Assembly: GCF_000011565.2 (NCBI RefSeq)
Contig: NC_005861.2
Coordinates: 186,001-250,000 of the forward strand
Length of the DNA stretch: 64,000 bases
Origin: Candidatus Protochlamydia amoebophila UWE25
GTDB taxonomy: Bacteria; Chlamydiota; Chlamydiia; Chlamydiales; Parachlamydiaceae
Direction: 5' to 3'
Under the pieces are notes generated by a model. It was given only the letters and a program-made list of their open reading frames with translations, was not told the origin of the DNA and ran no database searches. How positions within the stretch are numbered: the first letter of the stretch is position 1; the number at the start of each line of letters is the position of its first letter. This document shows, in pieces, positions 1-64,000 of the stretch. A program made the translations under genes and the position numbers.

Positions 1-934
1 GCGTTAACCGGTAGCGTAATATAAGAGTTTCTAAATCGGATTGCGAAGCAAATTTTTGAAGAGAATCCTCTGAAAATTGGAGGTGATTCTGAACATTTTC
101 CCAATTGCTGTTTAGTGAAGCATCTAAAGCATTTGTGAAGTTTTCGAAAGCAATTGTGATTATTTTTCGCTGATCATCAGATAAAGAAATTTTTTTTAAA
201 CCATCCCAAAGGGGTTCTATTGTTTTCATTTGAAAAGTAAAATATTTTAAATAAGCAGCATTAAATTCATGAGGAATTATCTGCTTAGTAAAAAATAAGG
301 AAAAATGAAGAGCTGTAGCAAGACTTTGTCGCAGAATCGCCAATAAAGAAGCTAAATCAAGATTAGCAAAAAATTGATCTTTGAGCTCTTTATTAATCTG
401 ATTGAGTGCTAACACCCCTTTATTTTGAAGAATATGAATATCTATTGGAACTACTAAGCAGTCAGAAAGATTTTGTTCAACTTTTTGGATACGACAATCA
501 ATATCTTTTGCGGCTTCTAATTCTTTTAAACTTTGCCAAATGAGGTAGCGTCTTTCTCCTAATGAATTTGTATCATTTTGTGCGGATAATAGCTTCGCTT
601 GTCCTAAACGTGCAGCAGCTCGATTGAGAGTTACAGATCGTAAAAGTTGGGGAGAAGAAATTGAAGAAAGGGCAATTCGATTAAAAATTTTTAGGGCAGC
701 CTCCCACTCTTGCTGAAGAACTTTTACTGTTCCCCAGTTGTATAAAATAAGGGCTTGTTGCCAATCAGGTAAGCTTTGTGTGGAAAGCTTTTCATAAAGT
801 TGGCTTGCTTGCTTTAAATCGCGTGTTTCGGCAAATGCCTTTGCCTGGCTCCCCAATTGCGAAATGGATTCATTAGATTCCAATCCTTGAAAATATAAGA
901 ATCCCATATAAAGAAGAAAAATTCGTTTTTTCAT
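1..934 (-). CDS. TPR-like exported protein of a Bat-type cluster (3' end outside window)
   Basis: Reading from the ATG at 934 leftwards stays open for 311 codons to the window edge, so the C-terminus is missing. The first residues (MKKRIFLLYMGFLYFQG) form a short basic region and a hydrophobic core, a plausible signal peptide. The next 150 residues are helical and Ala/Gln/Leu rich, with tetratricopeptide-like spacing around LYEKL, ALILYNWGTVKVL and LNRAAARLGQAK. The ATG overlaps the stop of the upstream VWA gene as ATGA, so the two are probably translationally coupled. TPR proteins next to paired VWA membrane proteins are typical of Bat (aerotolerance-type) operons, where they are called BatC or BatE. 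That family role is poorly defined, and the BatC/E assignment here is inference from context. Confidence 0.72.
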   Translation of the reverse strand, partial: MKKRIFLLYMGFLYFQGLESNESISQLGSQAKAFAETRDLKQASQLYEKLSTQSLPDWQQALILYNWGTVKVLQQEWEAALKIFNRIALSSISSPQLLRSVTLNRAAARLGQAKLLSAQNDTNSLGERRYLIWQSLKELEAAKDIDCRIQKVEQNLSDCLVVPIDIHILQNKGVLALNQINKELKDQFFANLDLASLLAILRQSLATALHFSLFFTKQIIPHEFNAAYLKYFTFQMKTIEPLWDGLKKISLSDDQRKIITIAFENFTNALDASLNSNWENVQNHLQFSEDSLQKFASQSDLETLILRYRLT

Positions 935-2049
935 GGCCGCCGTGCATCAGGTAAAATTAAGTATAAAAGAAGAAGAAGAATACTTATTCCTAGAGGAATT
1001 TGATAATATAAATCTGATAGAAGTTCGTCTCGTTTTGCAAGACGAACTTTTCTTTCGAGAGATTGAGCCGGTTCGGTTTGTTTACGAACGGATTCGTTTA
1101 AAAGCTGTTTATTTAATTCTTCCGTTAAGTTTTTATTTGTCCAGGATTCAGCGAGATAGTATTTACCTTGATAGTGGGTAGCAAGTTGTTCTAACAAAAA
1201 GGGCTCTAATTTAGAATAAACAGGTTTACCTTCAAAAAGCACGTGCGGGATAAGTTGAGGTTGAGATGATCCCATGCCAACTGTCAAGAAATATAAATGA
1301 TCTTTAATTGAATCGGGAAAAATACTTAAGATATTTTGAATCGCTTTTTGCTTATATGGATCTTCTAATTTTTCAAATTGTTCATCACCTCCGTCACTAA
1401 ATAAAATCAATGTCAATAATTTTTCTTTTGGAAGTTCAAATAATTTTTTCTTGAGTAAAGTAAGAGCTGTTTCAAAGTTCGTTCCTTCTACATCTCCTTC
1501 ATTAATGGATAAGCCTTTAATCATCATCCGTGTAAATAAATAATCGTTTGTTGAAGGGACCATAGGAGTTAAAGTAGAGGTAAAAGCATAAAGGGATACC
1601 GTTTGTCCTGTTAATAAAGAAATAAGGTTATCCATGATATCTTTTACACGTTCTAATCGCGTTTCTCCATTTGGATTATCTTTTACATCCATCGAAGCTG
1701 AGGTGTCTACTAATAAAATAATTTCATGCGAATGAATTTGTTTAGCCAAATCAATCGTTTTTTGTGAAGGAATTCCTCCCGCAAAAGAGAGGTAGCGAAG
1801 GTTGCTTTGAGGATTCATTAAAGCTAAACAAGCAAATAGCCAACAAAGTAAGCAAATCATCATTTTGCAGAGATGGACAAATTTTGAACGAGGAATTAAC
1901 AAAGTTTTTAAGACTTTGTCAGAAGCAAACGCTATTGTTTGTTTTTGTCGATAGTAAAAGAGACAACCTTGCAAAAATAATAAAGGCAACAAAAATAACA
2001 TTAGAAAGCTTGCTTGGGGAAAAACAAAAAAGAGATTACGGATAGACAT
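931..2049 (-). CDS. BatB-like von Willebrand factor A membrane protein
   Basis: A 372-residue protein with two N-terminal hydrophobic segments (near residues 10-30 and 55-80), a central VWA domain and one hydrophobic C-terminal segment (YYQIPLGISILLLLLYLIL). The metal-dependent adhesion motif is intact as DTSASMD around residue 115, with further MIDAS-type Thr and Asp positions at GTNFETAL and FSDGGDE. This is the standard layout of BatA/BatB: a periplasmic VWA domain held by flanking helices. The reading frame can be extended to a GTG at 2067, but the ATG at 2049 is preceded at good distance by AAAGAGGTG and is preferred. It lies downstream of another VWA gene and overlaps the TPR gene by 4 bases. 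It probably acts in envelope integrity; the substrate is unknown. Confidence 0.8.
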   Translation of the reverse strand: MSIRNLFFVFPQASFLMLFLLPLLFLQGCLFYYRQKQTIAFASDKVLKTLLIPRSKFVHLCKMMICLLCWLFACLALMNPQSNLRYLSFAGGIPSQKTIDLAKQIHSHEIILLVDTSASMDVKDNPNGETRLERVKDIMDNLISLLTGQTVSLYAFTSTLTPMVPSTNDYLFTRMMIKGLSINEGDVEGTNFETALTLLKKKLFELPKEKLLTLILFSDGGDEQFEKLEDPYKQKAIQNILSIFPDSIKDHLYFLTVGMGSSQPQLIPHVLFEGKPVYSKLEPFLLEQLATHYQGKYYLAESWTNKNLTEELNKQLLNESVRKQTEPAQSLERKVRLAKRDELLSDLYYQIPLGISILLLLLYLILPDARRP

Positions 2050-2163
2050 CAACACCTCTTTCAACACAAATTTTGAATAAACACTGAAACTTTACAAAAT
2101 TTCGTTTTGAAATAAAAAAAAATGCCACATGATCTTCATTTTTTTTATTCAAAATTTGTATAT

Positions 2164-3252
2164 TCATGGAAATTTTCTCAACCAAGTACTCTCTAAAAAA
2201 ATAGCTAAGAACAAACAACTTAATCCAGCGGCAATGAAGTAAGGATAAAACGATACTCGATGTTTAATCACTGGGGAAGAGCTAAATGAATCCAGAGGTA
2301 GTGAACTTTTTTCTAATCGATCAATAGTATCAAATACACGTTTTAAGTCTTTCTCTTGATTGGCTAAATAAAGTTGACCTCCTGTTGATTCTGCTAAAGT
2401 CTCTATTTGTCGCCTATGGGGCGCAAATTGTGGGGAGGAAAACTTTGGATCTACATTAATAATATAAAGATGAATTCCTGCATTTTTAGCATAAGCAATG
2501 GCTTCATCAAGCTCAATTGTGCGTAATCGATTACCATAATCCAATCGATTAGGATCTTGGAACCCATCAGTTAAAACAACCATAATAGCATTTTTAATTT
2601 CGTAGGCAGGCTTACCCTTTTTTTGTAATTCTTGTGCAAAATGTTTTGTAGCAACAATTAAATGAGCTGTTTTATAAATCGCATAGCCCATTGCTGTTCC
2701 ATCTTCTTCCATGGAATTGATGGCCTTTAAATCATTTAATTGATTGATAAGTAGTTCATGATCTAGGGTCAGAGGAGATAAGATTTTAGGAACTCTAGCA
2801 AAAGCAACGAGTCCGATTAAATCTGAAGGACGATGTAAAATAAACTGACCAGCCATTACTTTAAGTAGATCAATTTTAGTAAAAGACCTTCCTCTTTCAA
2901 AAAAACTGTTTGAAGAAATTTTTTCGTTCATAGAACTAGATTGATCGACGATCAAATAAATCGCAATTCCTTCTGTAGGAATTGGTAAAGAGGGTTGTGC
3001 TAATGGATCGTTTTTAATAAATAAAAAATGAGGATCTATAAAAGCTATGCACCAAAAAAATAAGGTTAATTGATAAAGTCTGTAGGGTAAATGAGAGAAT
3101 TGGCGCCGTTTAGAAGAACGATCGATTGATTCTAAATCAGAAAATGCTAAAGAAGGAAGATAAGGAGTTTGCCATTTTTGCTGAAGCCAATATGCCATAA
3201 ACAGGAAAATTCCTAAGATAACTAAAGCTAGATAGTCAATCGTCAATGGCAA
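2164..3252 (-). CDS. BatA-like von Willebrand factor A membrane protein
   Basis: A 362-residue protein with hydrophobic segments near residues 5-25 and 60-80, a VWA domain and a C-terminal helix (FYPYFIAAGLSCLFLAIFLE). The MIDAS motif is DQSSSMN near residue 105, with the later TDGFQDP loop. The probable start is TTG at 3252, supported by AGGAGG five bases upstream; no ATG lies nearby. It is the first gene of the minus-strand cluster batA-batB-TPR, with a gap of about 115 bases before batB. In other phyla this cluster normally follows moxR and a DUF58 gene, but the next gene upstream here is an unrelated, oppositely directed HAD phosphatase. Function beyond envelope VWA adaptor is not established. 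Confidence 0.8.
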   Translation of the reverse strand: MPLTIDYLALVILGIFLFMAYWLQQKWQTPYLPSLAFSDLESIDRSSKRRQFSHLPYRLYQLTLFFWCIAFIDPHFLFIKNDPLAQPSLPIPTEGIAIYLIVDQSSSMNEKISSNSFFERGRSFTKIDLLKVMAGQFILHRPSDLIGLVAFARVPKILSPLTLDHELLINQLNDLKAINSMEEDGTAMGYAIYKTAHLIVATKHFAQELQKKGKPAYEIKNAIMVVLTDGFQDPNRLDYGNRLRTIELDEAIAYAKNAGIHLYIINVDPKFSSPQFAPHRRQIETLAESTGGQLYLANQEKDLKRVFDTIDRLEKSSLPLDSFSSSPVIKHRVSFYPYFIAAGLSCLFLAIFLESTWLRKFP

Positions 3253-3476
3253 AGATTCCTCCTTATTTTAAATTGTTTTTTTTATATCTGTTCTTTTTTC
3301 TCGAGTCTATTTGTTTTTTATATAAAGTATAAGAATAAGGAGCCATTCTTACAGTTTCTTTGCTTGAAATTCCAATTATAGTCAGACATACTACTTTTAT
3401 CACAGAAAGTAACGTGGAAAAAATTAAAGACAATTTCTGTGAGTTTATATTTTAAAACTTTCTTTTCTGGTTTTTC

Positions 3477-4094
3477 ATGATTCATCCTTCGGTAGTAGCA
3501 GCTTTTGATTTTGACAAAACATTGACAAATCGTGATTCATTGCTTCCTTTTCTTTATGAACAGACAGGTTTTTTTCAAGCTTCATGGAAAATAATTCAAT
3601 TAGCTCCCGTTTTCTTAAAATTTTTTTTTGGCAAACTTTCTAGACAAGAAATAAAAGAAAAAATTTTAACACAGTTTTTCAAAGGTATACCTATGCGACA
3701 GCTTAAGGCTGTTTGTAAACGTTATGCAGACAAAAAATTAGATGCTTATTTAAACGCTCAAGCTATTGAAAGGCTAAGATGGCATCAAAGGCAAGGCCAT
3801 CGTTGCATTCTTGTGAGCGCATCTATTGACCTTTATTTACGTCCTTGGGCAGAAAGATATGGGTTTGAAGAAATTCTTGCTTCGACATTAGAAGTAGATT
3901 CTAAAGGGAATGTGACAGGAAAATTAAAAGGAAAAAATTGTTGGGGAGTTGAAAAAACTAAACGTCTTACGAATTACCTTGGCCCTAAAGAAACTTATCA
4001 ACTTTATGCTTATGGGGATAGTCTAGGCGATCAAGAACTTTTAGCATTAGCCGATTACCCTTTTTATAGAAGCTTTAAAACTAAAATTTTTTAA
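3477..4094 (+). CDS. HAD-superfamily IB phosphatase
   Basis: A 205-residue HAD hydrolase of the SerB/PGP-like IB group. Motif I is DFDKTLT at about residues 11-17, giving the nucleophile and acid Asp pair. Motif II is the Ser in LVSAS near residue 114, and motif IV is GDSLGD near 180. The region between them is the short helical cap usual for subfamily IB. Members dephosphorylate small phospho-metabolites such as phosphoserine or phosphatidylglycerophosphate; the substrate cannot be read from the sequence. It is a single gene, divergent from the Bat cluster and convergent with the glycosidase gene. No strong ribosome binding site is visible before the ATG. Confidence 0.8.
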   Translation: MIHPSVVAAFDFDKTLTNRDSLLPFLYEQTGFFQASWKIIQLAPVFLKFFFGKLSRQEIKEKILTQFFKGIPMRQLKAVCKRYADKKLDAYLNAQAIERLRWHQRQGHRCILVSASIDLYLRPWAERYGFEEILASTLEVDSKGNVTGKLKGKNCWGVEKTKRLTNYLGPKETYQLYAYGDSLGDQELLALADYPFYRSFKTKIF

Positions 4095-4211
4095 TCTATT
4101 TTATCCGCAACCTGTACGATGTTTGTTTAAGTGAGTTGAGATCAAACAGAAGGTTTGGCCAATTGTTTGACAAAATAGCATTAATTTTCTTCACCCAATT
4201 GTTGTAGAAGT

Positions 4212-6854
4212 TTAGCATTGTTGTAAAAGTTTGGCGATAAGAGCTGTCCATCCTGTTTGGTGATTTGCTCCATGCCCTTCTCCTGTATCCCCATGGAAAA
4301 ATTCAAAAAAGAGAAAAAGATTCTGCCAATCCTCTTCGTGATTAAAGGGGCTATTTTTTTGGTAGATAGGTCGCGTTCCATCAGCACGTTTTAAAAATAA
4401 AGAGATAAGGCGATTAGAAAGTTGTTTAGAAATTTCTCCTAGGTTCATGAGATTTCCCGATCCAGTCGGAAATTCGACTTTAAGTGAATCTCCATAGTAG
4501 TGATAGAATTTTTGTAATGATTCAATTAAAAGATAATTAATAGGAAACCAGATGGGGCCTCTCCAGTTGGAGTTACCTCCGGCAATAAGGCGAAATTCTG
4601 CCTCTCCGGGATGATAACTAATAAAGTGTTCTTGATTCCAAATTTTTAATGAGTAGGGGTGCTTTTCATGATATTTAGAAAGAGAGCGAATCCCATATTC
4701 CGATAAAAACTCGTTTTCATCAAATAAATAGCCCAGAGTTTGAACAAGACGTTCTTTATCTAAAATAGATAAAAGGTGTCTCGCTCCTGTACTCGTTTCT
4801 TCTACTGAAGCTAGTGTACTTGTATAGTCCGGCCTTTCTTTCAAGAACCATTCTAATCGCTGTTTGTAAATGGGTAAAGCATCCAGAATTCGACGGTCAA
4901 TCGTTTCAACAGCTAAAATGGGTAATAAACCAACTAATGATCGAATACGCAAAGGAATGACATCATTACTTGTGTGAAGAGCATCATAGAAAAAACCATC
5001 TTCATTACACCATAGCGAATATCCCTTTTGCTCGGGTTTGATCATGGCACTGGCGATACGTAAGAAGTGTTCAAAAAACTTTGTGGCAGAATCTTGATAA
5101 ACGGGATTTGTTCTGGCCAGCTCGATAGAAATTTTCATCATTAAAATGCAGTAAAAACTCATCCAAGCTGTTCCATCCGCTTGATCAATGCGAGCATCAT
5201 TAAGAGGGGAGCTTCTGTCAAAAATACTGATGTTATCTAAACCTAGAAAGCCTCCTTGAAAAACATTATTTCCTTTTTCATCTTTTTGATTAACCCACCA
5301 GGTAAAATTAAGCAAAAGTTTATGAAAAATGGCTTCTAGAAAATTTCGATCAGGTTTTCCTGTTTGTTTCCCGTCAATTTTATAAATCCTCCAGGCTGCC
5401 CAAGCGAGAACGGGAGGATTGACATCGCTAAAGTTCCATTCGTAAGCGGGAAGTTGACCATTCGGATGCATATACCATTCTCTTGTCATAAGAATAAGCT
5501 GACGTTTGGCAAAGTCTGGATCAATCAATACCAGTGAGATACAATGAAATCCAAGATCCCAACTGGCATACCACGGATATTCCCATTTGTCGGGCATTGA
5601 AATAACATCAAAGTTGACAAGATGAATCCAACCTTGATTACGGTCATTTTGACGCTCCAGAGGAATTTGCTTATCTCCTCTTAACCATTGTTCAATATCA
5701 TAATAATAGAGTTGCTTGGACCATAAAAGTCCCGCAAAGGCCTGTCTTTGTAAATTTTTTGCATCTTTATCTAAGGCTTGATTTTGAACTTGTTCATAAA
5801 AAAGATCCGCTTCATGTTTTCTTAATGAAAAGATCTCATTAAATCCTTCAAATGGGTGTTTAAGGAAATTTTTACATAAACGGAGGTGAAAAATTTCTGT
5901 ATGTTTGGCAGGGAGGATCGATTTATATAATGCAGCGCCTTTGGAACCTTTTTTAGCAGGATTTACTGCTGTTTTGTCTTGATGGACTAAATAACGGTCA
6001 AAAGCATCTTTCACATAAGGTGTTGGATTGGGTTTTCCCATTAAACGTTCAAAGTTTGTATCATTTTCTGTGAAAATCCAATCGGGATTGTCTTGAGCAT
6101 AAAGATAATAGGTGCGTAAAGCAGGATGTTCGATTTTAATAAACGAACGATTGCCTTCTTGTTCTTGAAATAAAAAAGGCTTCGTCGGTATATCTTCCAT
6201 GGGACCTTCGGGGTATCCCCAACTCCACGTATTTCGAAACCAAACAGTCGGTAATAAGTAAAGAGGAGCAGCTTCAGACGCTTGATTAGTAATCGATAGA
6301 CGAATAAGAATATCTTCATGCCCTGCTTTTGCATATTCTATCTGGACATCGAAATAGCATTTATCTTGAAAGATGCCTGTATCGATTAGTTCATATTCGG
6401 GATCACGAGAAGAGCGCCTTTGATTTTCTTGAATAAGCTGTTCGTACGGGTAAGCTTGATGTGGATATTTATAGAGCATTTTCATATAACTATGAGTCGG
6501 AGTATTATCTAGGTAAAAATAATACTCTTTGACATCTTCACCATGATTGCCTTCTTGAGGATTTAAGCCAAAAAAACGTTCTTTAATAATCGGATCTTTT
6601 CCATTCCACAAAGCAACTGCAAAACAAACGTATTGATGCCGATCCGAAATTCCTCCAATTCCATCTTCATTCCAACGGTAGGCTCGCATTCTAGCATGGT
6701 CATGAGGGAAATAATTCCACGCATTTCCGGTTTCACTATAATCTTCACGCACAGTTCCCCAAGCACGATCACTTAAGTAAGGCCCCCATTTTTTCCAATT
6801 CGAATGACGTTGATGATGCTCTAGTAAACGTTGGTGTTCTGGAGATGAAGTCAT
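4212..6854 (-). CDS. GH63-like (MGH1-type) glycoside hydrolase / glucosidase
   Basis: About 880 residues, matching the large prokaryotic relatives of eukaryotic mannosyl-oligosaccharide glucosidase (GH63, an alpha/alpha-toroid of clan GH-G). An N-terminal beta-sandwich-like region (residues 1-350) precedes a helical catalytic region with family-typical stretches WEYPWYASWDLGFH, SPLNDARIDQADGTAWM and WRGPIWFPINYLL, and the end GEGHGANHQTGWTALIA. The acidic residues in YASWD and in the HGDTGEGHG loop are candidate catalytic acids. No signal peptide is seen, so it is probably cytosolic and acts on an alpha-glucoside. The frame extends to a TTG at 6869; the ATG at 6854 is chosen, but neither start has a clear ribosome binding site. 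The true substrate is unknown. Confidence 0.82.
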   Translation of the reverse strand: MTSSPEHQRLLEHHQRHSNWKKWGPYLSDRAWGTVREDYSETGNAWNYFPHDHARMRAYRWNEDGIGGISDRHQYVCFAVALWNGKDPIIKERFFGLNPQEGNHGEDVKEYYFYLDNTPTHSYMKMLYKYPHQAYPYEQLIQENQRRSSRDPEYELIDTGIFQDKCYFDVQIEYAKAGHEDILIRLSITNQASEAAPLYLLPTVWFRNTWSWGYPEGPMEDIPTKPFLFQEQEGNRSFIKIEHPALRTYYLYAQDNPDWIFTENDTNFERLMGKPNPTPYVKDAFDRYLVHQDKTAVNPAKKGSKGAALYKSILPAKHTEIFHLRLCKNFLKHPFEGFNEIFSLRKHEADLFYEQVQNQALDKDAKNLQRQAFAGLLWSKQLYYYDIEQWLRGDKQIPLERQNDRNQGWIHLVNFDVISMPDKWEYPWYASWDLGFHCISLVLIDPDFAKRQLILMTREWYMHPNGQLPAYEWNFSDVNPPVLAWAAWRIYKIDGKQTGKPDRNFLEAIFHKLLLNFTWWVNQKDEKGNNVFQGGFLGLDNISIFDRSSPLNDARIDQADGTAWMSFYCILMMKISIELARTNPVYQDSATKFFEHFLRIASAMIKPEQKGYSLWCNEDGFFYDALHTSNDVIPLRIRSLVGLLPILAVETIDRRILDALPIYKQRLEWFLKERPDYTSTLASVEETSTGARHLLSILDKERLVQTLGYLFDENEFLSEYGIRSLSKYHEKHPYSLKIWNQEHFISYHPGEAEFRLIAGGNSNWRGPIWFPINYLLIESLQKFYHYYGDSLKVEFPTGSGNLMNLGEISKQLSNRLISLFLKRADGTRPIYQKNSPFNHEEDWQNLFLFFEFFHGDTGEGHGANHQTGWTALIAKLLQQC

Positions 6855-7177
6855 AAATATCTGAAGCAAAAGCTTAATTTAAATTTAAATTTTTTTGAGT
6901 ACATATTGTCTTACTTGACTCATAACATTTATTGGAATTTATCAAATCAACATTGCGTAAATTATTTATTAAAAATTAATTTGTTTTTATTTTTTGACCA
7001 AATTTCTTCAAATTATTTTTTGAAATTCATAAAATTTTTAGAATTTTTTTAAGAATCATTTTTTTTAAAAAGGAAAATTTAAGTATTTTTAGTTTCAACT
7101 AACAACTGCCCAATCAATTAATTAGGTCTTAGAAAATATCGCTGCCATTTTTCTTTTAGTAGGAGGGAGTTGGGATT
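6855..7177. other. AT-rich intergenic region upstream of the glycosidase
   Basis: About 320 bases of very AT-rich sequence with runs of T and A. It should hold the promoter of the minus-strand glycosidase and that of anything reading rightwards. I see no convincing promoter pair, RNA gene or coding sequence. Confidence 0.5.
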
Positions 7178-7240
7178 ATGAATATCACGCTAACAAACAT
7201 ATTTGAAAGCACAGATAAAATTGAAATTAGGCGGCCGTAG
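7178..7240 (+). CDS. Possible 20-residue leader or mini-ORF
   Basis: A 20-codon ORF, ATG at 7178 to TAG at 7240, preceded by a strong AGGAGGG at 7161-7167 (spacing 10, slightly long). Good Shine-Dalgarno sequences are scarce in this AT-rich genome, so the pairing is noticeable. The peptide has no biased amino acid that would suggest attenuation. It sits 290 bases before rmlA and 6 bases before the next small ORF. It could be a degraded gene start. Confidence 0.25.
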   Translation: MNITLTNIFESTDKIEIRRP

Positions 7241-7246
7241 GTACAA

Positions 7247-7447
7247 ATGAAAAGCATATCCTGTCTCAAGTTTCTAATAGAAAATTTATTATTGGCATTG
7301 GCGGGAGGCTCTGCTTGCTATATTTGTGGGGTTTCTTATTTTATCAATCAATTTTTACGTTTATTTAGTCATAAAAATTTAATTTGCGATGAGTGTTATT
7401 TTTTTGAATCAGCCTTAAGCTTAAAATTCATGAATTTTCTACTCTAA
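7247..7447 (+). CDS. Possible small membrane protein, 66 residues
   Basis: A 66-codon ORF directly after the mini-ORF, with one hydrophobic stretch (LLLALAGGSACYICGVSYF) and several cysteines. I do not recognise it. There is no convincing ribosome binding site of its own and no family resemblance, so it may be a chance ORF or a remnant. The remaining bases up to rmlA (7448-7530) show nothing else apart from the rmlA binding site. Confidence 0.22.
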   Translation: MKSISCLKFLIENLLLALAGGSACYICGVSYFINQFLRLFSHKNLICDECYFFESALSLKFMNFLL

Positions 7448-7530
7448 AAATTCGGTACTGAATTAATATCGTCTGCAACAAAAAGCGCTCAATAGCATTC
7501 ACTATCGGTAGAAATTGTTAAGGGAGAAAT

Positions 7531-8418
7531 ATGAAAGGAATTGTTCTAGCCGGAGGAAGTGGCACAAGACTGCATCCATTAACATTGGGAGTGACTAAAC
7601 AGCTACTGCCAGTTTACAACAAACCGATGATTTATTATCCCCTTTCAGTTTTATTATTAGCCGAAATAAAAGATATCTTGATCATTTCCACTCCAGAAGA
7701 TATGCCTGTTTTTAAACGACTGCTTGGGGATGGATCTCACTTAGGTGTTCGTTTTACCTATGAGATGCAGCCAAAACCAAACGGTCTCGCCGAAGCTTTT
7801 ATTATTGGTAAAGATTTTATTGGAAAGGATTCTGTTTGTCTGGTGCTGGGAGATAATATTTTTTATGGGAGCCATTTGAGCAATCTTTTAAAAAGTGCCA
7901 AAGAGAAAAAAGAGGGGGCTACTTTATTTGGCTATGAGGTAAAAGATCCTGAAAGATATGGTGTCGTTGAATTTGATGGGCAGGGTAAAATTTTGTCGAT
8001 CGAAGAAAAGCCTAAAATTCCGAAATCTTCTATTGCTGTGACAGGTCTTTATTTTTATGATAATCAAGTCGTAGACATAGCTCATGGCTTAAAACCCTCT
8101 GCACGAGGAGAATTAGAAATCACAGATGTCAACCAAGAGTATTTAAATAGAGATCAAGCATGTGTTCATGTGATGGGAAGAGGATACACTTGGTTAGATG
8201 CAGGGACTTATGAAAGCCTTATGCAAGCAAGTCAGTTTGTTCAGGTGATTGAGCAAAGACAAGGACACTGCATTGCTTCTTTAGAAGAAATTGCTTACAA
8301 TCAAAAATTTATTTCTCAAGCCCAGTTAAAATTGTTGGGTGAAAAACTCGGGAAAAGCTTGTACGGACGTTATTTAATGGAAATTGCAGAAAAAGGACCT
8401 TACTATGGAAATCATTGA
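7531..8418 (+). CDS. rmlA: Glucose-1-phosphate thymidylyltransferase
   Basis: Converts glucose-1-phosphate and dTTP to dTDP-glucose, the first step of dTDP-L-rhamnose synthesis. It has 295 residues, the usual RmlA length. The nucleotide-binding signature [11 protein letters not shown] lies at residues 8-18 followed by [15 protein letters not shown]; the metal/sugar site LGDNIFYG is near 108, and VTGLYFYD and [10 protein letters not shown] match the family closely. The ATG is preceded by AAGGGAG. It is the first gene of an rmlA-C-D-B operon whose genes overlap or nearly touch. The product is cytosolic and is usually feedback-inhibited by dTDP-rhamnose at an allosteric site (family knowledge). 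Confidence 0.97.
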
Positions 8419-8959
8419 TTTGCAACTTAAAGGGTTAAAATTGGTGAAGCCTAACGTATTTAAAGATAATAGAGGTTTTTTTCTAGAAAGTTTTCAGCAA
8501 CCCCTCTATCAAAAAATGGGGATTCAAGAGACTTTTTTACAAGATAATCATTCTTTTTCTCAAAAAGGGTGCATTCGTGGAATGCATTTCCAATCTTTTC
8601 CAGGTCAGGCAAAACTTGTGAGAGTGGCTGTGGGAAAAATTTATGATGTGGCTGTTGATATTCGTCCTGAATCTCCTACATTTGGACAGTGGGAAGGGAT
8701 TATTTTAGATGATAAAAAACACCATCAACTTTTTATTCCAGTGGGATTTGCGCATGGATTTTGCGTTTTGAGTCAAGAAGCCCATGTAATGTATAAAGTG
8801 AGCACTCCCTATGATCCTCTCTATGAAAAAGGTTTTCGTTGGAATGATTCACAATTAAATATTCAATGGCCTATAGAGCAACCAATAGTTTCTGAAAGAG
8901 ATAAACAATCTCCTTCCTTTCGTGAAAGCATGCTTCAATTAACTGAGATTAGAAAATGA
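8405..8959 (+). CDS. rmlC: dTDP-4-dehydrorhamnose 3,5-epimerase
   Basis: A 184-residue cupin enzyme that epimerises dTDP-4-keto-6-deoxyglucose at C3 and C5. Family signatures are visible: [10 protein letters not shown] near residue 20, the catalytic His region IRGMHFQ near 60, [18 protein letters not shown] and [14 protein letters not shown]. The frame is open further upstream inside rmlA, but the ATG at 8405 gives the normal N-terminus and lies behind AAGGA. It overlaps the end of rmlA by 14 bases and its own stop overlaps rmlD as ATGA, indicating tight coupling. Confidence 0.97.
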
Positions 8960-9840
8960 AAAAGATTTGGGTATGTGGCGCATCGGGTATGCTTGGTTCT
9001 CATTTCAAACGTTTATTAAACAAACGGCAACTGTCTTTTGTTGCCAATGATGATAAAAAAATTGATATTACCAATTTAGAAGCCGTTTTAGATTTTGTAA
9101 GAACAGAACAAATCACTCATATCATCAATTGTGCGGCTTACACAAAAGTTGATAAAGCTGAAACAGATCTCAAACAAGCTTATCTCGTCAATGCCTGTGG
9201 ACCACACCATCTTGGAATTGCAGCTCGGCACCAGAATGCGCATGTCATTCATTTCTCGACTGATTATGTGTTTGATGGAAAAGAGAACTTGCCTTATACC
9301 GAAGAACATGCTTGCGCTCCCATTGGAGCTTATGGGATAAGTAAATTAGCTGGAGAAATCAAACTCTTAGATGAATTTGATCGCTCTTGTGTCATTCGCA
9401 CATCTTGGTTATTTGGCTTACCAGGCAAAAATTTTGTTGAAACAATGTTAAGATTGATGAATGAAAAAGCACAGATCAAGATTGTTTGCGATCAGATGGG
9501 AAGACCGACTTATGCGCAAGATTTAGCTGAAGTTGCTTTACAATTTTTGGATAAGTCGGGAATTTATCACTTTGCTAACTCTTCTGAAACTAACTGGTAT
9601 GAGTTTGCTAAAGAGATTTATAGACAAGGAAAGGAATTTCAATTGATTCAAAGGGATTGTCAAATAGAACCTATTATGACTCATGAATATCCGACACAGG
9701 CCAAACGACCTGCTTATTCTACTTTAAATACTCAAAAAATAGAGTCTGTGCTTAGATGGAAACCACGTCCCTGGCAAGAGGCATTAAAAGATTATTTGAC
9801 GATATATAAAAATTTCCAAGATAGGCAACAGGTGAGCTAA
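8956..9840 (+). CDS. rmlD: dTDP-4-dehydrorhamnose reductase
   Basis: A 294-residue short-chain dehydrogenase that reduces dTDP-4-keto-L-rhamnose to dTDP-L-rhamnose with NAD(P)H. The N-terminal dinucleotide motif is GASGMLGSHF (residues 8-17). NCAAYTKVDKAE, STDYVFDG and the catalytic YGISKLAGE (Tyr-x-x-x-Lys) are present, followed by RTSWLFG. It starts in the ATGA overlap with rmlC and ends two bases before rmlB. Length and motifs are canonical. Confidence 0.96.
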   Translation: MKKIWVCGASGMLGSHFKRLLNKRQLSFVANDDKKIDITNLEAVLDFVRTEQITHIINCAAYTKVDKAETDLKQAYLVNACGPHHLGIAARHQNAHVIHFSTDYVFDGKENLPYTEEHACAPIGAYGISKLAGEIKLLDEFDRSCVIRTSWLFGLPGKNFVETMLRLMNEKAQIKIVCDQMGRPTYAQDLAEVALQFLDKSGIYHFANSSETNWYEFAKEIYRQGKEFQLIQRDCQIEPIMTHEYPTQAKRPAYSTLNTQKIESVLRWKPRPWQEALKDYLTIYKNFQDRQQVS

Positions 9841-9842
9841 TT

Positions 9843-10901
9843 ATGCAACCAAGAAAAGTTCAAAATATTCTCGTGACTGGAGGAGCAGGTTTTATTGGAT
9901 CAGCTTTTATTCGTTATTTACTTGCCCCTGAAACTGAATTTAAAGGAACTTGTATCAATTTTGATGCTTTAACATATGCGGGAAATCTAGAAAATTTAGC
10001 TTCCCTTTCAAGCGATCCTCGTTATATTTTCGAACAAGGCAATATCTGTAATGAAGCATTTATTGAACATGTCTGTCAAGAGCATGCAATTGATACAATT
10101 ATTCACTTTGCGGCAGAAAGTCATGTAGATCGTAGTATTTTAGGGCCAAAAGTGTTTATTGAAACAAATATTTTAGGTACTTTTTCTTTATTAGAAGTGG
10201 TGAGAAAAAATCCTCACATTCATTTTCACCACGTTTCAACAGATGAAGTATATGGAACATTAGGGGCAGAAGGTTATTTTACAGAAGAAACAGCTTATCG
10301 ACCTAACTCTCCTTACTCGGCTTCGAAGGCTTCATCTGACCATCTTGTTCGCGCTTATCATCATACCTATCATTTATCCACTTGCATTTCTAATTGTAGT
10401 AACAATTATGGACCTTATCATTTCCCTGAAAAATTGATTCCAGTCATGATTTTGAACTGTTTGGATCGTAAACCCTTACCTGTCTATGGACAGGGAGTTA
10501 ATGTGCGTGATTGGTTGTATGTAGAAGACCACGCTAAGGCTCTTTACTTATTGCTTCAAAAAGGAAGAAGTGGGGAAACTTACAATATTGGTGGAGAAGC
10601 AGAATGGCGAAATATTGATTTGATACATGAAATCATCAGACAAATTGCAATTACTCAGCAAATAGAAGTTTCTGAACTTGAAAAGCTCATCACTTATGTT
10701 AAAGATCGGCCTGGCCATGATTTGCGTTATGCTATTGATTGTTCTAAAATCAAAAATGAGTTTGGCTGGTCTCCTTCCCTCCGTTTTGAAGAAGGTCTCC
10801 ATAAGACTATTCAATGGTACATACAAAATGAACAATGGGTAAAAAATATCCAAACGGGTAGTTATCGAAGATGGATAGAGCTTAATTACGCCGATCGTTA
10901 A
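9843..10901 (+). CDS. rmlB: dTDP-glucose 4,6-dehydratase
   Basis: A 352-residue extended short-chain dehydrogenase converting dTDP-glucose to dTDP-4-keto-6-deoxyglucose, the second step of the pathway although its gene is last in this operon. Motifs: TGGAGFIGSAFIRY at residues 13-26, AAESHVDRS near 90, STDEVYG near 135 and the catalytic YSASKAS (Tyr/Lys) near 160, then SNNYGPYHFPEKLIP. Together with the three preceding genes the pathway from glucose-1-phosphate to dTDP-rhamnose is complete. No rhamnosyltransferase is adjacent. Confidence 0.96.
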   Translation: MQPRKVQNILVTGGAGFIGSAFIRYLLAPETEFKGTCINFDALTYAGNLENLASLSSDPRYIFEQGNICNEAFIEHVCQEHAIDTIIHFAAESHVDRSILGPKVFIETNILGTFSLLEVVRKNPHIHFHHVSTDEVYGTLGAEGYFTEETAYRPNSPYSASKASSDHLVRAYHHTYHLSTCISNCSNNYGPYHFPEKLIPVMILNCLDRKPLPVYGQGVNVRDWLYVEDHAKALYLLLQKGRSGETYNIGGEAEWRNIDLIHEIIRQIAITQQIEVSELEKLITYVKDRPGHDLRYAIDCSKIKNEFGWSPSLRFEEGLHKTIQWYIQNEQWVKNIQTGSYRRWIELNYADR

Positions 10902-10932
10902 ATGAAGAGACTTTTTTTCGAAAGAGATCCCA

Positions 10933-12474
10933 TTAATCCATGGCGACTTGCTGAGTTTTATTTGTGGTATTTTTTTTGCATAACCAAATTAAAGGAATGC
11001 AGGCCAAGAACACCCATCCTGTTAGCCAAAAGACATCATTAACAGCTAATAAATACGATTGAGCGGACAATAAATCTTCCAGAATAAGATTGGATTCAGG
11101 TTGACTTAAGCTAAGTGATTGTTTTAAATTTTCGTAAAATTCCCATGTTAAAGGGTCATAGATTGTCGTTGCTTCTGTTAAACGGCTATGGTGAAAAATT
11201 TCTCTACGATCCCATAAAGTAACATACAAAGCCGTTCCGAATCCTCCTCCAGCAATTAATCGAATAAAATTAAAGATTCCTGAGGCGCCCGCTAATTCGT
11301 GATTAGGAATGGGAGACAATGAAATTGTTACAAGAGGGATAAAAAAGAAGCTGAGACCGATTCCTTGAAAAAAGCGAGGAAGCATCAATTTAAATAAACT
11401 GACAGAAGGGGTCAATTCACTAAACCAAAAGAATGTTAGTCCAAAACTGATAAAACTAAATGTTGTCATGATTCTTGGATCAAATCGACTAACACTTTTT
11501 CCGATTGTAGAAGATAAAAATAGAGGAATTATTCCAATTGGCATAACAGCAAATCCTGCCCAAAAAGCCGTGTAACCCATTTCTGTTTCTAACCAAAGGG
11601 GAAGTAAGACAGCGCTTCCAAAAAACATGAGAAATCCTATCGCTCCCAAAATTGTTCCAATTGTAAAGTTACGATGTCTAAAATAAGAAAAATTCATGAC
11701 TGGATGTTTCGCATAATAGTTCCATGGAATAAAAATTGTAAAAGCGATTACGCAAGTCACGATAAGGACACGAATAGTCAAAGAGTTTAACCAGTCTAAT
11801 TCTTGCCCTTTATCTAAAAAAACTTGCAATGAGCTAATGCCAATGGTTAAAAGTAAAAGACCAGTCAGGTCAAGAGGAACTTTAGATTTTCCTTCGTGAG
11901 GAGGATCTTGAATTAAAAGACCTGTCATCCAAGCCGATAAAAAACCAATGGGAATGTTAATATAAAAAATCCAGGGCCAACCATAATTATCTGTAATATA
12001 TCCTCCTACAATTGGTCCTAAAATAGGGGCTACAATAACGATCATCGACCAAAAGCCAAGTGCGACTCCTTTTTTTTCTTCCGGATAATTTGTTAACAAT
12101 AAAGCTTGTGATAAAGGAATTAAAGCTCCAGCAGATGCTCCCTGTAATGTTCGAAAAAGAATAAGTACATTCAAATCCCAAGCCAAACCACAAAGCCATG
12201 AAGTAATTGAAAAAAGGCTAGTGGACCAAATGAATAAACGAACCCGTCCAAAACGAGCTGCTAACCAACCTGTGATAGCTAAAACGATTCCGTTGCTAAT
12301 GGCAAATGAAGTAATTACCCATGTTCCTTGGTTAGGGCTAACTGCTAAATCACCGGCAATGTGAGAAATTGATACGTTAGCAATTGAACTGTCTAAAACC
12401 TGAATAAATGTTCCAAGACCTAATGCAAGTGTTAAAATAATTAATGCCGCTGGGCTTAAAGTTTTAACTGGCAT
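10933..12474 (-). CDS. emrB: EmrB/QacA-type multidrug MFS transporter (DHA2)
   Basis: A 513-residue major facilitator protein with about 14 predicted membrane helices, the DHA2 layout. Recognisable are the N-terminal DSSIANVSISHIAGDL, the helix 2-3 loop motif AARFGRVRLF, the antiporter motif C region VAPILGPIVGGYI, and PLSQALLLTNYPEEKKGVALG. It exports drugs or lipophilic compounds by proton antiport. It starts one base after the stop of the adaptor gene emrA, so the two form an EmrAB pair; with an outer-membrane channel elsewhere this would be a tripartite pump. The gene is convergent with rmlB. Confidence 0.92.
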   Translation of the reverse strand: MPVKTLSPAALIILTLALGLGTFIQVLDSSIANVSISHIAGDLAVSPNQGTWVITSFAISNGIVLAITGWLAARFGRVRLFIWSTSLFSITSWLCGLAWDLNVLILFRTLQGASAGALIPLSQALLLTNYPEEKKGVALGFWSMIVIVAPILGPIVGGYITDNYGWPWIFYINIPIGFLSAWMTGLLIQDPPHEGKSKVPLDLTGLLLLTIGISSLQVFLDKGQELDWLNSLTIRVLIVTCVIAFTIFIPWNYYAKHPVMNFSYFRHRNFTIGTILGAIGFLMFFGSAVLLPLWLETEMGYTAFWAGFAVMPIGIIPLFLSSTIGKSVSRFDPRIMTTFSFISFGLTFFWFSELTPSVSLFKLMLPRFFQGIGLSFFFIPLVTISLSPIPNHELAGASGIFNFIRLIAGGGFGTALYVTLWDRREIFHHSRLTEATTIYDPLTWEFYENLKQSLSLSQPESNLILEDLLSAQSYLLAVNDVFWLTGWVFLACIPLIWLCKKNTTNKTQQVAMD

Positions 12475-12475
12475 A

Positions 12476-13675
12476 TCAAGATTTGTGGTTTAAATTAGCT
12501 TGAATAATACTATCAATAAGTTCTTGAGCAGGCTGCATAGGAATTTCATAAACAGAAGTTGTAAGTATGGGGTTGTAAACAGGATTGGAGGCTAATCGAT
12601 CGCCTAGTTGATTTTTCGTGTCGACAACAACATAGGTGGATAGACCTAAAAACAGGGGGAATTGTCTAAGTTCGTTAGAATCAAGAGAAATTCTAACTGG
12701 AACACGTTGAACAATTTTGATCCAGTTTCCAGTAGCATTTTGAGGAGGTATTAAAGAAAAAACACTTCCAGTTCCAGCTAATACTCCTAATACTTTACCA
12801 TGATAAAGCACGGAAGAACCATACATGTCACTTTTAACAGTGACGGGTTGTCCTATTCGAATATCACGCAATTCTGTTTCTTTGAAATTGGCATCTATCC
12901 AAATTTGATCGAGAGGAATAATACTCAATAGAGAGCGTGTTGTTGAGACCCATTCTCCTACTTGTATTTTTCTTTGAGAAATAAAACCTGAGACGGGAGC
13001 TAAAATTTTGCATCGCTTTAAATTGACATAGGTTTGCTTCAGTGCAATTTCTTTATTCTGAATATTGGGATGATTCTCCAATGATGTTGAGCCTATAGCA
13101 GCAATGGCGCTATTTAATTCATGTTTTGATAAGTTCGTTGCAGCTTGTGCAACAGTTAAATTAGCTTGTGCATGATTGAGATCTTCAATCGAAATAGCTT
13201 CAGTATTTCTTAAGGAATTACGACTTTCAAAATCTTCTTGGGCTCGTTTTAAATCGGCTTGTTTTAATTCAAGAGCGGCTTTTTTTTGTTGGACAGTTTC
13301 ATAAAGTTGTTGAACTTCCCTGACAGCTAAAGCTAGCTCAACTTGAGCTTGTTCAAAAGCTAATTGATAGAGTGTTGGATCAAGTTCTATCAGTAGCTGG
13401 CCTTGTTTTACAAAATCTGTATTATCTGCATAAATAGCTGTAATGGTTCCTTGTTCAGGAGACATCAAATTAACAATGTTACCATTGACATAAGCATCAT
13501 CTGTCGATTCATGAAAACGGATGAACAAATACCAATAAATAGTTGTTAGAATAGTTAATAATAAAAAAACAAAAAAAATCTTTAATAAAACTTTATTTCT
13601 TTTTTTCTTATTGAGAAGATCTAGATTAAGAGAAGAAAAATCTTGATTAGTAGTTGTAGGTTCTTTTTCAGTCAT
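12476..13675 (-). CDS. emrA: EmrA/HlyD-family membrane fusion protein
   Basis: A 399-residue periplasmic adaptor. A short cytoplasmic N-terminus with basic KKKRNK precedes one membrane helix (IFFVFLLLTILTTIYWYLF). Then come the lipoyl/barrel-sandwich half (DDAYVNGNIVNLMSPEQGTI), a long coiled-coil hairpin (residues ~110-200, rich in Gln, Glu, Ala and Leu), the second lipoyl half (CKILAPVSGFISQRKI) and a beta-barrel. This order is standard for HlyD/EmrA proteins. It is the first gene of the emrAB pair, one base ahead of emrB. Confidence 0.93.
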   Translation of the reverse strand: MTEKEPTTTNQDFSSLNLDLLNKKKRNKVLLKIFFVFLLLTILTTIYWYLFIRFHESTDDAYVNGNIVNLMSPEQGTITAIYADNTDFVKQGQLLIELDPTLYQLAFEQAQVELALAVREVQQLYETVQQKKAALELKQADLKRAQEDFESRNSLRNTEAISIEDLNHAQANLTVAQAATNLSKHELNSAIAAIGSTSLENHPNIQNKEIALKQTYVNLKRCKILAPVSGFISQRKIQVGEWVSTTRSLLSIIPLDQIWIDANFKETELRDIRIGQPVTVKSDMYGSSVLYHGKVLGVLAGTGSVFSLIPPQNATGNWIKIVQRVPVRISLDSNELRQFPLFLGLSTYVVVDTKNQLGDRLASNPVYNPILTTSVYEIPMQPAQELIDSIIQANLNHKS

Positions 13676-13697
13676 GTTTTTATTATCTTATATCTTC

Positions 13698-14579
13698 TTA
13701 AGAAAGGGGTAAAATTTCTAAATAAATTTGTAGCTGACTAATGTTCAAATTAGGATGTTTAGGATTTTGAGAGCTAATTGGTTCAATACACACAAATGAT
13801 GCGTCTTTAGGATGATAAAGTTGCCAACAATTTTCTTCACAAACAGATTGATAACGTGTTTTTAAAGAATAAGTATCTGTTTCTAATAAAATTTCTCCCA
13901 TTAAAGGGTCTGGGAAAGGCCTAAAAGTAAAATCTGCTTCTTCTTTTAAATCAAAAACTAATTGTTGTTTCAAATCAAATGACCAAAATGAGGGAATCGA
14001 TTGAAGGCAATCTTCTATTCTCACTTTATCTTGCACAAAACTAGTTATTTTCCCTCGATGGTTGGGAAGAGAGTAGTAATAGTGAATACCTACAAGGGAA
14101 TTTGTATCACTAATAATAGAAAGTTGTAGAGAAAGTCCAGTCGTCGTTAAATCAGCTTGTAATTCAAACTTAAAATTCTGTCCTTCTAATGTGGAAAGAA
14201 GAACCCCATTCCAGAGATCTTTTCCTGTTAGCAGGCCATTTAATTGAGTTTGAGTAAATGTCGTTTGCCAAGGAGCATAACGAGCAATACCATGTGAAAA
14301 TGGGTCTTGAGTCCCTTTTGCCTTGACTCTACCAATGTGGGGAAAAAGTGTTTCATCTGCAATTTTAGGAAGGCTTTCTGCTCGTCGGCGATGAAAGTGT
14401 GGACCAATTAATGCTCCTAAACCAGCAAATCGCTCTTCAAAAAGATTCCAAGTCGATTGTTCAATGACTTCAATATTTCCTCTTTTGAAGCTGATGAGAT
14501 TTAGTCCATGGTCAGGAGCAAAAGTAGCCTCTAGTTTTTCTCCGTCTTCAGTTCGATTTTCTAGTTTAATTATATTCAT
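13698..14579 (-). CDS. Aldose 1-epimerase (galactose mutarotase)-like protein
   Basis: A 293-residue beta-rich protein resembling the galactose mutarotase superfamily: an N-terminal region mentioning PDHGLNLISFKRG, a central stretch SHGIARYAPWQ and a C-terminal Glu in CIEPISSQNP at the position where mutarotases have the catalytic base. GPHFHRRR supplies histidines but not the exact NxxxGR substrate motif. It may interconvert sugar anomers or be a hexose-6-phosphate mutarotase relative; the substrate is unknown. It lies 22 bases upstream of emrA on the same strand and may be co-transcribed with the efflux genes, with no obvious functional link. Confidence 0.7.
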   Translation of the reverse strand: MNIIKLENRTEDGEKLEATFAPDHGLNLISFKRGNIEVIEQSTWNLFEERFAGLGALIGPHFHRRRAESLPKIADETLFPHIGRVKAKGTQDPFSHGIARYAPWQTTFTQTQLNGLLTGKDLWNGVLLSTLEGQNFKFELQADLTTTGLSLQLSIISDTNSLVGIHYYYSLPNHRGKITSFVQDKVRIEDCLQSIPSFWSFDLKQQLVFDLKEEADFTFRPFPDPLMGEILLETDTYSLKTRYQSVCEENCWQLYHPKDASFVCIEPISSQNPKHPNLNISQLQIYLEILPLS

Positions 14580-14654
14580 GGAGCAAACAACTATCGGTTA
14601 GATTCTTTTAAATGTGCATCATGAATAAGAAATCTTTTTTAACAAAGTAAAAAT

Positions 14655-15104
14655 TTAATTTTTATATAAAATTACTCGACGGTCAAGCCAAAGTAAGTAA
14701 AAGATAAGGACCCACAAAATGAGAGTGTAAAAAATTTTTTTGAAAGGAAAATTTTTTTCCAAAGTAGAGAAATTAGGAGCTGAAGAATCAAACCAAACTT
14801 GTAAATTAGCATTTGCTAGCCTATCAATAGCTTCTTTTGCTGCGAATGGATTGAGATAATGTTGTTGAAAAGAAGTGTAACCTGAAATTCTTTCTCCTTT
14901 GTAGGTGAATTGATAAAATCCTTTGGGAACAAATGTTTCATCATTAACTTTTTTTATTGACCATTTAATTTCGTTTGCTGGAAGGGAGCAGTTCAAGCGC
15001 TGATAATGATAGAAATCTAAAATAGCATTAATTGTGTAAAAAAACGTAACGATAATGATAAGACTAAAAAATGCAATCCAAATAGGGTTACGGTGTAAAA
15101 TCAT
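14655..15104 (-). CDS. Small two-helix membrane protein of unknown function
   Basis: A 149-residue protein with one hydrophobic helix near the N-terminus (IAFFSLIIIVTFFYTINAIL) and one near the C-terminus (IFYTLILWVLIFYLLWL), separated by a soluble domain of about 85 residues containing SGYTSFQQHYLNPFAAKEA. The layout resembles DUF3592-type proteins, but I cannot assign it firmly. The ATG overlaps the stop of the RluA-type gene as ATGA, so it is co-transcribed and probably translationally coupled with it. Confidence 0.6.
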   Translation of the reverse strand: MILHRNPIWIAFFSLIIIVTFFYTINAILDFYHYQRLNCSLPANEIKWSIKKVNDETFVPKGFYQFTYKGERISGYTSFQQHYLNPFAAKEAIDRLANANLQVWFDSSAPNFSTLEKNFPFKKIFYTLILWVLIFYLLWLDRRVILYKN

Positions 15105-15943
15105 TTGGGAATCAATCGGTAAAATTCTTCGGGAATCGGGGATTCAATACGAATGATTTTTCTACTGATGGGATGTTTAAAAGCTAATAAATGAGCATGT
15201 AGACAGAGTCTTTTTAAGGGGTTGGTATGAGCTCCATATTTTTTATCACCAACAACTGGATGTCCAGCAGATTGACAATGAACGCGAATTTGATTTTTTC
15301 GTCCTGTTTCTAAAGTAAGTTCAACTAAAGAATATTTTTTTAATGTTTTCAAAGTTCGGTAGTGGGTAATGGCTAGACGACCATAGGTTTCATCTTCGGT
15401 TTCATGAACGAAATATTGGCTATCTTCATAAAGATAGCTTTTCCAAGTTCCCGAAGGGGAAAGTAATTGACCTTCTACAATAGCTGTATAAGAGCGGCTA
15501 ATATCATGAACTTCAAATAAATCTTTCAACCCATTACAAGTCTTTTCGTTGAAAGCAAAAACCATGACACCTGAAGTATCTTGATCTAAACGATGAACAA
15601 CAAAGACTTTTCTAGGTTTATAATGAGCTTTTAACAAAGCGTGAGTAGTTTCACCCTTTTCGAAAGCTGTTGCTACACTTAAGAGTCCTGACGGTTTATA
15701 AATGATGGCCAAATCAGCATCTTCGTAGAGAATTTGAATGCCACTCCCGACGATTTTTTTTCTTTGGTTTAGGCTTATGACTTGTCCTTCTAAAACTTCA
15801 AAATGATTATTTTTTACAACAATTCCATCCACTTCAATTCGACCTTCTTTGATCCAAGAACGAAGAGTGTTTTTAGAACTTTGCGGAGAAAGAAGTGCTA
15901 AAGCTTCAAAAATCGGGAGATTGGTCTGACAAGTTAATTTCAT
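15101..15943 (-). CDS. RluA-family 23S rRNA/tRNA pseudouridine synthase
   Basis: A 280-residue enzyme isomerising uridine to pseudouridine in RNA. An S4 RNA-binding domain occupies residues ~15-65 (LRSWIKEGRIEVDGIVV). The catalytic signature is VHRLDQDTSGVMVFA near residue 117, with Asp as nucleophile, followed by TGRKNQIRVHC, the RluA-class motif. The exact target (RluC, RluD or RluA type) cannot be told from this sequence. It heads a two-gene unit with the small membrane protein. No Shine-Dalgarno sequence is evident. Confidence 0.9.
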   Translation of the reverse strand: MKLTCQTNLPIFEALALLSPQSSKNTLRSWIKEGRIEVDGIVVKNNHFEVLEGQVISLNQRKKIVGSGIQILYEDADLAIIYKPSGLLSVATAFEKGETTHALLKAHYKPRKVFVVHRLDQDTSGVMVFAFNEKTCNGLKDLFEVHDISRSYTAIVEGQLLSPSGTWKSYLYEDSQYFVHETEDETYGRLAITHYRTLKTLKKYSLVELTLETGRKNQIRVHCQSAGHPVVGDKKYGAHTNPLKRLCLHAHLLAFKHPISRKIIRIESPIPEEFYRLIPK

Positions 15944-16410
15944 AAATTCTTTAAATTTTTAGGTTAGTAAGGGCATCATTTTGCTAGGAATGAAACTTTT
16001 TTCCAAGATAATTGTATTTTAAGTTTCGACTATTTTATTTGCTTTATCGTTTCTATTTGGAGAAAACAGATGAAATAAGGTAATGAATTAAAAAAAATAT
16101 TTTAATAAGTATTGGATGCAAATAAAATAAGCTTGATTTTGATATTGTTTTGCAGCAACAGGGGAACGTTGACTAATAACAACCGACTAAAAGAAGAATA
16201 GCTTTAATTCTGAGTGCAGGAGGAATGAATTGCGATCTAAAAAATGATTTAGCTTGGGATTAATTCAATAAAAATGGCGAAAAGAAAGCTAAAGGGTTAA
16301 CTAAGACATCTCTCGATGTTTCTGTGGCATTATTAACTCCTTATAAAGGCAGTTATTATATTTGGCCAATAAATTTTAAACTGGCAACTCTGGAATAAAT
16401 TAAGTAATCT
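15944..16410. other. Intergenic region with possible decayed coding sequence
   Basis: Between the RluA gene and the rpsT promoter. One plus-strand frame (16141-16398) reads as protein-like sequence interrupted by only three stops (two at 16174-16179, one at 16261), including LDVSVALLTPYKGSYYIWP. This may be a remnant of a lost gene, but I cannot name its family and chance is possible. No RNA gene is visible. Confidence 0.25.
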
Positions 16411-16439
16411 TTGACGAATTAAGTTGCATTTCCTATAAT
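16411..16439 (+). promoter_or_regulatory. Sigma-70-type (sigma66) promoter of rpsT
   Basis: TTGACG at 16411-16416 and TATAAT at 16434-16439 are separated by exactly 17 bases, a near-consensus housekeeping promoter and the clearest in the window. Transcription would begin near 16446, about 35 bases before the rpsT ATG. Confidence 0.75.
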
Positions 16440-16480
16440 TAAATCCTCCAAATGAAAAGTTATTAACCCTTAGAGGAAAA

Positions 16481-16771
16481 ATGGCAAAACAAGAAGTAGC
16501 AGCAAAGAAAGTAAAGCGGCCAACAGCGCTTAAGCGCGATTTGCAAAACAAGAAAAAGCGCCTTAACAACAAAATTTACAAATCACGTGTTCGAACAGCT
16601 GTACGTTCTTTTCAAGAGTCTTTAGTAAAAGGTGATGAAACTTTATCTAAAGCTAAACTAGATGAAGTGTATAGTATCTTAGACAAATGCGCGAAAAAAG
16701 GTGTTTTTAAGTTAAATAAAGTTAGCCGCACAAAATCTCGTTTAGCCGCTCGTGCTGCCGCTAAAGCGTAA
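16481..16771 (+). CDS. rpsT: 30S ribosomal protein S20
   Basis: A 96-residue, strongly basic, Ala/Lys-rich protein that binds 16S rRNA early in 30S assembly. TALKRDLQNKKKRLNNKIYKSRVRTAVR matches the S20 N-terminal helix pattern and the C-terminus has the typical KNKVSRTKSRLA-like motif (here LNKVSRTKSRLAARAA). The start follows AGAGGA at ideal spacing. It is monocistronic, with its own promoter upstream and a hairpin downstream. Confidence 0.95.
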   Translation: MAKQEVAAKKVKRPTALKRDLQNKKKRLNNKIYKSRVRTAVRSFQESLVKGDETLSKAKLDEVYSILDKCAKKGVFKLNKVSRTKSRLAARAAAKA

Positions 16772-16814
16772 GTTGCTGATTACTGATAACCGAAAACTTT
16801 AGACCTTAAAATAT

Positions 16815-16868
16815 AAAATCTCTTGTATAACTTAATTTGGATAAAGTTGATGTTAAACAAGAGATTTT
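16815..16868 (+). terminator. Hairpin downstream of rpsT
   Basis: A 12-bp perfect stem (16815-16826 with 16857-16868) encloses a 30-base loop that can itself form an AACTT/AAGTT stem. It is followed by GTGTATTTAT rather than a clean T run, so it is a weak intrinsic terminator or an RNA-stabilising hairpin. Confidence 0.5.
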
Positions 16869-16908
16869 GTGTATTTATAGATTTTAAATTTATCTACAAA
16901 ACAAGCTT

Positions 16909-18597
16909 GTGATGATGATTCGTTTATATACATGTATTTTTGTATTTCTTTTAAATATTTTAGGGTCTGAGGAGCTTAAACCAGATTTAACAATCATGGT
17001 TCCCATGAGAGATGGAGTATCTCTTCCCACAGATCTTTATTTGCCAACTCCAGAAGCTCGAAATCTTCCTTGCATTTTGATTAGAAGCCCTGCTGGTCGC
17101 GATTCGACATGGAAAAGTTTCGCCTCAATGGCAAAAGCAGGATATGTGATTGCAATTCAAGATACGCGTAGTGTATTAGATCTTGAAGGAAAAACATTTC
17201 CTTTTTTGTCAGATGGATGGGGAAAATTGCAAGATGGATATGATGCGGTAGAATGGCTGGCTAAAAGTCCCTATACGAATGGAAAAATTGGAACATGGGG
17301 TTCTTCAGCTGTAGGAATCACGCAACTACTCCTGGCTCCCACTCAACCTCCGCATTTGGTTTGCCAATACATTATTGTAGCTGCAGCGAGTTTATATCAT
17401 CATGGACTTTTTCCTGGAGGACTTTTGCTCAAGCATCAAGCTGAAAGTTGGCTTGGTTATTACGCTCGTGACACTGGTGTTCTTAATTACGTTTCTCAAC
17501 GGCCTTTCTATAACGAGTTTTGGAAACAATTAAATACCTCTGAAATGGCCCATCGAGTGAAAATCCCCGGAATGTTAGTCGCAGGTTGGTATGATACTTT
17601 CTTACAAGGAACTTTAGATGCATTTGAAGCAAGACAACGAGAAGGTGAAGAAGGGGCTAAAGGAAAACAAAAATTAATTATTGGCCCTTGGACACACTTT
17701 TGGCCTTTATCTAATCATTTCGGTGATTTTAAAATCCCTGTTGCAGGGGAAAATCCTCCTATGGATATTTCTCCAAAACGTTGGTTTGATCATTATTTAA
17801 AGGGAGAAGTAAATGAAGTTGAATCTCTACCGCCCGTCCTTTATTATGTGATGGGGCCATTTGATGGATCAACTTCAAGCGGAAATATTTGGCGTACATC
17901 TGAGGTATGGCCTGTACCCACTGTGGCTACAGCTTTTTATTTAACTTCTCAACACACACTTCAACAAACTCCTCCCTCTCTAGGCCTTTTAGCTTATACG
18001 TATGACCCAACTAACCCTATTCCCACTAGAGGTGGGCGTAATTTATTTTTAGAATCAGGTCCTGTAGATCAACAAAATATTGAAAAAAGAAAGGATATCC
18101 TTGTATTTACAACACATCCTCTGAAGGAAGATCTAGAAATAACGGGAAAGTTATCGGCAAAATTGTTTGTTACCTCAGATCAACAAGACTCAGACATTGT
18201 TGTTCATCTTACAGACGTTTATCCGGATGGTAAAAGTGTTTTGATTTCAGAAGGGGGTATACGTTTAGGAGTATTTTGTTATCAAAATGATTCAAAAATT
18301 GACTTAAAGCCAGACCAACCAGTTGAAGTAGATCTCGACTTATGGTCCACAAGTTTAGTTTTTGCGAAAGGACATTCAATTCGAATTTCTATTAGTAGTT
18401 CTAACTATCCGCGCTACGAAAAAAATCTTAATGTGGGATTAATTGGCAGCCAGAGAGGAGAATTTAAATCTGCACACAATACCATTTATATGGGAGAAAA
18501 ATACCCTTCACAACTTATTTTGCCTGTTGTTCGTAAGGGAGAAACTTGGTTGACAAGAGAGCAACCATCTGTCAAGCCTATGGAAAATTCCTTATGA
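16909..18597 (+). CDS. CocE/NonD-family (peptidase S15-like) hydrolase
   Basis: A 562-residue alpha/beta hydrolase with an apparent N-terminal signal peptide (MMMIRLYTCIFVFLLNILGSE), so probably exported. The N-terminal domain carries VPMRDGVSLPTDLYLP, typical of CocE/X-Pro dipeptidyl peptidases. The nucleophile elbow is WGSSAVG (Ser near residue 130), with candidate Asp in GWYDTFLQGT and His in IGPWTHF. The C-terminal jelly-roll domain (DSDIVVHLTDVYPDGKS, IRISISSSNYPRYEKN) is family-typical. Members cleave esters, acyl amides or X-Pro peptides; the substrate here is unknown. The stop overlaps the next gene as ATGA, an odd pairing with a nucleotidyltransferase. Confidence 0.88.
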   Translation: MMMIRLYTCIFVFLLNILGSEELKPDLTIMVPMRDGVSLPTDLYLPTPEARNLPCILIRSPAGRDSTWKSFASMAKAGYVIAIQDTRSVLDLEGKTFPFLSDGWGKLQDGYDAVEWLAKSPYTNGKIGTWGSSAVGITQLLLAPTQPPHLVCQYIIVAAASLYHHGLFPGGLLLKHQAESWLGYYARDTGVLNYVSQRPFYNEFWKQLNTSEMAHRVKIPGMLVAGWYDTFLQGTLDAFEARQREGEEGAKGKQKLIIGPWTHFWPLSNHFGDFKIPVAGENPPMDISPKRWFDHYLKGEVNEVESLPPVLYYVMGPFDGSTSSGNIWRTSEVWPVPTVATAFYLTSQHTLQQTPPSLGLLAYTYDPTNPIPTRGGRNLFLESGPVDQQNIEKRKDILVFTTHPLKEDLEITGKLSAKLFVTSDQQDSDIVVHLTDVYPDGKSVLISEGGIRLGVFCYQNDSKIDLKPDQPVEVDLDLWSTSLVFAKGHSIRISISSSNYPRYEKNLNVGLIGSQRGEFKSAHNTIYMGEKYPSQLILPVVRKGETWLTREQPSVKPMENSL

Positions 18598-19289
18598 AAG
18601 TCGTAATTTTAGCAGCAGGAAAAGGAAGTCGATTAGATCATTCGGAAGGACATGATCCTAAAGCTTTAACTCGTTTAATCAATCGTCAAACAATTTTAGA
18701 GTATCAATTAAATGCTTTAAAAACCTATATTTCATTAGATCAAGTTTTCATTGTCGTTGGTTATCAGAAAGAAAAGATCATGGATATTTTTCCTGAACTT
18801 CTGTATGTTTATAATCCTGACTTCGAGCAAGAAAACACAGCTAAGAGTCTTGCAAGAGCCCTTAAAAAAATTGATGAAGACGTTTTATGGATAAATGGAG
18901 ATGTTATTTTTTATCCTTCTATCCTAAAAACTCTTCTGGATTTTGATCAAACAGCCATGATTGTGAATCGTACGAAAGTAGCGGAGGAAGAAGTTAAGTA
19001 TCGGACTCATAAAAACGGCCAGATTATAGAAATTTCTAAAACAGTTGAATTTCCTGAAGGGGAAGCTCTTGGCATTAATTTTTACAAAAAAAGAGACTTA
19101 AATTTGTTAAAAGAGTCTCTAAATATTTGTGAAAATCAAGATTATTTTGAAAAGGCTATTGAGAAATGTATAAAGAAAGGACAAGTTGTTCAACCCGTCT
19201 TAATTGAAATCAATCAATGTGCAGAAATAGATTTCCCCGAAGATCTAGTTAAGGTTAATCAACTTTTGCAAGCTTGGCAAAATTTTTAA
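18594..19289 (+). CDS. LicC-like sugar/choline-phosphate nucleotidyltransferase
   Basis: A 231-residue NTP-transferase domain protein. The signature LAAGKGSRLDHSEGHDPKAL at residues 5-24 is the nucleotide-binding loop. A metal-binding Asp occurs in WINGDVIFYPS near 100, and NRTKVAEEEVKY follows. The resemblance is to LicC-type CTP:phosphocholine cytidylyltransferases and other small sugar-phosphate nucleotidyltransferases; the actual substrate is not readable. The ATG at 18594 lies in the overlap with the hydrolase gene, and the frame upstream of it is only a read-through of that gene. Confidence 0.78.
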   Translation: MKVVILAAGKGSRLDHSEGHDPKALTRLINRQTILEYQLNALKTYISLDQVFIVVGYQKEKIMDIFPELLYVYNPDFEQENTAKSLARALKKIDEDVLWINGDVIFYPSILKTLLDFDQTAMIVNRTKVAEEEVKYRTHKNGQIIEISKTVEFPEGEALGINFYKKRDLNLLKESLNICENQDYFEKAIEKCIKKGQVVQPVLIEINQCAEIDFPEDLVKVNQLLQAWQNF

Positions 19290-19318
19290 AATCTTCGTTT
19301 TTATTTAAGGATTAAATC

Positions 19319-22300
19319 GTGTCTCGCTTTCGTCGTCAAAAACGAATTGATTTTAATCATTATGATATTCCGACTAAAGCTAATCGAATTTTGAATTGTA
19401 TTTTGATAGCGATGATTTTGATTATCATTAGAGTTTGGAATTTAGCTGTCATTCAATATGATCAAAAGTTGGAAGAGTCTCAAAAGCCGCAACGAAAAGT
19501 TGTCATTGAACCTGCAACGCGAGCAACTATACGAGATCGATTCAACCTTCCTCTTGCTCTTAACCGCCCACAGTATCAAGCCACTATTCTTTATTCTCAA
19601 TTAAAAGATATTCCATCTTTTGAATGGCAAAAAAATGCACAAGGAAAAAGAGTCAAGATTTTCAAAAGAAAAATATATATTCGTGATTTAGCTCAATTAC
19701 TAGCTTCTGAATTAAATTTAGATGCTGAACGCATTGAAGATTTGATTCACTCTAAAGCTTCTTATTATGCACAAGTTCCTTTTGTCATCAAAGAGCAAAT
19801 AAGCGAATCGGAATTTTATCGCCTTAAAATGTTAGAAAAGGATTGGCCTGGGATACATACTCGTTTGTTATCTAAGCGATACTATCCTAAAGGAAGAGTA
19901 GGGGCTGATATTATTGGATATATGGGAGCGATTAATAAACAAGAATATGAAAAAATTTTTCACGAAATTAAAGGATTACAAACTTTTATTCGTGAACGGG
20001 AAGAAGGGATAGAAACCGAGTTACCCTTGGGTATTTCAAGCTCTTTTCATGCTCGAAAAAGACTTAAAGATTTAGAAGAAAAAGCCTATACGATTCATGA
20101 TTATATTGGTAAAACTGGAATAGAAGGTATTTATGAAGAGGATCTTAGAGGTTTTTATGGCAAACGGAACTACTATTCTGATTCAAGAGGAAATTTTTTG
20201 TGGGAACTCCCAGGTTCAAGAACCCCTTTGTCGGGTCACAGAATACTTTTAACGATTTCTGCTGAATTGCAAGAGTATGCCGAACAATTACTTGCACAAA
20301 ATGAAGAATTAAGGTTAGTACGTAAGTCAGCTTTAGGACCTGTAAAAAAAACAGTAATTGCACAAAAAGAGCCTTGGATAAAGGGAGGAGCTATTGTGGC
20401 AATGCAACCTTATTCTGGGGATATTATCGCATTGGCTTCTTACCCTCGTTTTGATCCTAATGATTTTATTTCATTTGGAAAAGGAGGTGATTTTAAGCAA
20501 AAAAAAGAAAACATTAATCGTTGGTTTGAAAATGACGTATATTTAGCTGATCTTTGGAATCAAACTTTACCGTTGCAAAGAGAGCGTTATGATCAATTGA
20601 CGCAAACATTTTATGATGAAAAAAAAATATTAACTTGGCAAACGTACCTAGATTTTATTCTTCCAGCAAAGAGTCTGTTAAGATCTAAAATGGACCATAT
20701 GCAAACCATTGGCCAAGCGATTCAACTCCAAAGATCAGTCGAAGCTTTGCGTGCTCTTTATCCTGACTGGAATCTTTATACTTTATTTAACTGTCTTTAT
20801 GCAGATGAAAATCATGAAGCTTTTAAGCCTATTTTAAAGTTATCTGAAAAGCAAAAATTGTTAATTGATTTTCAAAAACATCAGGATGAAGCTGCGCTCA
20901 TTAAAAAAGATTTAGATCCCTATTTAGAAGAGCTTTCACAAAATTATGATAAAGTTTTGTTTATAGATTTATGTCGGCTTGCTTTAGATGAAACTCGTTT
21001 TTCAGAAGATCTTTTAAGGGAAGTTAAAGATCAATCGCTAGCCAATTTTCGAGATTGGACGGGAAGCTTTGTCAAAATTCAGTCAGTTGTCAAAGAAATG
21101 ACAAAAGAATTATTTCATGATATCGATTTTAAAGATTGGCGTATCCACGAAGAAAAATCTTTTTTAAAACAGAAGCGGCTAGAGGAGAAGTCGGCAAAAA
21201 TTTATCCAAAGCCTTATTTAGATTATTTAGATCAAGAAGAAAATAAACTTTTTCAGAATTTTTGGTTAACCTATCAGTGGGATTTAATCGAAGCTTTTTT
21301 AAATGGAAAACAAATTTTAACAGAAAATACGCATTTAATGATTTATCTTGACCATTTCCGAAAATGGCATCAAGAGTTAATCCAAGGGGCTCATCAAGCT
21401 GTTGAATGGAAAAAAGAATTTGACCATTTGCAAAAATTGCCTAACTTAGCATCGGATAATTTTGTTAGTTATTTACAAACAATGCGTTCATATGACGAGC
21501 TTAAACGTCCTCTATTTGGTAAATATCGGTATTTAAGAAACCAAAAAGAGCTATTAGAAAAGCATTTAGCAATGGCTTTTTATCCAGTTTATGGATTTGG
21601 ATATGCTCGTTCTCATGCTTATCGACAAGCAACAATTCAAGGATCATTATTTAAACTAGTGACAGCTTATGCGGCGTTAACTCAACGTTACCAAAAACTA
21701 GATAAAAAAGTTGTGACATTTCATGATTTAAATCCTTTAACAATGATCGATGAGATTTTTCATATTGGAAATACCCGTTATATTGGTTATACAGATGAGG
21801 GGAAGCCTATTCCACAATTGTATAAAGGAGGACGGCTACCGCGAAGTTTAGCACATCGGCATACAGGCAAGTTAGACCTTATCAAAGCTTTAGAAGTTTC
21901 TAGCAATCCTTATTTTTCTCTTTTAGCGGCAGAACATCTAGATCATCCCACCGATTTGGCTGATGCAGCACGTCTTTTTTCTTTTGGAAGTCGTACTGGA
22001 ATTGAATTATCTGCTGAAATTTCAGGCAAGGTTCCGACTGACCTGGAATCAAATCGAACTGGTTTATACGCTATGGCAATAGGCCAACACTCTCTTGTTG
22101 TAACTCCTTTGCAAACGGCTGTGATGTTAGCTGCTATTGCAAATGGAGGAAAGATTTTGAAACCTAAAATTGTGCATTTGACTGCAGGTAGAGAACCTTT
22201 GCGAGGAAATGATCAAATTTCATGCCCTCCCCATTTTCTTTATCAGAATAGTTTTGCTTTAGTGGGATTGGATTTTCCTCTTTTTACAGCAATTTCTAAT

Positions 22301-22783
22301 CAAAATCAGGAAAGTTTAGTAAAAATTATTGCCACTGAAGTTAAACGAGAAATTTTTATGCCTGAAATTGTTAGACAGATGCTTTTAAAAGGATTAAAAG
22401 CCGCTGCTATGAAATCTCACCAAGACAATCTTTCTAGTTTGACAAGAATTTACAAACAGCATCCTGAAGCTATTCGACAATTTACTGAAATGAAAGACCA
22501 ACTTCTTGGAAAAACAAGTACTTCTGAATCTGTAGAAAATATTGATTTAGATTTAGCAGAAGGAACAAACATTTATACGCATGTTTGGTTTGGCAGTATA
22601 GCCTTTGACCAAGGGAAAAGTGAAAAACATAAAAATGTTTTTATTTTTAAAGATGAGTTCGGTCAACCAGAACTTGTTATTGTCGTCTATTTACGCTATG
22701 GGGGATATGGGAAAGAAGCGGCTCCTTTAGCTGCTCAAATGATTAAAAAATGGCGGGAACTTAAGCTGAAATATCAGAATTAA
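19319..22783 (+). CDS. mrdA: Penicillin-binding protein 2, giant chlamydial form
   Basis: A peptidoglycan transpeptidase of 1154 residues, almost twice the size of E. coli PBP2 (about 630), as is usual for chlamydial PBP2. One N-terminal helix (residues ~27-47) precedes the dimerisation region (PATRATIRDRFNLPLALN). The transpeptidase domain starts near 355 (GGAIVAMQPYSGDIIALASYP). The active Ser776 lies in GSLFKL (SxxK), and S861-S862-N863 is the SxN motif. The third motif reads KTST (1065-1068), with Ser where the usual KTG has Gly. A helical insertion of about 340 residues separates the first strand from SxxK. The start is GTG behind AAGGA. It works with RodA (encoded at 59054) in MreB-linked wall synthesis. 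Confidence 0.93.
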   Translation: MSRFRRQKRIDFNHYDIPTKANRILNCILIAMILIIIRVWNLAVIQYDQKLEESQKPQRKVVIEPATRATIRDRFNLPLALNRPQYQATILYSQLKDIPSFEWQKNAQGKRVKIFKRKIYIRDLAQLLASELNLDAERIEDLIHSKASYYAQVPFVIKEQISESEFYRLKMLEKDWPGIHTRLLSKRYYPKGRVGADIIGYMGAINKQEYEKIFHEIKGLQTFIREREEGIETELPLGISSSFHARKRLKDLEEKAYTIHDYIGKTGIEGIYEEDLRGFYGKRNYYSDSRGNFLWELPGSRTPLSGHRILLTISAELQEYAEQLLAQNEELRLVRKSALGPVKKTVIAQKEPWIKGGAIVAMQPYSGDIIALASYPRFDPNDFISFGKGGDFKQKKENINRWFENDVYLADLWNQTLPLQRERYDQLTQTFYDEKKILTWQTYLDFILPAKSLLRSKMDHMQTIGQAIQLQRSVEALRALYPDWNLYTLFNCLYADENHEAFKPILKLSEKQKLLIDFQKHQDEAALIKKDLDPYLEELSQNYDKVLFIDLCRLALDETRFSEDLLREVKDQSLANFRDWTGSFVKIQSVVKEMTKELFHDIDFKDWRIHEEKSFLKQKRLEEKSAKIYPKPYLDYLDQEENKLFQNFWLTYQWDLIEAFLNGKQILTENTHLMIYLDHFRKWHQELIQGAHQAVEWKKEFDHLQKLPNLASDNFVSYLQTMRSYDELKRPLFGKYRYLRNQKELLEKHLAMAFYPVYGFGYARSHAYRQATIQGSLFKLVTAYAALTQRYQKLDKKVVTFHDLNPLTMIDEIFHIGNTRYIGYTDEGKPIPQLYKGGRLPRSLAHRHTGKLDLIKALEVSSNPYFSLLAAEHLDHPTDLADAARLFSFGSRTGIELSAEISGKVPTDLESNRTGLYAMAIGQHSLVVTPLQTAVMLAAIANGGKILKPKIVHLTAGREPLRGNDQISCPPHFLYQNSFALVGLDFPLFTAISNQNQESLVKIIATEVKREIFMPEIVRQMLLKGLKAAAMKSHQDNLSSLTRIYKQHPEAIRQFTEMKDQLLGKTSTSESVENIDLDLAEGTNIYTHVWFGSIAFDQGKSEKHKNVFIFKDEFGQPELVIVVYLRYGGYGKEAAPLAAQMIKKWRELKLKYQN

Positions 22784-22861
22784 ACTTAAGTTAATGATAA
22801 GAATTTGAAAAAAGCCTGTTGCATAAAAATAATTAAATAGGAATAATATTGCTCATTCCAC

Positions 22862-22932
22862 GCGCCTGTAGTTCAATGGTAGAACAGTAGCCTTCCAAGC
22901 TACGAGTGTCAGTTCGATTCTGATCAGGCGCT
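22862..22932 (+). tRNA. tRNA-Gly (anticodon TCC)
   Basis: A complete cloverleaf can be drawn by hand: acceptor GCGCCTG pairs with CAGGCGC (22925-22931), the D arm is GTTCAATGGTAGAAC, the anticodon stem GTAGC/GCTAC holds loop CTTCCAA, and the T arm is TCAG-TTCGATT-CTGA. The discriminator is T, normal for tRNA-Gly. CCA is not encoded, so it depends on CCA addition. It lies just upstream of rpsB on the same strand. Confidence 0.95.
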
Positions 22933-23002
22933 ATAGATTCGTACCAAACCGGTATTATAATCTTTATGAGCTTCGATCGAGGCCATATTTATCAATAAAA
23001 AC

Positions 23003-23887
23003 ATGTTTAACCAAGACCGAAATCTTGCGTATCAGCAAGATGCCGTCGTCAACATAAAGGGACAAGGCTTGGCTCAGAATAAAAACCAAACACTACCTAT
23101 TTCCATTAAAGATTTGCTAGAAGCAGGGGCCCATTTTGGTCACCAAACTAGCCGTTGGAATCCGAAAATGAAGCGTTTCATTTTCGAAGAACGCAATGGT
23201 CTTTACATCATAGATCTTGCAAAAACATTACAACAAATCCGTAATGCAGTAGACATTGTAAGAGATGTTGTTGCTAAGCATAAATCTATTTTATTTGTCG
23301 GAACAAAAAAACAAGCAAAAGCTGTTTTACGTGAATTATCTGAACAATGTGGTGAGTTTTACGTTTGCGAAAGATGGTTAGGTGGAATGCTTACGAACCT
23401 TTCAACTATTCGCCAATCTGTTAAAAAACTAGAGCGTATTGAAAAAAGAATTTCTACTGGCGGCGAAGGTTTAACTAAAAAAGAAATTTCTTTGTTAACG
23501 AAAGATCAAATTAAATTGGAAAAAAACTTATCCGGTGTACGATCTATGCGTAAACCACCTGGATTAGTCATTGTTGTTGATCCAAGTAAAGAACATTTAG
23601 CGGTAGCAGAAGCTAATAAATTGGGTATTCCTGTCATGGGATTAGTCGATACAAATTGTGACCCAGATCCAATCGAACATGTTATTGCTTGTAATGATGA
23701 TGCTTTAAAAAGCATTAAGTTGATTCTTGAAACATTAGCAAAAGCTATTATTGATAAGAAAAATGATATTAAAGTTTATGCTAGTAAAGAAGAACAAACT
23801 GAAGAAGCCGAAGAAGAAACTTTATCTTCTAAGTATCGTGAACAAGATTTTCAAGAAGCTAAGAGTGGTGCAAGAGGAGAAAAATAA
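23003..23887 (+). CDS. rpsB: 30S ribosomal protein S2
   Basis: A 294-residue S2 protein needed late in 30S assembly. LLEAGAHFGHQTSRWNPKMKRFIF, GTKKQAKAVLRELSEQ and RWLGGMLTNLSTI are unmistakable. It is longer than the E. coli protein (241): about 30 extra residues lie before ISIKDLLEAG, and an acidic tail (EEQTEEAEEETLSS) ends it. The ATG at 23003 has no clear ribosome binding site; an internal TTG near 23069 behind GGGACAAGG would give a more usual N-terminus and is an alternative. It is co-transcribed with tsf, which starts one base after its stop. Confidence 0.96.
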   Translation: MFNQDRNLAYQQDAVVNIKGQGLAQNKNQTLPISIKDLLEAGAHFGHQTSRWNPKMKRFIFEERNGLYIIDLAKTLQQIRNAVDIVRDVVAKHKSILFVGTKKQAKAVLRELSEQCGEFYVCERWLGGMLTNLSTIRQSVKKLERIEKRISTGGEGLTKKEISLLTKDQIKLEKNLSGVRSMRKPPGLVIVVDPSKEHLAVAEANKLGIPVMGLVDTNCDPDPIEHVIACNDDALKSIKLILETLAKAIIDKKNDIKVYASKEEQTEEAEEETLSSKYREQDFQEAKSGARGEK

Positions 23888-23888
23888 T

Positions 23889-24737
23889 ATGGCGGCTGTA
23901 ACTCCTGCGTTGATTAAAGAACTGCGCGAACGCACTGGCGTTGGCATGGGAAAATGTAAAGAAGCATTAGAAGAAGCAAATGGTGATATGGAGTTGGCAA
24001 TTGCCAATCTTCGTAAAGCTGGAATGGCTTCTGCAGTAAAAAAAGAAGGCCGCGAAACGAAAGAAGGTATGATCGGTACAGCTGAAAATGAAAAAACAAT
24101 AGCAATTGTTGAAGTCAATGCTGAAACTGATTTCGTTGTGAAGAACGAAAGATTTAAAGAATTTCTTGAAAACATTGCTCGTGAAGTAGCAAATACTAAT
24201 CCTTCTTCTCTAGACGCATTTTTACAGCAAAAGTATTCAAAAGAATCTTCTTTGACTGTTGACCAATACAGAGCAACAATCGTTCAAACGATTGGTGAAA
24301 ATATTCAGATCAAACGTATTATGACTCTACAGAAAAGCCCAGAGCGTTCATTTGGTATTTATTCGCATTTAGGCGGAAAAATTGTAACGATGGTGGAAAT
24401 TACTGGTAGTAATCAAGAAGAAGCCTTAGCTAAAGATATTGCGATGCATATTGCGGCTACTGCACCTGACTACTTATCTCCAGAAAAAATTCCGCAAGAA
24501 ATTATTACAAGTGAAAAAGACATTGCAAAAGGTCAAATTCAAGGAAAGCCTGCTAATATTGTCGATAAAATCGTAGAAGGAAAAATTAATGCATTCTATG
24601 ATACTAATTGTTTAGTGCGCCAAAAATACATCAAAGATGATAGTTTAAGCATTACAGATTTAGTAAATCAACGTAGCAAAGTAGTTGGCAAAGAATTAGC
24701 TGTTACAAACTTCATTCGTTGGAATGTGGGCCAATAA
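23889..24737 (+). CDS. tsf: Translation elongation factor Ts
   Basis: A 282-residue guanine nucleotide exchange factor for EF-Tu. The N-terminal UBA-like domain has LIKELRERTGVGMGKCKEAL and the core carries VEVNAETDFVVKNERF, the EF-Ts signature that contacts EF-Tu. The ATG at 23889 is preceded by AGAGGAG located in the last codons of rpsB; the longer upstream frame is read-through of rpsB in another frame. It is followed by a strong terminator, closing the rpsB-tsf operon. Confidence 0.97.
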   Translation: MAAVTPALIKELRERTGVGMGKCKEALEEANGDMELAIANLRKAGMASAVKKEGRETKEGMIGTAENEKTIAIVEVNAETDFVVKNERFKEFLENIAREVANTNPSSLDAFLQQKYSKESSLTVDQYRATIVQTIGENIQIKRIMTLQKSPERSFGIYSHLGGKIVTMVEITGSNQEEALAKDIAMHIAATAPDYLSPEKIPQEIITSEKDIAKGQIQGKPANIVDKIVEGKINAFYDTNCLVRQKYIKDDSLSITDLVNQRSKVVGKELAVTNFIRWNVGQ

Positions 24738-24764
24738 TAATCATTTATCTTAATGATTTCATTC

Positions 24765-24801
24765 AAAGGGTTTAGATAAAAATTTATCTAAACCCTTTTT
24801 T
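24765..24801 (+). terminator. Rho-independent terminator after tsf
   Basis: A 16-bp perfect inverted repeat (24765-24780 with 24783-24798) contains an AAAGGGTTTAGATAAA arm and is followed by TTTTTTATTT. It is a strong intrinsic terminator for the rpsB-tsf transcript. Confidence 0.85.
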
Positions 24802-25093
24802 ATTTAAAGTGCCTCTAATTCATCAAAATTTACTAAGCACATTTGAAACTTTTCTTTGTATAAACTGAAAGTTTATAAACTCGGGAAAAAGAAAAATAAG
24901 AGCACTAATTTCAAAACGACCTTTTCAGAATCCAAGGATTGCTTTAATTGCAACTGACATTAAAAATTAAATTTAAAAAAAATCATTGCAAATAATTTTT
25001 AAAAAAAACTACAGTGAAAAACTGGTAAATATTTTGTATTTATTTTAAATTATTGATTATAAATCATTTATGTATTCAACAATAAAGTTTTTT
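24802..25093. promoter_or_regulatory. Leader region of the collagen-like gene
   Basis: About 290 AT-rich bases with no gene. A weak candidate promoter, TTGTAT (25034-25039) and TTATAA (25057-25062) with a 17-base spacer, would put the transcription start close to 25068. That favours the ATG at 25094 over the one at 25070. Confidence 0.3.
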
Positions 25094-26272
25094 ATGAACA
25101 CCAAAAAATTCTTTTTCAAAATCCTGATCCTCTTTACTGGATTTTACCCGTTAGAAAATAGTGCACAAGCGCAGACCGATTTTTTTTATGAAGATTTGTA
25201 TACCAATGATACTGGTATTTTCCCTGCTTTGAACCAATCGGAAGAGTTTTTTGTTATCCATGAGCCTGATGGTAAATTAATCACCTATTACCATCCATCA
25301 GGGACTAACATTGTCATTAAAGAAATTAAGCAGCAGTCAGATAAACCTTGCGTAACTAGTCTATATTTAATTGAAGATCAAGGTATCTATGTAAAAACTG
25401 TCACTGATGCCAATTCCATTGAGACTTTAGAAAGAGATGATAAAATCATTTTGGCTCTTCACGAAGCTATTTATGCCAATTCATGTGAAAAATTAGAGTT
25501 ATTATCTTTAACTAAAAATTTGGAAAAAGATCCAAAAACATTAGATAATGTTGTTAATCTTTTAAGAAATTCCTGTCATAGCAAAAAATGCCCTAAAGGT
25601 CCTCCTGGACCTCAAGGAGCAACAGGTCCACAAGGCCCTCCGGGACCAACAGGTGAAGGTGCAGGTCTAACAGGACCAACTGGTTTAACGGGAGCCACAG
25701 GATTGACAGGAGCTACAGGATTAACTGGAGCGGATGGTTTCCCAGGAGCTGATGGTATGTCAGGGTCTAAAGGTTTGACAGGAGCCACAGGTTTGACAGG
25801 AGCAACGGGATTAACTGGTGCTAGTGGACCAGCTTTTGGCAATAATTATGTTTTTGCCTATGGAATAGAGACACAATCGGTAAATCCATCTCCAGTTAAT
25901 TTGAGCTTTGATGTTTGTCCAATTTTAGATGGTTGGGTGCGTCCAACTAACACAACGTTCACTTGTAAACAAACAGGAATTTATTTAGTTCAGGTGAGAG
26001 GACAATTTACTCTAAATGTAATGGATGCCACATGCGCTCTTTGGGCAACCTTTAATGGCTCCCAAGTTGAAGGAAGCCAGGTTTTTGGGGAATTGAGTGG
26101 AGAACTAACAGCAGACACCATTCCATTGACTACAAATTTTTTATTGAATGCGACAAGTGGCCAAGATCTTATTATCCAAGCTGTCGCTAATCCTGGTGGC
26201 CAGTTTATCGCTCCAGTTGGGGAAGGTAGTCCTCCAACAGCTTGTGCAATCACTATTATTAGGATTTTATAA
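25094..26272 (+). CDS. Secreted collagen-like protein with C1q/TNF-like C-terminal domain
   Basis: About 392 residues. A signal peptide ([18 protein letters not shown], cleavage likely near SAQAQ) precedes a 130-residue helical region and a cysteine pair ([11 protein letters not shown]). About 25 Gly-X-Y triplets follow (25598-25830), first Pro-rich (GPPGPQ) and then dominated by GLTGAT. One extra Ala after the GEG triplet breaks the register. The C-terminal 140 residues are beta-rich ([24 protein letters not shown]) and resemble the C1q/BclA-type trimeric jelly roll. Such proteins form trimeric fibres on cell surfaces, for example Legionella Lcl. A role in contact with amoebae is inference. 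The frame opens at ATG 25070; 25094 gives a cleaner signal peptide. It is monocistronic. Confidence 0.85.
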
Positions 26273-26279
26273 TTTAACT

Positions 26280-26307
26280 CCAAACTCAACATAACTGTTG
26301 AGTTTGG
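26280..26307. terminator. Hairpin between collagen-like gene and mutL
   Basis: An 11-bp perfect stem, CCAAACTCAAC with GTTGAGTTTGG, and a 6-base loop lie just after the collagen-like stop. No T run follows on either strand, so it is a structural hairpin or a weak terminator. Confidence 0.45.
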
Positions 26308-26428
26308 AAGCTAGCTATCAAAAATTTATAATTTTAAAAACTATTTAAAAAGTACCTTTTATACGAAATATAAATTCTGGAGTTTCTTTAGAAATTTTGA
26401 TGGAGAATTTTTTTTATTTTTTATAGAT

Positions 26429-28387
26429 TTAAAAAGTTGAATCTTGAGAAGGGAAATAAGAATATTTTCGAAATAAATCAGCTAGCTCTTGAAGTTTAAA
26501 ATAGGCAAAAATAGGAGATCCTGAGGGGCTAAGATAAGGCATATCGCACATAAAAAGTTGATCGACTAATCCTTGACCTTCATCGATTGATAATTGGATA
26601 TTTTTAGAAAAAGAAGAACGGCTAGCAGTTAACGCAAGCTTTTCTGTTATTTTTATCTGGAGTTGCTGACTCTGTTGTAAAGTTGACAAATCTTGAATCA
26701 TTTCTAACAAACAAGTTTCAATTTCTTGTTCAGACATTATAGAAGGAAAAGCATCTAACACGAATGTTTGATTTCCAAATTCACGCATCGAAAAACCTAA
26801 CTGATTTAAACTTTCTAAGTGTGTCTTTAATAACGTAGTTTCTGGAATAGAAAATTGGAACGTCAGAGGGACAATTAATTGCTGAATAGCTTGCTTTCCT
26901 TTGAGATTAAAAAGCAGTTTTTCATATTTAATACGCGAATAGGCTTGTTTTTGATCGAGCAATAGAAGTCCATTCAATTCTTGATTGCTATTAAATGTTC
27001 CTTTTACTTGACAAGCATCTAACAAACAATAGCCTGTTAAAGTTTGTAATACTTTAGGCGCTTTTTGTTGATGGGAAATAAAAAAAGTTGGTTCTTCTTT
27101 AGTAGGAAGAGACCTAGTTTGGATAAAAGAAGAGGGATTAAAAGTTTCATTTTTTAACTCTAAATTTTCTATGTTTTTAATAAAAGTGGGGTTTTCATCG
27201 ATCGATGTAGAAAATTTGTGATTAGGTTTGAATTCCCATGACTCTTCTTTGACCTGAAAAGGAGTTTGAAAAGAGGGGGCTGACCAAGGATAAACGCAAG
27301 TTTCATTTTGAACTTGGTTAGCCATTTCGGAAAAGGCTTGATGGGGATTTTCTTGTCTTAAGGCTTTTTGAACAGCATTGATTAAAGTCTCTTTAAGTTT
27401 TTGCTCCTGTCTTAAGCGCACTTCTTTTTTTTGTGGGTGTACATTAACGTCAAAAAGTGAGCCTGGAAGGCGGAGATGTAAAATAAAAACGGGATACCTA
27501 TTTGTACCGAGCATAGTTCCATATCCTTCTCGAATAGCTACCCCAATAAGAGGAGAATAAACAGCGCGGCGATTAATGAATAGGTATTGACTGGTTCGGT
27601 TGGGTTTATGAATAGAAGGTAGCCCAATATAGCCTTCTATTTCATAAGGAGGAGAAGAAAAAGTAAGAGGGCAGAGAGAATGAGAAAATTCTTTACCTAG
27701 TAATGTTTCGATTTTTTTTAATAATTGCTGTTGATGATTAATATCGATTGAAATAAGAGGCATTTTCAAGATGGATTTTTGATCGCTAATTAGCTCAAAA
27801 GCAATATTTGGATAAGCTAAACTCAAATTTGTCAGAATTTTAACGATTTCTTGTGTATCATAATTAGGTGAGCGTTGAAATTTACGTCTGACTGGCACAT
27901 TAAAAAAAAGTGATTTAACTTCAATTGTTGTACCAGGAGAACGAGTCGCTTTCCCATGTGATTGAATACGCCCACCTTCGACAATTGTCAAAGACCCTTG
28001 CATTAATTTATCAATTGAACTAACGCCTGATTGAGGTGTGGTAAGAAGTGAAAATTTCGAAATCGAAGCGATTGAAGGGATAGCTTCTCCTCTAAATCCC
28101 ATAGTAAGAATATTTTCAATATCGTCCACATTTTTTATTTTGGATGTAGCGTGTCTTTCTAAACACAAAAGAGCGTCATCTTCGCTCATTCCACATCCGT
28201 TATCAGAAATACGGATAAGTTGTCGCCCTCCTCCCTGTATTTCAACGCAAATCTCTGTTGCTCCAGCATCCATGGAGTTTTCAACTAATTCTTTGACTAC
28301 CGAAGCGGGATTTTCAATAACCTCTCCAGCAGCAATTTGATTAATAGTTTGTTCAGTTAAAACATGGATTTTAGGTAACGAAGCCAT
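26429..28387 (-). CDS. mutL: DNA mismatch repair protein MutL
   Basis: A 652-residue GHKL ATPase that couples MutS recognition to strand removal. N-terminal motifs are intact: IAAGEVIENPASVVKELVENSMDAGA, DNGCGM and TMGFRGEAIPSIASIS. The linker spans about 330-440, then a dimerisation domain. In that domain the endonuclease motif DQHAxxExxxxE appears as DQKQAYSRIKYE, and the later metal-binding Cys/His stretches are also altered (TASRSSFSKN, MCDMPYLSPSG). Nicking activity is therefore doubtful, as in E. coli MutL. The gene is convergent with the collagen-like gene and divergent from the CCA/poly(A) polymerase gene. Confidence 0.95.
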   Translation of the reverse strand: MASLPKIHVLTEQTINQIAAGEVIENPASVVKELVENSMDAGATEICVEIQGGGRQLIRISDNGCGMSEDDALLCLERHATSKIKNVDDIENILTMGFRGEAIPSIASISKFSLLTTPQSGVSSIDKLMQGSLTIVEGGRIQSHGKATRSPGTTIEVKSLFFNVPVRRKFQRSPNYDTQEIVKILTNLSLAYPNIAFELISDQKSILKMPLISIDINHQQQLLKKIETLLGKEFSHSLCPLTFSSPPYEIEGYIGLPSIHKPNRTSQYLFINRRAVYSPLIGVAIREGYGTMLGTNRYPVFILHLRLPGSLFDVNVHPQKKEVRLRQEQKLKETLINAVQKALRQENPHQAFSEMANQVQNETCVYPWSAPSFQTPFQVKEESWEFKPNHKFSTSIDENPTFIKNIENLELKNETFNPSSFIQTRSLPTKEEPTFFISHQQKAPKVLQTLTGYCLLDACQVKGTFNSNQELNGLLLLDQKQAYSRIKYEKLLFNLKGKQAIQQLIVPLTFQFSIPETTLLKTHLESLNQLGFSMREFGNQTFVLDAFPSIMSEQEIETCLLEMIQDLSTLQQSQQLQIKITEKLALTASRSSFSKNIQLSIDEGQGLVDQLFMCDMPYLSPSGSPIFAYFKLQELADLFRKYSYFPSQDSTF

Positions 28388-28666
28388 AAGCCTGCCTGAT
28401 TCGATTGAAAATGGGCCTTTTAAAACTAAATCAGAAACTTTTAAATCTTATTCAAAAATCGCATTTTTTTAGAAAATTTTAGTTATCCAATGTAGCGAAA
28501 AATTTTTGAGAATTACTTTTAAATTGATATGATCAAATATCAGTGAAAAATGATCTTCAAAAAATAATAATTAAATGAATGGAATTTGCAGATTTATTTC
28601 TGATATTTGATATGATTATACTTTTATAATCATTAAATTTACACGTTTAAAAGATATAGATATCTC

Positions 28667-29905
28667 ATGGATGTTTTTAAACAAGCTAAAATTATCGTAA
28701 CTAAATTGGTGAAAGCAGGACATACAGCTTATTTTGCTGGTGGATGGGTAAGAGACTATGTAATGGGACATCCATCAGAAGATATTGATATTGCCACAGA
28801 TGCGACTCCTGCACAAATTATGGATATTTTCCCTAATACGTTGTTGGTAGGGCTTGCTTTTGGGGTGGTCATTGTTGTTTGGGAAGGCCATCAATTTGAA
28901 GTGGCTACGTTTCGCAAAGATTTAGATTATGTGGATGGGAGACACCCATCAGGTATTGTTCTTTCAACAGCACGAGAAGACGCTTTGCGGCGTGATTTTA
29001 CAATTAACGGAATGTTTTACGATCCTTTGAAAGAAGTTATTTATGATTTTGTGAATGGACAAGAGGATATTCGAAGGCATCTTATTCGAGCGATTGGAAA
29101 TCCTCATGAGAGATTTCAAGAGGATCGGTTAAGAATGCTACGAGCATTTCGCTTTTCTGCGCGTTTTGGATTCGCCATCGAACTTGAAACTCAGCAAGCT
29201 ATTTTTGAAAATGCCGAGCAGCTTTTCCCAGCTGTAGCGATCGAAAGAATTTGGCAAGAATTTAAAAAGATGGCTATGTATCCATGTTTTGATCAGGCTA
29301 TTGTAGAGATGCATAGATTGACTTTATTAGATGTCATTTTTCCAGAGTTAAAAGGATTACCAATTAATGAATTGAGGCATTTAGTAGAAGCCTATAAACG
29401 ATTCCCTAAAAATTGTGCGACTATTTTTTATTTGATAGTATTGATGCCTAGGCTGAATCGAGAAGAAAAGATAGAAGTGGCTAAACGTCTTAAGGTCACA
29501 AATCGTGATCTTAAGCTTCTTCACTATTTTGAAGATTTAAACCAGCTAATTAAAAAAGAAAAAGAAAACGGATTGGAAGATCTTTATCCTTGGGCTCATG
29601 CTTTAGCTAATCCTGATTTCTCTATTGTAGTAGAAGTGATTGCAGCAACTTTTCCCTTAAATAAAGGGAATGAATTGTTGATTCAACTTAAAAACCGTTT
29701 TGAAAAGTTAAAATCCCACATTGAACGAATTCAACAAAAAACACCTTTGATTTCTTCTGCACTTTTACAAGCTAATGGAATTTCGGCAGGTAAGCAGATG
29801 GGTATACTTTTAACAGAAGCTGAGAAATTGGCTATTAATAATGATTATCAAGATTCGCAAACGGTATTGAACGCTTTAAAACAAACAATGTTATGGAAAA
29901 TATGA
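28667..29905 (+). CDS. CCA-adding enzyme / poly(A) polymerase family nucleotidyltransferase
   Basis: A 412-residue class II nucleotidyltransferase. The head has GGWVRDYVMGHPSEDIDIATDA with the catalytic DxD at about residues 37-39, then LRRDFTINGMFYDP and the neck motif EDRLRMLRAFRFSARFGF. The tRNA-Gly gene here lacks an encoded CCA, so such activity is needed. Class II CCA enzymes and PcnB-type poly(A) polymerases are hard to separate by sequence; the short C-terminal domain fits either. It overlaps the next gene by 4 bases if that gene starts at 29902. No ribosome binding site is clear at the ATG. Confidence 0.9.
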   Translation: MDVFKQAKIIVTKLVKAGHTAYFAGGWVRDYVMGHPSEDIDIATDATPAQIMDIFPNTLLVGLAFGVVIVVWEGHQFEVATFRKDLDYVDGRHPSGIVLSTAREDALRRDFTINGMFYDPLKEVIYDFVNGQEDIRRHLIRAIGNPHERFQEDRLRMLRAFRFSARFGFAIELETQQAIFENAEQLFPAVAIERIWQEFKKMAMYPCFDQAIVEMHRLTLLDVIFPELKGLPINELRHLVEAYKRFPKNCATIFYLIVLMPRLNREEKIEVAKRLKVTNRDLKLLHYFEDLNQLIKKEKENGLEDLYPWAHALANPDFSIVVEVIAATFPLNKGNELLIQLKNRFEKLKSHIERIQQKTPLISSALLQANGISAGKQMGILLTEAEKLAINNDYQDSQTVLNALKQTMLWKI

Positions 29906-30651
29906 CACCTCATTTTATCACTAGTTTACAACATCCTTTTGTCAAACATTTGGTTAAATTAAGGGAAAATAGTCGTTATCGTTTAGAACATAAAGCATTA
30001 ATTTTGGAGGGAAGTAAGCCAATTCGAGAAGTTCTTTCTTTCGTTAAAAAGATTATTTACACTTCGGCCTATGCTCCGTATTTAACCTTTGAAGGTTTCG
30101 AAAAATGGCAAGTCACTGAGGGAATTATGAAAAAAATTTCTGGGAATAGTACTCCGGAAGGAGTGATTGCAGAGATACAAATGCCTCCTTTTTCTTCTCT
30201 TAAGCAAGCTCAAAATATTTTAGTTTTAGACGGAATTAATGATCCAGGAAATTTGGGAACTTTGATGCGAACAGCACTGGCTTTTGGGTGGAACGGAATT
30301 TATTTACTCCCTACCAGTTGCGATCCTTACAATGAAAAAGTTTTAAGATCAGCACGGGGAGCCCATTTTAAAATCCCGTTGAGAAGAGGAAATATCAACG
30401 AATTGGAATTGTTAGCGAAACAGGGTAACTTCCAAACGTTGGTTGCAGATTTGAAAGGCCAAATTCTTAAATCAACGGTCTCTAAAAAACGAAAAATTTT
30501 GATCATGGGTAATGAAGCTCATGGACCCTCTCCAGAAGTGTTTAAATTTGCTGAGCCTATCTGTATTCCCATGTCTGGAGAAATGGAGTCATTAAATGTC
30601 GCAGTAGCTGGCGGAATTTTATTATATGCTTTAAATCAAATGAATTTTTAG
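29902..30651 (+). CDS. SpoU/TrmH-family RNA 2'-O-methyltransferase
   Basis: A 249-residue SPOUT methyltransferase. The substrate-binding N-terminal domain (residues ~1-95, VKHLVKLRENSRYR) is followed by the knotted domain with its three motifs: LDGINDPGNLGTLMRTALAFG, LIMGNEAHGPSPE and IPMSGEMESLNVAVAGGILLYA. It methylates ribose in rRNA or tRNA with S-adenosylmethionine; the target is not known. Starts at 29893 and 29902 are both possible. The second gives an ATGA overlap with the preceding gene and has GGA upstream. Confidence 0.9.
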   Translation: MTPHFITSLQHPFVKHLVKLRENSRYRLEHKALILEGSKPIREVLSFVKKIIYTSAYAPYLTFEGFEKWQVTEGIMKKISGNSTPEGVIAEIQMPPFSSLKQAQNILVLDGINDPGNLGTLMRTALAFGWNGIYLLPTSCDPYNEKVLRSARGAHFKIPLRRGNINELELLAKQGNFQTLVADLKGQILKSTVSKKRKILIMGNEAHGPSPEVFKFAEPICIPMSGEMESLNVAVAGGILLYALNQMNF

Positions 30652-30707
30652 ATAAAGAATACAGTGTCATCCCTTATCCAAAATTCATGTTAACTTGGAA
30701 TTGTTGA

Positions 30708-31850
30708 ATGAGTAATGCAGATGATGATCGCTCTTATTGGAGAGATCCTGAAGAAGATTATTTCCAACCACGTAAAGAAAGCCGCATGCAAAGAAAGTTA
30801 GCGGTAGCGAAAGATCGGTCAAAATATAAAAAAACAGATCAAGAAAAATATTTAAAGAACCTTGAAAAAGGGCATCAACAAAAAATTAGTAAGCAAGAAT
30901 GGCTAGAGGGACGAGTTGTTTCTATTATTCCGCAAGGAATTTTAGTTGATTATCAAGGTGAACGAATTAGCTGTGTCTTGAAAGGTTTGCTTAAACGAGA
31001 TAAGACACAAGCTAAAAATCTTGTTGCCGTAGGTGATTTTGTTTTATTTGAGAAAACGCACGAAGGAGAGGGAATCATTGCCAGTGTAAAACCTCGCAGA
31101 ACAATTCTTTCTCGGGCAGACAATCTTTCTCGTCGAAAAGAACAATTAATTGCTGTAAATATTGATCAAGTAATTATTACGGTTTCCGTGGTTAATCCTC
31201 CTTTAAAACCCTCTCTAATCGATCGATATATTATTGCTGCTCATAAAGGAAACATGGATCCTTTAATCGTGATTAATAAAGTAGATCTTTTTGATGCGGA
31301 TGATGAAGATCAAATATTAAGAGAACAAGAAAAAGATCTTTATCAAGAGCTATTAAAAGCTTATGCGGTAGCTAAAGTACCTGTCATTTCAGTTAGTGCC
31401 GCTAAAAATGAAGGTTTAGATCTTCTTCGTCAGGCTATGTTGGGAAAATCTTCTGTTTTTTCTGGGCAGTCTGGTGTAGGAAAATCTTCTTTAATTAATG
31501 CTATGACAGGTTTGGATCTGCGCGTAGGGGAAACTGTTGAACGAACAAAAAAAGGTTCTCACACAACGACAACGACTCAATTGATTCCATTGGAATTTGG
31601 AGGATGGTGTATTGATACCCCGGGAATTAAAAGTTTTGGCATATGGGATTTGGATAAAAGTGAAGTAGAAGGTTATTTTCCTGAAATTCATGCATGTGGT
31701 TTAAATTGTAAATTTCCCGATTGCACCCATTCTCATGAAGAACAGTGTGCGGTTCGTCAGGCAGTTGAAGAAGAGCATATTTCTTTTGTTCGTTATATGT
31801 CTTATCAAGTATTAATGGAAACTAGTAATGAGAAGCATATTAGAAGATAA
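30708..31850 (+). CDS. rsgA: Ribosome small-subunit assembly GTPase RsgA
   Basis: A 380-residue circularly permuted GTPase that proofreads 30S maturation. A basic, charged N-terminal tail of about 65 residues (EEDYFQPRKESRMQRKLA) precedes the OB-fold (EGRVVSIIPQGILVDYQGE). The G motifs come in permuted order: VINKVDL (G4), VSAAKNEG (G5), GQSGVGKSSLIN (G1, near 253), then IDTPGIKSF (G3). The C-terminal zinc domain reads CGLNCKFPDCTHSHEEQC. The spacing to eno is 13 bases, so the two are probably co-transcribed. Confidence 0.95.
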   Translation: MSNADDDRSYWRDPEEDYFQPRKESRMQRKLAVAKDRSKYKKTDQEKYLKNLEKGHQQKISKQEWLEGRVVSIIPQGILVDYQGERISCVLKGLLKRDKTQAKNLVAVGDFVLFEKTHEGEGIIASVKPRRTILSRADNLSRRKEQLIAVNIDQVIITVSVVNPPLKPSLIDRYIIAAHKGNMDPLIVINKVDLFDADDEDQILREQEKDLYQELLKAYAVAKVPVISVSAAKNEGLDLLRQAMLGKSSVFSGQSGVGKSSLINAMTGLDLRVGETVERTKKGSHTTTTTQLIPLEFGGWCIDTPGIKSFGIWDLDKSEVEGYFPEIHACGLNCKFPDCTHSHEEQCAVRQAVEEEHISFVRYMSYQVLMETSNEKHIRR

Positions 31851-31854
31851 CTGA

Positions 31855-33168
<1,314 letters not shown>

Positions 33169-33177
33169 GGTAAATTG

Positions 33178-33570
33178 ATGGATACAATTTATACAATCGT
33201 TTTATTTGGAGAGGCTGAACGCGGAGAGTTTCGCACGGCTTATCTTTGTCAAGGATTAGAAGATTTAGATAAATATCTGGGAAATCCACCTTATCAAAGT
33301 AAAGGGTTATATTGCGCTGTGCAAGCACTTCTTTTTAAACGTCGCCTCATTTATTTTCGCGTTTCGGAAGAGGGGTTTAGTATAAATGATTATCTCATTG
33401 GCTTGAAAATGTTAGAGCAGCAAACTTTCATTCCTAATTTGGATGCGATTTATATGCCTGGAATAGGAAATCAGGAGGTGTTAGATGCGGTGCAACCAAT
33501 TTGTAAATTTTATCATAGTATTTTGTTGACTAATGAAGCCGATTTCTATGACTATCTTTATTATAAGTAA
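33178..33570 (+). CDS. Conserved-looking small protein of unknown function
   Basis: A 130-residue acidic protein following eno by 9 bases, with AAGG at good distance from the ATG at 33178; a TTG three bases earlier is less likely. The composition is that of a folded soluble protein (MDTIYTIVLFGEAERG, FYDYLYY), with alternating hydrophobic segments and no membrane helix. I do not recognise the family. It is the last gene of the rsgA-eno run and ends at a hairpin. Confidence 0.65.
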   Translation: MDTIYTIVLFGEAERGEFRTAYLCQGLEDLDKYLGNPPYQSKGLYCAVQALLFKRRLIYFRVSEEGFSINDYLIGLKMLEQQTFIPNLDAIYMPGIGNQEVLDAVQPICKFYHSILLTNEADFYDYLYYK

Positions 33571-33595
33571 GTCGATGTAGATAGCCTACATCGAC
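33571..33595. terminator. Hairpin between convergent genes
   Basis: A 10-bp perfect stem, GTCGATGTAG with CTACATCGAC, and a 5-base loop begin immediately after the upstream stop codon. It lies between two convergent genes and could serve both, although neither side has a T run. Confidence 0.55.
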
Positions 33596-33608
33596 GACTG
33601 ATTGAGAA

Positions 33609-34355
33609 TTAACGACGATCGTTAAGTTTAGCAAGCAAACGTAACATTTCAATATAAAGCCAAACAAGCGTTACCATCAAAGCAAATGCCCCATACCATT
33701 CCATATATTTAGGAACGTTGGCTCGCGCCCCTTGTTCAATGAAATCAAAATCAATAATAAAATTTAAAGCAGCAATTCCTACGACAAACAAGCTAAAAAG
33801 AATGCTAAATAAACCACTTCCGTTAATAAAAGAAACATTGATTCCAAAAAATCCTAAGACAATAGCGACTAAATAAACAAGAGCAATTCCTCCTGTAGCG
33901 GCCATGACTCCTAGTTTAAAATTTTCAGTTGGTTTAACTAGTCCGGTTTGGTAAATAACTAACATGGCAAGTAAAGTAGCAAGTGTCAAACTTATTGCTT
34001 GCATGACAATTCCTGGATAAGAAGTTTCAAAAATACTTGAAATTCCTCCTAAGAATAGACCTTCCATAATAGCATATAAGGGCGCTGATAATGGAGCCCA
34101 CTCTTTTTTAAACACAGTGACTAAAGATAAAACAAATCCGCCGATCAAGCCAACCATCATCCAAGTTTGAATAGCAGCTGGATTTTGTCCAGCATTAAAA
34201 AAAGTTTTCCAAACCCAGATGGCAGGAAGAAATACTAGTAGGAGTAAGATAGCTGTTTTGTTGATTGTTCCACGAATTGTCATGGCACTGGATTTGGACG
34301 CAATGCCAAATCCTGAAAATGGATTCCCAGCAAGAGCAGGATTAGAAGATCTCAT
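33609..34355 (-). CDS. Bax inhibitor-1/YccA family membrane protein
   Basis: A 248-residue protein with seven predicted membrane helices, the Bax1-I fold, after a 35-residue soluble N-terminus. Typical features are PLYAIMEGLFLGGIS in the third helix region, LAMLVIYQTGLVKPTENFKLGV and the C-terminal DFDFIEQGARANVPKYMEWYGAF with acidic residues implicated in calcium or pH sensing in this family. YccA in E. coli modulates FtsH; homologues are proposed cation leak channels. The gene is divergent from secA. Confidence 0.88.
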   Translation of the reverse strand: MRSSNPALAGNPFSGFGIASKSSAMTIRGTINKTAILLLLVFLPAIWVWKTFFNAGQNPAAIQTWMMVGLIGGFVLSLVTVFKKEWAPLSAPLYAIMEGLFLGGISSIFETSYPGIVMQAISLTLATLLAMLVIYQTGLVKPTENFKLGVMAATGGIALVYLVAIVLGFFGINVSFINGSGLFSILFSLFVVGIAALNFIIDFDFIEQGARANVPKYMEWYGAFALMVTLVWLYIEMLRLLAKLNDRR

Positions 34356-34751
34356 AGAGCACTCCTTATACTTTGGTTGTAAAAAAAATAGATTACTTCT
34401 TCAGAGCCTTATTTGACAAGTCTTTACGAGAGGATTAAAAGCTTTGAAAGAAAAGATTTATTCTCTATTATTATTCATTTGATCTTTCTATGTCGCTAAG
34501 ACATGTTTCTTTAGCGGATGTAAAAGATTTTTAAGATCTAAAAACCTGAATTTTGAGTTTTTCTCCTGGAAATGCAGTTTTTTTGGTAACTTAAAAGAAT
34601 CGGTTCTTGAAAATAGTTGTTACTATTCTTCTTAAACCACTTTTCCTTTTTATCGAACAAACCGTTGATTTTTTAGCAGAAATTTTCGAGATATCAAACT
34701 AAAAATAGCGTTTGTTTATATACAATGTCAATTTAAAAGAGATGTATAGAT
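34356..34751. other. Divergent promoter region between YccA-type gene and secA
   Basis: About 400 bases carrying no gene. It must contain both promoters. A TACAAT at 34721-34726 is a possible -10 for secA, but no matching -35 is evident. A TTGACA at 34406-34411 lacks a good -10. No RNA gene is seen. Confidence 0.4.
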
Positions 34752-37700
34752 ATGTTTGGATTCCTCAAAAAAATCTTCGGCAGTGCTCATGACCGCCTAT
34801 TGAATAGATACCGAAAACAAGTTGAAGAAGTCAACAAATGGGATCAGAAATTTCAATCTTTGAGTGATGAACAATTAAAAGCTAAAACGGCTGAATTTCG
34901 TCTGCGTCTCAAAAATGGAGAAATGTTAGACCAGCTTTTACCAGAGGCCTATGCGGTTGTTAAAGCTGTTTGTCGACGTTTAAACGGAACAGAAATTCAT
35001 GTTTCTGGTTATAACCAACGTTGGGATATGGTTCCTTATGATGTGCAAGTCCTAGGTGGAATCGCTATGCATAATGGAGCTATTGCAGAAATGCACACAG
35101 GCGAAGGTAAAACTCTAACAGCAGTGATGCCTTTATATTTAAACGCCCTTACTGGTAAACCAGTCCATTTGATTACAGTTAATGATTATCTAGCGCAGCG
35201 AGATTGTGAATGGGTGGGAACTGTTCTTCGATGGCTCGGATTAACAACAGGCGCTTTAACTAATAGTGTAGCTATCGAAAAACGTAAAGAAATTTATGAA
35301 AGCGATGTCGTATATGGAACTGCTTCTGAATTTGGATTTGACTATTTACGTGATAATTCGATGGCTATGTCAAAAGAAGATCAAGTTCAACGAGGCTATT
35401 ACTTTGCAATTATCGACGAAGTGGATTCGATTTTAATTGATGAAGCTAGAACGCCTTTAATTATTTCAGGTCCAGTTCCAGATAGCCGCCAAATGTACGA
35501 CGAGTTAAAGGAAGGAGTGGCGGAACTTGTTAGACGACAGCGTGATTTATGTAATCGATTAGCTTCTGATGCTCGTAAAGTAGTGGAGGAAGTTGAAGCA
35601 TTAGGAAGTGGAAAAAAAGATAAGAAGTTAGAAGAGTCTGAACAAGAAGCTTATCGAAAACTTTGGTTAGTTGGAAAAGGAACACCGCAAAATAAAATTC
35701 TCAAACGTTTAAAAGAAAATCCAGATATCCGAGCCGCTATTGATAAATGGGATCTTTATTATCATGCTGAGCAAAATAAAGAGGAGCGCACTCAGACTTT
35801 GGCAGAACTTTATATGATTATTGATGAAAAAGGTAATGAGTATGAATTGACTGACAAGGGAATTAACGCTTGGCAGACTTATACAAATGGAATTGGAAGT
35901 CCAGAAGACTTTATTATGATGGATATCGGTGATGAATACATCAAAGTTGACGAGGACTTATCTCTTGATGCGGAATCTAAGATGGCTCGTAAAATGCAAA
36001 TTAAAGAAGAAGACGCAAAACGCAAAGAAAGAGCACATAACCTTCGTCAGTTGTTGAGAGCTCATCTATTAATGGAAAAAGATGTCGATTACATTATTCA
36101 TGATAATAAAATCGTTATTATTGATGAGAATACAGGACGCCCTCAACCAGGAAGACGCTTTTCAGATGGCTTGCATCAAGCAATTGAAGCAAAAGAAGGT
36201 GTAGAAATTCAAAAAGAAACGCAAACTTATGCGACAATTACTTTGCAGAATTTTTTTCGCATGTATGAAAAATTGTCTGGGATGACGGGAACAGCAACAA
36301 CAGAAGCTAATGAGTTTAAAGAAATTTATAAGCTCGATGTTTTAGAAATACCTACGCATCGAGCTAATCGACGTGTTGATTTCAATGATGAAATTTACAT
36401 GACTGAAAGAGAAAAATATAATGCTATCTTGAAAGAAGTCAGAGAAGTACATGAAAAAGAGCGTCCTATTTTGATAGGAACAGAATCTGTGGAAGTATCT
36501 GAAAAACTTTCTCGTATTTTTAAGCAAAATGGGCTTGAGCATACCGTTTTAAATGCTAAACAAAACGAACGAGAAGCTGAAATTATTGCTGAAGCAGGGA
36601 AACGTGCCGCTATAACCATAGCAACTAATATGGCAGGTCGAGGGACGGATATTAAGTTAGAACCAGGAGTCGCCGATTTAGGTGGTTTGTATGTTATGGG
36701 AACTACGCGTCATCAATCTCGTCGTACTGATAGACAGTTAAGAGGTCGTTGTGCGCGACAAGGGGATCCAGGAAATTCTAAATTCTATATCTCCTTTGAA
36801 GATGCATTACTCCGTTTATTTGCTTCTCCTAGGATCACAAGTGTTTTACAAAAGTTTCGTCCACCTGAGGGTGAGCCTATTTCAGCGGGAATGCTTAATA
36901 AATCTATTGAAACAGCCCAAAAAAGGGTAGAACAACGTAATTATACTATGCGTAAACATACTTTAGAGTATGACGATGTCATGAATAAACAAAGACAAGA
37001 GATATATGCTTTCCGCAATGAAATCCTTGGAGTTGGTAATATTGAACCGGTCGCTATTGAAATTATTGAAAGTGTGTGTTCAATGGGCGCAGATCAATTT
37101 TTTAAAAGTCGCTCAGAAGAAGGGGGATGGAATCCAGAAGGATATCGTCAATGGCTTCTTCATCTTTTTCCTGTTACTTTTGATGAGTATTTTTTTGATA
37201 AGGAACATTTAGAGATAGAAGAAATAGAGCAAATGGCAGCCGATAAAGTAGTTGAGGCTTTAAAAGAAAAGATTGCAAGCGAGAATGCAAAAGTTCCAGG
37301 TCATTTGATTGCAATGGGAGAGTCTCCTTTTCCAGCTCATACTGCTATACGCAATTTAATGATCCGTAAAACTGATCAAATGTGGCAAGAGCATCTTTTA
37401 CGTATGGACCACTTACGTTCTGACGTGACATTAAGAGCGGTAGGGCAGCGAGATCCTTTGACAGAGTTCAAACACGAAGCTTTTGCCTTATTTGATGAAT
37501 TGAGTCGCAATTTAAGAACCGAAGTAGCGCGTTCTATGTTTAGGTTTGAAATTATTGCTCCTCAACAAACTTTGGAACAGCTTCTTCAATCAGGCCTCCG
37601 TTTAGAAACCAATCGCTCTCTTTTTGTAGACTTACAAAATGAGCAGCCTTCACAAGAAATGGCAGCGGATGAAGAGACGCAAGAAGAATCAAAGATAGAA

Positions 37701-37814
37701 GAGAATAAGCCTGAACCAATCGTAGTAGGCCCACGTGTTGGTCGCAACGATCTTTGTCCCTGTGGAAGTGGCAAGAAATTTAAAAAATGTTGTAATAAGG
37801 TTGAAATTGTATAA
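34752..37814 (+). CDS. secA: Preprotein translocase ATPase SecA
   Basis: A 1020-residue motor of the Sec export pathway, at the upper end of the family range (about 900 is usual). Walker A is MHTGEGKTLTAVM near residue 115 and the DEAD-like motif reads AIIDEVDSILIDEARTP near 220. A charged insertion at about 270-400 (KKDKKLEESEQEAYRK) lies within the nucleotide-binding domain and explains the length; chlamydial SecA proteins are similarly long. TNMAGRGTDIKL and RQLRGRCARQGDPG are the NBD2 motifs. The C-terminal zinc SEC-C motif is CPCGSGKKFKKCC. It is monocistronic, ending at a long hairpin. Confidence 0.98.
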   Translation: MFGFLKKIFGSAHDRLLNRYRKQVEEVNKWDQKFQSLSDEQLKAKTAEFRLRLKNGEMLDQLLPEAYAVVKAVCRRLNGTEIHVSGYNQRWDMVPYDVQVLGGIAMHNGAIAEMHTGEGKTLTAVMPLYLNALTGKPVHLITVNDYLAQRDCEWVGTVLRWLGLTTGALTNSVAIEKRKEIYESDVVYGTASEFGFDYLRDNSMAMSKEDQVQRGYYFAIIDEVDSILIDEARTPLIISGPVPDSRQMYDELKEGVAELVRRQRDLCNRLASDARKVVEEVEALGSGKKDKKLEESEQEAYRKLWLVGKGTPQNKILKRLKENPDIRAAIDKWDLYYHAEQNKEERTQTLAELYMIIDEKGNEYELTDKGINAWQTYTNGIGSPEDFIMMDIGDEYIKVDEDLSLDAESKMARKMQIKEEDAKRKERAHNLRQLLRAHLLMEKDVDYIIHDNKIVIIDENTGRPQPGRRFSDGLHQAIEAKEGVEIQKETQTYATITLQNFFRMYEKLSGMTGTATTEANEFKEIYKLDVLEIPTHRANRRVDFNDEIYMTEREKYNAILKEVREVHEKERPILIGTESVEVSEKLSRIFKQNGLEHTVLNAKQNEREAEIIAEAGKRAAITIATNMAGRGTDIKLEPGVADLGGLYVMGTTRHQSRRTDRQLRGRCARQGDPGNSKFYISFEDALLRLFASPRITSVLQKFRPPEGEPISAGMLNKSIETAQKRVEQRNYTMRKHTLEYDDVMNKQRQEIYAFRNEILGVGNIEPVAIEIIESVCSMGADQFFKSRSEEGGWNPEGYRQWLLHLFPVTFDEYFFDKEHLEIEEIEQMAADKVVEALKEKIASENAKVPGHLIAMGESPFPAHTAIRNLMIRKTDQMWQEHLLRMDHLRSDVTLRAVGQRDPLTEFKHEAFALFDELSRNLRTEVARSMFRFEIIAPQQTLEQLLQSGLRLETNRSLFVDLQNEQPSQEMAADEETQEESKIEENKPEPIVVGPRVGRNDLCPCGSGKKFKKCCNKVEIV

Positions 37815-37820
37815 CATCAA

Positions 37821-37862
37821 AATAGAAAAGCTTTTTCGATTAATCGAAAAAGCTTTTCTATT
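37821..37862. terminator. Long palindromic terminator after secA
   Basis: A perfect 20-bp inverted repeat (37821-37840 with 37843-37862), rich in GAAAAAGCTTTT, begins seven bases after the secA stop. It can act on both strands. The T content within the 3' arm and the TATTT end make it a plausible bidirectional terminator. Confidence 0.75.
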
Positions 37863-38002
37863 TAAAAAATCTGTATTCGTTGATTAATGGATTTACTTTT
37901 AAAGAAGAATTAAAAAGCTAAAAAATGCAAAACAATTGTGCTTTTAAACCATCAGCCTGACAGGCATTTAAAAAGCTTAAAAGTTCAATAAATATTTCTT
38001 TG

Positions 38003-38227
38003 TTACCTTTTCTTAAAAATAAATAAGTTTTTAGTAAGAGCATCACAGCTTAATTTTTCATTACATATAGTGTTTAAAATTAAATTTTTATTCGAAAAGT
38101 TATTAATTTTATCAATGGAATCTATATCCTCAATAGGAATGTCATTGAGAATGTTTTTTTCAAAAGTTAGAATTACCTCAAATGATAAATTTTCAGGAAT
38201 TTGTTCAACAAATTTTTGATGTCGCAT
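38003..38227 (-). CDS. Small acidic ORF, unknown, possibly a remnant
   Basis: A 74-residue ORF with an acidic central stretch (ILNDIPIEDIDSIDKINNF) that faintly resembles the helix II-III region of acyl carrier proteins, but lacks the DSL phosphopantetheine site. An ATG in another frame upstream (near 38253) reads a short peptide into the same position, suggesting a frameshifted older gene. It lies 56 bases downstream of the hydroxylase gene on the same strand. Evidence for expression is weak. Confidence 0.3.
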   Translation of the reverse strand: MRHQKFVEQIPENLSFEVILTFEKNILNDIPIEDIDSIDKINNFSNKNLILNTICNEKLSCDALTKNLFIFKKR

Positions 38228-38283
38228 TCATTAGACCCCATTCTTTCAGCATTAAATTTAAAGCGGAAAAGAGGACTTAGTAA

Positions 38284-38895
38284 CTATTTTTTAAATGTTT
38301 CTAACGGTCTTCTGAAGTCAATATACAAAATGATACGTTCTTCATTAGAATGATTCCAAGCGCTATGTTCTAAGTTGTCATTAAAAACAATCCCATCACC
38401 TGGCTTTTTCCAAATGAAGGTTTGATCTTTGACTTTTAATCCGCATTGTTCTTCAGCAGGAATAATTAATCCTAAATGGCAAATAAATGAGAGAGGATTG
38501 TTGTGTCGATGAGGGGCTAAGTTGCTGTGAGGATGAAGCCTTGAAAGAGCGACGAAATTAATGCTAGGGAAATGTTTTAGAAGAGCTGTCGTTTTAGGAA
38601 ATCGGATAGGAAGAGAATCTAATACTTGTTCCCTTTGCTCTAGAGTTAAGCCTGCACTGACTTCCATTCCGTGGCCTGAATAGTTCCCAAAATAGATGGG
38701 AAAAACAGTCCAATTCCCGCTTAGAAATTGACAATGACCTGATTGATCATAGGTATCACTACCCCATCGGAGCCAAACTTTATTTTCGATCAACTCATCT
38801 TGAATGATTGGAAGATTAATTTGAATATCATGAATTTCTTTAAAACGTTTGATTGGAAAAAAGGGAGTTTCTTCATCAAATTCAAATAAAATCAT
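38284..38895 (-). CDS. Aspartyl/asparaginyl beta-hydroxylase family protein
   Basis: A 203-residue Fe(II)/2-oxoglutarate dioxygenase of the AspH family. The first metal His is in LAPHRHNNP and the second in NDNLEHSAWNHS. The signatures HLGLIIP, CGLKV and the 2-oxoglutarate-binding Arg in ERIILYIDFRRP are in place. As in eukaryotic AspH, no carboxylate metal ligand follows the first His. AspH enzymes hydroxylate Asp or Asn side chains in EGF-like domains; bacterial members modify peptides or small molecules. The substrate is unknown. AAGG precedes the ATG. Confidence 0.88.
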   Translation of the reverse strand: MILFEFDEETPFFPIKRFKEIHDIQINLPIIQDELIENKVWLRWGSDTYDQSGHCQFLSGNWTVFPIYFGNYSGHGMEVSAGLTLEQREQVLDSLPIRFPKTTALLKHFPSINFVALSRLHPHSNLAPHRHNNPLSFICHLGLIIPAEEQCGLKVKDQTFIWKKPGDGIVFNDNLEHSAWNHSNEERIILYIDFRRPLETFKK

Positions 38896-39014
38896 ATATA
38901 CCTTAATAGTAAAATCGTGGTTATAAGAGTATTTTTAAAACATCGGATGACAATTTATGTTTTAATCAAGAAGTGATTTTGTGTATAACAAATTTTTATT
39001 TAATTGATTGAGGC

Positions 39015-40277
39015 ATGATGATTTCTTTGGTGATCTTTGTAGCCTGCTATATTAGCTTTGTCTTAGTTCCTCAGCATAAAGCGATGTTTTCATTAATAGG
39101 CGTTGCTGCTTTAATTATTTTACAACAAATAGGGTTGTTAGCGGCTTTTCATGAAATTCACTGGAACGTTATGGGGCTTTTCATGGGGACATTGATTTTG
39201 GCAGAGTTATTTCTGTATTCGCGAGTCCCAGCTGTGTTTGCGGAATGGTTAGTTGACCGTTCAAAAACAGTAAGAAGCGCTTTAATTAGTATTTTTCTTT
39301 TATCAAGCATTATTTCTATGTTTGTTGAAAATGTTGCTGTTGTTTTGTTAATTGCCCCAGTTGCCTTGGCGCTTTGCGAAAAATTAAAAATTTCACCTGT
39401 AAAACCGCTGATTTTATTAGCCATGTTTTCCAATTTACAGGGAACAGCAACGTTGATTGGGGATCCGCCTAGTATGATTTTAGGCACTTATATGAAAATG
39501 ACTTTTGGTGATTTTTTTGTTTATTTAGGAAAGCCTGGTATTTTTTTTATTGTGCAAGTGGGTGCTTTTTTTACACTGTGGTTGGCTTTTTATCTTTTCA
39601 GAAATTTTAAACAACCTGCTGAATTGATCAAACTCGAAAAGGTGAAATCTTGGATTCCTTCGTTATTGTTAGTGATTTTGATTGTAGGATTATCTATTGG
39701 CTCTCCTTTTGATCCAGATTCTTCTTGGATGGTAGGATCTTTTTCAATGGGTTTGGCTATAATAGGATTGATCTGGCATCATTTAGGCCCTAAATGGGTA
39801 TTTACAGAACAGATTCTCAAGACGTTAGATTGGAAGACAACTTTTTTTTTGATGGCTCTATTTATTTTAGTCGGAGCTGTTCGTTTAGAGGGGTGGATGG
39901 ACGCTTTAGCAAAGTGGATTGTGAGTCATGTTCCTCCTAATCTATTGATGGTTTATTTTTTTTTAATTTTTATTTCTTTAATCATATCAGCATTTGTCGA
40001 CAATGTCCCTTATCTTCTCGCCATGATTCCTGTCGTGCAACAGGTAGCGGATAATACGGATTTTTCTTTGTCTCTCTTAATGTTTGCTTTATTTATTGGA
40101 ACTTGTTTGGGAGGAAATATCACTCCTGTTGGTGCATCAGCAAATATAGTCGCAGTGAGTTTTTTGGAAAAGAATGGGTATTCTGTTACTTTTTCAACTT
40201 ATACGTACTACGGACTTTTATTCACAGGAATGGCTATTATTCCGGCAACCATAACTTTGTGGGTCCTATGGTCTTAA
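39015..40277 (+). CDS. ArsB/NhaD-type ion transporter
   Basis: A 420-residue membrane protein with about 11-12 hydrophobic helices, of the ion transporter superfamily that holds ArsB, NhaD and SLC13 carriers. Two repeated helical halves each contain a re-entrant motif: the first includes FVENVAVVLLIAPVALAL and NLQGTATLIGDPPSM, the second FVDNVPYLLAMIPVV and GGNITPVGASANIVAV. This inverted duplication is family-typical. The substrate (sodium/proton exchange or anion) cannot be read from the sequence. Two adjacent ATGs (39015, 39018) follow TTGAGG. The gene is divergent from the hydroxylase. Confidence 0.85.
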   Translation: MMISLVIFVACYISFVLVPQHKAMFSLIGVAALIILQQIGLLAAFHEIHWNVMGLFMGTLILAELFLYSRVPAVFAEWLVDRSKTVRSALISIFLLSSIISMFVENVAVVLLIAPVALALCEKLKISPVKPLILLAMFSNLQGTATLIGDPPSMILGTYMKMTFGDFFVYLGKPGIFFIVQVGAFFTLWLAFYLFRNFKQPAELIKLEKVKSWIPSLLLVILIVGLSIGSPFDPDSSWMVGSFSMGLAIIGLIWHHLGPKWVFTEQILKTLDWKTTFFLMALFILVGAVRLEGWMDALAKWIVSHVPPNLLMVYFFLIFISLIISAFVDNVPYLLAMIPVVQQVADNTDFSLSLLMFALFIGTCLGGNITPVGASANIVAVSFLEKNGYSVTFSTYTYYGLLFTGMAIIPATITLWVLWS

Positions 40278-40363
40278 TGATCAAGCTTGAGTGAGTTTTT
40301 ATAAATTCATCCAGATTTATTATCTGCAAAATAATAAAATTTAGAGGGTCATTTCAGGAAATA

Positions 40364-40837
40364 CTACTCATTTTCCAGCGTCTGTAAAAATCTCCAACCT
40401 AAAAAAATAAAAGGGAGGCTAAGACCTAAAAAAACACTCCAATAATGGCTCTTCCATTGCAGGGTAAGAGTTCCTTCTTGTGAAAAAAGAAGCAGGACGA
40501 CTCCAAACAAGAAAAAAATAGATCCTGACATCAAAAATAAAGTAGGTAAAATGTCTTTTTTGAGAAGAGTCCAAGACATTTCTATCGTAACAAACGATCC
40601 TTCAGCTAATTCGGTCTGTTCCTTAGATTGAAATTCGTTTTGTTCATTTTCTTGGATTTGGTAGAGAGGAGTCGGAATTTCTTCTTCTTCTTCCGATGAG
40701 TGGTAAGATGGTCTCCAACCTGAGTTTTCTTCATCTACAGCGTGAATATATACTCCGCAGTAGGGGCAATTATCTACGTTTTTTGCGACATTTCCTTCAC
40801 AATTCCAACATAACTTTTTTTTAGGTACTGCGCTCAT
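40364..40837 (-). CDS. Zinc-ribbon membrane protein of unknown function
   Basis: A 157-residue protein. Residues ~10-30 form a zinc ribbon, CWNCEGNVAKNVDNCPYCG, with two CxxC knuckles. An acidic, low-complexity linker (SSEEEEEIPTPL) leads to two C-terminal membrane helices (FLMSGSIFFLFGVVLLLF and YWSVFLGLSLPFIFLGW). The domain order, cytoplasmic zinc ribbon tethered to the membrane, recurs in many bacterial proteins of unknown role. No family name can be given. The gene is convergent with the transporter gene. Confidence 0.7.
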   Translation of the reverse strand: MSAVPKKKLCWNCEGNVAKNVDNCPYCGVYIHAVDEENSGWRPSYHSSEEEEEIPTPLYQIQENEQNEFQSKEQTELAEGSFVTIEMSWTLLKKDILPTLFLMSGSIFFLFGVVLLLFSQEGTLTLQWKSHYWSVFLGLSLPFIFLGWRFLQTLENE

Positions 40838-41187
40838 TAAAACGCCCTATTAATCTTATATAAATATTTAACTTTTTAACTTATTATTGGGATGCTCCGA
40901 TCTCCATGTAGAAGGATTATAAACACCTATTGACATATTATCTTTTTCTTTATCAAAACGCAAGCATTAGAGAAAAATTTCATATAAATTTTGTCAAGTC
41001 CAAATTAAATAGAATTGCATATCCAACTTAAGTTGTTATTAATTAGGCGATTGTGTTTTTTGACTTAATTTAATTTAAGTAAATAAAAAAGTTGTTTTTA
41101 GCCTTTAAAGATTGTTGAAAACAGCAAAAATAGCTAATTTTTAGAATTATTTTTTATGAAAAATCGAATTCTAATATTATTATTTAG
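40838..41187. other. Long intergenic region, possible untranslated RNA
   Basis: Noncoding as far as I can see. A TTGACT (41060-41065) followed after 17 bases by ATAAAA (41083-41088) is a possible promoter reading towards the strong terminator at 41188-41224. That would produce an RNA of roughly 130 bases with no ORF. The direct evidence is the terminator without an upstream plus-strand gene. Confidence 0.3.
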
Positions 41188-41224
41188 AAAAGTCTTTTAA
41201 ATGCACTTTTAAAAGACTTTTTTT
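41188..41224 (+). terminator. Strong rho-independent terminator with no gene before it
   Basis: A 14-bp perfect stem (41188-41201 with 41208-41221), loop TGCACT, then a long T-rich tract (TTTCTTTCTTTTTTTG). Its orientation is plus-strand, yet the nearest upstream gene is on the minus strand, so it ends either a small RNA or a leader transcript of lpdA. Confidence 0.8.
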
Positions 41225-41481
41225 CTTTCTTTTTTTGTTTTTATTAACTTAGAAGTAGATTTAGATCCTTATTTTATTTTAATAATAAGTTTTTTATATG
41301 GAAAGACTATTTGAGATCTTATTTTCCTCTTGTTTGATGCATTTATTTCCAAATTTTTCAAAGAAGTATGATGATTCTGAATTGACAATTGTATATGCTA
41401 AACATCTCATTTTGGAGTTGATGCTAATTAAAAATTTAGGAAGTTTTAACTCTAGTGACAAGTTTATCGAAGGAGAGAATG

Positions 41482-42888
41482 ATGGAAATAAAAAAATTCG
41501 ATGTGGCTGTTCTTGGAGGAGGCCCTGGCGGCTATCCAGCTGCGATTCGAGCAGCACAACGAGGTAAATCTGTTGCATTGATTGAAGCCAAAGAATTGGG
41601 TGGTACTTGTTTAAATAGGGGGTGTATTCCTTCAAAAGCTCTAATTGCTGGAGCAGAAGTTGTTGATCGCATCCATGAAGCGAAAGAATTTGGAATTCAT
41701 GTGGGTGAAGTTAATATCGATTATGCTCAACTTGCTTTCCATAAAGACCGAGTGATTGAACGGATGCGTAAAGGCTTAGAAGGGCTTATGGCAACTAATA
41801 AAATTACTGTTTTTAAAGGATTTGGACAATTTATTTCCCCTCGAGAAATTAAAATCAAAGGTCAGGATAATACAAGTATTACCGCCGATCAAATTATCAT
41901 CGCGACAGGATCAGAACCGCGTAATATTTCAGCTTTCCCATTTGACTATGAACGCATTCATGACTCTACCTCACTGCTAGCCATGAAAACTCTTCCTGAA
42001 AAACTTATTATCGTTGGAGGGGGAGTCATTGGCTGTGAATTTGCCTCTCTTTATGCCACTCTTGGTGTCCATGTGACAATCTTAGAATTGTTGCCACGTT
42101 TAATTTCGTCTGAGGCTATTGAAGTATCACAAGCATTGACAAAAGCATTTATTAAGCGAGGTATTCAAGTAGAAACAGGGGTAAAAGTTCAAAAAATTGA
42201 ACAAGTTGAGATGGGAATACAAGTTCAAGTAGAAGAAGGAAAACATTACGTTGCTGACTGTTGTTTAGTCGCAGTAGGTCGTTCTCTCAATACTAAAAAC
42301 ATTGGACTTGACAAAGCAGGTATTTTAGTTCAAGAAAATGGGATGATTGCTGTCAATGATAAAATGCAAACAAACGTTGATGGTATTTACGCGGTAGGGG
42401 ACATTGCATCGAAGTGGTGGTTAGCTCACGTTGCTTCTCACCAAGGCCTTATAGCAGCAGACCAAATTTGTGGAAAAAGTAGTCGTATGTATTATCACGC
42501 GATTCCTTCCGTAATCTTTACTCATCCTGAAATCGCAACAGTCGGATTATCACTTGAAGAAGCGACGAAAAGAGGATATAAAGCTAAGTTGGCGAGCTTT
42601 CCTTTTCAGGCGCTTGGAAAATCTCAAGCTGCTTTACAGGCAGAAGGATTTGCCCAAATTGTTGTCGAAGAAAAATCAGGACAGATTCTTGGCGCTCAAG
42701 TTGTTGGTTATGAAGCCTCTGTAATGATTGCAGAAATGACTCTCGCTATTGCGAACGAATTGACCGTGGAATGTGTGGCAGAAACCATCCATGCCCATCC
42801 TACTCTACCGGAAGCTTGGCTAGAATCAGCACTACTAGGGGAAGGTTTACCCTTGCATTTACCCCCTAAAACGCAAAAAAAGGGATAA
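41482..42888 (+). CDS. lpdA: Dihydrolipoamide dehydrogenase
   Basis: A 468-residue flavoprotein, the E3 component that reoxidises dihydrolipoamide in pyruvate and oxoglutarate dehydrogenase complexes. The FAD site GGGPGGYPAAIRAAQ, the redox disulfide GGTCLNRGCIPSKAL, the NAD site VGGGVIGCEFASLYATLG, AVGDIASKWWLAHVASHQG and the C-terminal catalytic His-Glu region HAHPTLPEAW are all intact. AGGAG at 41471 fits the ATG at 41482 best; another ATG overlaps it at 41479. It is followed by lipA 26 bases later, joining lipoate synthesis with a lipoate-using enzyme, an arrangement also found in Chlamydia. Confidence 0.97.
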   Translation: MEIKKFDVAVLGGGPGGYPAAIRAAQRGKSVALIEAKELGGTCLNRGCIPSKALIAGAEVVDRIHEAKEFGIHVGEVNIDYAQLAFHKDRVIERMRKGLEGLMATNKITVFKGFGQFISPREIKIKGQDNTSITADQIIIATGSEPRNISAFPFDYERIHDSTSLLAMKTLPEKLIIVGGGVIGCEFASLYATLGVHVTILELLPRLISSEAIEVSQALTKAFIKRGIQVETGVKVQKIEQVEMGIQVQVEEGKHYVADCCLVAVGRSLNTKNIGLDKAGILVQENGMIAVNDKMQTNVDGIYAVGDIASKWWLAHVASHQGLIAADQICGKSSRMYYHAIPSVIFTHPEIATVGLSLEEATKRGYKAKLASFPFQALGKSQAALQAEGFAQIVVEEKSGQILGAQVVGYEASVMIAEMTLAIANELTVECVAETIHAHPTLPEAWLESALLGEGLPLHLPPKTQKKG

Positions 42889-42914
42889 GATTCAATTTTT
42901 AAAGGACTGCTGTG

Positions 42915-43883
42915 ATGGAAAACTCTCCAAAAACTCGTCGCTTAAATATCCTACCAGATAATCCTGAAAATACTGGAGATGGTGTGGTAGGGCTTGGCCG
43001 CTTTCCTTCATGGTTGCACCGGCCACTTCCTAAAGGAAACCAACTTCAAATTACTGGGCAAGTCATCAACCAAAATCGCTTACACACTGTTTGCGAAGAG
43101 GCTAAATGTCCCAATCTCTTAGAATGTTGGACTAAAAAAACTGCCACATTTCTTGTAATGGGTAAAGAGTGTTCACGTAACTGTGGTTTTTGTGATATAG
43201 ACTTTTCAAAAAATCCTAAACCCCTAGATCGAAGTGAACCGTCGAGAGTTGCTTTATCTGTCCAACAGTTAGGATTAAAGCACGTTGTAATCACAATGGT
43301 AGCACGAGATGATTTGTCTGATGGAGGAAGTTCTCATCTCGTCGAGGTCATTGAGGCGATTAGGCAAACTAATGAAGATGTAACTATTGAGGTCTTAACT
43401 TCGGATTTTGAAGGAAATCGAAAGGCTCTAAGCTTTGTTTTACAAGCTAAACCTGAAATTTTTAATCATAATATTGAAACAGTTCGCCGTTTAACTCCAC
43501 GTGTTAGACATAAAGCCACTTATGAAAGAACTTTAAGTGTACTTGAACAAGCTGCCCAAAAGAAATATCACTCCCAACTTAAGGTTAAATCAGGGATAAT
43601 GGTGGGGTTAGGTGAGACTGAAGAAGAAATTTTTGAAACATTATTAGATTTAAAAAGGGTAGGATGTGAAATTGTCACCATTGGACAGTATTTACAACCT
43701 AATCGGCAAAAACTCCTTGTAAAATCTTTTGTTCATCCTGATATATTTAAAAAATATGAACAATATGGATTGAGTATAGGAATACCTCATCTTTATTGTG
43801 GACCTTTTGTTAGATCTAGCTATAACGCAAATTTAGTTCTTATGCGTGCAAATCAAAAAGAAGCAATTGTTAACAGCGAATAG
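42915..43883 (+). CDS. lipA: Lipoyl synthase
   Basis: A 322-residue radical SAM enzyme inserting two sulfur atoms into octanoyl-protein to make lipoate. Both cluster sites are present: the auxiliary CEEAKCPNLLEC and the radical SAM CSRNCGFCDI. FLVMGKECSR, VVITMVARDDLSDGGS and the C-terminal VRSSYNA (Ser ligand of the auxiliary cluster) agree with the family. A GTG three bases... codon before the ATG at 42915 is an alternative start behind the same AAGGA. As a consumer of an auxiliary Fe-S cluster it depends on the cell's Fe-S assembly machinery. Confidence 0.97.
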   Translation: MENSPKTRRLNILPDNPENTGDGVVGLGRFPSWLHRPLPKGNQLQITGQVINQNRLHTVCEEAKCPNLLECWTKKTATFLVMGKECSRNCGFCDIDFSKNPKPLDRSEPSRVALSVQQLGLKHVVITMVARDDLSDGGSSHLVEVIEAIRQTNEDVTIEVLTSDFEGNRKALSFVLQAKPEIFNHNIETVRRLTPRVRHKATYERTLSVLEQAAQKKYHSQLKVKSGIMVGLGETEEEIFETLLDLKRVGCEIVTIGQYLQPNRQKLLVKSFVHPDIFKKYEQYGLSIGIPHLYCGPFVRSSYNANLVLMRANQKEAIVNSE

Positions 43884-43894
43884 TAATTAGGTGA

Positions 43895-44818
43895 ATGATG
43901 CAAGAATCAGGCGAACCATTTGAACATTATCCTTTAGTAGATGCAATGGATCATGAAATTTTGATGCATCGAGACGCTCATTTTGGCGGTCTCTTTTCTG
44001 TCATGTTAGATTATTATAAAGGAGAAGGAAAAGGAATTCAGCCTGACTTTACAATTGAGAGGATTGAACGATTGGCAACTCTCGAAGCTGAAATGAAAGA
44101 AAATTTAGCAGCTTTATTTTTTACAGCATCGGAAGCGCAAAAAGTGGCTGACGCGAGAGCAGCGTATCAAAATTTACGTTCTATTTATGAAATTCAAAAT
44201 CAACAAAATCGTTTTCCTCGATTGATTGCTGATTTAATTTTATCTGAAGACGAAGAAGCAGAAAAAGAAGTGAATGCCATTGTGGCAGAGAAAGATAAAA
44301 TTGTTCCTCTTCTTATTGAATGTTTGGGCAATGAGCAATTTTATGATCCAATTTTTCCTGGCTATGGATTGCTACCCTCTTTGATAGTTAAATGTTTAGG
44401 TAAAATTGGAGATAAACGAGCCATTATTTCTTTATTTGAAGCGCTTGGTCAAGGAGATTTTTTTGCAGATGAACAAATACTTAGAGCGCTCAAAGCAATT
44501 GGGGATCCTGCAAAGGCTTTTTTATTAAAAGTTGTTTGTGGGAAACCTTTGAATGAAGATAATGAACGTGCTGCGATTGGTTTACTTGCTTTTAAAGAAA
44601 ATCCTGAAGTTGCAAATACATGTTTTAATTTATTAAAAAACGAAGATATTCAAAAAAGACCTTGCCTCTCCACTTATTTGGCTTTAGCTTGCATAGGTTT
44701 ACAAGATGAGCATTTAAGACAAGAATTTCGGCAAATGGTTACCCAGCCGCAACTCAATGCAATGTTGAAAGAGGATATGAAAGGAATTCTTCACAGTTGG
44801 GATCATCTCGATCAATAA
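43895..44818 (+). CDS. HEAT-repeat-like protein of unknown function
   Basis: A 307-residue acidic helical protein. Residues ~130-260 show HEAT-like alternation (IVPLLIECLGNE, SLIVKCLGKIGDKRAIISLFEALGQG, QILRALKAIGDPAKAFLLK). The N-terminal part (EHYPLVDAMDHEILMHRDAHFGG) is unique and I cannot place it. No signal peptide or membrane helix is seen. It follows lipA by 11 bases with AGGTGA before tandem ATGs, so it is in the lpdA-lipA transcript. A scaffold or partner-binding role is suggested only by the repeat type. Confidence 0.65.
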   Translation: MMQESGEPFEHYPLVDAMDHEILMHRDAHFGGLFSVMLDYYKGEGKGIQPDFTIERIERLATLEAEMKENLAALFFTASEAQKVADARAAYQNLRSIYEIQNQQNRFPRLIADLILSEDEEAEKEVNAIVAEKDKIVPLLIECLGNEQFYDPIFPGYGLLPSLIVKCLGKIGDKRAIISLFEALGQGDFFADEQILRALKAIGDPAKAFLLKVVCGKPLNEDNERAAIGLLAFKENPEVANTCFNLLKNEDIQKRPCLSTYLALACIGLQDEHLRQEFRQMVTQPQLNAMLKEDMKGILHSWDHLDQ

Positions 44819-45568
44819 ATCCTCGTATTTTAATAATCAATAGAGTTAAAAAACAATGAAGCTAAAAACATTAACGAACAAATAAAAGAACTTGCCAGAA
44901 AAGCTCTTTGAGAAAGGGTGTTTCTTCATAGAGTTGGTAGAATTTTTGAGGTAAGGATGCCATGGCTGCTAGATTTTATGAATTTCATTATCAATGATTT
45001 ACTTGAGGGAAGATTTAAATACCCAAGTCAGTTGTCATGAGAACGATGAGTTGAAAATGACCAGTGGTTATGGCTTGTCTTCCATAAAAAAATTGCCAAG
45101 TGCTTGCTAGGCTAGTGGATCCTCGAGATAAAAAAACCGCCGGGCTTCTTTTTGCAAAACTGCCTGAATCCTTAAAAATAAGTTCTCTATTTCGCTGATA
45201 AATTTAATGTCTATTATGAAACCATTTCTTGGAGCCAACATCAACCAGTTAGCAAGCCATCTGGTCAGACAAGCTACCTTGAAAGATTAATTGTACTCTC
45301 AGACAAAGGTGTGCAAGACTTGTAAGGAAAACACTTTTATTTTCTAAAAAGCTAACTAATCCCATTGGGTTAATAAAATATTTTATTTGTGATTACCATA
45401 GATAATTGAGAACCTTACCTATTTAGCAATATCCTTAAATTTATATTTAATTATAATTTTATAATTAAATATAAAAATTAAATTGTATATTATGTAAATA
45501 TATCTTATTATTAATAAGAAAAAACAAAATATTATAAAGTTTACTAATAAATTAAAAAATAGAATTCT
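44819..45568. other. Intergenic stretch around the IS1 remnant
   Basis: Besides the transposase remnant at 44858-45405 this interval holds only very AT-rich sequence (45406-45568) leading to the Sel1-repeat gene. No RNA gene or clear promoter is visible. Confidence 0.5.
44858..45405 (+). pseudogene. Decayed IS1-family transposase
   Basis: Translation in the frame from 44858 gives a recognisable but broken IS1-type (InsB-like) transposase. INEQIKELARKAL, then a stop, then ERVFLHRVGRIFEVRMPWLLDF, more stops and frame changes, DKKTAGLLFAKLPESLK and NVYYETISWSQHQPVSKPSG. A one-base loss near 45288 then shifts the frame to NCTLRQRCARLVRKTLLFSKKL. That last segment is the well-known C-terminal IS1 signature. 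The N-terminal zinc finger and the terminal inverted repeats are not visible. At least three stops and frame changes make it inactive. Confidence 0.8.
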
Positions 45569-46599
45569 ATGCAATTAAAATATATAGATGGCGATGCTCC
45601 TAGCAACTACTTTGCTCTTTCTTCTAGCCCAGATCCAAAATTAAGCCAAAGTACAATAAACAATGGTAAAACATATATCCTTTTAGGAAGCTTTGAAAAA
45701 ACATACCCTTTAATGCGTAGAATTGGAATTGGAATATATATAACTTTTAAGACTTTATGTACGTTAGGCTTGGGGCTTTTTTCTGAAAATGTTCGAGAAG
45801 ATTGGAAGTCTTTTTGGAGCGGTAAAAAAAGTAAAATTATTTACTCTTCTTCTCCCTCATTTTTACCAATTAAACTTTTGGCAGACCAAGGCGATGCAAA
45901 AGCTCAATATAAACTTGGAGTCATATATGCCAATGGGCGGGGTATTACACAATCAGATACAGAAGCTTTTAAATATTTTAAACTCGCTGCCGATCAAGGT
46001 CATGCAGTTGCTCAATATAACCTTGGAGTCATATATGACAATGGGCAGGGTATTACACAATCAGAGCAAGAGGCTATTAAATATTACAAACTCGCTGCCG
46101 ATCAAGGTGATGCAGATGCTCAATATAATCTTGGAGTCATATATGCCAATGGGCAGGGTATTACACAATCAGATGCAGAAGCTTTTAAATATTTTAAACT
46201 CGCTGCCGATCAAGGTGATGCAGATGCCCAATACGAGCTTGGAGTCAGGTATGCCAATGGGCAGGGTATTACACAATCAGATACAGAAGCTTTTAAATAT
46301 TTTAAACTCGCTGCCGATCAAGGTGATGCAGATGCTCAATACAACCTCGAAGTCAGATATTCCAATGGACGAGGTGTTATACAATCAGATCAAGAAGCTT
46401 TTAAATATTTTAAACTCGCTGCCGATCAAGGTGATGCAGATGCCCAATACGAGCTTGGAACTCTGTAAAAAAGGGGCAAGAAGTTGAACAATCCAGTCAA
46501 CTAGTTCTAAGGTATTATCAACTTGCTACTGAACAAGGGAATGCTCAGGCAGCAATAAAAATTGGCTTTATTATTTCTCAACAAAACCAACTAAATTAG
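45569..46599 (+). pseudogene. Sel1-like repeat protein, frameshifted near its C-terminus
   Basis: The open frame runs 45569-46468 (299 residues). A unique N-terminal region of about 105 residues with a hydrophobic stretch (IGIGIYITFKTLCTLGLGLF) precedes five 36-residue Sel1 repeats of the type AQYNLGVIYANGQGITQSD. At 46465 the frame ends at TAA. Restoring one base gives LYKKGQEVEQSSQL and continues in the next frame with another repeat (YYQLATEQGNAQAAIKIG) to a TAG at 46599, so a one-base deletion truncated the gene by about 44 codons. The truncated protein may still work. Sel1 repeats bind proteins and are abundant in amoeba-associated bacteria. Confidence 0.8.
45971..46460 (+). repeat. 108-bp tandem DNA repeat within the Sel1 gene
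   Basis: The motif AAATATTTTAAACTCGCTGC starts at 45971, 46187, 46295 and 46403, and in a variant form at 46079, exactly 108 bases (36 codons) apart. The near-identity at DNA level implies recent duplication or gene conversion. It also keeps an alternative frame open for 232 codons. Confidence 0.85.
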
Positions 46600-47043
46600 T
46601 TTAAAATTAAAGTTTATATTTTTATAAATTAAAAAGGAAATCATATATAATTAAAATTTATAGCCGACTTTCCTCTTAAATAAATTGCTTTTCTCCGCTT
46701 GAATTAGGACAATTACTCTATCCAATTAGATCTGTTTATTAGAATAGCCTTAACTATTTAGCACTACCCGAAAAATCTATAAACAAACAAATAAAATTTA
46801 AATAAAAATAATTAAATTTTCTATAATTATTTTAAATAAATTTATTAATTTAAAGTTGTTTTGTTTAAATTCTATTTAGTAAGTTACCATCATTAAATAT
46901 AAGAATAGAAATAAAAATTAACTGAGAAGTTTTTGATCGAAGTGCATGGATGTTTTTAAACATTTTTGAAATAATAAATAGGAGCTAGCTCAATTTGTCA
47001 CTTCAATCAATAATTGCAACTTAGTCTTACGTTTAATCACAGA
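46600..47043. other. AT-rich intergenic region
   Basis: About 440 bases between the Sel1 gene and the end of thyX. It is strongly A/T rich with several short stop-filled frames. No RNA gene, clear terminator or coding sequence could be supported. Confidence 0.5.
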
Positions 47044-48690
47044 TTAAATAAGAAGAGATTGTTGTTTATCAATTTTTCTTTGTTCTTGATCGAGTCTTCC
47101 TAATTCGTATCCTTCGTAATCGACAAATTTAAAAAATCTTTCGAAAGCAGGAAAGGCTTCACAGGTTAGTCTAGCCATTGTTTGAGCTATATGGCGATAA
47201 CTTGGATGACCTGCTGGAGCAGAACGTAATTCGCAGAGCCACTGAAGTGCACGCAAATTCACATGAAAATACCAACGAATATTATACGCCATTGGAACGA
47301 TATATTGAGCTTCTTCAGGAAGTTCGCTTGAAATCAAATCAAAAACTTCTTTAGCTTGGTTGAGTGCATGACAATATGCTTCTTCGTAAGGAGTGTTTTG
47401 AATTTCTGGAGGAATATAAAATCCGTAGTCGCAACAAAGAAGTTGTCGTTCTTGCGTTAAAATGCGATGTCTATGTAAATCTCGATAAGCGCCAAAATCT
47501 GAGATGATTTCGAAAGTAAATTCAGCATGTTCGAGAGCTCTTGGAGATTTTTGTCGCCTATTTTCACGTGCATTACAACCGGCATCTAAAATTCGCGCGA
47601 GCTCTTCATCGGACAACCGCTTACATTGATTCCAAATGTCTGCAAATCCTTTGTCCCCTAGTGAAAACAGAAGAGCAGCGGCGACCTTAGTGACAGCTTC
47701 TGGATCGGAAGAAACCAGACGAACTCCGGGTTGAAGTGATCGATCACATTTACCAAGATATTGCTCGGCAATTAGTCTAAGTTCCGATTGCATTGTTTCT
47801 AAAAACTGGGCGTAACTTTGATGCGTACGATGGGTTGGATCTGAGCGGCGTACAAACGAAGGAATGATTTTAGAAAGCTCTTGATGACTTCTTTTAGCGA
47901 TATCTTGTAATTCTGCCAAATTTTGACAGTTCATTCTGTGAATAAGATGTTCAAAAAACCGACCATTTCCGTAAATTCCCATATTGGTAAGGGTTCCGGC
48001 AGGTAGTAAGCCTCGTAAACAGTCTAAAACTTTAGCTCGCAACGCGGCTGTATAAGCGGTTTTAGAAATAGAGGGATCTTTGGGGAATCGTTGTTCAATA
48101 ATAGCTGTCATTGGAGGAATTAAACGACTATACGTATCGAATAACATATTACAGGTTTGCACATAACTATCGCGATAAGCTGAAGTCATTAAAATTGGTT
48201 CTCGATAGAAAAGGTATTCTCCATTCACTTTTTGATCAAAATAAATATAGCGAGTCGATTTTTCAAGAGGAGATCCTCCAATACGATGGTCTTCAATCAG
48301 TTTAGCGGCCATCATAGAAACATTTTCAATCGCTAGATGAGCTCCTCCTAATTCGCCAATTGAGTCATCTCCATAACCATCTAAAATTCGATCGTAAAAA
48401 GCTTGCGCTTTTCTAATGGCCTCACTTTGATGAGTTTGTTGTTTCTCTTCTTCTTTGAAAGCTACTCCAACAATATCTTCAAATGCCGTTTCATCATTGT
48501 TAGAAATGAATTCTTTAAGTAATAAACTTCTTAATCCCAGACTAGATCGCGAATAACGCGAAAAAAGCGCGCCTTTAATGACTTCGGGTAAATTTCTCAA
48601 TGCGAAAACATGACTAGATGTATTGGTAACATATCGCTTTAATGTTTGAATTTGCGATTCAGTGAACTCTTCATAATCATCTGTTAGCAT
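47044..48690 (-). CDS. thyX: Flavin-dependent thymidylate synthase, long chlamydial form
   Basis: A 548-residue ThyX, about twice the usual 220-270 residues and close in size to the chlamydial proteins. It converts dUMP to dTMP with methylene-tetrahydrofolate and FAD. The sequence looks like two ThyX-fold halves: the N-terminal half has EDHRIGGSPLEKSTRYIYFD, the C-terminal half has YRDLHRHRILTQERQLL, which corresponds to the RHRxxS-type signature with Thr for Ser. RRSDPTHRTHQSYAQ marks the linker. GAGGA sits 7-8 bases before the ATG at 48690. It is monocistronic and divergent from the HExxH gene. Confidence 0.9.
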   Translation of the reverse strand: MLTDDYEEFTESQIQTLKRYVTNTSSHVFALRNLPEVIKGALFSRYSRSSLGLRSLLLKEFISNNDETAFEDIVGVAFKEEEKQQTHQSEAIRKAQAFYDRILDGYGDDSIGELGGAHLAIENVSMMAAKLIEDHRIGGSPLEKSTRYIYFDQKVNGEYLFYREPILMTSAYRDSYVQTCNMLFDTYSRLIPPMTAIIEQRFPKDPSISKTAYTAALRAKVLDCLRGLLPAGTLTNMGIYGNGRFFEHLIHRMNCQNLAELQDIAKRSHQELSKIIPSFVRRSDPTHRTHQSYAQFLETMQSELRLIAEQYLGKCDRSLQPGVRLVSSDPEAVTKVAAALLFSLGDKGFADIWNQCKRLSDEELARILDAGCNARENRRQKSPRALEHAEFTFEIISDFGAYRDLHRHRILTQERQLLCCDYGFYIPPEIQNTPYEEAYCHALNQAKEVFDLISSELPEEAQYIVPMAYNIRWYFHVNLRALQWLCELRSAPAGHPSYRHIAQTMARLTCEAFPAFERFFKFVDYEGYELGRLDQEQRKIDKQQSLLI

Positions 48691-48899
48691 AACGGATCCT
48701 CAAATCTGCTCATTTTTGGGAAATAAACAGTTCTAGCCTGCCATAAAGCCACTCGTCTTTCAAGTAAAATGTCATTTTTCTCTTCAATGGTGATTTTTTA
48801 AGGGGATTTCAATAAGGGATATTTGATTTCTATCGATCTATTCATTATAAACTTATGAAATTAAATGTTAAAATTTTGACAGTAAATTAAGAAATTTTT

Positions 48900-49802
48900 A
48901 TGAGTAACTTAAATAAACACAATGATTGGGAAAGATGGAATCAAGAAGGATTTATCCCTGGCCCGGAAGAATCTGAAGTAAATTTTAATCAACGTGTTGC
49001 TTTTTGCGAAAATTTAAAGCAAAAACTCATTCAAAATACCGGACCTGATATTCCCTTTGAAGAAAGCGATCTTGCATCCCAAGTTATGTTGCAAGAAGCA
49101 GCCAAAGAGACTAAGCAAATTTATGGAATAGCACCTCATTGGCCCCCTCTTTTTTTTAACAACTATCAATTAGCTCCCTGGCATGCTGGTTGCGCGTGGA
49201 TTTTTCAATTAGACGAGCAAACTCCTACAGCAGCTTTTTTGCAATTACGAGCTCAATTTAAGGAGCGGTCGAATTACCTAGGAATTTATAATCGCAAAGA
49301 ATTGTTGGTTCATGAATTAGCTCACGTAGGTCGCATGATGTATACAGAACCGCAATTTGAAGAAATATTAGCCTATCAATCTTCTCCCTCTCGCCTACGT
49401 CGTTTTTTAGGACCTATCGTGCAATCTTCAAAAGAAAGTTTGTTATTTATTTTGCTTTTAGGTGTTATTTTGGTAGCAAACTTAGCTCTTCTCATGACTA
49501 ATATCTCTTTAGCCACAACTTTTATGCTAGGATTGCAGTTAATCCCTATTTTTTTTGTTGGATTAGCTTTAGGACGTTTATTTCGCAAGCAATACCTCAT
49601 TAACCAGTGTCGAAAAGTATTGGAAATCTATTTGCCAAATAAACAAGTAGCTAACCATTTCCTCTATCGTTTATTAGATTCGGAAATTCGAATGTTTGCA
49701 CGCTCTTCTCGAACAGAAATGCAAACCTTTATACAAAATCAAGCAGTTAATAATTTTCGTTGGAAATTTTTAGTCTCTTTATATCCTCTTAAAAAGGAAT
49801 AA
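48900..49802 (+). CDS. HExxH-motif membrane protein, possible zinc protease
   Basis: A 300-residue protein. LLVHELAHVGRMMY near residues 135-150 contains HELAH, a classic HExxH zincin motif. Two adjacent membrane helices follow (LLFILLLGVILVANLALLM and TFMLGLQLIPIFFVGLALG). Residues 1-130 are soluble and include APHWPPLFFNNYQLAPWHAGCAWIF-like aromatic sequence. A third zinc ligand is plausible as a Glu in PQFEEILAYQ, about 20 residues after the motif, as in gluzincins. I do not recognise the family; membrane zinc peptidase is inference. No ribosome binding site is seen. Confidence 0.65.
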   Translation: MSNLNKHNDWERWNQEGFIPGPEESEVNFNQRVAFCENLKQKLIQNTGPDIPFEESDLASQVMLQEAAKETKQIYGIAPHWPPLFFNNYQLAPWHAGCAWIFQLDEQTPTAAFLQLRAQFKERSNYLGIYNRKELLVHELAHVGRMMYTEPQFEEILAYQSSPSRLRRFLGPIVQSSKESLLFILLLGVILVANLALLMTNISLATTFMLGLQLIPIFFVGLALGRLFRKQYLINQCRKVLEIYLPNKQVANHFLYRLLDSEIRMFARSSRTEMQTFIQNQAVNNFRWKFLVSLYPLKKE

Positions 49803-50400
49803 ATATTTCTCCTTTTTAAAAATAATTTTTACCTTATTTAAGGTGGTAATTTTTTCTCCTGATTTGCCTTTAGAAAACCTATAAATTTTTTTCTTTACTT
49901 ACTTCAAGTAGAGTTGTCGCTTTTCTTTTTCTTAAGAGTTTTGTCGGGAAATATAAAATTTTTTCAAGTTATTCTTTATTACTTTTTTCTGCCAAGGGTG
50001 GGGGTTATTCTTTTTGGCAATTCTTCTTCACATTTTTCAGTTGTGGTTTCTTCCAATATAGATAAAATTTTGAATGTGCCTGACTTAAACGAGGAGTTTT
50101 ATTTAGTTTACTTTTAGTAGAAAAAATTTGATTAGCAATTAATGAAATAGGAGCAAATACGTTCCAAGCTTCTATTTGAGGTGAACTTGAAGGGAAGATG
50201 TTATTTTTAGATCGCGATAATAAATGTGATTTATTTAGGTCTTAGTTAATATACTAACATTGATAAAAAATGGATTTTCTGTTGTATAGTGGAAAAGGGA
50301 TTTTGAGCCATAGTTTTAATACATTATTGCTGAGAGTTTTTAAGAGGATTTCCTTAGATTAGAAGAAAACATAGAATTATTTTTATAATAAATTTTAGTT
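49803..50400. other. AT-rich intergenic region
   Basis: About 600 bases. A short hairpin ACCTT/AAGGT at 49831-49844 followed a few bases later by a T run could end the preceding transcript. A 67-codon frame at 49914-50117 lacks a binding site and protein-like composition and is not called. Nothing else is supported. Confidence 0.45.
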
Positions 50401-52218
50401 TTATTTAACTATACTATTATATCTAGAATTAAAATAAATTTCTAACTCATTAATTAAAGCTTCCGCGGGTAATTCATCTATTGTTTGTGTAAAAATTGCC
50501 AAATCTTTTTGAGTTTTTTGTATCAAATCTTGAATAAAATCAGTAGTTGGGTCAATAGGTTTTTCCATATCATCAAGAAAAACTAATAATTGTTCGAACG
50601 CACAAAGCTGAACCTTTCTTTCAAAATCGCTAAGCATAGGAGGGGCGTAACCGATTTTTTCAGAAAAGTATTGTAGAAGAATATTTTGAGAGGCTTTGCC
50701 AAGCGCCGAACCGATAAGACGGATATAAGCTGATATGTCATTTTCTTCTAAATCTGAAATATCAGAAATCATTTGTTCTCGGCTTGTTTCTAGGATGGTC
50801 TTAGCTTGTTGGAATCTTTCAGCTGGAGTTCCTTTACGAAGAAGAGTTTGATTGCCTTCTAACCACTCGTCTTCCAGTAGCTTAGCTGGATATTGAATAA
50901 ATTTCCTTGTAATTTCTTCTTGAAGAGATGTGAGAAGATCGAAAGGAGAAACAGACGAATGAATTTTTTCATAAAAAATGGAGAGTATTTTTTTGTTGTT
51001 TTCGGTAAATAGAAAACAACCTTTTAAAATAGCTTCTTGTAATTGCCTATGCAAAGGTAAAATAATCGCTTTATTTTTATCAAAATTTTCTCGCTTGAGT
51101 TTGAATTGTTGATAGCTTTTAGCAATATAATCAGGATCAAATAATAAGAGTTGGGAAAGTTTTTTTTTGCGAGATTCAATTTGTCTATATAAGGGGATTT
51201 GCTCTGTTCTCAGAGTATAGGCATGCACTAACTCATCTATTAACGCCCATCCACAGTGTTGAGAAGGATAGGGAAACCCGGAATGTGTGGATTCCGAAGA
51301 GAGTTGAATATGATCAATAATAGGCATGCTCATTAAATCGGAAGACTGCTTAAATGATCCAAATAATATAATAATAGACCCTGGACCTATAGTTAATTGC
51401 TGTCTTATTAATACAAGATCATTTTCCAATTCCAAGTTAATAGGGCTTTGAGTAATGAGTTGTAAAATTTCAGCAGTTGAATAGGATTGCGGAAGATGCG
51501 ATTGTATCATCCGAATCGCCTTCATGCGAAATGTATCAAGCATGAATTGTTCAGCTTTTTTATGCGTAGTTTGCTTAACGGCATGCGTTTTTTTAAAAGA
51601 GTTAGCTTGAAATGCTATTCCTAATTCTTTCAAAGTTGTTTTAGTTTTATCGGAATAAACACTTGCGTCGTATTTAATAGAAACGGTATGAGGCAATTGA
51701 ATCAGTTGTCCTTTAATTTCTTTATCGGATAAAAGATTATTACGCTCATAATTATAGAAGTCATATCTTGCTAAAGATTTATAATCTTTTTTTAAAATTG
51801 AATTATAACGTTGGATGGCTTCTAAAGCGGAATTGGCTAGCTTTTGCTGTGAGGAATCTCCAGTTTTTAATTTTTCAATTAATGAGGAGTGACTTTGTAA
51901 AACGTCTCTTGCTTGCAAAATTTGTTGCTTGAGATCATATAGTTTTTTTTCTTGTTGATGGCGTATTGTTGCAAACAATAAGGGCCCCATAAAAGACTTT
52001 GCAAACCCTAGAAATTTTTCGAGGCGGTTTTTTTTCTTCGCAATTAAACTTCCGTCCTCTTTGACTTCTAAACTAGACGCTTCAGGTTGTGTAAAAATAT
52101 CGATTTTCTTAATTGCAGTCTTTAGGATATCAACAACATGAGACAAAGAATGAGGGGGAATTTGATTTTTGCCATCTTCGTTTTTCATCACGTATGGTCG
52201 GTCCGTTAAACTTTTCAT
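50401..52218 (-). CDS. Large soluble protein of unknown function, chlamydial type
   Basis: A 605-residue, mostly helical, hydrophilic protein that I do not recognise. A possible membrane-associated patch is LGFAKSFMGPLLFATI near residue 80, followed by coiled-coil-like sequence (KLYDLKQQILQARDVLQSHSSLIEKL). The C-terminal third is helical and acidic. ATG at 52218 (MKSLTDRP) is preferred over an in-frame TTG at 52272. Size and composition resemble chlamydia-specific proteins, some of which are type III effectors, but no secretion signal can be asserted. It lies downstream of the Rsm22-like gene with a 102-base gap. Confidence 0.65.
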   Translation of the reverse strand: MKSLTDRPYVMKNEDGKNQIPPHSLSHVVDILKTAIKKIDIFTQPEASSLEVKEDGSLIAKKKNRLEKFLGFAKSFMGPLLFATIRHQQEKKLYDLKQQILQARDVLQSHSSLIEKLKTGDSSQQKLANSALEAIQRYNSILKKDYKSLARYDFYNYERNNLLSDKEIKGQLIQLPHTVSIKYDASVYSDKTKTTLKELGIAFQANSFKKTHAVKQTTHKKAEQFMLDTFRMKAIRMIQSHLPQSYSTAEILQLITQSPINLELENDLVLIRQQLTIGPGSIIILFGSFKQSSDLMSMPIIDHIQLSSESTHSGFPYPSQHCGWALIDELVHAYTLRTEQIPLYRQIESRKKKLSQLLLFDPDYIAKSYQQFKLKRENFDKNKAIILPLHRQLQEAILKGCFLFTENNKKILSIFYEKIHSSVSPFDLLTSLQEEITRKFIQYPAKLLEDEWLEGNQTLLRKGTPAERFQQAKTILETSREQMISDISDLEENDISAYIRLIGSALGKASQNILLQYFSEKIGYAPPMLSDFERKVQLCAFEQLLVFLDDMEKPIDPTTDFIQDLIQKTQKDLAIFTQTIDELPAEALINELEIYFNSRYNSIVK

Positions 52219-52320
52219 TTGGAAATTAATTTTTAAAAAAATTTTGATAAATGAAAATAAAAATAGAGGCAATCTATAAATATTAGATTAAGAAAATTTT
52301 AAATTTGCAAAGATTTATAG

Positions 52321-53499
52321 TTATTCAGGAATATCTTGTAAATTTTCTTCAGGCAAGGGTTTATTTAAAGCAGCTTCTACTTTAATCCTAGTGCCAACGA
52401 CAATATCAAATAAATTCCCTTTTTCTAAAGCTTGATCTATAGAAATCAATTCGCCTCTTTTTAAATATTCAAAAGCTTTTGATTCTAGAGGGTGCTTAGT
52501 GAGGTGAGTTCCTAAATTTTTTTTGCCATCTGTTCCACATAAATAATAACGAGTCCCTGTTCGTGTTTCAATAGGGGGGCTAATAATACGATAAAATTGT
52601 TTAGGTGGCAAGTCTGGCCAATGGACATGTGGGCTTCTAAAAATGACGTAGGACATTTTGAGTGATCCTAAGTTAATTTGGGCAGCTCGTTGAATTTCTT
52701 TTAATAAATAAGGTTTTTCCAGCTCTCTTTGCGCATAGCAGGGGCTGTTTTTAGTTTGTAAAGATGGACATTCTCCACGCCAAACGCATGGAGCTTGCAC
52801 AGTTATTTGATCTTTAACTAGGTGATCTCTAAGATTTAATAAACGGCGATTAGAATGCAGTAAAGAGCTTTCAACAAGCAATAAATGTCCTTGTGGGGTC
52901 AAACGTTCTAAAAGGGAGTGAATCCATGTTTTTTGAGCTTCAAACCAGTTTTTTTGAGTGTCGGGGAATAACTCTTCTAAACAGTGTCCTACAATAATTA
53001 GATCGAAAGTTCCATCCACAGGCAAATCATCGTTTTTGAGATCATGTCGTCGTATGGTTAAGGGATAACCATATCTTCCGCAGACGTCTGCTGCTAATTG
53101 AAGTGCCGTCTGATTTTTGTCTAAAGCAATCACTTCTCTTGCTCCATGGTGAAGAGCGGCAAAAGAAAACGCGCCAGGCCCACTACCAATATCTAAGACG
53201 CGAACGGGAGTTTGGGGAATTTCATTGATGACGCTCAATCCTTCTTGATAATGGATGGGCCATTGATAAAGAAGATAAGCACCTAAAAGATCTGATTTAG
53301 AAAAATAGTCTTGTCCAACTAAATCCCGCCCTGTTTCTAAACCTTTTTGCAAAGTTTGGACTGCTGAGACAACACTGCGAAATTCTCTTGTTTGCAAAGC
53401 GTCAGCTGGGCCAGATAATTTATGAAAACGACGCCAAGCATTAATAAGCAGCGGCATCACTGTTTCGAAATCTGTAGAGGGTAATTTATTTGATTTCAT
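52321..53499 (-). CDS. Rsm22-like rRNA-associated methyltransferase
   Basis: A 392-residue SAM-dependent methyltransferase-like protein. Motif I is VLDIGSGPGAFSFAAL near residue 95, then VIALDKNQTALQLAA and DLIIVGHCLEELF. The C-terminal half has a cysteine cluster (CVWRGECPSLQTKNSPCYAQ) and YVIFRSP, as in the mitochondrial Rsm22/METTL17 family of small-subunit assembly factors, whose cysteines bind a 4Fe-4S cluster in studied members. A role in 30S biogenesis is therefore inferred. It follows rluB on the same strand by 6 bases, a sensible ribosome-related pair. Confidence 0.78.
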   Translation of the reverse strand: MKSNKLPSTDFETVMPLLINAWRRFHKLSGPADALQTREFRSVVSAVQTLQKGLETGRDLVGQDYFSKSDLLGAYLLYQWPIHYQEGLSVINEIPQTPVRVLDIGSGPGAFSFAALHHGAREVIALDKNQTALQLAADVCGRYGYPLTIRRHDLKNDDLPVDGTFDLIIVGHCLEELFPDTQKNWFEAQKTWIHSLLERLTPQGHLLLVESSLLHSNRRLLNLRDHLVKDQITVQAPCVWRGECPSLQTKNSPCYAQRELEKPYLLKEIQRAAQINLGSLKMSYVIFRSPHVHWPDLPPKQFYRIISPPIETRTGTRYYLCGTDGKKNLGTHLTKHPLESKAFEYLKRGELISIDQALEKGNLFDIVVGTRIKVEAALNKPLPEENLQDIPE

Positions 53500-53505
53500 A
53501 GTATT

Positions 53506-54210
53506 TTAGTTAGAAAAAATAGATTTTTTTTCAGTTTCAGTTAAGGGACGCCAATTTCCAATTGGCAAGCGACCTAAATGTAAACCACCAAGTCGAATAC
53601 GTGTAAGCTCTTGTACTTTTAAACCTGCAGCACTTAAAAGCATTCTCACTTCTCGTTTTTTTCCCTCTCCAATAATGATTTTAATGGTTCCTTTACGTAC
53701 TTTTTGAACTCTAATCGGTTTTACAAATACTCCTTCTACAAGAGTTCCATTGGCAATAGCAATCAGATGTTCATGAGAAATTTCTTGATCTGTTTTTGCT
53801 AAATATTCTTTTTGAATATTGGCAGAAGGGTGAATAATTTGATTTGCAAAGTGGCCATCATTTGTGACAATGAGTAGGCCTTGCGTATCTTTATCTAATC
53901 TTCCCACAGTAAAAAGTCTGTGGTCCTCATCTTGAAAAAGATCTAATATAATTTTTGTTTGACCACTTTTTCGTGCTGAACAGATATAACCAGGAGGTTT
54001 ATTTAGTAAGTAGTAAACTTTGTCTTCTTTTCTATTAATTACTTCATCCCGTACAGTAATTGTATCGATTTCGGGATTAACTTTTGTTTGAGGAACTTTA
54101 ATGACTTCCCCATTAACTTTTACGAGACCTTGAAAAATCAATTCTTCACAAGCTCTTCGTGAAGCAATTCCTGCGGCAGCTAATACTTTACTTAATCGAT
54201 TTGTTTCCAC
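53506..54210 (-). CDS. rluB: RsuA/RluB-family pseudouridine synthase
   Basis: A 234-residue rRNA pseudouridine synthase. The S4 domain at the N-terminus (LSKVLAAAGIASRRACEELI, VKVNGEVI) is followed by YYLLNKPPGYICS and the catalytic GRLDKDTQGLLIVTNDG with Asp near residue 103. KREVRMLLSAAGLKVQELTRIRLGG ends the core. RluB, RluE/F and RsuA are close, so the exact uridine target is uncertain; the general length fits RluB. The start is GTG behind AGGAC. It leads a unit with the Rsm22-like gene and is divergent from gpmA, the same neighbourhood as in Chlamydia. Confidence 0.9.
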   Translation of the reverse strand: METNRLSKVLAAAGIASRRACEELIFQGLVKVNGEVIKVPQTKVNPEIDTITVRDEVINRKEDKVYYLLNKPPGYICSARKSGQTKIILDLFQDEDHRLFTVGRLDKDTQGLLIVTNDGHFANQIIHPSANIQKEYLAKTDQEISHEHLIAIANGTLVEGVFVKPIRVQKVRKGTIKIIIGEGKKREVRMLLSAAGLKVQELTRIRLGGLHLGRLPIGNWRPLTETEKKSIFSN

Positions 54211-54479
54211 AAAAGTCCTGACTAATAGTTAATAAGATGATATCTGAATTTTAGATTCAGATGAATCCTATAGAAAATGATCTATTACATTGAATAAAAC
54301 TGAATCGTCTATTTTTTGAGCAGAATTTGTAAATTCTTATTAGTATGAATTATGATTCAAATGGCATTCTTTTTTCTATTTCTTCCTTTTTACGAAAGAA
54401 CTATTAATAATAGTTCTTAAAAAATTAAAAATCAATAAAATGGGGAAGAAAATTTCTTGATTAGATGGAGTAAAGGTAA

Positions 54480-55160
54480 ATGGTTAAATTAATTTTGATG
54501 CGTCACGGCCAATCTCAGTGGAATTTAGCAAATTTGTTTACTGGTTGGGTAGACATTCCCCTGTCTTTTAAAGGAATTGAAGAGGCTATAGAGGCAGGAA
54601 AACAAATCAAAAATTACCCTATTGATTTAATTTTTACTTCTTCCTTAATTCGTGCTCAAATGACAGCAATGTTGGCAATGTCTGTTCATACATCTGGTAA
54701 AGTCCCTGTGATTCTTCACACAGGTGAGGGGCGACTAGAAGAATGGGCAAGTATTTATAGTTCCGAATCTCAATCTCAGACAATACCTGTCATTCGTGCT
54801 TGGGAATTGAATGAGCGGATGTATGGAGAATTACAAGGAATAAATAAAGAAGAAATGGCTAAAAAATATGGAGCTGAGCAGGTGCATATTTGGCGACGAA
54901 GTTTTGATGTTCCCCCTCCAAATGGAGAAAGTTTACAAATGACAGCAGCTCGGACCATACCTTATTTTGAAAACACCATTGTCCCTCATTTGAAAGAGAA
55001 GAAAAATATTTTTATTGCTGCACACGGAAATTCCCTGCGTTCGATTATCATGAAATTAGATGGGCTGACAACAGATCAAGTCGTTAAGTTGGAACTGGCA
55101 ACAGGGGTGCCTGTGATCTATGATTTCAATCACGATGAATATATTAAACAACAAAAGTAG
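54480..55160 (+). CDS. gpmA: 2,3-bisphosphoglycerate-dependent phosphoglycerate mutase
   Basis: A 226-residue glycolytic enzyme interconverting 3- and 2-phosphoglycerate. The phosphohistidine motif LMRHGQSQWNLANLFTGW is at residues 6-23, with LNERMYGELQG, WRRSFDVPPPNGES and the second catalytic His in AAHGNSLRSIIM. Length is slightly below E. coli GpmA (250), lacking the C-terminal tail. The ATG follows GGAGTAAAGGTAA. It heads gpmA-nifS-nifU, and the gap to the nifS-like gene is 6 bases. Confidence 0.96.
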   Translation: MVKLILMRHGQSQWNLANLFTGWVDIPLSFKGIEEAIEAGKQIKNYPIDLIFTSSLIRAQMTAMLAMSVHTSGKVPVILHTGEGRLEEWASIYSSESQSQTIPVIRAWELNERMYGELQGINKEEMAKKYGAEQVHIWRRSFDVPPPNGESLQMTAARTIPYFENTIVPHLKEKKNIFIAAHGNSLRSIIMKLDGLTTDQVVKLELATGVPVIYDFNHDEYIKQQK

Positions 55161-55166
55161 AATAGC

Positions 55167-56348
55167 ATGGTTAAATTGCCTATTTATTTAGATAACAGTA
55201 CAACTAGTCGTCCATCTGATTTATCAATTAGCCAAATGATGCCTTATTTAACAGATCGTTGGGGTCTTCCCTCAGCACCGCATCAAAAAGGTCAAGAGCT
55301 TTACCCAGTCTTGAAAGAGTGTTATAAAATTCTTTATGCATTTTTGGGAGCTCAAGAAGCAGATCAATTTGTATTGACCTCTTCAGGAGCAGAAGCTGTT
55401 AATCAGGTGATTTCTTCCGTTTATAGAGATGTCACGCTCCCAAGTGGCAAAAATCAATTTTTAACTTCTAATGCTGATGAAGCACCAGCGTTAATGGCAA
55501 TGGCACGCTTAGAGCCCTTAGGTTGCGTTGCAAAAATAATTGAATCGAATCAATATGGTATTGTAACTGCAGAAGCTCTAGCCGAGGCTATTTCACCGCG
55601 TACTGCGTTGATTTCTCTTTCTTGGGCTAATGGTTTGACAGGAGTTGTCCAGCCACTGGGAGAAATAATTGCGCTCTGTAAACAGCGTGACATCCGTCTT
55701 CATTTAGATGCCACGCATGTATTGGGTAAATTATTTTATGAGTTTGATGAACTTTCTGTAGATTTTATGACGTTTAATGGAGATCAGCTTCATGCTCCCA
55801 AAGGAACGGGGGGATTATATATTAAACAAGGAATTAAATGTTCTCCATTGATTGCTGGAGGTTCTGATCAAGCTGGGCTACGGGCTGGAGGTTTAAATAT
55901 GGCATCATTAGTGGCTCTAGCTTATGCTGCCAAAGAAACTTTAGAATGTCGTGATTTGCTTTGTACTGAGACAGCAAGACTCAAACATAAGTTGGAAACA
56001 GGAATTGTGAAAGCTTATCCTCAAGCCAGAATTTGTTTTAAAGAATGTGAACGATTGCCTCATTGCACAACTCTTTTGTTTCCCGGCATTGCTAATGAGG
56101 CATTACTGTTCAATCTTAATCGTAAAGGAGTTTATGCGAATATTGGAGGGGGAAATTTTCAACAACTTGGCTTACTATTAAGCGCTTGTGGCCTAGAAGA
56201 AAATTTAGCATATAGCGCCGTTTCATTTAGTTTATCTCGCTATACAACAGAGGAAGAAATTGATCGAGCTATTGAATTGGTTGTTGAAAGTGCTTGGCAG
56301 TTGAATCGAACTTCTTATAAATTATTTGAGACAGAGAGAAAAATTTAA
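55167..56348 (+). CDS. NifS/IscS-like aminotransferase-fold protein, catalytic residues replaced
   Basis: A 393-residue protein with clear cysteine desulfurase ancestry: YLDNSTTSRPSD, LTSSGAEAVNQVI, HLDATHVLGKLFYEF and AYSAVSFSLSRYTTEEEID. The PLP-lysine motif (GHKLYGPKG in IscS) here reads GDQLHAPKG, so Gln207 stands where the Schiff-base lysine should be. The segment that should hold the catalytic cysteine (GSACTS in IscS) is replaced by a shorter NIGGGNFQQLG without cysteine. By these criteria it should not act as a desulfurase, though some other role or another lysine cannot be excluded. It lies between gpmA and the NifU-like gene, whose own ligands are lost too. Confidence 0.85.
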   Translation: MVKLPIYLDNSTTSRPSDLSISQMMPYLTDRWGLPSAPHQKGQELYPVLKECYKILYAFLGAQEADQFVLTSSGAEAVNQVISSVYRDVTLPSGKNQFLTSNADEAPALMAMARLEPLGCVAKIIESNQYGIVTAEALAEAISPRTALISLSWANGLTGVVQPLGEIIALCKQRDIRLHLDATHVLGKLFYEFDELSVDFMTFNGDQLHAPKGTGGLYIKQGIKCSPLIAGGSDQAGLRAGGLNMASLVALAYAAKETLECRDLLCTETARLKHKLETGIVKAYPQARICFKECERLPHCTTLLFPGIANEALLFNLNRKGVYANIGGGNFQQLGLLLSACGLEENLAYSAVSFSLSRYTTEEEIDRAIELVVESAWQLNRTSYKLFETERKI

Positions 56349-56349
56349 T

Positions 56350-57141
56350 ATGACTTTGCAAACACTCACTCAAAGTTTTCCGTGGACACGTTATAGCAAA
56401 AAGTTACTAGCTAAAATTGATAAACCACGATGTATGGGTTTTTTTAATAAAGAACAATCAGAAGAAAGAGCGATGCGTTTAATTGAAGGGCGGGAAGGAA
56501 AATTAGCAGATGGTAATTCTGTTATTTTATATTGGCTTGTCGACCCCGATGATGGCATTATTGTTGATGCTAAATTTCAAGCTTATGGACAATCGGCACT
56601 TATCGGAGCTGCTGAAGTTGCATGTGAACTTGTGATCGGTAAAAATTATGATCAAGCTAAGCGAATTAGTGTAGATCTCCTCGATAAACAAGTAAGAGAT
56701 AAACCCGATGAAGCAGCTTTTCCTAAAGAGGCATCACCACATTTAAATATTATTTTAGGGGCGATGGAAAATGCGGCAGAAAAATGTTTAGACATTCCTC
56801 TTGCTTCTAGCTATGTGGCTTCTCCGACTCCTTTGGATATTGGAGAAGTTTTAGAAGGGGGGTATCCTGGATGGATTGAGCTTTCTTTAAAACAGAAAAT
56901 TAATTTGATTGAAGAAGTATTAGATCGAGATGTACGACCTTATATTGAGTTAGATGCTGGAGGAGTAGTAGTTTTAGATTTAGTCAATGATTGGGAACTT
57001 CATATTGCGTATCAAGGTTCTTGCACTTCTTGTTTTTCGGCGACAGGAACAACATTATCTTATATTCAACAGATAATAAGGGCTAAGCTACATGCAAGCC
57101 TTATGGTAATACCAGACTTATCCACTTTTCATCACCATTAG
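56350..57141 (+). CDS. NifU-like protein: ligand-less IscU domain fused to Nfu domain
   Basis: A 263-residue two-domain protein. Residues ~15-130 align with IscU (GIIVDAKFQAYG, AAEVACELVIGK), but all three scaffold cysteines are replaced: ADGN for ACGD, Gln81 in YGQSA for YGCGS, and PHLN for HCS. The C-terminal Nfu domain (residues ~175-255, IEEVLDRDVRPYIELDAGGVVVLDL) keeps its CxxC as C225-T-S-C228. It may thus still carry or transfer a cluster through the Nfu domain. The ATG at 56350 is one base after the NifS-like stop. Confidence 0.85.
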   Translation: MTLQTLTQSFPWTRYSKKLLAKIDKPRCMGFFNKEQSEERAMRLIEGREGKLADGNSVILYWLVDPDDGIIVDAKFQAYGQSALIGAAEVACELVIGKNYDQAKRISVDLLDKQVRDKPDEAAFPKEASPHLNIILGAMENAAEKCLDIPLASSYVASPTPLDIGEVLEGGYPGWIELSLKQKINLIEEVLDRDVRPYIELDAGGVVVLDLVNDWELHIAYQGSCTSCFSATGTTLSYIQQIIRAKLHASLMVIPDLSTFHHH

Positions 57142-57173
57142 TAGAATTTGCGATGGATTTTCGTAAATTCTAC
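57141..57173. terminator. Hairpin after the NifU-like gene
   Basis: A 13-bp stem (9 perfect pairs GTAGAATTT/AAATTCTAC plus four more with one G-T pair) and a 7-base loop start at the last base of the stop codon. It lies between convergent genes and could end both transcripts; only TTCATTC follows. Confidence 0.6.
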
Positions 57174-57194
57174 TTCATTCAATCCTAATTGAAT

Positions 57195-57659
57195 TTATCT
57201 CGAAGTTTGGGTATTTGTAGAAAAAGAATTTTGAAGAATACAATTCCAAAACGAGGGGAAAAATGTTCTACGTGTCAAAATAGATACCCTTCCTTCTCCA
57301 ACTCTTTGAGAATTGCCATTAAATGCATGGCCGAGATCTCTCAATGAACTCATAAGGGTATTTGTAAAACCGACAAATTTATTTTCATCATCTTTTGTCA
57401 TATTTTGACTTATGACAAACAAATCATGTCCAATAGCAAAAACAAAAAATCCACTAACAGCTCTAAAAATTGCTGGAGAAGCTGAAGTTAGAGCTGTATA
57501 TGTTCTAATTACACCGACAGCCATTAAGCCTAAACTTAAAAAACGTAGTGCTATCAAATTCACTTTCAGATCAAATGACCTTTGCTCAGGATTTTTTTGA
57601 AAGAAAACCTTTAAATATTCAACATCTGCCACTACAGTGTTATAAAACCCTTGAATCAT
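57195..57659 (-). CDS. Small membrane protein of unknown function
   Basis: A 154-residue protein with two hydrophobic segments (ALRFLSLGLMAVGVIRTYTAL and AIFRAVSGFFVFAIGHDLFVI) separated by a short loop, a soluble N-terminus and a basic, Ser/Arg-rich C-terminus (QRVGEGRVSILTRRTF). Closely spaced paired helices recall chlamydial inclusion membrane proteins, but the spacing and the lack of a recognisable secretion signal leave this as speculation. No ribosome binding site is clear. It is a single gene, convergent with the NifU-like gene. Confidence 0.5.
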   Translation of the reverse strand: MIQGFYNTVVADVEYLKVFFQKNPEQRSFDLKVNLIALRFLSLGLMAVGVIRTYTALTSASPAIFRAVSGFFVFAIGHDLFVISQNMTKDDENKFVGFTNTLMSSLRDLGHAFNGNSQRVGEGRVSILTRRTFFPSFWNCILQNSFSTNTQTSR

Positions 57660-58094
57660 AATACCTCATCATATTTCTTTATTAATAATAATTTAATTCA
57701 AATCAACTTTGACAAAAAAATTTAACAAAAACTTGTTTAAAGTAATCTCATTTGGTTGTTCTATTTTAAAAAAATCGTTTCTTAAGACCATACAAATTGA
57801 GACTGACACTTATTAATTCTATAAATGCCGCTTTAACAGTCGCTTTTACTAAATTAAGCACTGCCGCTAGCTATTTTAACCAAACTTCTAGATAAATAAT
57901 ATTGCCCACTTAAACCAATAATTCTTTTTTTCATGTGACTAACTGTCGAATACAAATCTGTTAAAAAAATTCATAAGTCACATCTATCTTATTTCAAGAA
58001 AATATTTTATTCTTAAATAACTAAATTGTCAAATTTGTTTTGTTTATTATAAATAAAACTTTTATTTAATTAGTTTTTAATGTCTTTATAAAAT
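57660..58094. other. AT-rich intergenic region
   Basis: About 435 bases upstream of the small membrane protein gene and downstream of birA. A 27-codon plus-strand stretch (ending at the TAA near 57893) is Ala/Thr/Ser rich and protein-like, but has no start or binding site. I see no RNA gene or strong promoter. Confidence 0.4.
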
Positions 58095-58844
58095 TTATAT
58101 GAAATCTTCAAACATAAATTCTCCAGAATAAAATTTTTTTGAAGTTCCATCCAATAATTTAATTTGTACTGAGCCATCTGGATGTAAACTTTCAAAAATT
58201 CCTTCAAGTAGGGTTTGATTGTGGTTAAATTGAATAAATTGACCTTGTTTAAAGGTTGAACGTAGTTGAAAAGAAGGAAAAAATGCATCAAAACCATGCT
58301 TTAGAAAATGAGATAAATAACTTGTAAACTTGACGTCTAATTGTTTTAAAAGAATATTAAGATCAAATTCATGTCCTCGCTCTTTAAAAAGAGAAGTGGC
58401 AGGCCGATCAATTTTGTTAAGCAGCTCTGTCGGCATATTAACGTTTAGTCCTATGCCGTTAATCATATACCGTTTTTGCTCTAACATCATTGTTTCACAT
58501 AAAATTCCCGCGACTTTTTTTCCGTTGAGCAAAATGTCGTTAGGCCATTTTAAAGCTGGATGAAAATTTAAATCCTCCAGAACTTGGATGGCAGCTAAAG
58601 CTAAAAGTTGTGGAAGATGTCCAAAATCGGAACGATTAGAATCAATATAAAAACAAAAAGTTGCATAAATATTTAGATTAATAGGAGATTGCCAGCGTCT
58701 TTTAAAGCGACCTCTTCCTAAAGTTTGTTCGGATGCAGAAATGAGAGTGACACCCTCAGGATCTATTTGATCCACATTTTCTTTTGCCCAAGTGTTGGTG
58801 GAACCTATGGTTTCAAAATGGTAATGCAAGCAAGATGATTTCAT
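58095..58844 (-). CDS. birA: Biotin-protein ligase
   Basis: A 249-residue monofunctional (class I) BirA without the N-terminal DNA-binding domain, so it is an enzyme and not a repressor. It activates biotin to biotinyl-AMP and attaches it to the acetyl-CoA carboxylase carrier protein. Motifs: GSTNTWAKEN, the biotinyl-AMP loop SASEQTLGRGRFKRRWQSP, LKWPNDILLNGKKVAGIL and the C-terminal SH3-like domain (FIQFNHNQTLLEGIF, VQIKLLDGTSKKF). It is divergent from rodA, matching the chlamydial neighbourhood. Confidence 0.95.
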   Translation of the reverse strand: MKSSCLHYHFETIGSTNTWAKENVDQIDPEGVTLISASEQTLGRGRFKRRWQSPINLNIYATFCFYIDSNRSDFGHLPQLLALAAIQVLEDLNFHPALKWPNDILLNGKKVAGILCETMMLEQKRYMINGIGLNVNMPTELLNKIDRPATSLFKERGHEFDLNILLKQLDVKFTSYLSHFLKHGFDAFFPSFQLRSTFKQGQFIQFNHNQTLLEGIFESLHPDGSVQIKLLDGTSKKFYSGEFMFEDFI

Positions 58845-59053
58845 GAGGTTTTTACAAAATAGATGATCATTAAAAATAGAGCAAATTCGGAATAAGCATT
58901 TTGATAAAATTATTTTTACTCAAAAAGCCAACAAATTTTCAAAAAATTAACTATGTTTAATCTAGCATTTTATCATAATAAATGATTTGCCTTGTGGATT
59001 CACCTATTTTCGTGATATCTTACTACTTTATCGATTTATATAGTGATATTTAA

Positions 59054-60190
59054 ATGTGGAGTCCTCGTTATCTTGCTCGATTAGACTTTAGGGTTATTCC
59101 CGTTATTTTAAGTCTGATGATTATCAGCTTGTTAGTTGTCTCATCTTATACAATTGACCCTTCAACAGATCATGCGGAAGAGTTATTTGTCACACCTATC
59201 GTAAAATCTCAATTTCAATGGTTCGCAATTGGAGTTGTTGTTTATTTCTTTTTTGCGGGCTTTGACTATCGTAAATTACGAGAATGGACCTGGATTTTAT
59301 ACGTTTTAGTATTAATTTCTTTAGTAGGACTTTTTTTTACTGATTCGATTCAAAAAGTGAATCGCTGGTATCGTATTCCTTTTATTAATATCAGTTTTCA
59401 GCCTTCAGAGTATGCGAAGTTTGTCGTTGTGATTACTTTAAGCTGGTTTTTAGAAAGACGTAGATCAGTCGCCGATTCTTGGGGAACTGCTTTTTATGCG
59501 TCGATTATCGTGGGAATTCCATTTATCCTCATTTTAAAACAACCTGATTTGGGAACTGCTTTAGTTTTATTTCCCATTACACTTGTGATGTTTTATTTTG
59601 GAGATTTAAGGCCTTCGATTATTAAAGCAATGACAATTTGCGGAGGACTGGGATTATGTCTTGTTGCAATGATTTTTTTAGGGGTTCTACCCCATGAAAC
59701 ATTGCGTCCTTATGCAACAAAAGTACTAAAAGATTATCAATTCGATCGACTTGATCCTGCCACTCATCATCAAAAAGCGGCTGCTACTGCTATTGCATTG
59801 GGGGGAATCACAGGGACGGGATGGAGAAAAAGTGAGTTTAGCGGTAGGGGGTGGCTTCCAGCCCCTTATACAGATTCTGTATTTCCAGCTTTCGGGGAAG
59901 AGTTTGGTTTGCTGGGATTGCTGTTATTAATGGTTCTTTACTACGCTTTGATTTATTTTAGTTTTCAAGTAAGTGCAGTTGCTAAAGATCCATTTGGGAG
60001 GCTTTTATCAGCTGGGGTGACTGTTTATTTAGCGATGCACATATTAGTCAATATTGGAATGATGTGTGGATTTCTTCCAATTACAGGGGTACCTCTTGTT
60101 TTGGTGACTTATGGTGGCTCTTCTATTCTTTCCACGATGATGGCTTTAGGAATTTTACAAAGTATTTATAGCCGAAGGTTTATGTTTTAA
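59054..60190 (+). CDS. rodA: Rod shape-determining SEDS glycosyltransferase RodA
   Basis: A 378-residue polytopic SEDS protein with about ten helices that polymerises lipid II with PBP2. Recognisable are FQPSEYAKFVVVITLSWFL, KQPDLGTALVLFPI, TGTGWRKSEFSGRGWLPAPYTDSVFPAFGEEFG with the functional acidic loop, and LPITGVPLVLVTYGGSS. In Chlamydiae, which lack FtsZ, RodA/PBP2 and MreB serve division-linked wall synthesis (established for the phylum). The ATG has no Shine-Dalgarno sequence (AGTGATATTTAA precedes it). It probably pairs with mrdA at 19319, which is unlinked. Confidence 0.95.
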   Translation: MWSPRYLARLDFRVIPVILSLMIISLLVVSSYTIDPSTDHAEELFVTPIVKSQFQWFAIGVVVYFFFAGFDYRKLREWTWILYVLVLISLVGLFFTDSIQKVNRWYRIPFINISFQPSEYAKFVVVITLSWFLERRRSVADSWGTAFYASIIVGIPFILILKQPDLGTALVLFPITLVMFYFGDLRPSIIKAMTICGGLGLCLVAMIFLGVLPHETLRPYATKVLKDYQFDRLDPATHHQKAAATAIALGGITGTGWRKSEFSGRGWLPAPYTDSVFPAFGEEFGLLGLLLLMVLYYALIYFSFQVSAVAKDPFGRLLSAGVTVYLAMHILVNIGMMCGFLPITGVPLVLVTYGGSSILSTMMALGILQSIYSRRFMF

Positions 60191-60240
60191 TAAATGATAA
60201 CTATTTGACTGACAAATTTATTTTTAATTTTAGAGGTTCA

Positions 60241-60690
60241 ATGACTCAACCTGAATTTATTTTTACCCCAGGTTTATGGCTAGGAGAAGGGAAAATTACT
60301 TTTAGTGCTTCGCAAGAATTTATCAAATTTTATACACGATGGCATATTATTCAAGAGTCAATAGATTTCATTCGAGCTGTACAAATTGTTGAAATGCTAG
60401 GAATTGAAGAACCTGTGACTAATACCTTTGCGTTTTATAATATTCATCCTCATTCTTTTAAAATTTCATTTGAAAATGAATTCGCAGGAAAAGTAAACGG
60501 AAAAGGTTTGCGACAAGACAATACAGTTGCCTGGGAGTTTAAAGGTAATAATAATTTTGAAGGGTTTGAGGTTTATGAAAAGCAAGACAACGGAGATTAT
60601 TTTTTACATGCTGAGTATGGATCTTCTAATCAATTTCGAACGATTATTGAAGGATTGATATGGTATAAGGGAGAAGTTTCAAATGGATAA
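60241..60690 (+). CDS. Small soluble protein of unknown function
   Basis: A 149-residue beta-rich protein (EFIFTPGLWLGEGKITFS, FYNIHPHSFKISFENEFAGK, FEGFEVYEKQDNGDYFLHAEY). I do not recognise it; the pattern suggests a lipocalin-like or beta-barrel fold. The ATG at 60241 is chosen because AGAGG lies at good distance; the frame opens earlier at a TTG (60205) with no site. It lies 50 bases after rodA and may share its transcript. Confidence 0.6.
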   Translation: MTQPEFIFTPGLWLGEGKITFSASQEFIKFYTRWHIIQESIDFIRAVQIVEMLGIEEPVTNTFAFYNIHPHSFKISFENEFAGKVNGKGLRQDNTVAWEFKGNNNFEGFEVYEKQDNGDYFLHAEYGSSNQFRTIIEGLIWYKGEVSNG

Positions 60691-60784
60691 AAAACAAACT
60701 TTTTGATAAAATTTTTCCAAATTCTAAAAAAAATGTAGACATTTGTGATTTAATATAACGATAAAAAAAATTTTCGATTCAATA

Positions 60785-60844
60785 ATGATGCTCTTATTTC
60801 ATTTGTACACATTTTTTCCTTTCTTTTTCTTTGCTTGGCGTTAA
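60785..60844 (+). promoter_or_regulatory. Putative aromatic-rich leader peptide before the permease operon
   Basis: A 19-codon ORF (ATG-ATG pair at 60785/60788 to TAA at 60842-60844) encodes seven Phe, one Tyr and one Trp, with four consecutive Phe codons. It ends 64 bases before the first tyrP-type gene. The composition recalls pheL and pheM attenuation leaders, but there is no clear Shine-Dalgarno sequence, only a weak GGC/GCC hairpin and no T-run terminator follow, and the region is pyrimidine-rich, which favours Phe codons by chance. Confidence 0.3.
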
Positions 60845-60908
60845 TGCCCATTCTTTTGCATTTCCCTCTTTTTTAAAGTGATCAATAAAAAACATAAACA
60901 AGGTAGAT

Positions 60909-62099
60909 ATGAAAACTTATGCAACCCAAAAGGGAAGTCTCTTAGGAGGAATCTTATTAGTGGCTGGTTGTTGCATTGGAGCTGGAATGTTAGGCTTACC
61001 AGTGTTGAGCGCAATGGCTGGTTTTATCCCTAGTGTCGCCATGTTTATGACTTGTTGGGCTTTTATGGTTTGCACAGGCCTTCTGTTGTTAGAAGTGAAT
61101 TTATGGTTTGGCCAAGAAATTAGTATTATTACGATGGCAGAAAAAACTTTGGGAGAAGTAGGAAAAGGTGTGAGTTGGTTTGTTTTTCTTTTTCTTTTTT
61201 ATTCGCTAATGGTGGCTTATGTAGCGGCAAGTGGATCTTTAGTTTCAGATTTAGTTGAACAAGGGTTCAATCACTCTTTTCCCCAAGGGTTAGGAAGTGT
61301 TTTGTTTTGCTTACTTTTTGGAGTGCTCATTTATTTAGGTATTGGGGCTGTTGACTGGTTTAATCGATTTTTAATGTGTGGGTTAATTTTGACTTATGTT
61401 TGTTTAATGATAACGGGAATTCCTTATATAGATGCTTCTCTTTTAAAACATCAAGATTGGAATGCCGCGACTTTAGTTCTTCCAGCAGTTATTGTTTCGT
61501 TTGGGTTTCATAATTTGATCCCTAGTTTAACAACCTATCTTAACAGCGATCGAAAAACTCTTTTAAAGGCTATCTTGATTGGAAGCGCCATTCCTTTAGT
61601 GATTTATTTAGCTTGGGAATGGTTGATTTTAGGATTGGTTCCTCTTGGAGAATTTAAAGAAGCTTTAGATAAAGGGGAAATAGCAACAGAAGCTTTAAAA
61701 GATGTGGTAGGAATTTCTTGGATTCTCGATGTTGCACAAGGTTTTGCTTTTTTTGCAATAGTCACTTCTTTTTTAAGCGTAGCTATTAGTTTTGTTGACT
61801 TTCTAGCAGATGGATTAAATATTCAAAAAACTGCCGGAGGTAAAATGTTTTTAGCAGGACTTGTACTAGTTCCTCCACTTATTTGTTCTATAGTTTACCC
61901 TAGGATTTTTTTGTCGGCTTTAAATTATGCTGGAGGATTTGGAGCCGTGATTCTTTTTGGTATCTTGCCGGCTCTCATGGTTTGGAAAGGTCGTTATACA
62001 AAAAAGATTAACTTACCTCAAATTGTTCCCGGAGGGAGGCCACTTTTAATTGGCGTCATTCTATTTTCTCTATGGATTATGGCCCTTCAACTTATTTAA
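60909..62099 (+). CDS. tyrP: Aromatic amino acid permease (TyrP family), copy 1
   Basis: A 396-residue transporter of the hydroxy/aromatic amino acid permease family with 11 predicted helices, importing tyrosine or tryptophan by proton symport. The first helix carries the unwound-helix signature LVAGCCIGAGMLGLP, then LLLLEVNLWFG, SFGFHNLIPSLTTYL and the helix 10 region LADGLNIQK. AAGG precedes the ATG. Tandem tyrP genes are a known chlamydial feature. Copy 2 follows after 22 bases and trpS 19 bases later. Confidence 0.93.
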   Translation: MKTYATQKGSLLGGILLVAGCCIGAGMLGLPVLSAMAGFIPSVAMFMTCWAFMVCTGLLLLEVNLWFGQEISIITMAEKTLGEVGKGVSWFVFLFLFYSLMVAYVAASGSLVSDLVEQGFNHSFPQGLGSVLFCLLFGVLIYLGIGAVDWFNRFLMCGLILTYVCLMITGIPYIDASLLKHQDWNAATLVLPAVIVSFGFHNLIPSLTTYLNSDRKTLLKAILIGSAIPLVIYLAWEWLILGLVPLGEFKEALDKGEIATEALKDVVGISWILDVAQGFAFFAIVTSFLSVAISFVDFLADGLNIQKTAGGKMFLAGLVLVPPLICSIVYPRIFLSALNYAGGFGAVILFGILPALMVWKGRYTKKINLPQIVPGGRPLLIGVILFSLWIMALQLI

Positions 62100-62121
62100 T
62101 AAATACTCAGGATGTAGCGAA

Positions 62122-63321
62122 ATGACCAATGATAAATATCGTTTATTAGGCGGTATTCTCCTTGTTGCTGGAACGACAATAGGAGCAGGGATGCTCGCTC
62201 TTCCAATTGTAACAGGATTTGCAGGGTTTATTCCTTCGATTGTTCTGTTTGTGATTTATTGGGTTTTTATGACTTTCACAGCCCTTTTGATGTTAGAGGT
62301 TAACTTATGGATGGGAGAGCATACTAATCTGATTACGATGGCTAAAAAAACGCTTGGAAGAGGTGGACAAGCGATTAGTTGGATGATTTACCTCTTCCTT
62401 TTATATACATTGACAACTGCGTATGTAGCGGGGGGAGGTCATATCATTGTTGATTTTGCAAGGCAAGTTACTGAATGGAATCTGCCAAGCTGGATAGGGC
62501 CTCTTCCTTTGTTGGGAATTTTTGGTTTTTTTGTTTATAAAGGAGCTCGTTCAGTAGATTATGTTAATCGAATTTTGATGGGCGGATTAGTTTTGACTTA
62601 TGTTTGCATGGTCTTCTTTTTATCATCTCATATACAACCGATTCTTTTAAAACATCAAAGGTGGGATGCGCTTTGGATTGCAGTCCCTATTGTGTCAACC
62701 TCATTTGGTTTTCATATTATTATTCCTACCCTGACTGACTATTTGAAACGAGATGTCAAGCAAATTAGAAATGTCATTTTAATCGGCGGTGCAATCCCGC
62801 TTTTGATTTACGTTAGCTGGGAATTGCTAACACTTGGAATTATTCCATTGCAGGGAGAAAATGGGTTGTTAATGGGATATGAAAAAGGTTTAGATGGGGC
62901 CACTTTAATGAGTCAATTACTTGAACACTCTGAACTTTCTCTTTTAGCAAGGTTGTTTTCCCTTTTTGCCATTCTAACTTCATTTTTAGGGGTCTCATTG
63001 AGTTTGCGAGATTTTTTATCTGACGGATTGAAAATTCAAAAATCAAATAAAGGAAGATTTGTTCTTTATTTACTGACATTTATTCCTCCTCTTCTTCTAA
63101 CTTTAACAGATCCACGGGCGTTTTTAAATGCCTTAGAATACGCTGGGGCATTTGGAGTTGTTACCTTACTTGGCTTGATTCCTATTTTAATGGTTTGGCG
63201 TGGACGTTATCATTTAAAATTGCCTTCAACTTTTAAAGCTCCTGGAGGCAAAATAGCTTTAATCTTAGCATTACTTGTGTCATTAGGCGTGATTGGAATG
63301 GAAATTTTTAATAAAGTGTAG
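62122..63321 (+). CDS. tyrP: Aromatic amino acid permease (TyrP family), copy 2
   Basis: A 399-residue paralogue of the preceding gene with the same 11-helix layout: [46 protein letters not shown] and [13 protein letters not shown]. The ATG at 62122 gives the family N-terminus; the longer upstream frame reads through copy 1. The two copies differ at many positions, including the helix 1 motif (CC versus TT before IGAGM), so their substrate preference may differ, for example tyrosine versus tryptophan; that is inference. It is co-transcribed with copy 1 and trpS. Confidence 0.93.
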
Positions 63322-63340
63322 GATAAACGGAATATATCAT

Positions 63341-64000
63341 ATGACAGAAAAAAAACGGATTTTAACAGGAGACCGTCCAACAGGTCTTCTGCATTTGGGA
63401 CATTATGTCGGCTCCTTAAAAAATAGAATTGCTTTACAAGATAGTTATGAATGTTATTTTATTATTGCTGATCTTCACACGTTGACGACAAAACCTTCTA
63501 AAGAAGAAATTCTACAGGTTCGTGAAAATGTGCGGACAATGGTGATAGACTATTTGGCGTGTGGAATCGATCCCAAGAAGTCGACGATTTATCTTCAGTC
63601 CGCTATTCCTGCCGTTTATGAGATGAATTTAATTTTTGAGATGCTCATTTCACTTAATCGTTTAATAGGTTTGCCAAGTCTCAAAGAAATGGCTCGAAAT
63701 GCTCATCTAGATAATGACAATATGCCATTTGGTCTTATTGGTTACCCTATATTGCAAACAGCCGATATTTTAATGCCAAAGGCTCATTTAGTTCCCGTCG
63801 GGAAAGATAACGAAGCTCACATTGAGCTTGCACGTGATATAGCGAGACGCTTTAATCAATTTTATGGAGATGTCTTTCCTTTACCTGAAGTGTTATTAAG
63901 TCAAACTCCTACTCTTGTGGGAACAGATGGTAAAGGGAAAATGAGCAAATCGGCAGGAAATACAATTTTCCTGGCAGATGATGCAAAATCTGTTGAGAAA
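63341..64000 (+). CDS. trpS: Tryptophanyl-tRNA synthetase (3' end outside window)
   Basis: Open from the ATG at 63341 to the window end (220 codons), so the C-terminus is missing. It is a class I synthetase charging tRNA-Trp. [18 protein letters not shown] contains the HIGH-like [16 protein letters not shown] and [17 protein letters not shown] follow, and [18 protein letters not shown] and the KMSKS loop ([14 protein letters not shown]) are present near residue 205. The gene begins 19 bases after the second permease gene and probably belongs to the same operon, joining aromatic amino acid uptake with tryptophan charging. Confidence 0.96.

What the first reader, a model, noticed from the sequence alone, without database searches (positions are those of the whole stretch)
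55167..57141. Adjacent NifS-like and NifU-like genes have both lost the residues for classical Fe-S assembly
Read directly: the NifS-like protein has Gln207 where cysteine desulfurases have the PLP-binding lysine (GDQLHAPKG against GHKLYGPKG) and no cysteine in the mobile catalytic loop. The NifU-like neighbour has Asp, Gln and Leu in place of the three IscU scaffold cysteines, yet keeps an Nfu CxxC (C225, C228). Both genes keep full length, good coding sequence and tight coupling. Loss of catalysis in both partners, with the complex apparently maintained, suggests a retained non-catalytic role, for example a scaffold or cluster-carrier pair fed by a SUF system. Which role is inference.
Basis: partly seen in the sequence, partly recalled or inferred. 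Interest (0 to 1): 0.65.

Follow-up and report, generated by a model that had tools for sequence, protein, structure and literature searches.

The report
Inactive NifS-NifU pair shared by chlamydiae
Nearly all chlamydiae carry two linked genes, annotated as makers of iron-sulfur clusters, that lost the residues needed to make clusters before the sampled families diverged, yet evolution protects them and keeps one cluster-binding motif untouched, so they probably carry ready-made clusters instead.

Summary
The NifS-like protein (55167-56348) has Gln207 at the PLP-lysine position and no cysteine at the catalytic-loop position. The NifU-like protein (56350-57141) has Asp54, Gln81 and Leu132 at the IscU ligand positions and keeps C225xxC228. 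In 126 NifS-like and 132 NifU-like relatives from 25 chlamydial families, the lysine column is Lys in only 6, the catalytic-Cys column is never Cys, the IscU Cys columns are Cys in at most 1, and the Nfu CxxC is present in 132/132. The lysine and catalytic-Cys columns are among the most variable.

This is not decay: dN/dS is 0.02-0.15, like the neighbouring enzyme gene; the operon gpmA-nifS-nifU is conserved, most nifU starts overlap or abut the nifS stop, and one genome has the two fused. SufBCDS and a second intact desulfurase exist in this genome.

Best reading: an Nfu-type [4Fe-4S] carrier fed by SUF, with a dead IscU domain as adapter (compare E. coli NfuA) and a PLP-less NifS dimer as platform (compare A. 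fulgidus IscS). The folds are supported. The complex, the cluster and the clients are inferred; one client test (LipA) gave no link. New variant of a known kind.

The parts
54480..55160 (+). gpmA (phosphoglycerate mutase), first gene of the conserved operon
   Evidence: Same strand as the nifS-like gene, next to it, in 147 of 153 loci with enough sequence; stop to next ATG 6 nt
55167..56348 (+). NifS-like pseudo-desulfurase, 393 aa
   Evidence: Aminotran_5, 141 bits, and NCBIfam NifS/IscS models far below their curated cut-offs; residue table; relative L028 matches H. pylori NifS in fold, TMt 0.97
55479..55481 (+). Glu105 at the position of PLP-stacking His104 of IscS
   Evidence: Glu in 76, Asp in 18, Gln in 13 of 126 relatives
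55785..55787 (+). Gln207 at the position of PLP-binding Lys206 of IscS
   Evidence: Lys in only 6 of 126; gap in 11; entropy percentile 0.90
56145..56162 (+). GGGNFQ loop replacing the catalytic-cysteine loop (GSACTS in IscS)
   Evidence: Cys328 column never Cys among the commonest residues and not seen as Cys in the family table; flanking Gly-Gly-Gly and Gln conserved
56223..56225 (+). Ser353 at the position of substrate-binding Arg354 of IscS
   Evidence: Ser in 98 of 126
56350..57141 (+). NifU-like protein, 263 aa, start codon 1 nt after the nifS-like stop codon
   Evidence: NifU_N 53.5 bits and NifU (Nfu) 52.7 bits; coordinates
56392..56784 (+). Degenerate IscU-like domain
   Evidence: AF2 pLDDT mostly above 90; Foldseek to human and E. 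coli IscU, TMt 0.77-0.88
56509..56511 (+). Asp54 at the position of IscU Cys37
   Evidence: Cys in 1 of 132
56590..56592 (+). Gln81 at the position of IscU Cys63
   Evidence: Cys in 0 of 132
56743..56745 (+). Leu132 (or His131) at the position of IscU Cys106
   Evidence: Cys in 1 of 132
56785..56787 (+). Cys146, a conserved cysteine of the degenerate domain not equivalent to an IscU ligand
   Evidence: Cys in 119 of 132 relatives
56911..57111 (+). Nfu domain
   Evidence: PF01106, 52.7 bits, the only copy in this genome
57022..57033 (+). Cys225-x-x-Cys228, the [Fe-S]-binding motif of Nfu domains
   Evidence: CxxC in 132 of 132 relatives

Best explanation
The pair is a phylum-wide relic of a NIF-type assembly system turned into an Fe-S carrier. 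Shown: the NifS-like protein lacks the residues for PLP chemistry and sulfur transfer, the NifU-like protein lacks the scaffold ligands, both keep their folds, their operon and strong purifying selection, and the Nfu CxxC never changes. Inferred: SufBCDS makes the cluster; two Nfu domains bind a [4Fe-4S] cluster through their CxxC motifs and hand it to client enzymes; the dead IscU domain serves as an adapter, as the degenerated A-type domain of E. coli NfuA does; the PLP-less NifS dimer is the platform that holds two NifU-like chains, as Lys-less A. fulgidus IscS still binds IscU.
For: Residue losses and invariant CxxC in 126/132 relatives from 25 families. Lysine and Cys328 columns at the 90th and 93rd percentile of variability. 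dN/dS 0.03-0.12 (NifS-like) and 0.02-0.15 (NifU-like) against 0.04-0.11 for gpmA. Median S-stop to U-start distance -4 nt; S upstream of U in 157 of 161 loci; a natural fusion (L154). Distances of S and U correlate after removing gpmA (partial r 0.58, 0/2000 permutations). Only one Nfu domain and one A-type carrier in the genome. SufBCDS in the genome, SufB/D in 219/234 genomes. Folds kept. Precedents: NfuA's degenerated A-type domain targets the carrier to apo-proteins (PMC8593673); A. fulgidus IscS has Asp for Lys, has no desulfurase activity, and still sits on IscU (PMC7585200).
Against: No direct evidence of a bound cluster, a complex or a client. The one-chain model places the two proteins with only moderate confidence (pTM 0.66). 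Residues matching the E. coli IscS-IscU contacts are not more conserved than average. LipA does not track the pair: most genomes without the pair keep LipA. Unlike A. fulgidus IscS, the NifS-like protein offers no loop cysteine as ligand. Several lineages live without the pair while keeping SUF, so it is not indispensable.
Confidence: 0.6

Rival explanations
1. Only the Nfu domain matters for Fe-S; the NifS-like protein has been turned to a different ligand or metal in the old PLP pocket, and the pair is a sensor or regulator of Fe-S or cysteine status rather than a carrier.
For: Some pocket positions carry new conserved residues instead of random ones: H104 to E/D/Q in 107 of 126, N155 to G in 83, R354 to S in 98, D180 kept in 106, and a conserved GGGxFQ loop.
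Against: Other pocket positions (203, 205, 206, 243) vary freely, and the signature EGDHND at the pocket positions is found in a minority of relatives. Several lineages delete the 206 loop altogether.
Confidence: 0.15
2. The NifS-like protein is a non-catalytic competitor or regulator that binds partners of the active desulfurases (SufS, the second NifS) and tunes sulfur flow; the NifU-like protein is its adapter.
For: The genome has two intact desulfurases (L001, L002); pseudoenzymes commonly act this way (general knowledge).
Against: The positions that contact TusA in IscS are more variable than average (P = 0.99). The distance correlation and the fusion tie it to the NifU-like protein.
Confidence: 0.1
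3. Plain decay of a redundant system.
For: The locus is decayed in G190 and absent in other genomes.
Against: dN/dS far below 1 and like the neighbouring enzyme, full length, and 207 of 234 genomes with a NifU-like hit.
Confidence: 0.03
4. The NifS-like protein still uses PLP non-covalently or has another PLP chemistry.
For: Asp180 (PLP N1 contact) is kept in 106 of 126; six relatives have Lys at 206.
Against: Phosphate and ring contacts T76, H104, S203, H205, T243 are lost or free to vary, and none of the six Lys carriers has the other catalytic residues.
Confidence: 0.05

Closest known systems
Helicobacter pylori / epsilonproteobacterial NifS-NifU system
   Same: Best sequence and fold match of the NifS-like protein (250.8 bits to 5wt2; TMt 0.97 for relative L028); gene pair; NifU with IscU and Nfu domains (H. 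pylori gene pair from general knowledge)
   Different: H. pylori NifS is an active desulfurase; here lysine, loop cysteine and IscU ligands are gone, and there are no cysteines for a central [2Fe-2S] domain
E. coli/Azotobacter NfuA carrier
   Same: Functional Nfu domain behind a degenerated scaffold/carrier-type domain used for targeting (PMC8593673)
   Different: NfuA's dead domain is A-type (PF01521), here it is IscU-type; NfuA has no pseudo-desulfurase partner
Archaeoglobus fulgidus IscS (IscS-IscU)2
   Same: Natural loss of the PLP lysine (Asp instead), no desulfurase activity, still complexes its IscU (PMC7585200; PDB 4eb5, 4hvk, 4r5f)
   Different: A. [quoted passage not shown] here the loop cysteine and the IscU ligands are gone
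Stand-alone Nfu (S. aureus, H. pylori, cyanobacteria)
   Same: CxxC Nfu domain as likely carrier (PMC8593673)
   Different: Single-domain proteins without a NifS partner

Membership tests
Cysteine desulfurase NifS/IscS (NCBIfam TIGR03402, TIGR02006) | Score above curated equivalog cut-off | tested here: not met
   244 bits against 530.75; 172 against 643.2
Cysteine desulfurase NifS/IscS (NCBIfam TIGR03402, TIGR02006) | PLP-binding lysine and loop cysteine | tested here: not met
   Q207 and N330; absent in nearly all relatives
Cysteine desulfurase NifS/IscS (NCBIfam TIGR03402, TIGR02006) | Fold type I aminotransferase class V fold | tested here: met
   PF00266 141 bits; TMt 0.97 to 5wt2 for the L028 orthologue
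NifU proper (TIGR02000) / IscU scaffold | Score above curated cut-off | tested here: not met
   69.3 bits against 273.3; IscU 32.5 against 192.4
NifU proper (TIGR02000) / IscU scaffold | Three conserved Cys ligands and Asp39 | tested here: not met
   Replaced by D54, Q81, H131/L132 and N56
NifU proper (TIGR02000) / IscU scaffold | IscU fold of the N-terminal domain | tested here: met
   TMt up to 0.88 to human ISCU
Nfu-type Fe-S carrier | Nfu domain (PF01106) above gathering score | tested here: met
   52.7 bits against 27
Nfu-type Fe-S carrier | CxxC motif | tested here: met
   C225, C228; 132 of 132 relatives
Nfu-type Fe-S carrier | Binds and transfers a [4Fe-4S] cluster | not testable with these tools
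   Needs purified protein
NfuA (degenerated A-type plus Nfu) | PF01521-type N-terminal domain | tested here: not met
   N-terminal domain is NifU_N/IscU; the genome's only PF01521 hit lies elsewhere
A. fulgidus-type Lys-less IscS | PLP lysine lost but Cys kept as cluster ligand | tested here: not met
   Lysine lost, but the loop Cys is also lost

The most novel reading that the evidence does not exclude
An ancestral chlamydial NIF machine was rebuilt as a new two-protein Fe-S carrier in which the former desulfurase dimer, with its PLP pocket turned to another ligand or metal (E105, D181, H184, D206 region), senses or stabilises cluster loading of the Nfu domains.
Probability: 0.1. Interest if true: 0.8.

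Novelty: new variant of a known kind. Interest (0 to 1): 0.58.

Why it matters
Genes called nifS and nifU sit in nearly every chlamydial genome and NifU/NifS have been listed as a coherent core system (PMC3899948), so models of chlamydial iron and sulfur metabolism may credit them with making clusters. The data say this pair cannot do so by any known chemistry, which leaves SUF as the only recognisable assembly route found in this genome and makes the pair its likely delivery arm. It would be a case where both the enzyme and the scaffold of an assembly pair lost catalysis in a common ancestor of 25 families and were kept since. It gives a directly testable question on how obligate intracellular bacteria with very few other carriers deliver Fe-S clusters.

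Tried and rejected
Shifted catalytic residues: none. Decay: rejected by dN/dS and conservation, except local losses. Intact IscS/IscU in chlamydiae (L067/L068 from G191/G185): set aside as probable contaminant contigs, judged by eye from their other genes. Link to lipoyl synthase by co-occurrence: not seen. Preferential conservation of the IscS-IscU interface: not seen. Complex prediction as one chain read through the nifS stop of L028: pTM 0.66, inconclusive. Literature: no paper found in the held library reports the active-site loss; subscription papers are not covered.

Full report
WHAT IS THERE. The window lies at 186001-250000 of a 2.44-Mb chromosome; the nearest named relative, at 80% identity, is a Candidatus Protochlamydia MAG. 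At 54480-57141 (+) stand three genes: gpmA, a NifS-like gene (55167-56348, 393 aa) and a NifU-like gene (56350-57141, 263 aa), with 6 nt and 1 nt between stop and next start.

THE RESIDUES. With E. coli IscS and IscU as rulers, the NifS-like protein has Q207 for Lys206, E105 for His104, G156 for Asn155, H184 for Gln183, N330 for Cys328 and S353 for Arg354; Asp180 is kept. The NifU-like protein has D54, Q81 and H131/L132 for the three IscU cysteines, Asn for Asp39, and keeps C225 and C228 of the Nfu domain. Two other desulfurases in the same genome (SufS, L001; a second NifS-family protein, L002) keep lysine and cysteine.

HOW WIDE. A phylum search found the NifU-like protein in 207 of 234 genomes (a handful of these hits are fragments or the two suspected contaminants below). 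From fetched loci, 126 NifS-like and 132 NifU-like proteins of 25 families were aligned. The lysine column holds Lys in 6 (none with the other catalytic residues) and a gap in 11. No Cys was found among the residues of the Cys328 column shown, and Cys occurs within six columns in only 13. The IscU cysteine columns are Cys in 1, 0 and 1 of 132. CxxC is present in 132 of 132. The lysine and Cys328 columns are at the 90th and 93rd percentile of variability in the protein, the opposite of an enzyme. So the loss most simply predates the divergence of the sampled families and was not followed by one fixed replacement at these two sites, although H104 to E/D/Q, N155 to G, R354 to S and a GGGxFQ loop are widely shared.

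NOT DECAY. Pairwise dN/dS in pairs with unsaturated dS is 0.03-0.12 (NifS-like), 0.02-0.15 (NifU-like) and 0.04-0.11 (gpmA). gpmA stands with S on the same strand in 147 of 153 loci, and S stands upstream of U in 157 of 161. The commonest overlap is 4 nt. One genome (G133) has S and U as one 519-aa frame at the same place. Protein distances of S and U correlate beyond gpmA (partial r 0.58, 0 of 2000 permutations). Real decay exists as contrast: in G190 the place between gpmA and birA holds only a broken Nfu fragment, and about two dozen genomes, many in one family, have no hit even with a profile; some of these are incomplete assemblies.

SURROUNDINGS IN THE CELL. sufB, sufC, sufD and sufS stand together in this genome (identified from SufBD and Aminotran_5 hits and by reading), and SufB/D is in 219 of 234 chlamydial genomes. 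There is one Nfu domain (this one) and one A-type-like protein. A-type carriers were reported absent from nearly all of the PVC group (PMC2682760).

STRUCTURE. AF2 gives the NifU-like protein pLDDT 89.7, two confident domains and a loose linker (residues about 150-170). Foldseek puts the first on IscU (TMt to 0.88). A one-chain model of both proteins, made by reading through the nifS stop of relative L028, has pLDDT 93.6 but pTM 0.66, so the relative placement is not settled. Its NifS part lies on H. pylori NifS (TMt 0.97). Columns matching IscS-IscU contacts of E. coli (PMC2854127) are not more conserved than average; TusA-contact columns are more variable.

HOW IT MOST LIKELY WORKS. The invariant CxxC is the only known Fe-S-binding feature left in the pair. 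The nearest working precedents are NfuA, whose degenerated A-type domain targets the Nfu domain to clients (PMC8593673), and A. fulgidus IscS, which lost the PLP lysine and desulfurase activity and still sits on IscU (PMC7585200). I therefore favour a SUF-fed Nfu carrier with a dead IscU adapter and a PLP-less NifS platform. Shown: losses, conservation, selection, operon, folds, SUF. Inferred: complex, cluster, client delivery. A co-occurrence test with LipA gave no link.

NOVELTY. Known separately: degenerated adapter domains on Nfu, and Lys-less IscS. Not found in the held literature: the joint loss in both partners and its conservation across a phylum. Hence a new variant of a known kind. 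Limits: named identities of G genomes are not given by the tool, so 'Chlamydia' for family f4 (1.0-1.4 Mb genomes) is inference; the genome-contig scan used one pattern; subscription papers were not searchable.

Noticed in passing
L154 4078-5634 (-), genome G133: NifS-like (truncated) and NifU-like fused in one 519-aa frame between gpmA and birA.
   Followed up: partly
L156 about 5500-6340, genome G190: The nifSU place is decayed to a broken Nfu fragment between intact gpmA and birA.
   Followed up: partly
L152 5505-7026 (G191), L153 2792-3172 (G185): Canonical IscS/IscU genes on contigs whose other genes look foreign (large ADP-forming acyl-CoA-synthetase-like, NosD-like); probable contamination of the assemblies. 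G191 also has no SufB/D hit.
   Followed up: partly
L081, L083, L086, L098, L097, L112, L114, L131, L147: Several lineages deleted part or all of the loop around the former PLP lysine.
   Followed up: no
L091, L104, L105, L116, L118, L050: Six relatives have Lys at the PLP-lysine column without the other catalytic residues.
   Followed up: partly
window 56785-56787: Cys146 of the NifU-like protein is conserved in 119 of 132 relatives although it matches no IscU ligand.
   Followed up: no
L151 4282-5448: A second intact NifS-family desulfurase stands right behind a gene that looks like a PP2C phosphatase.
   Followed up: no
L136 1863-3374; L074 2817-3214: About 1.5 kb and 0.4 kb separate the NifS-like and NifU-like frames in these genomes, unlike the usual overlap.
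   Followed up: no
window 42996-43859: Lipoyl synthase gene (LipA, 383.9 bits).
   Followed up: partly
window 57195-57659 (-): A 154-aa reading frame after the pair with matches only in a few loci of near relatives.
   Followed up: no
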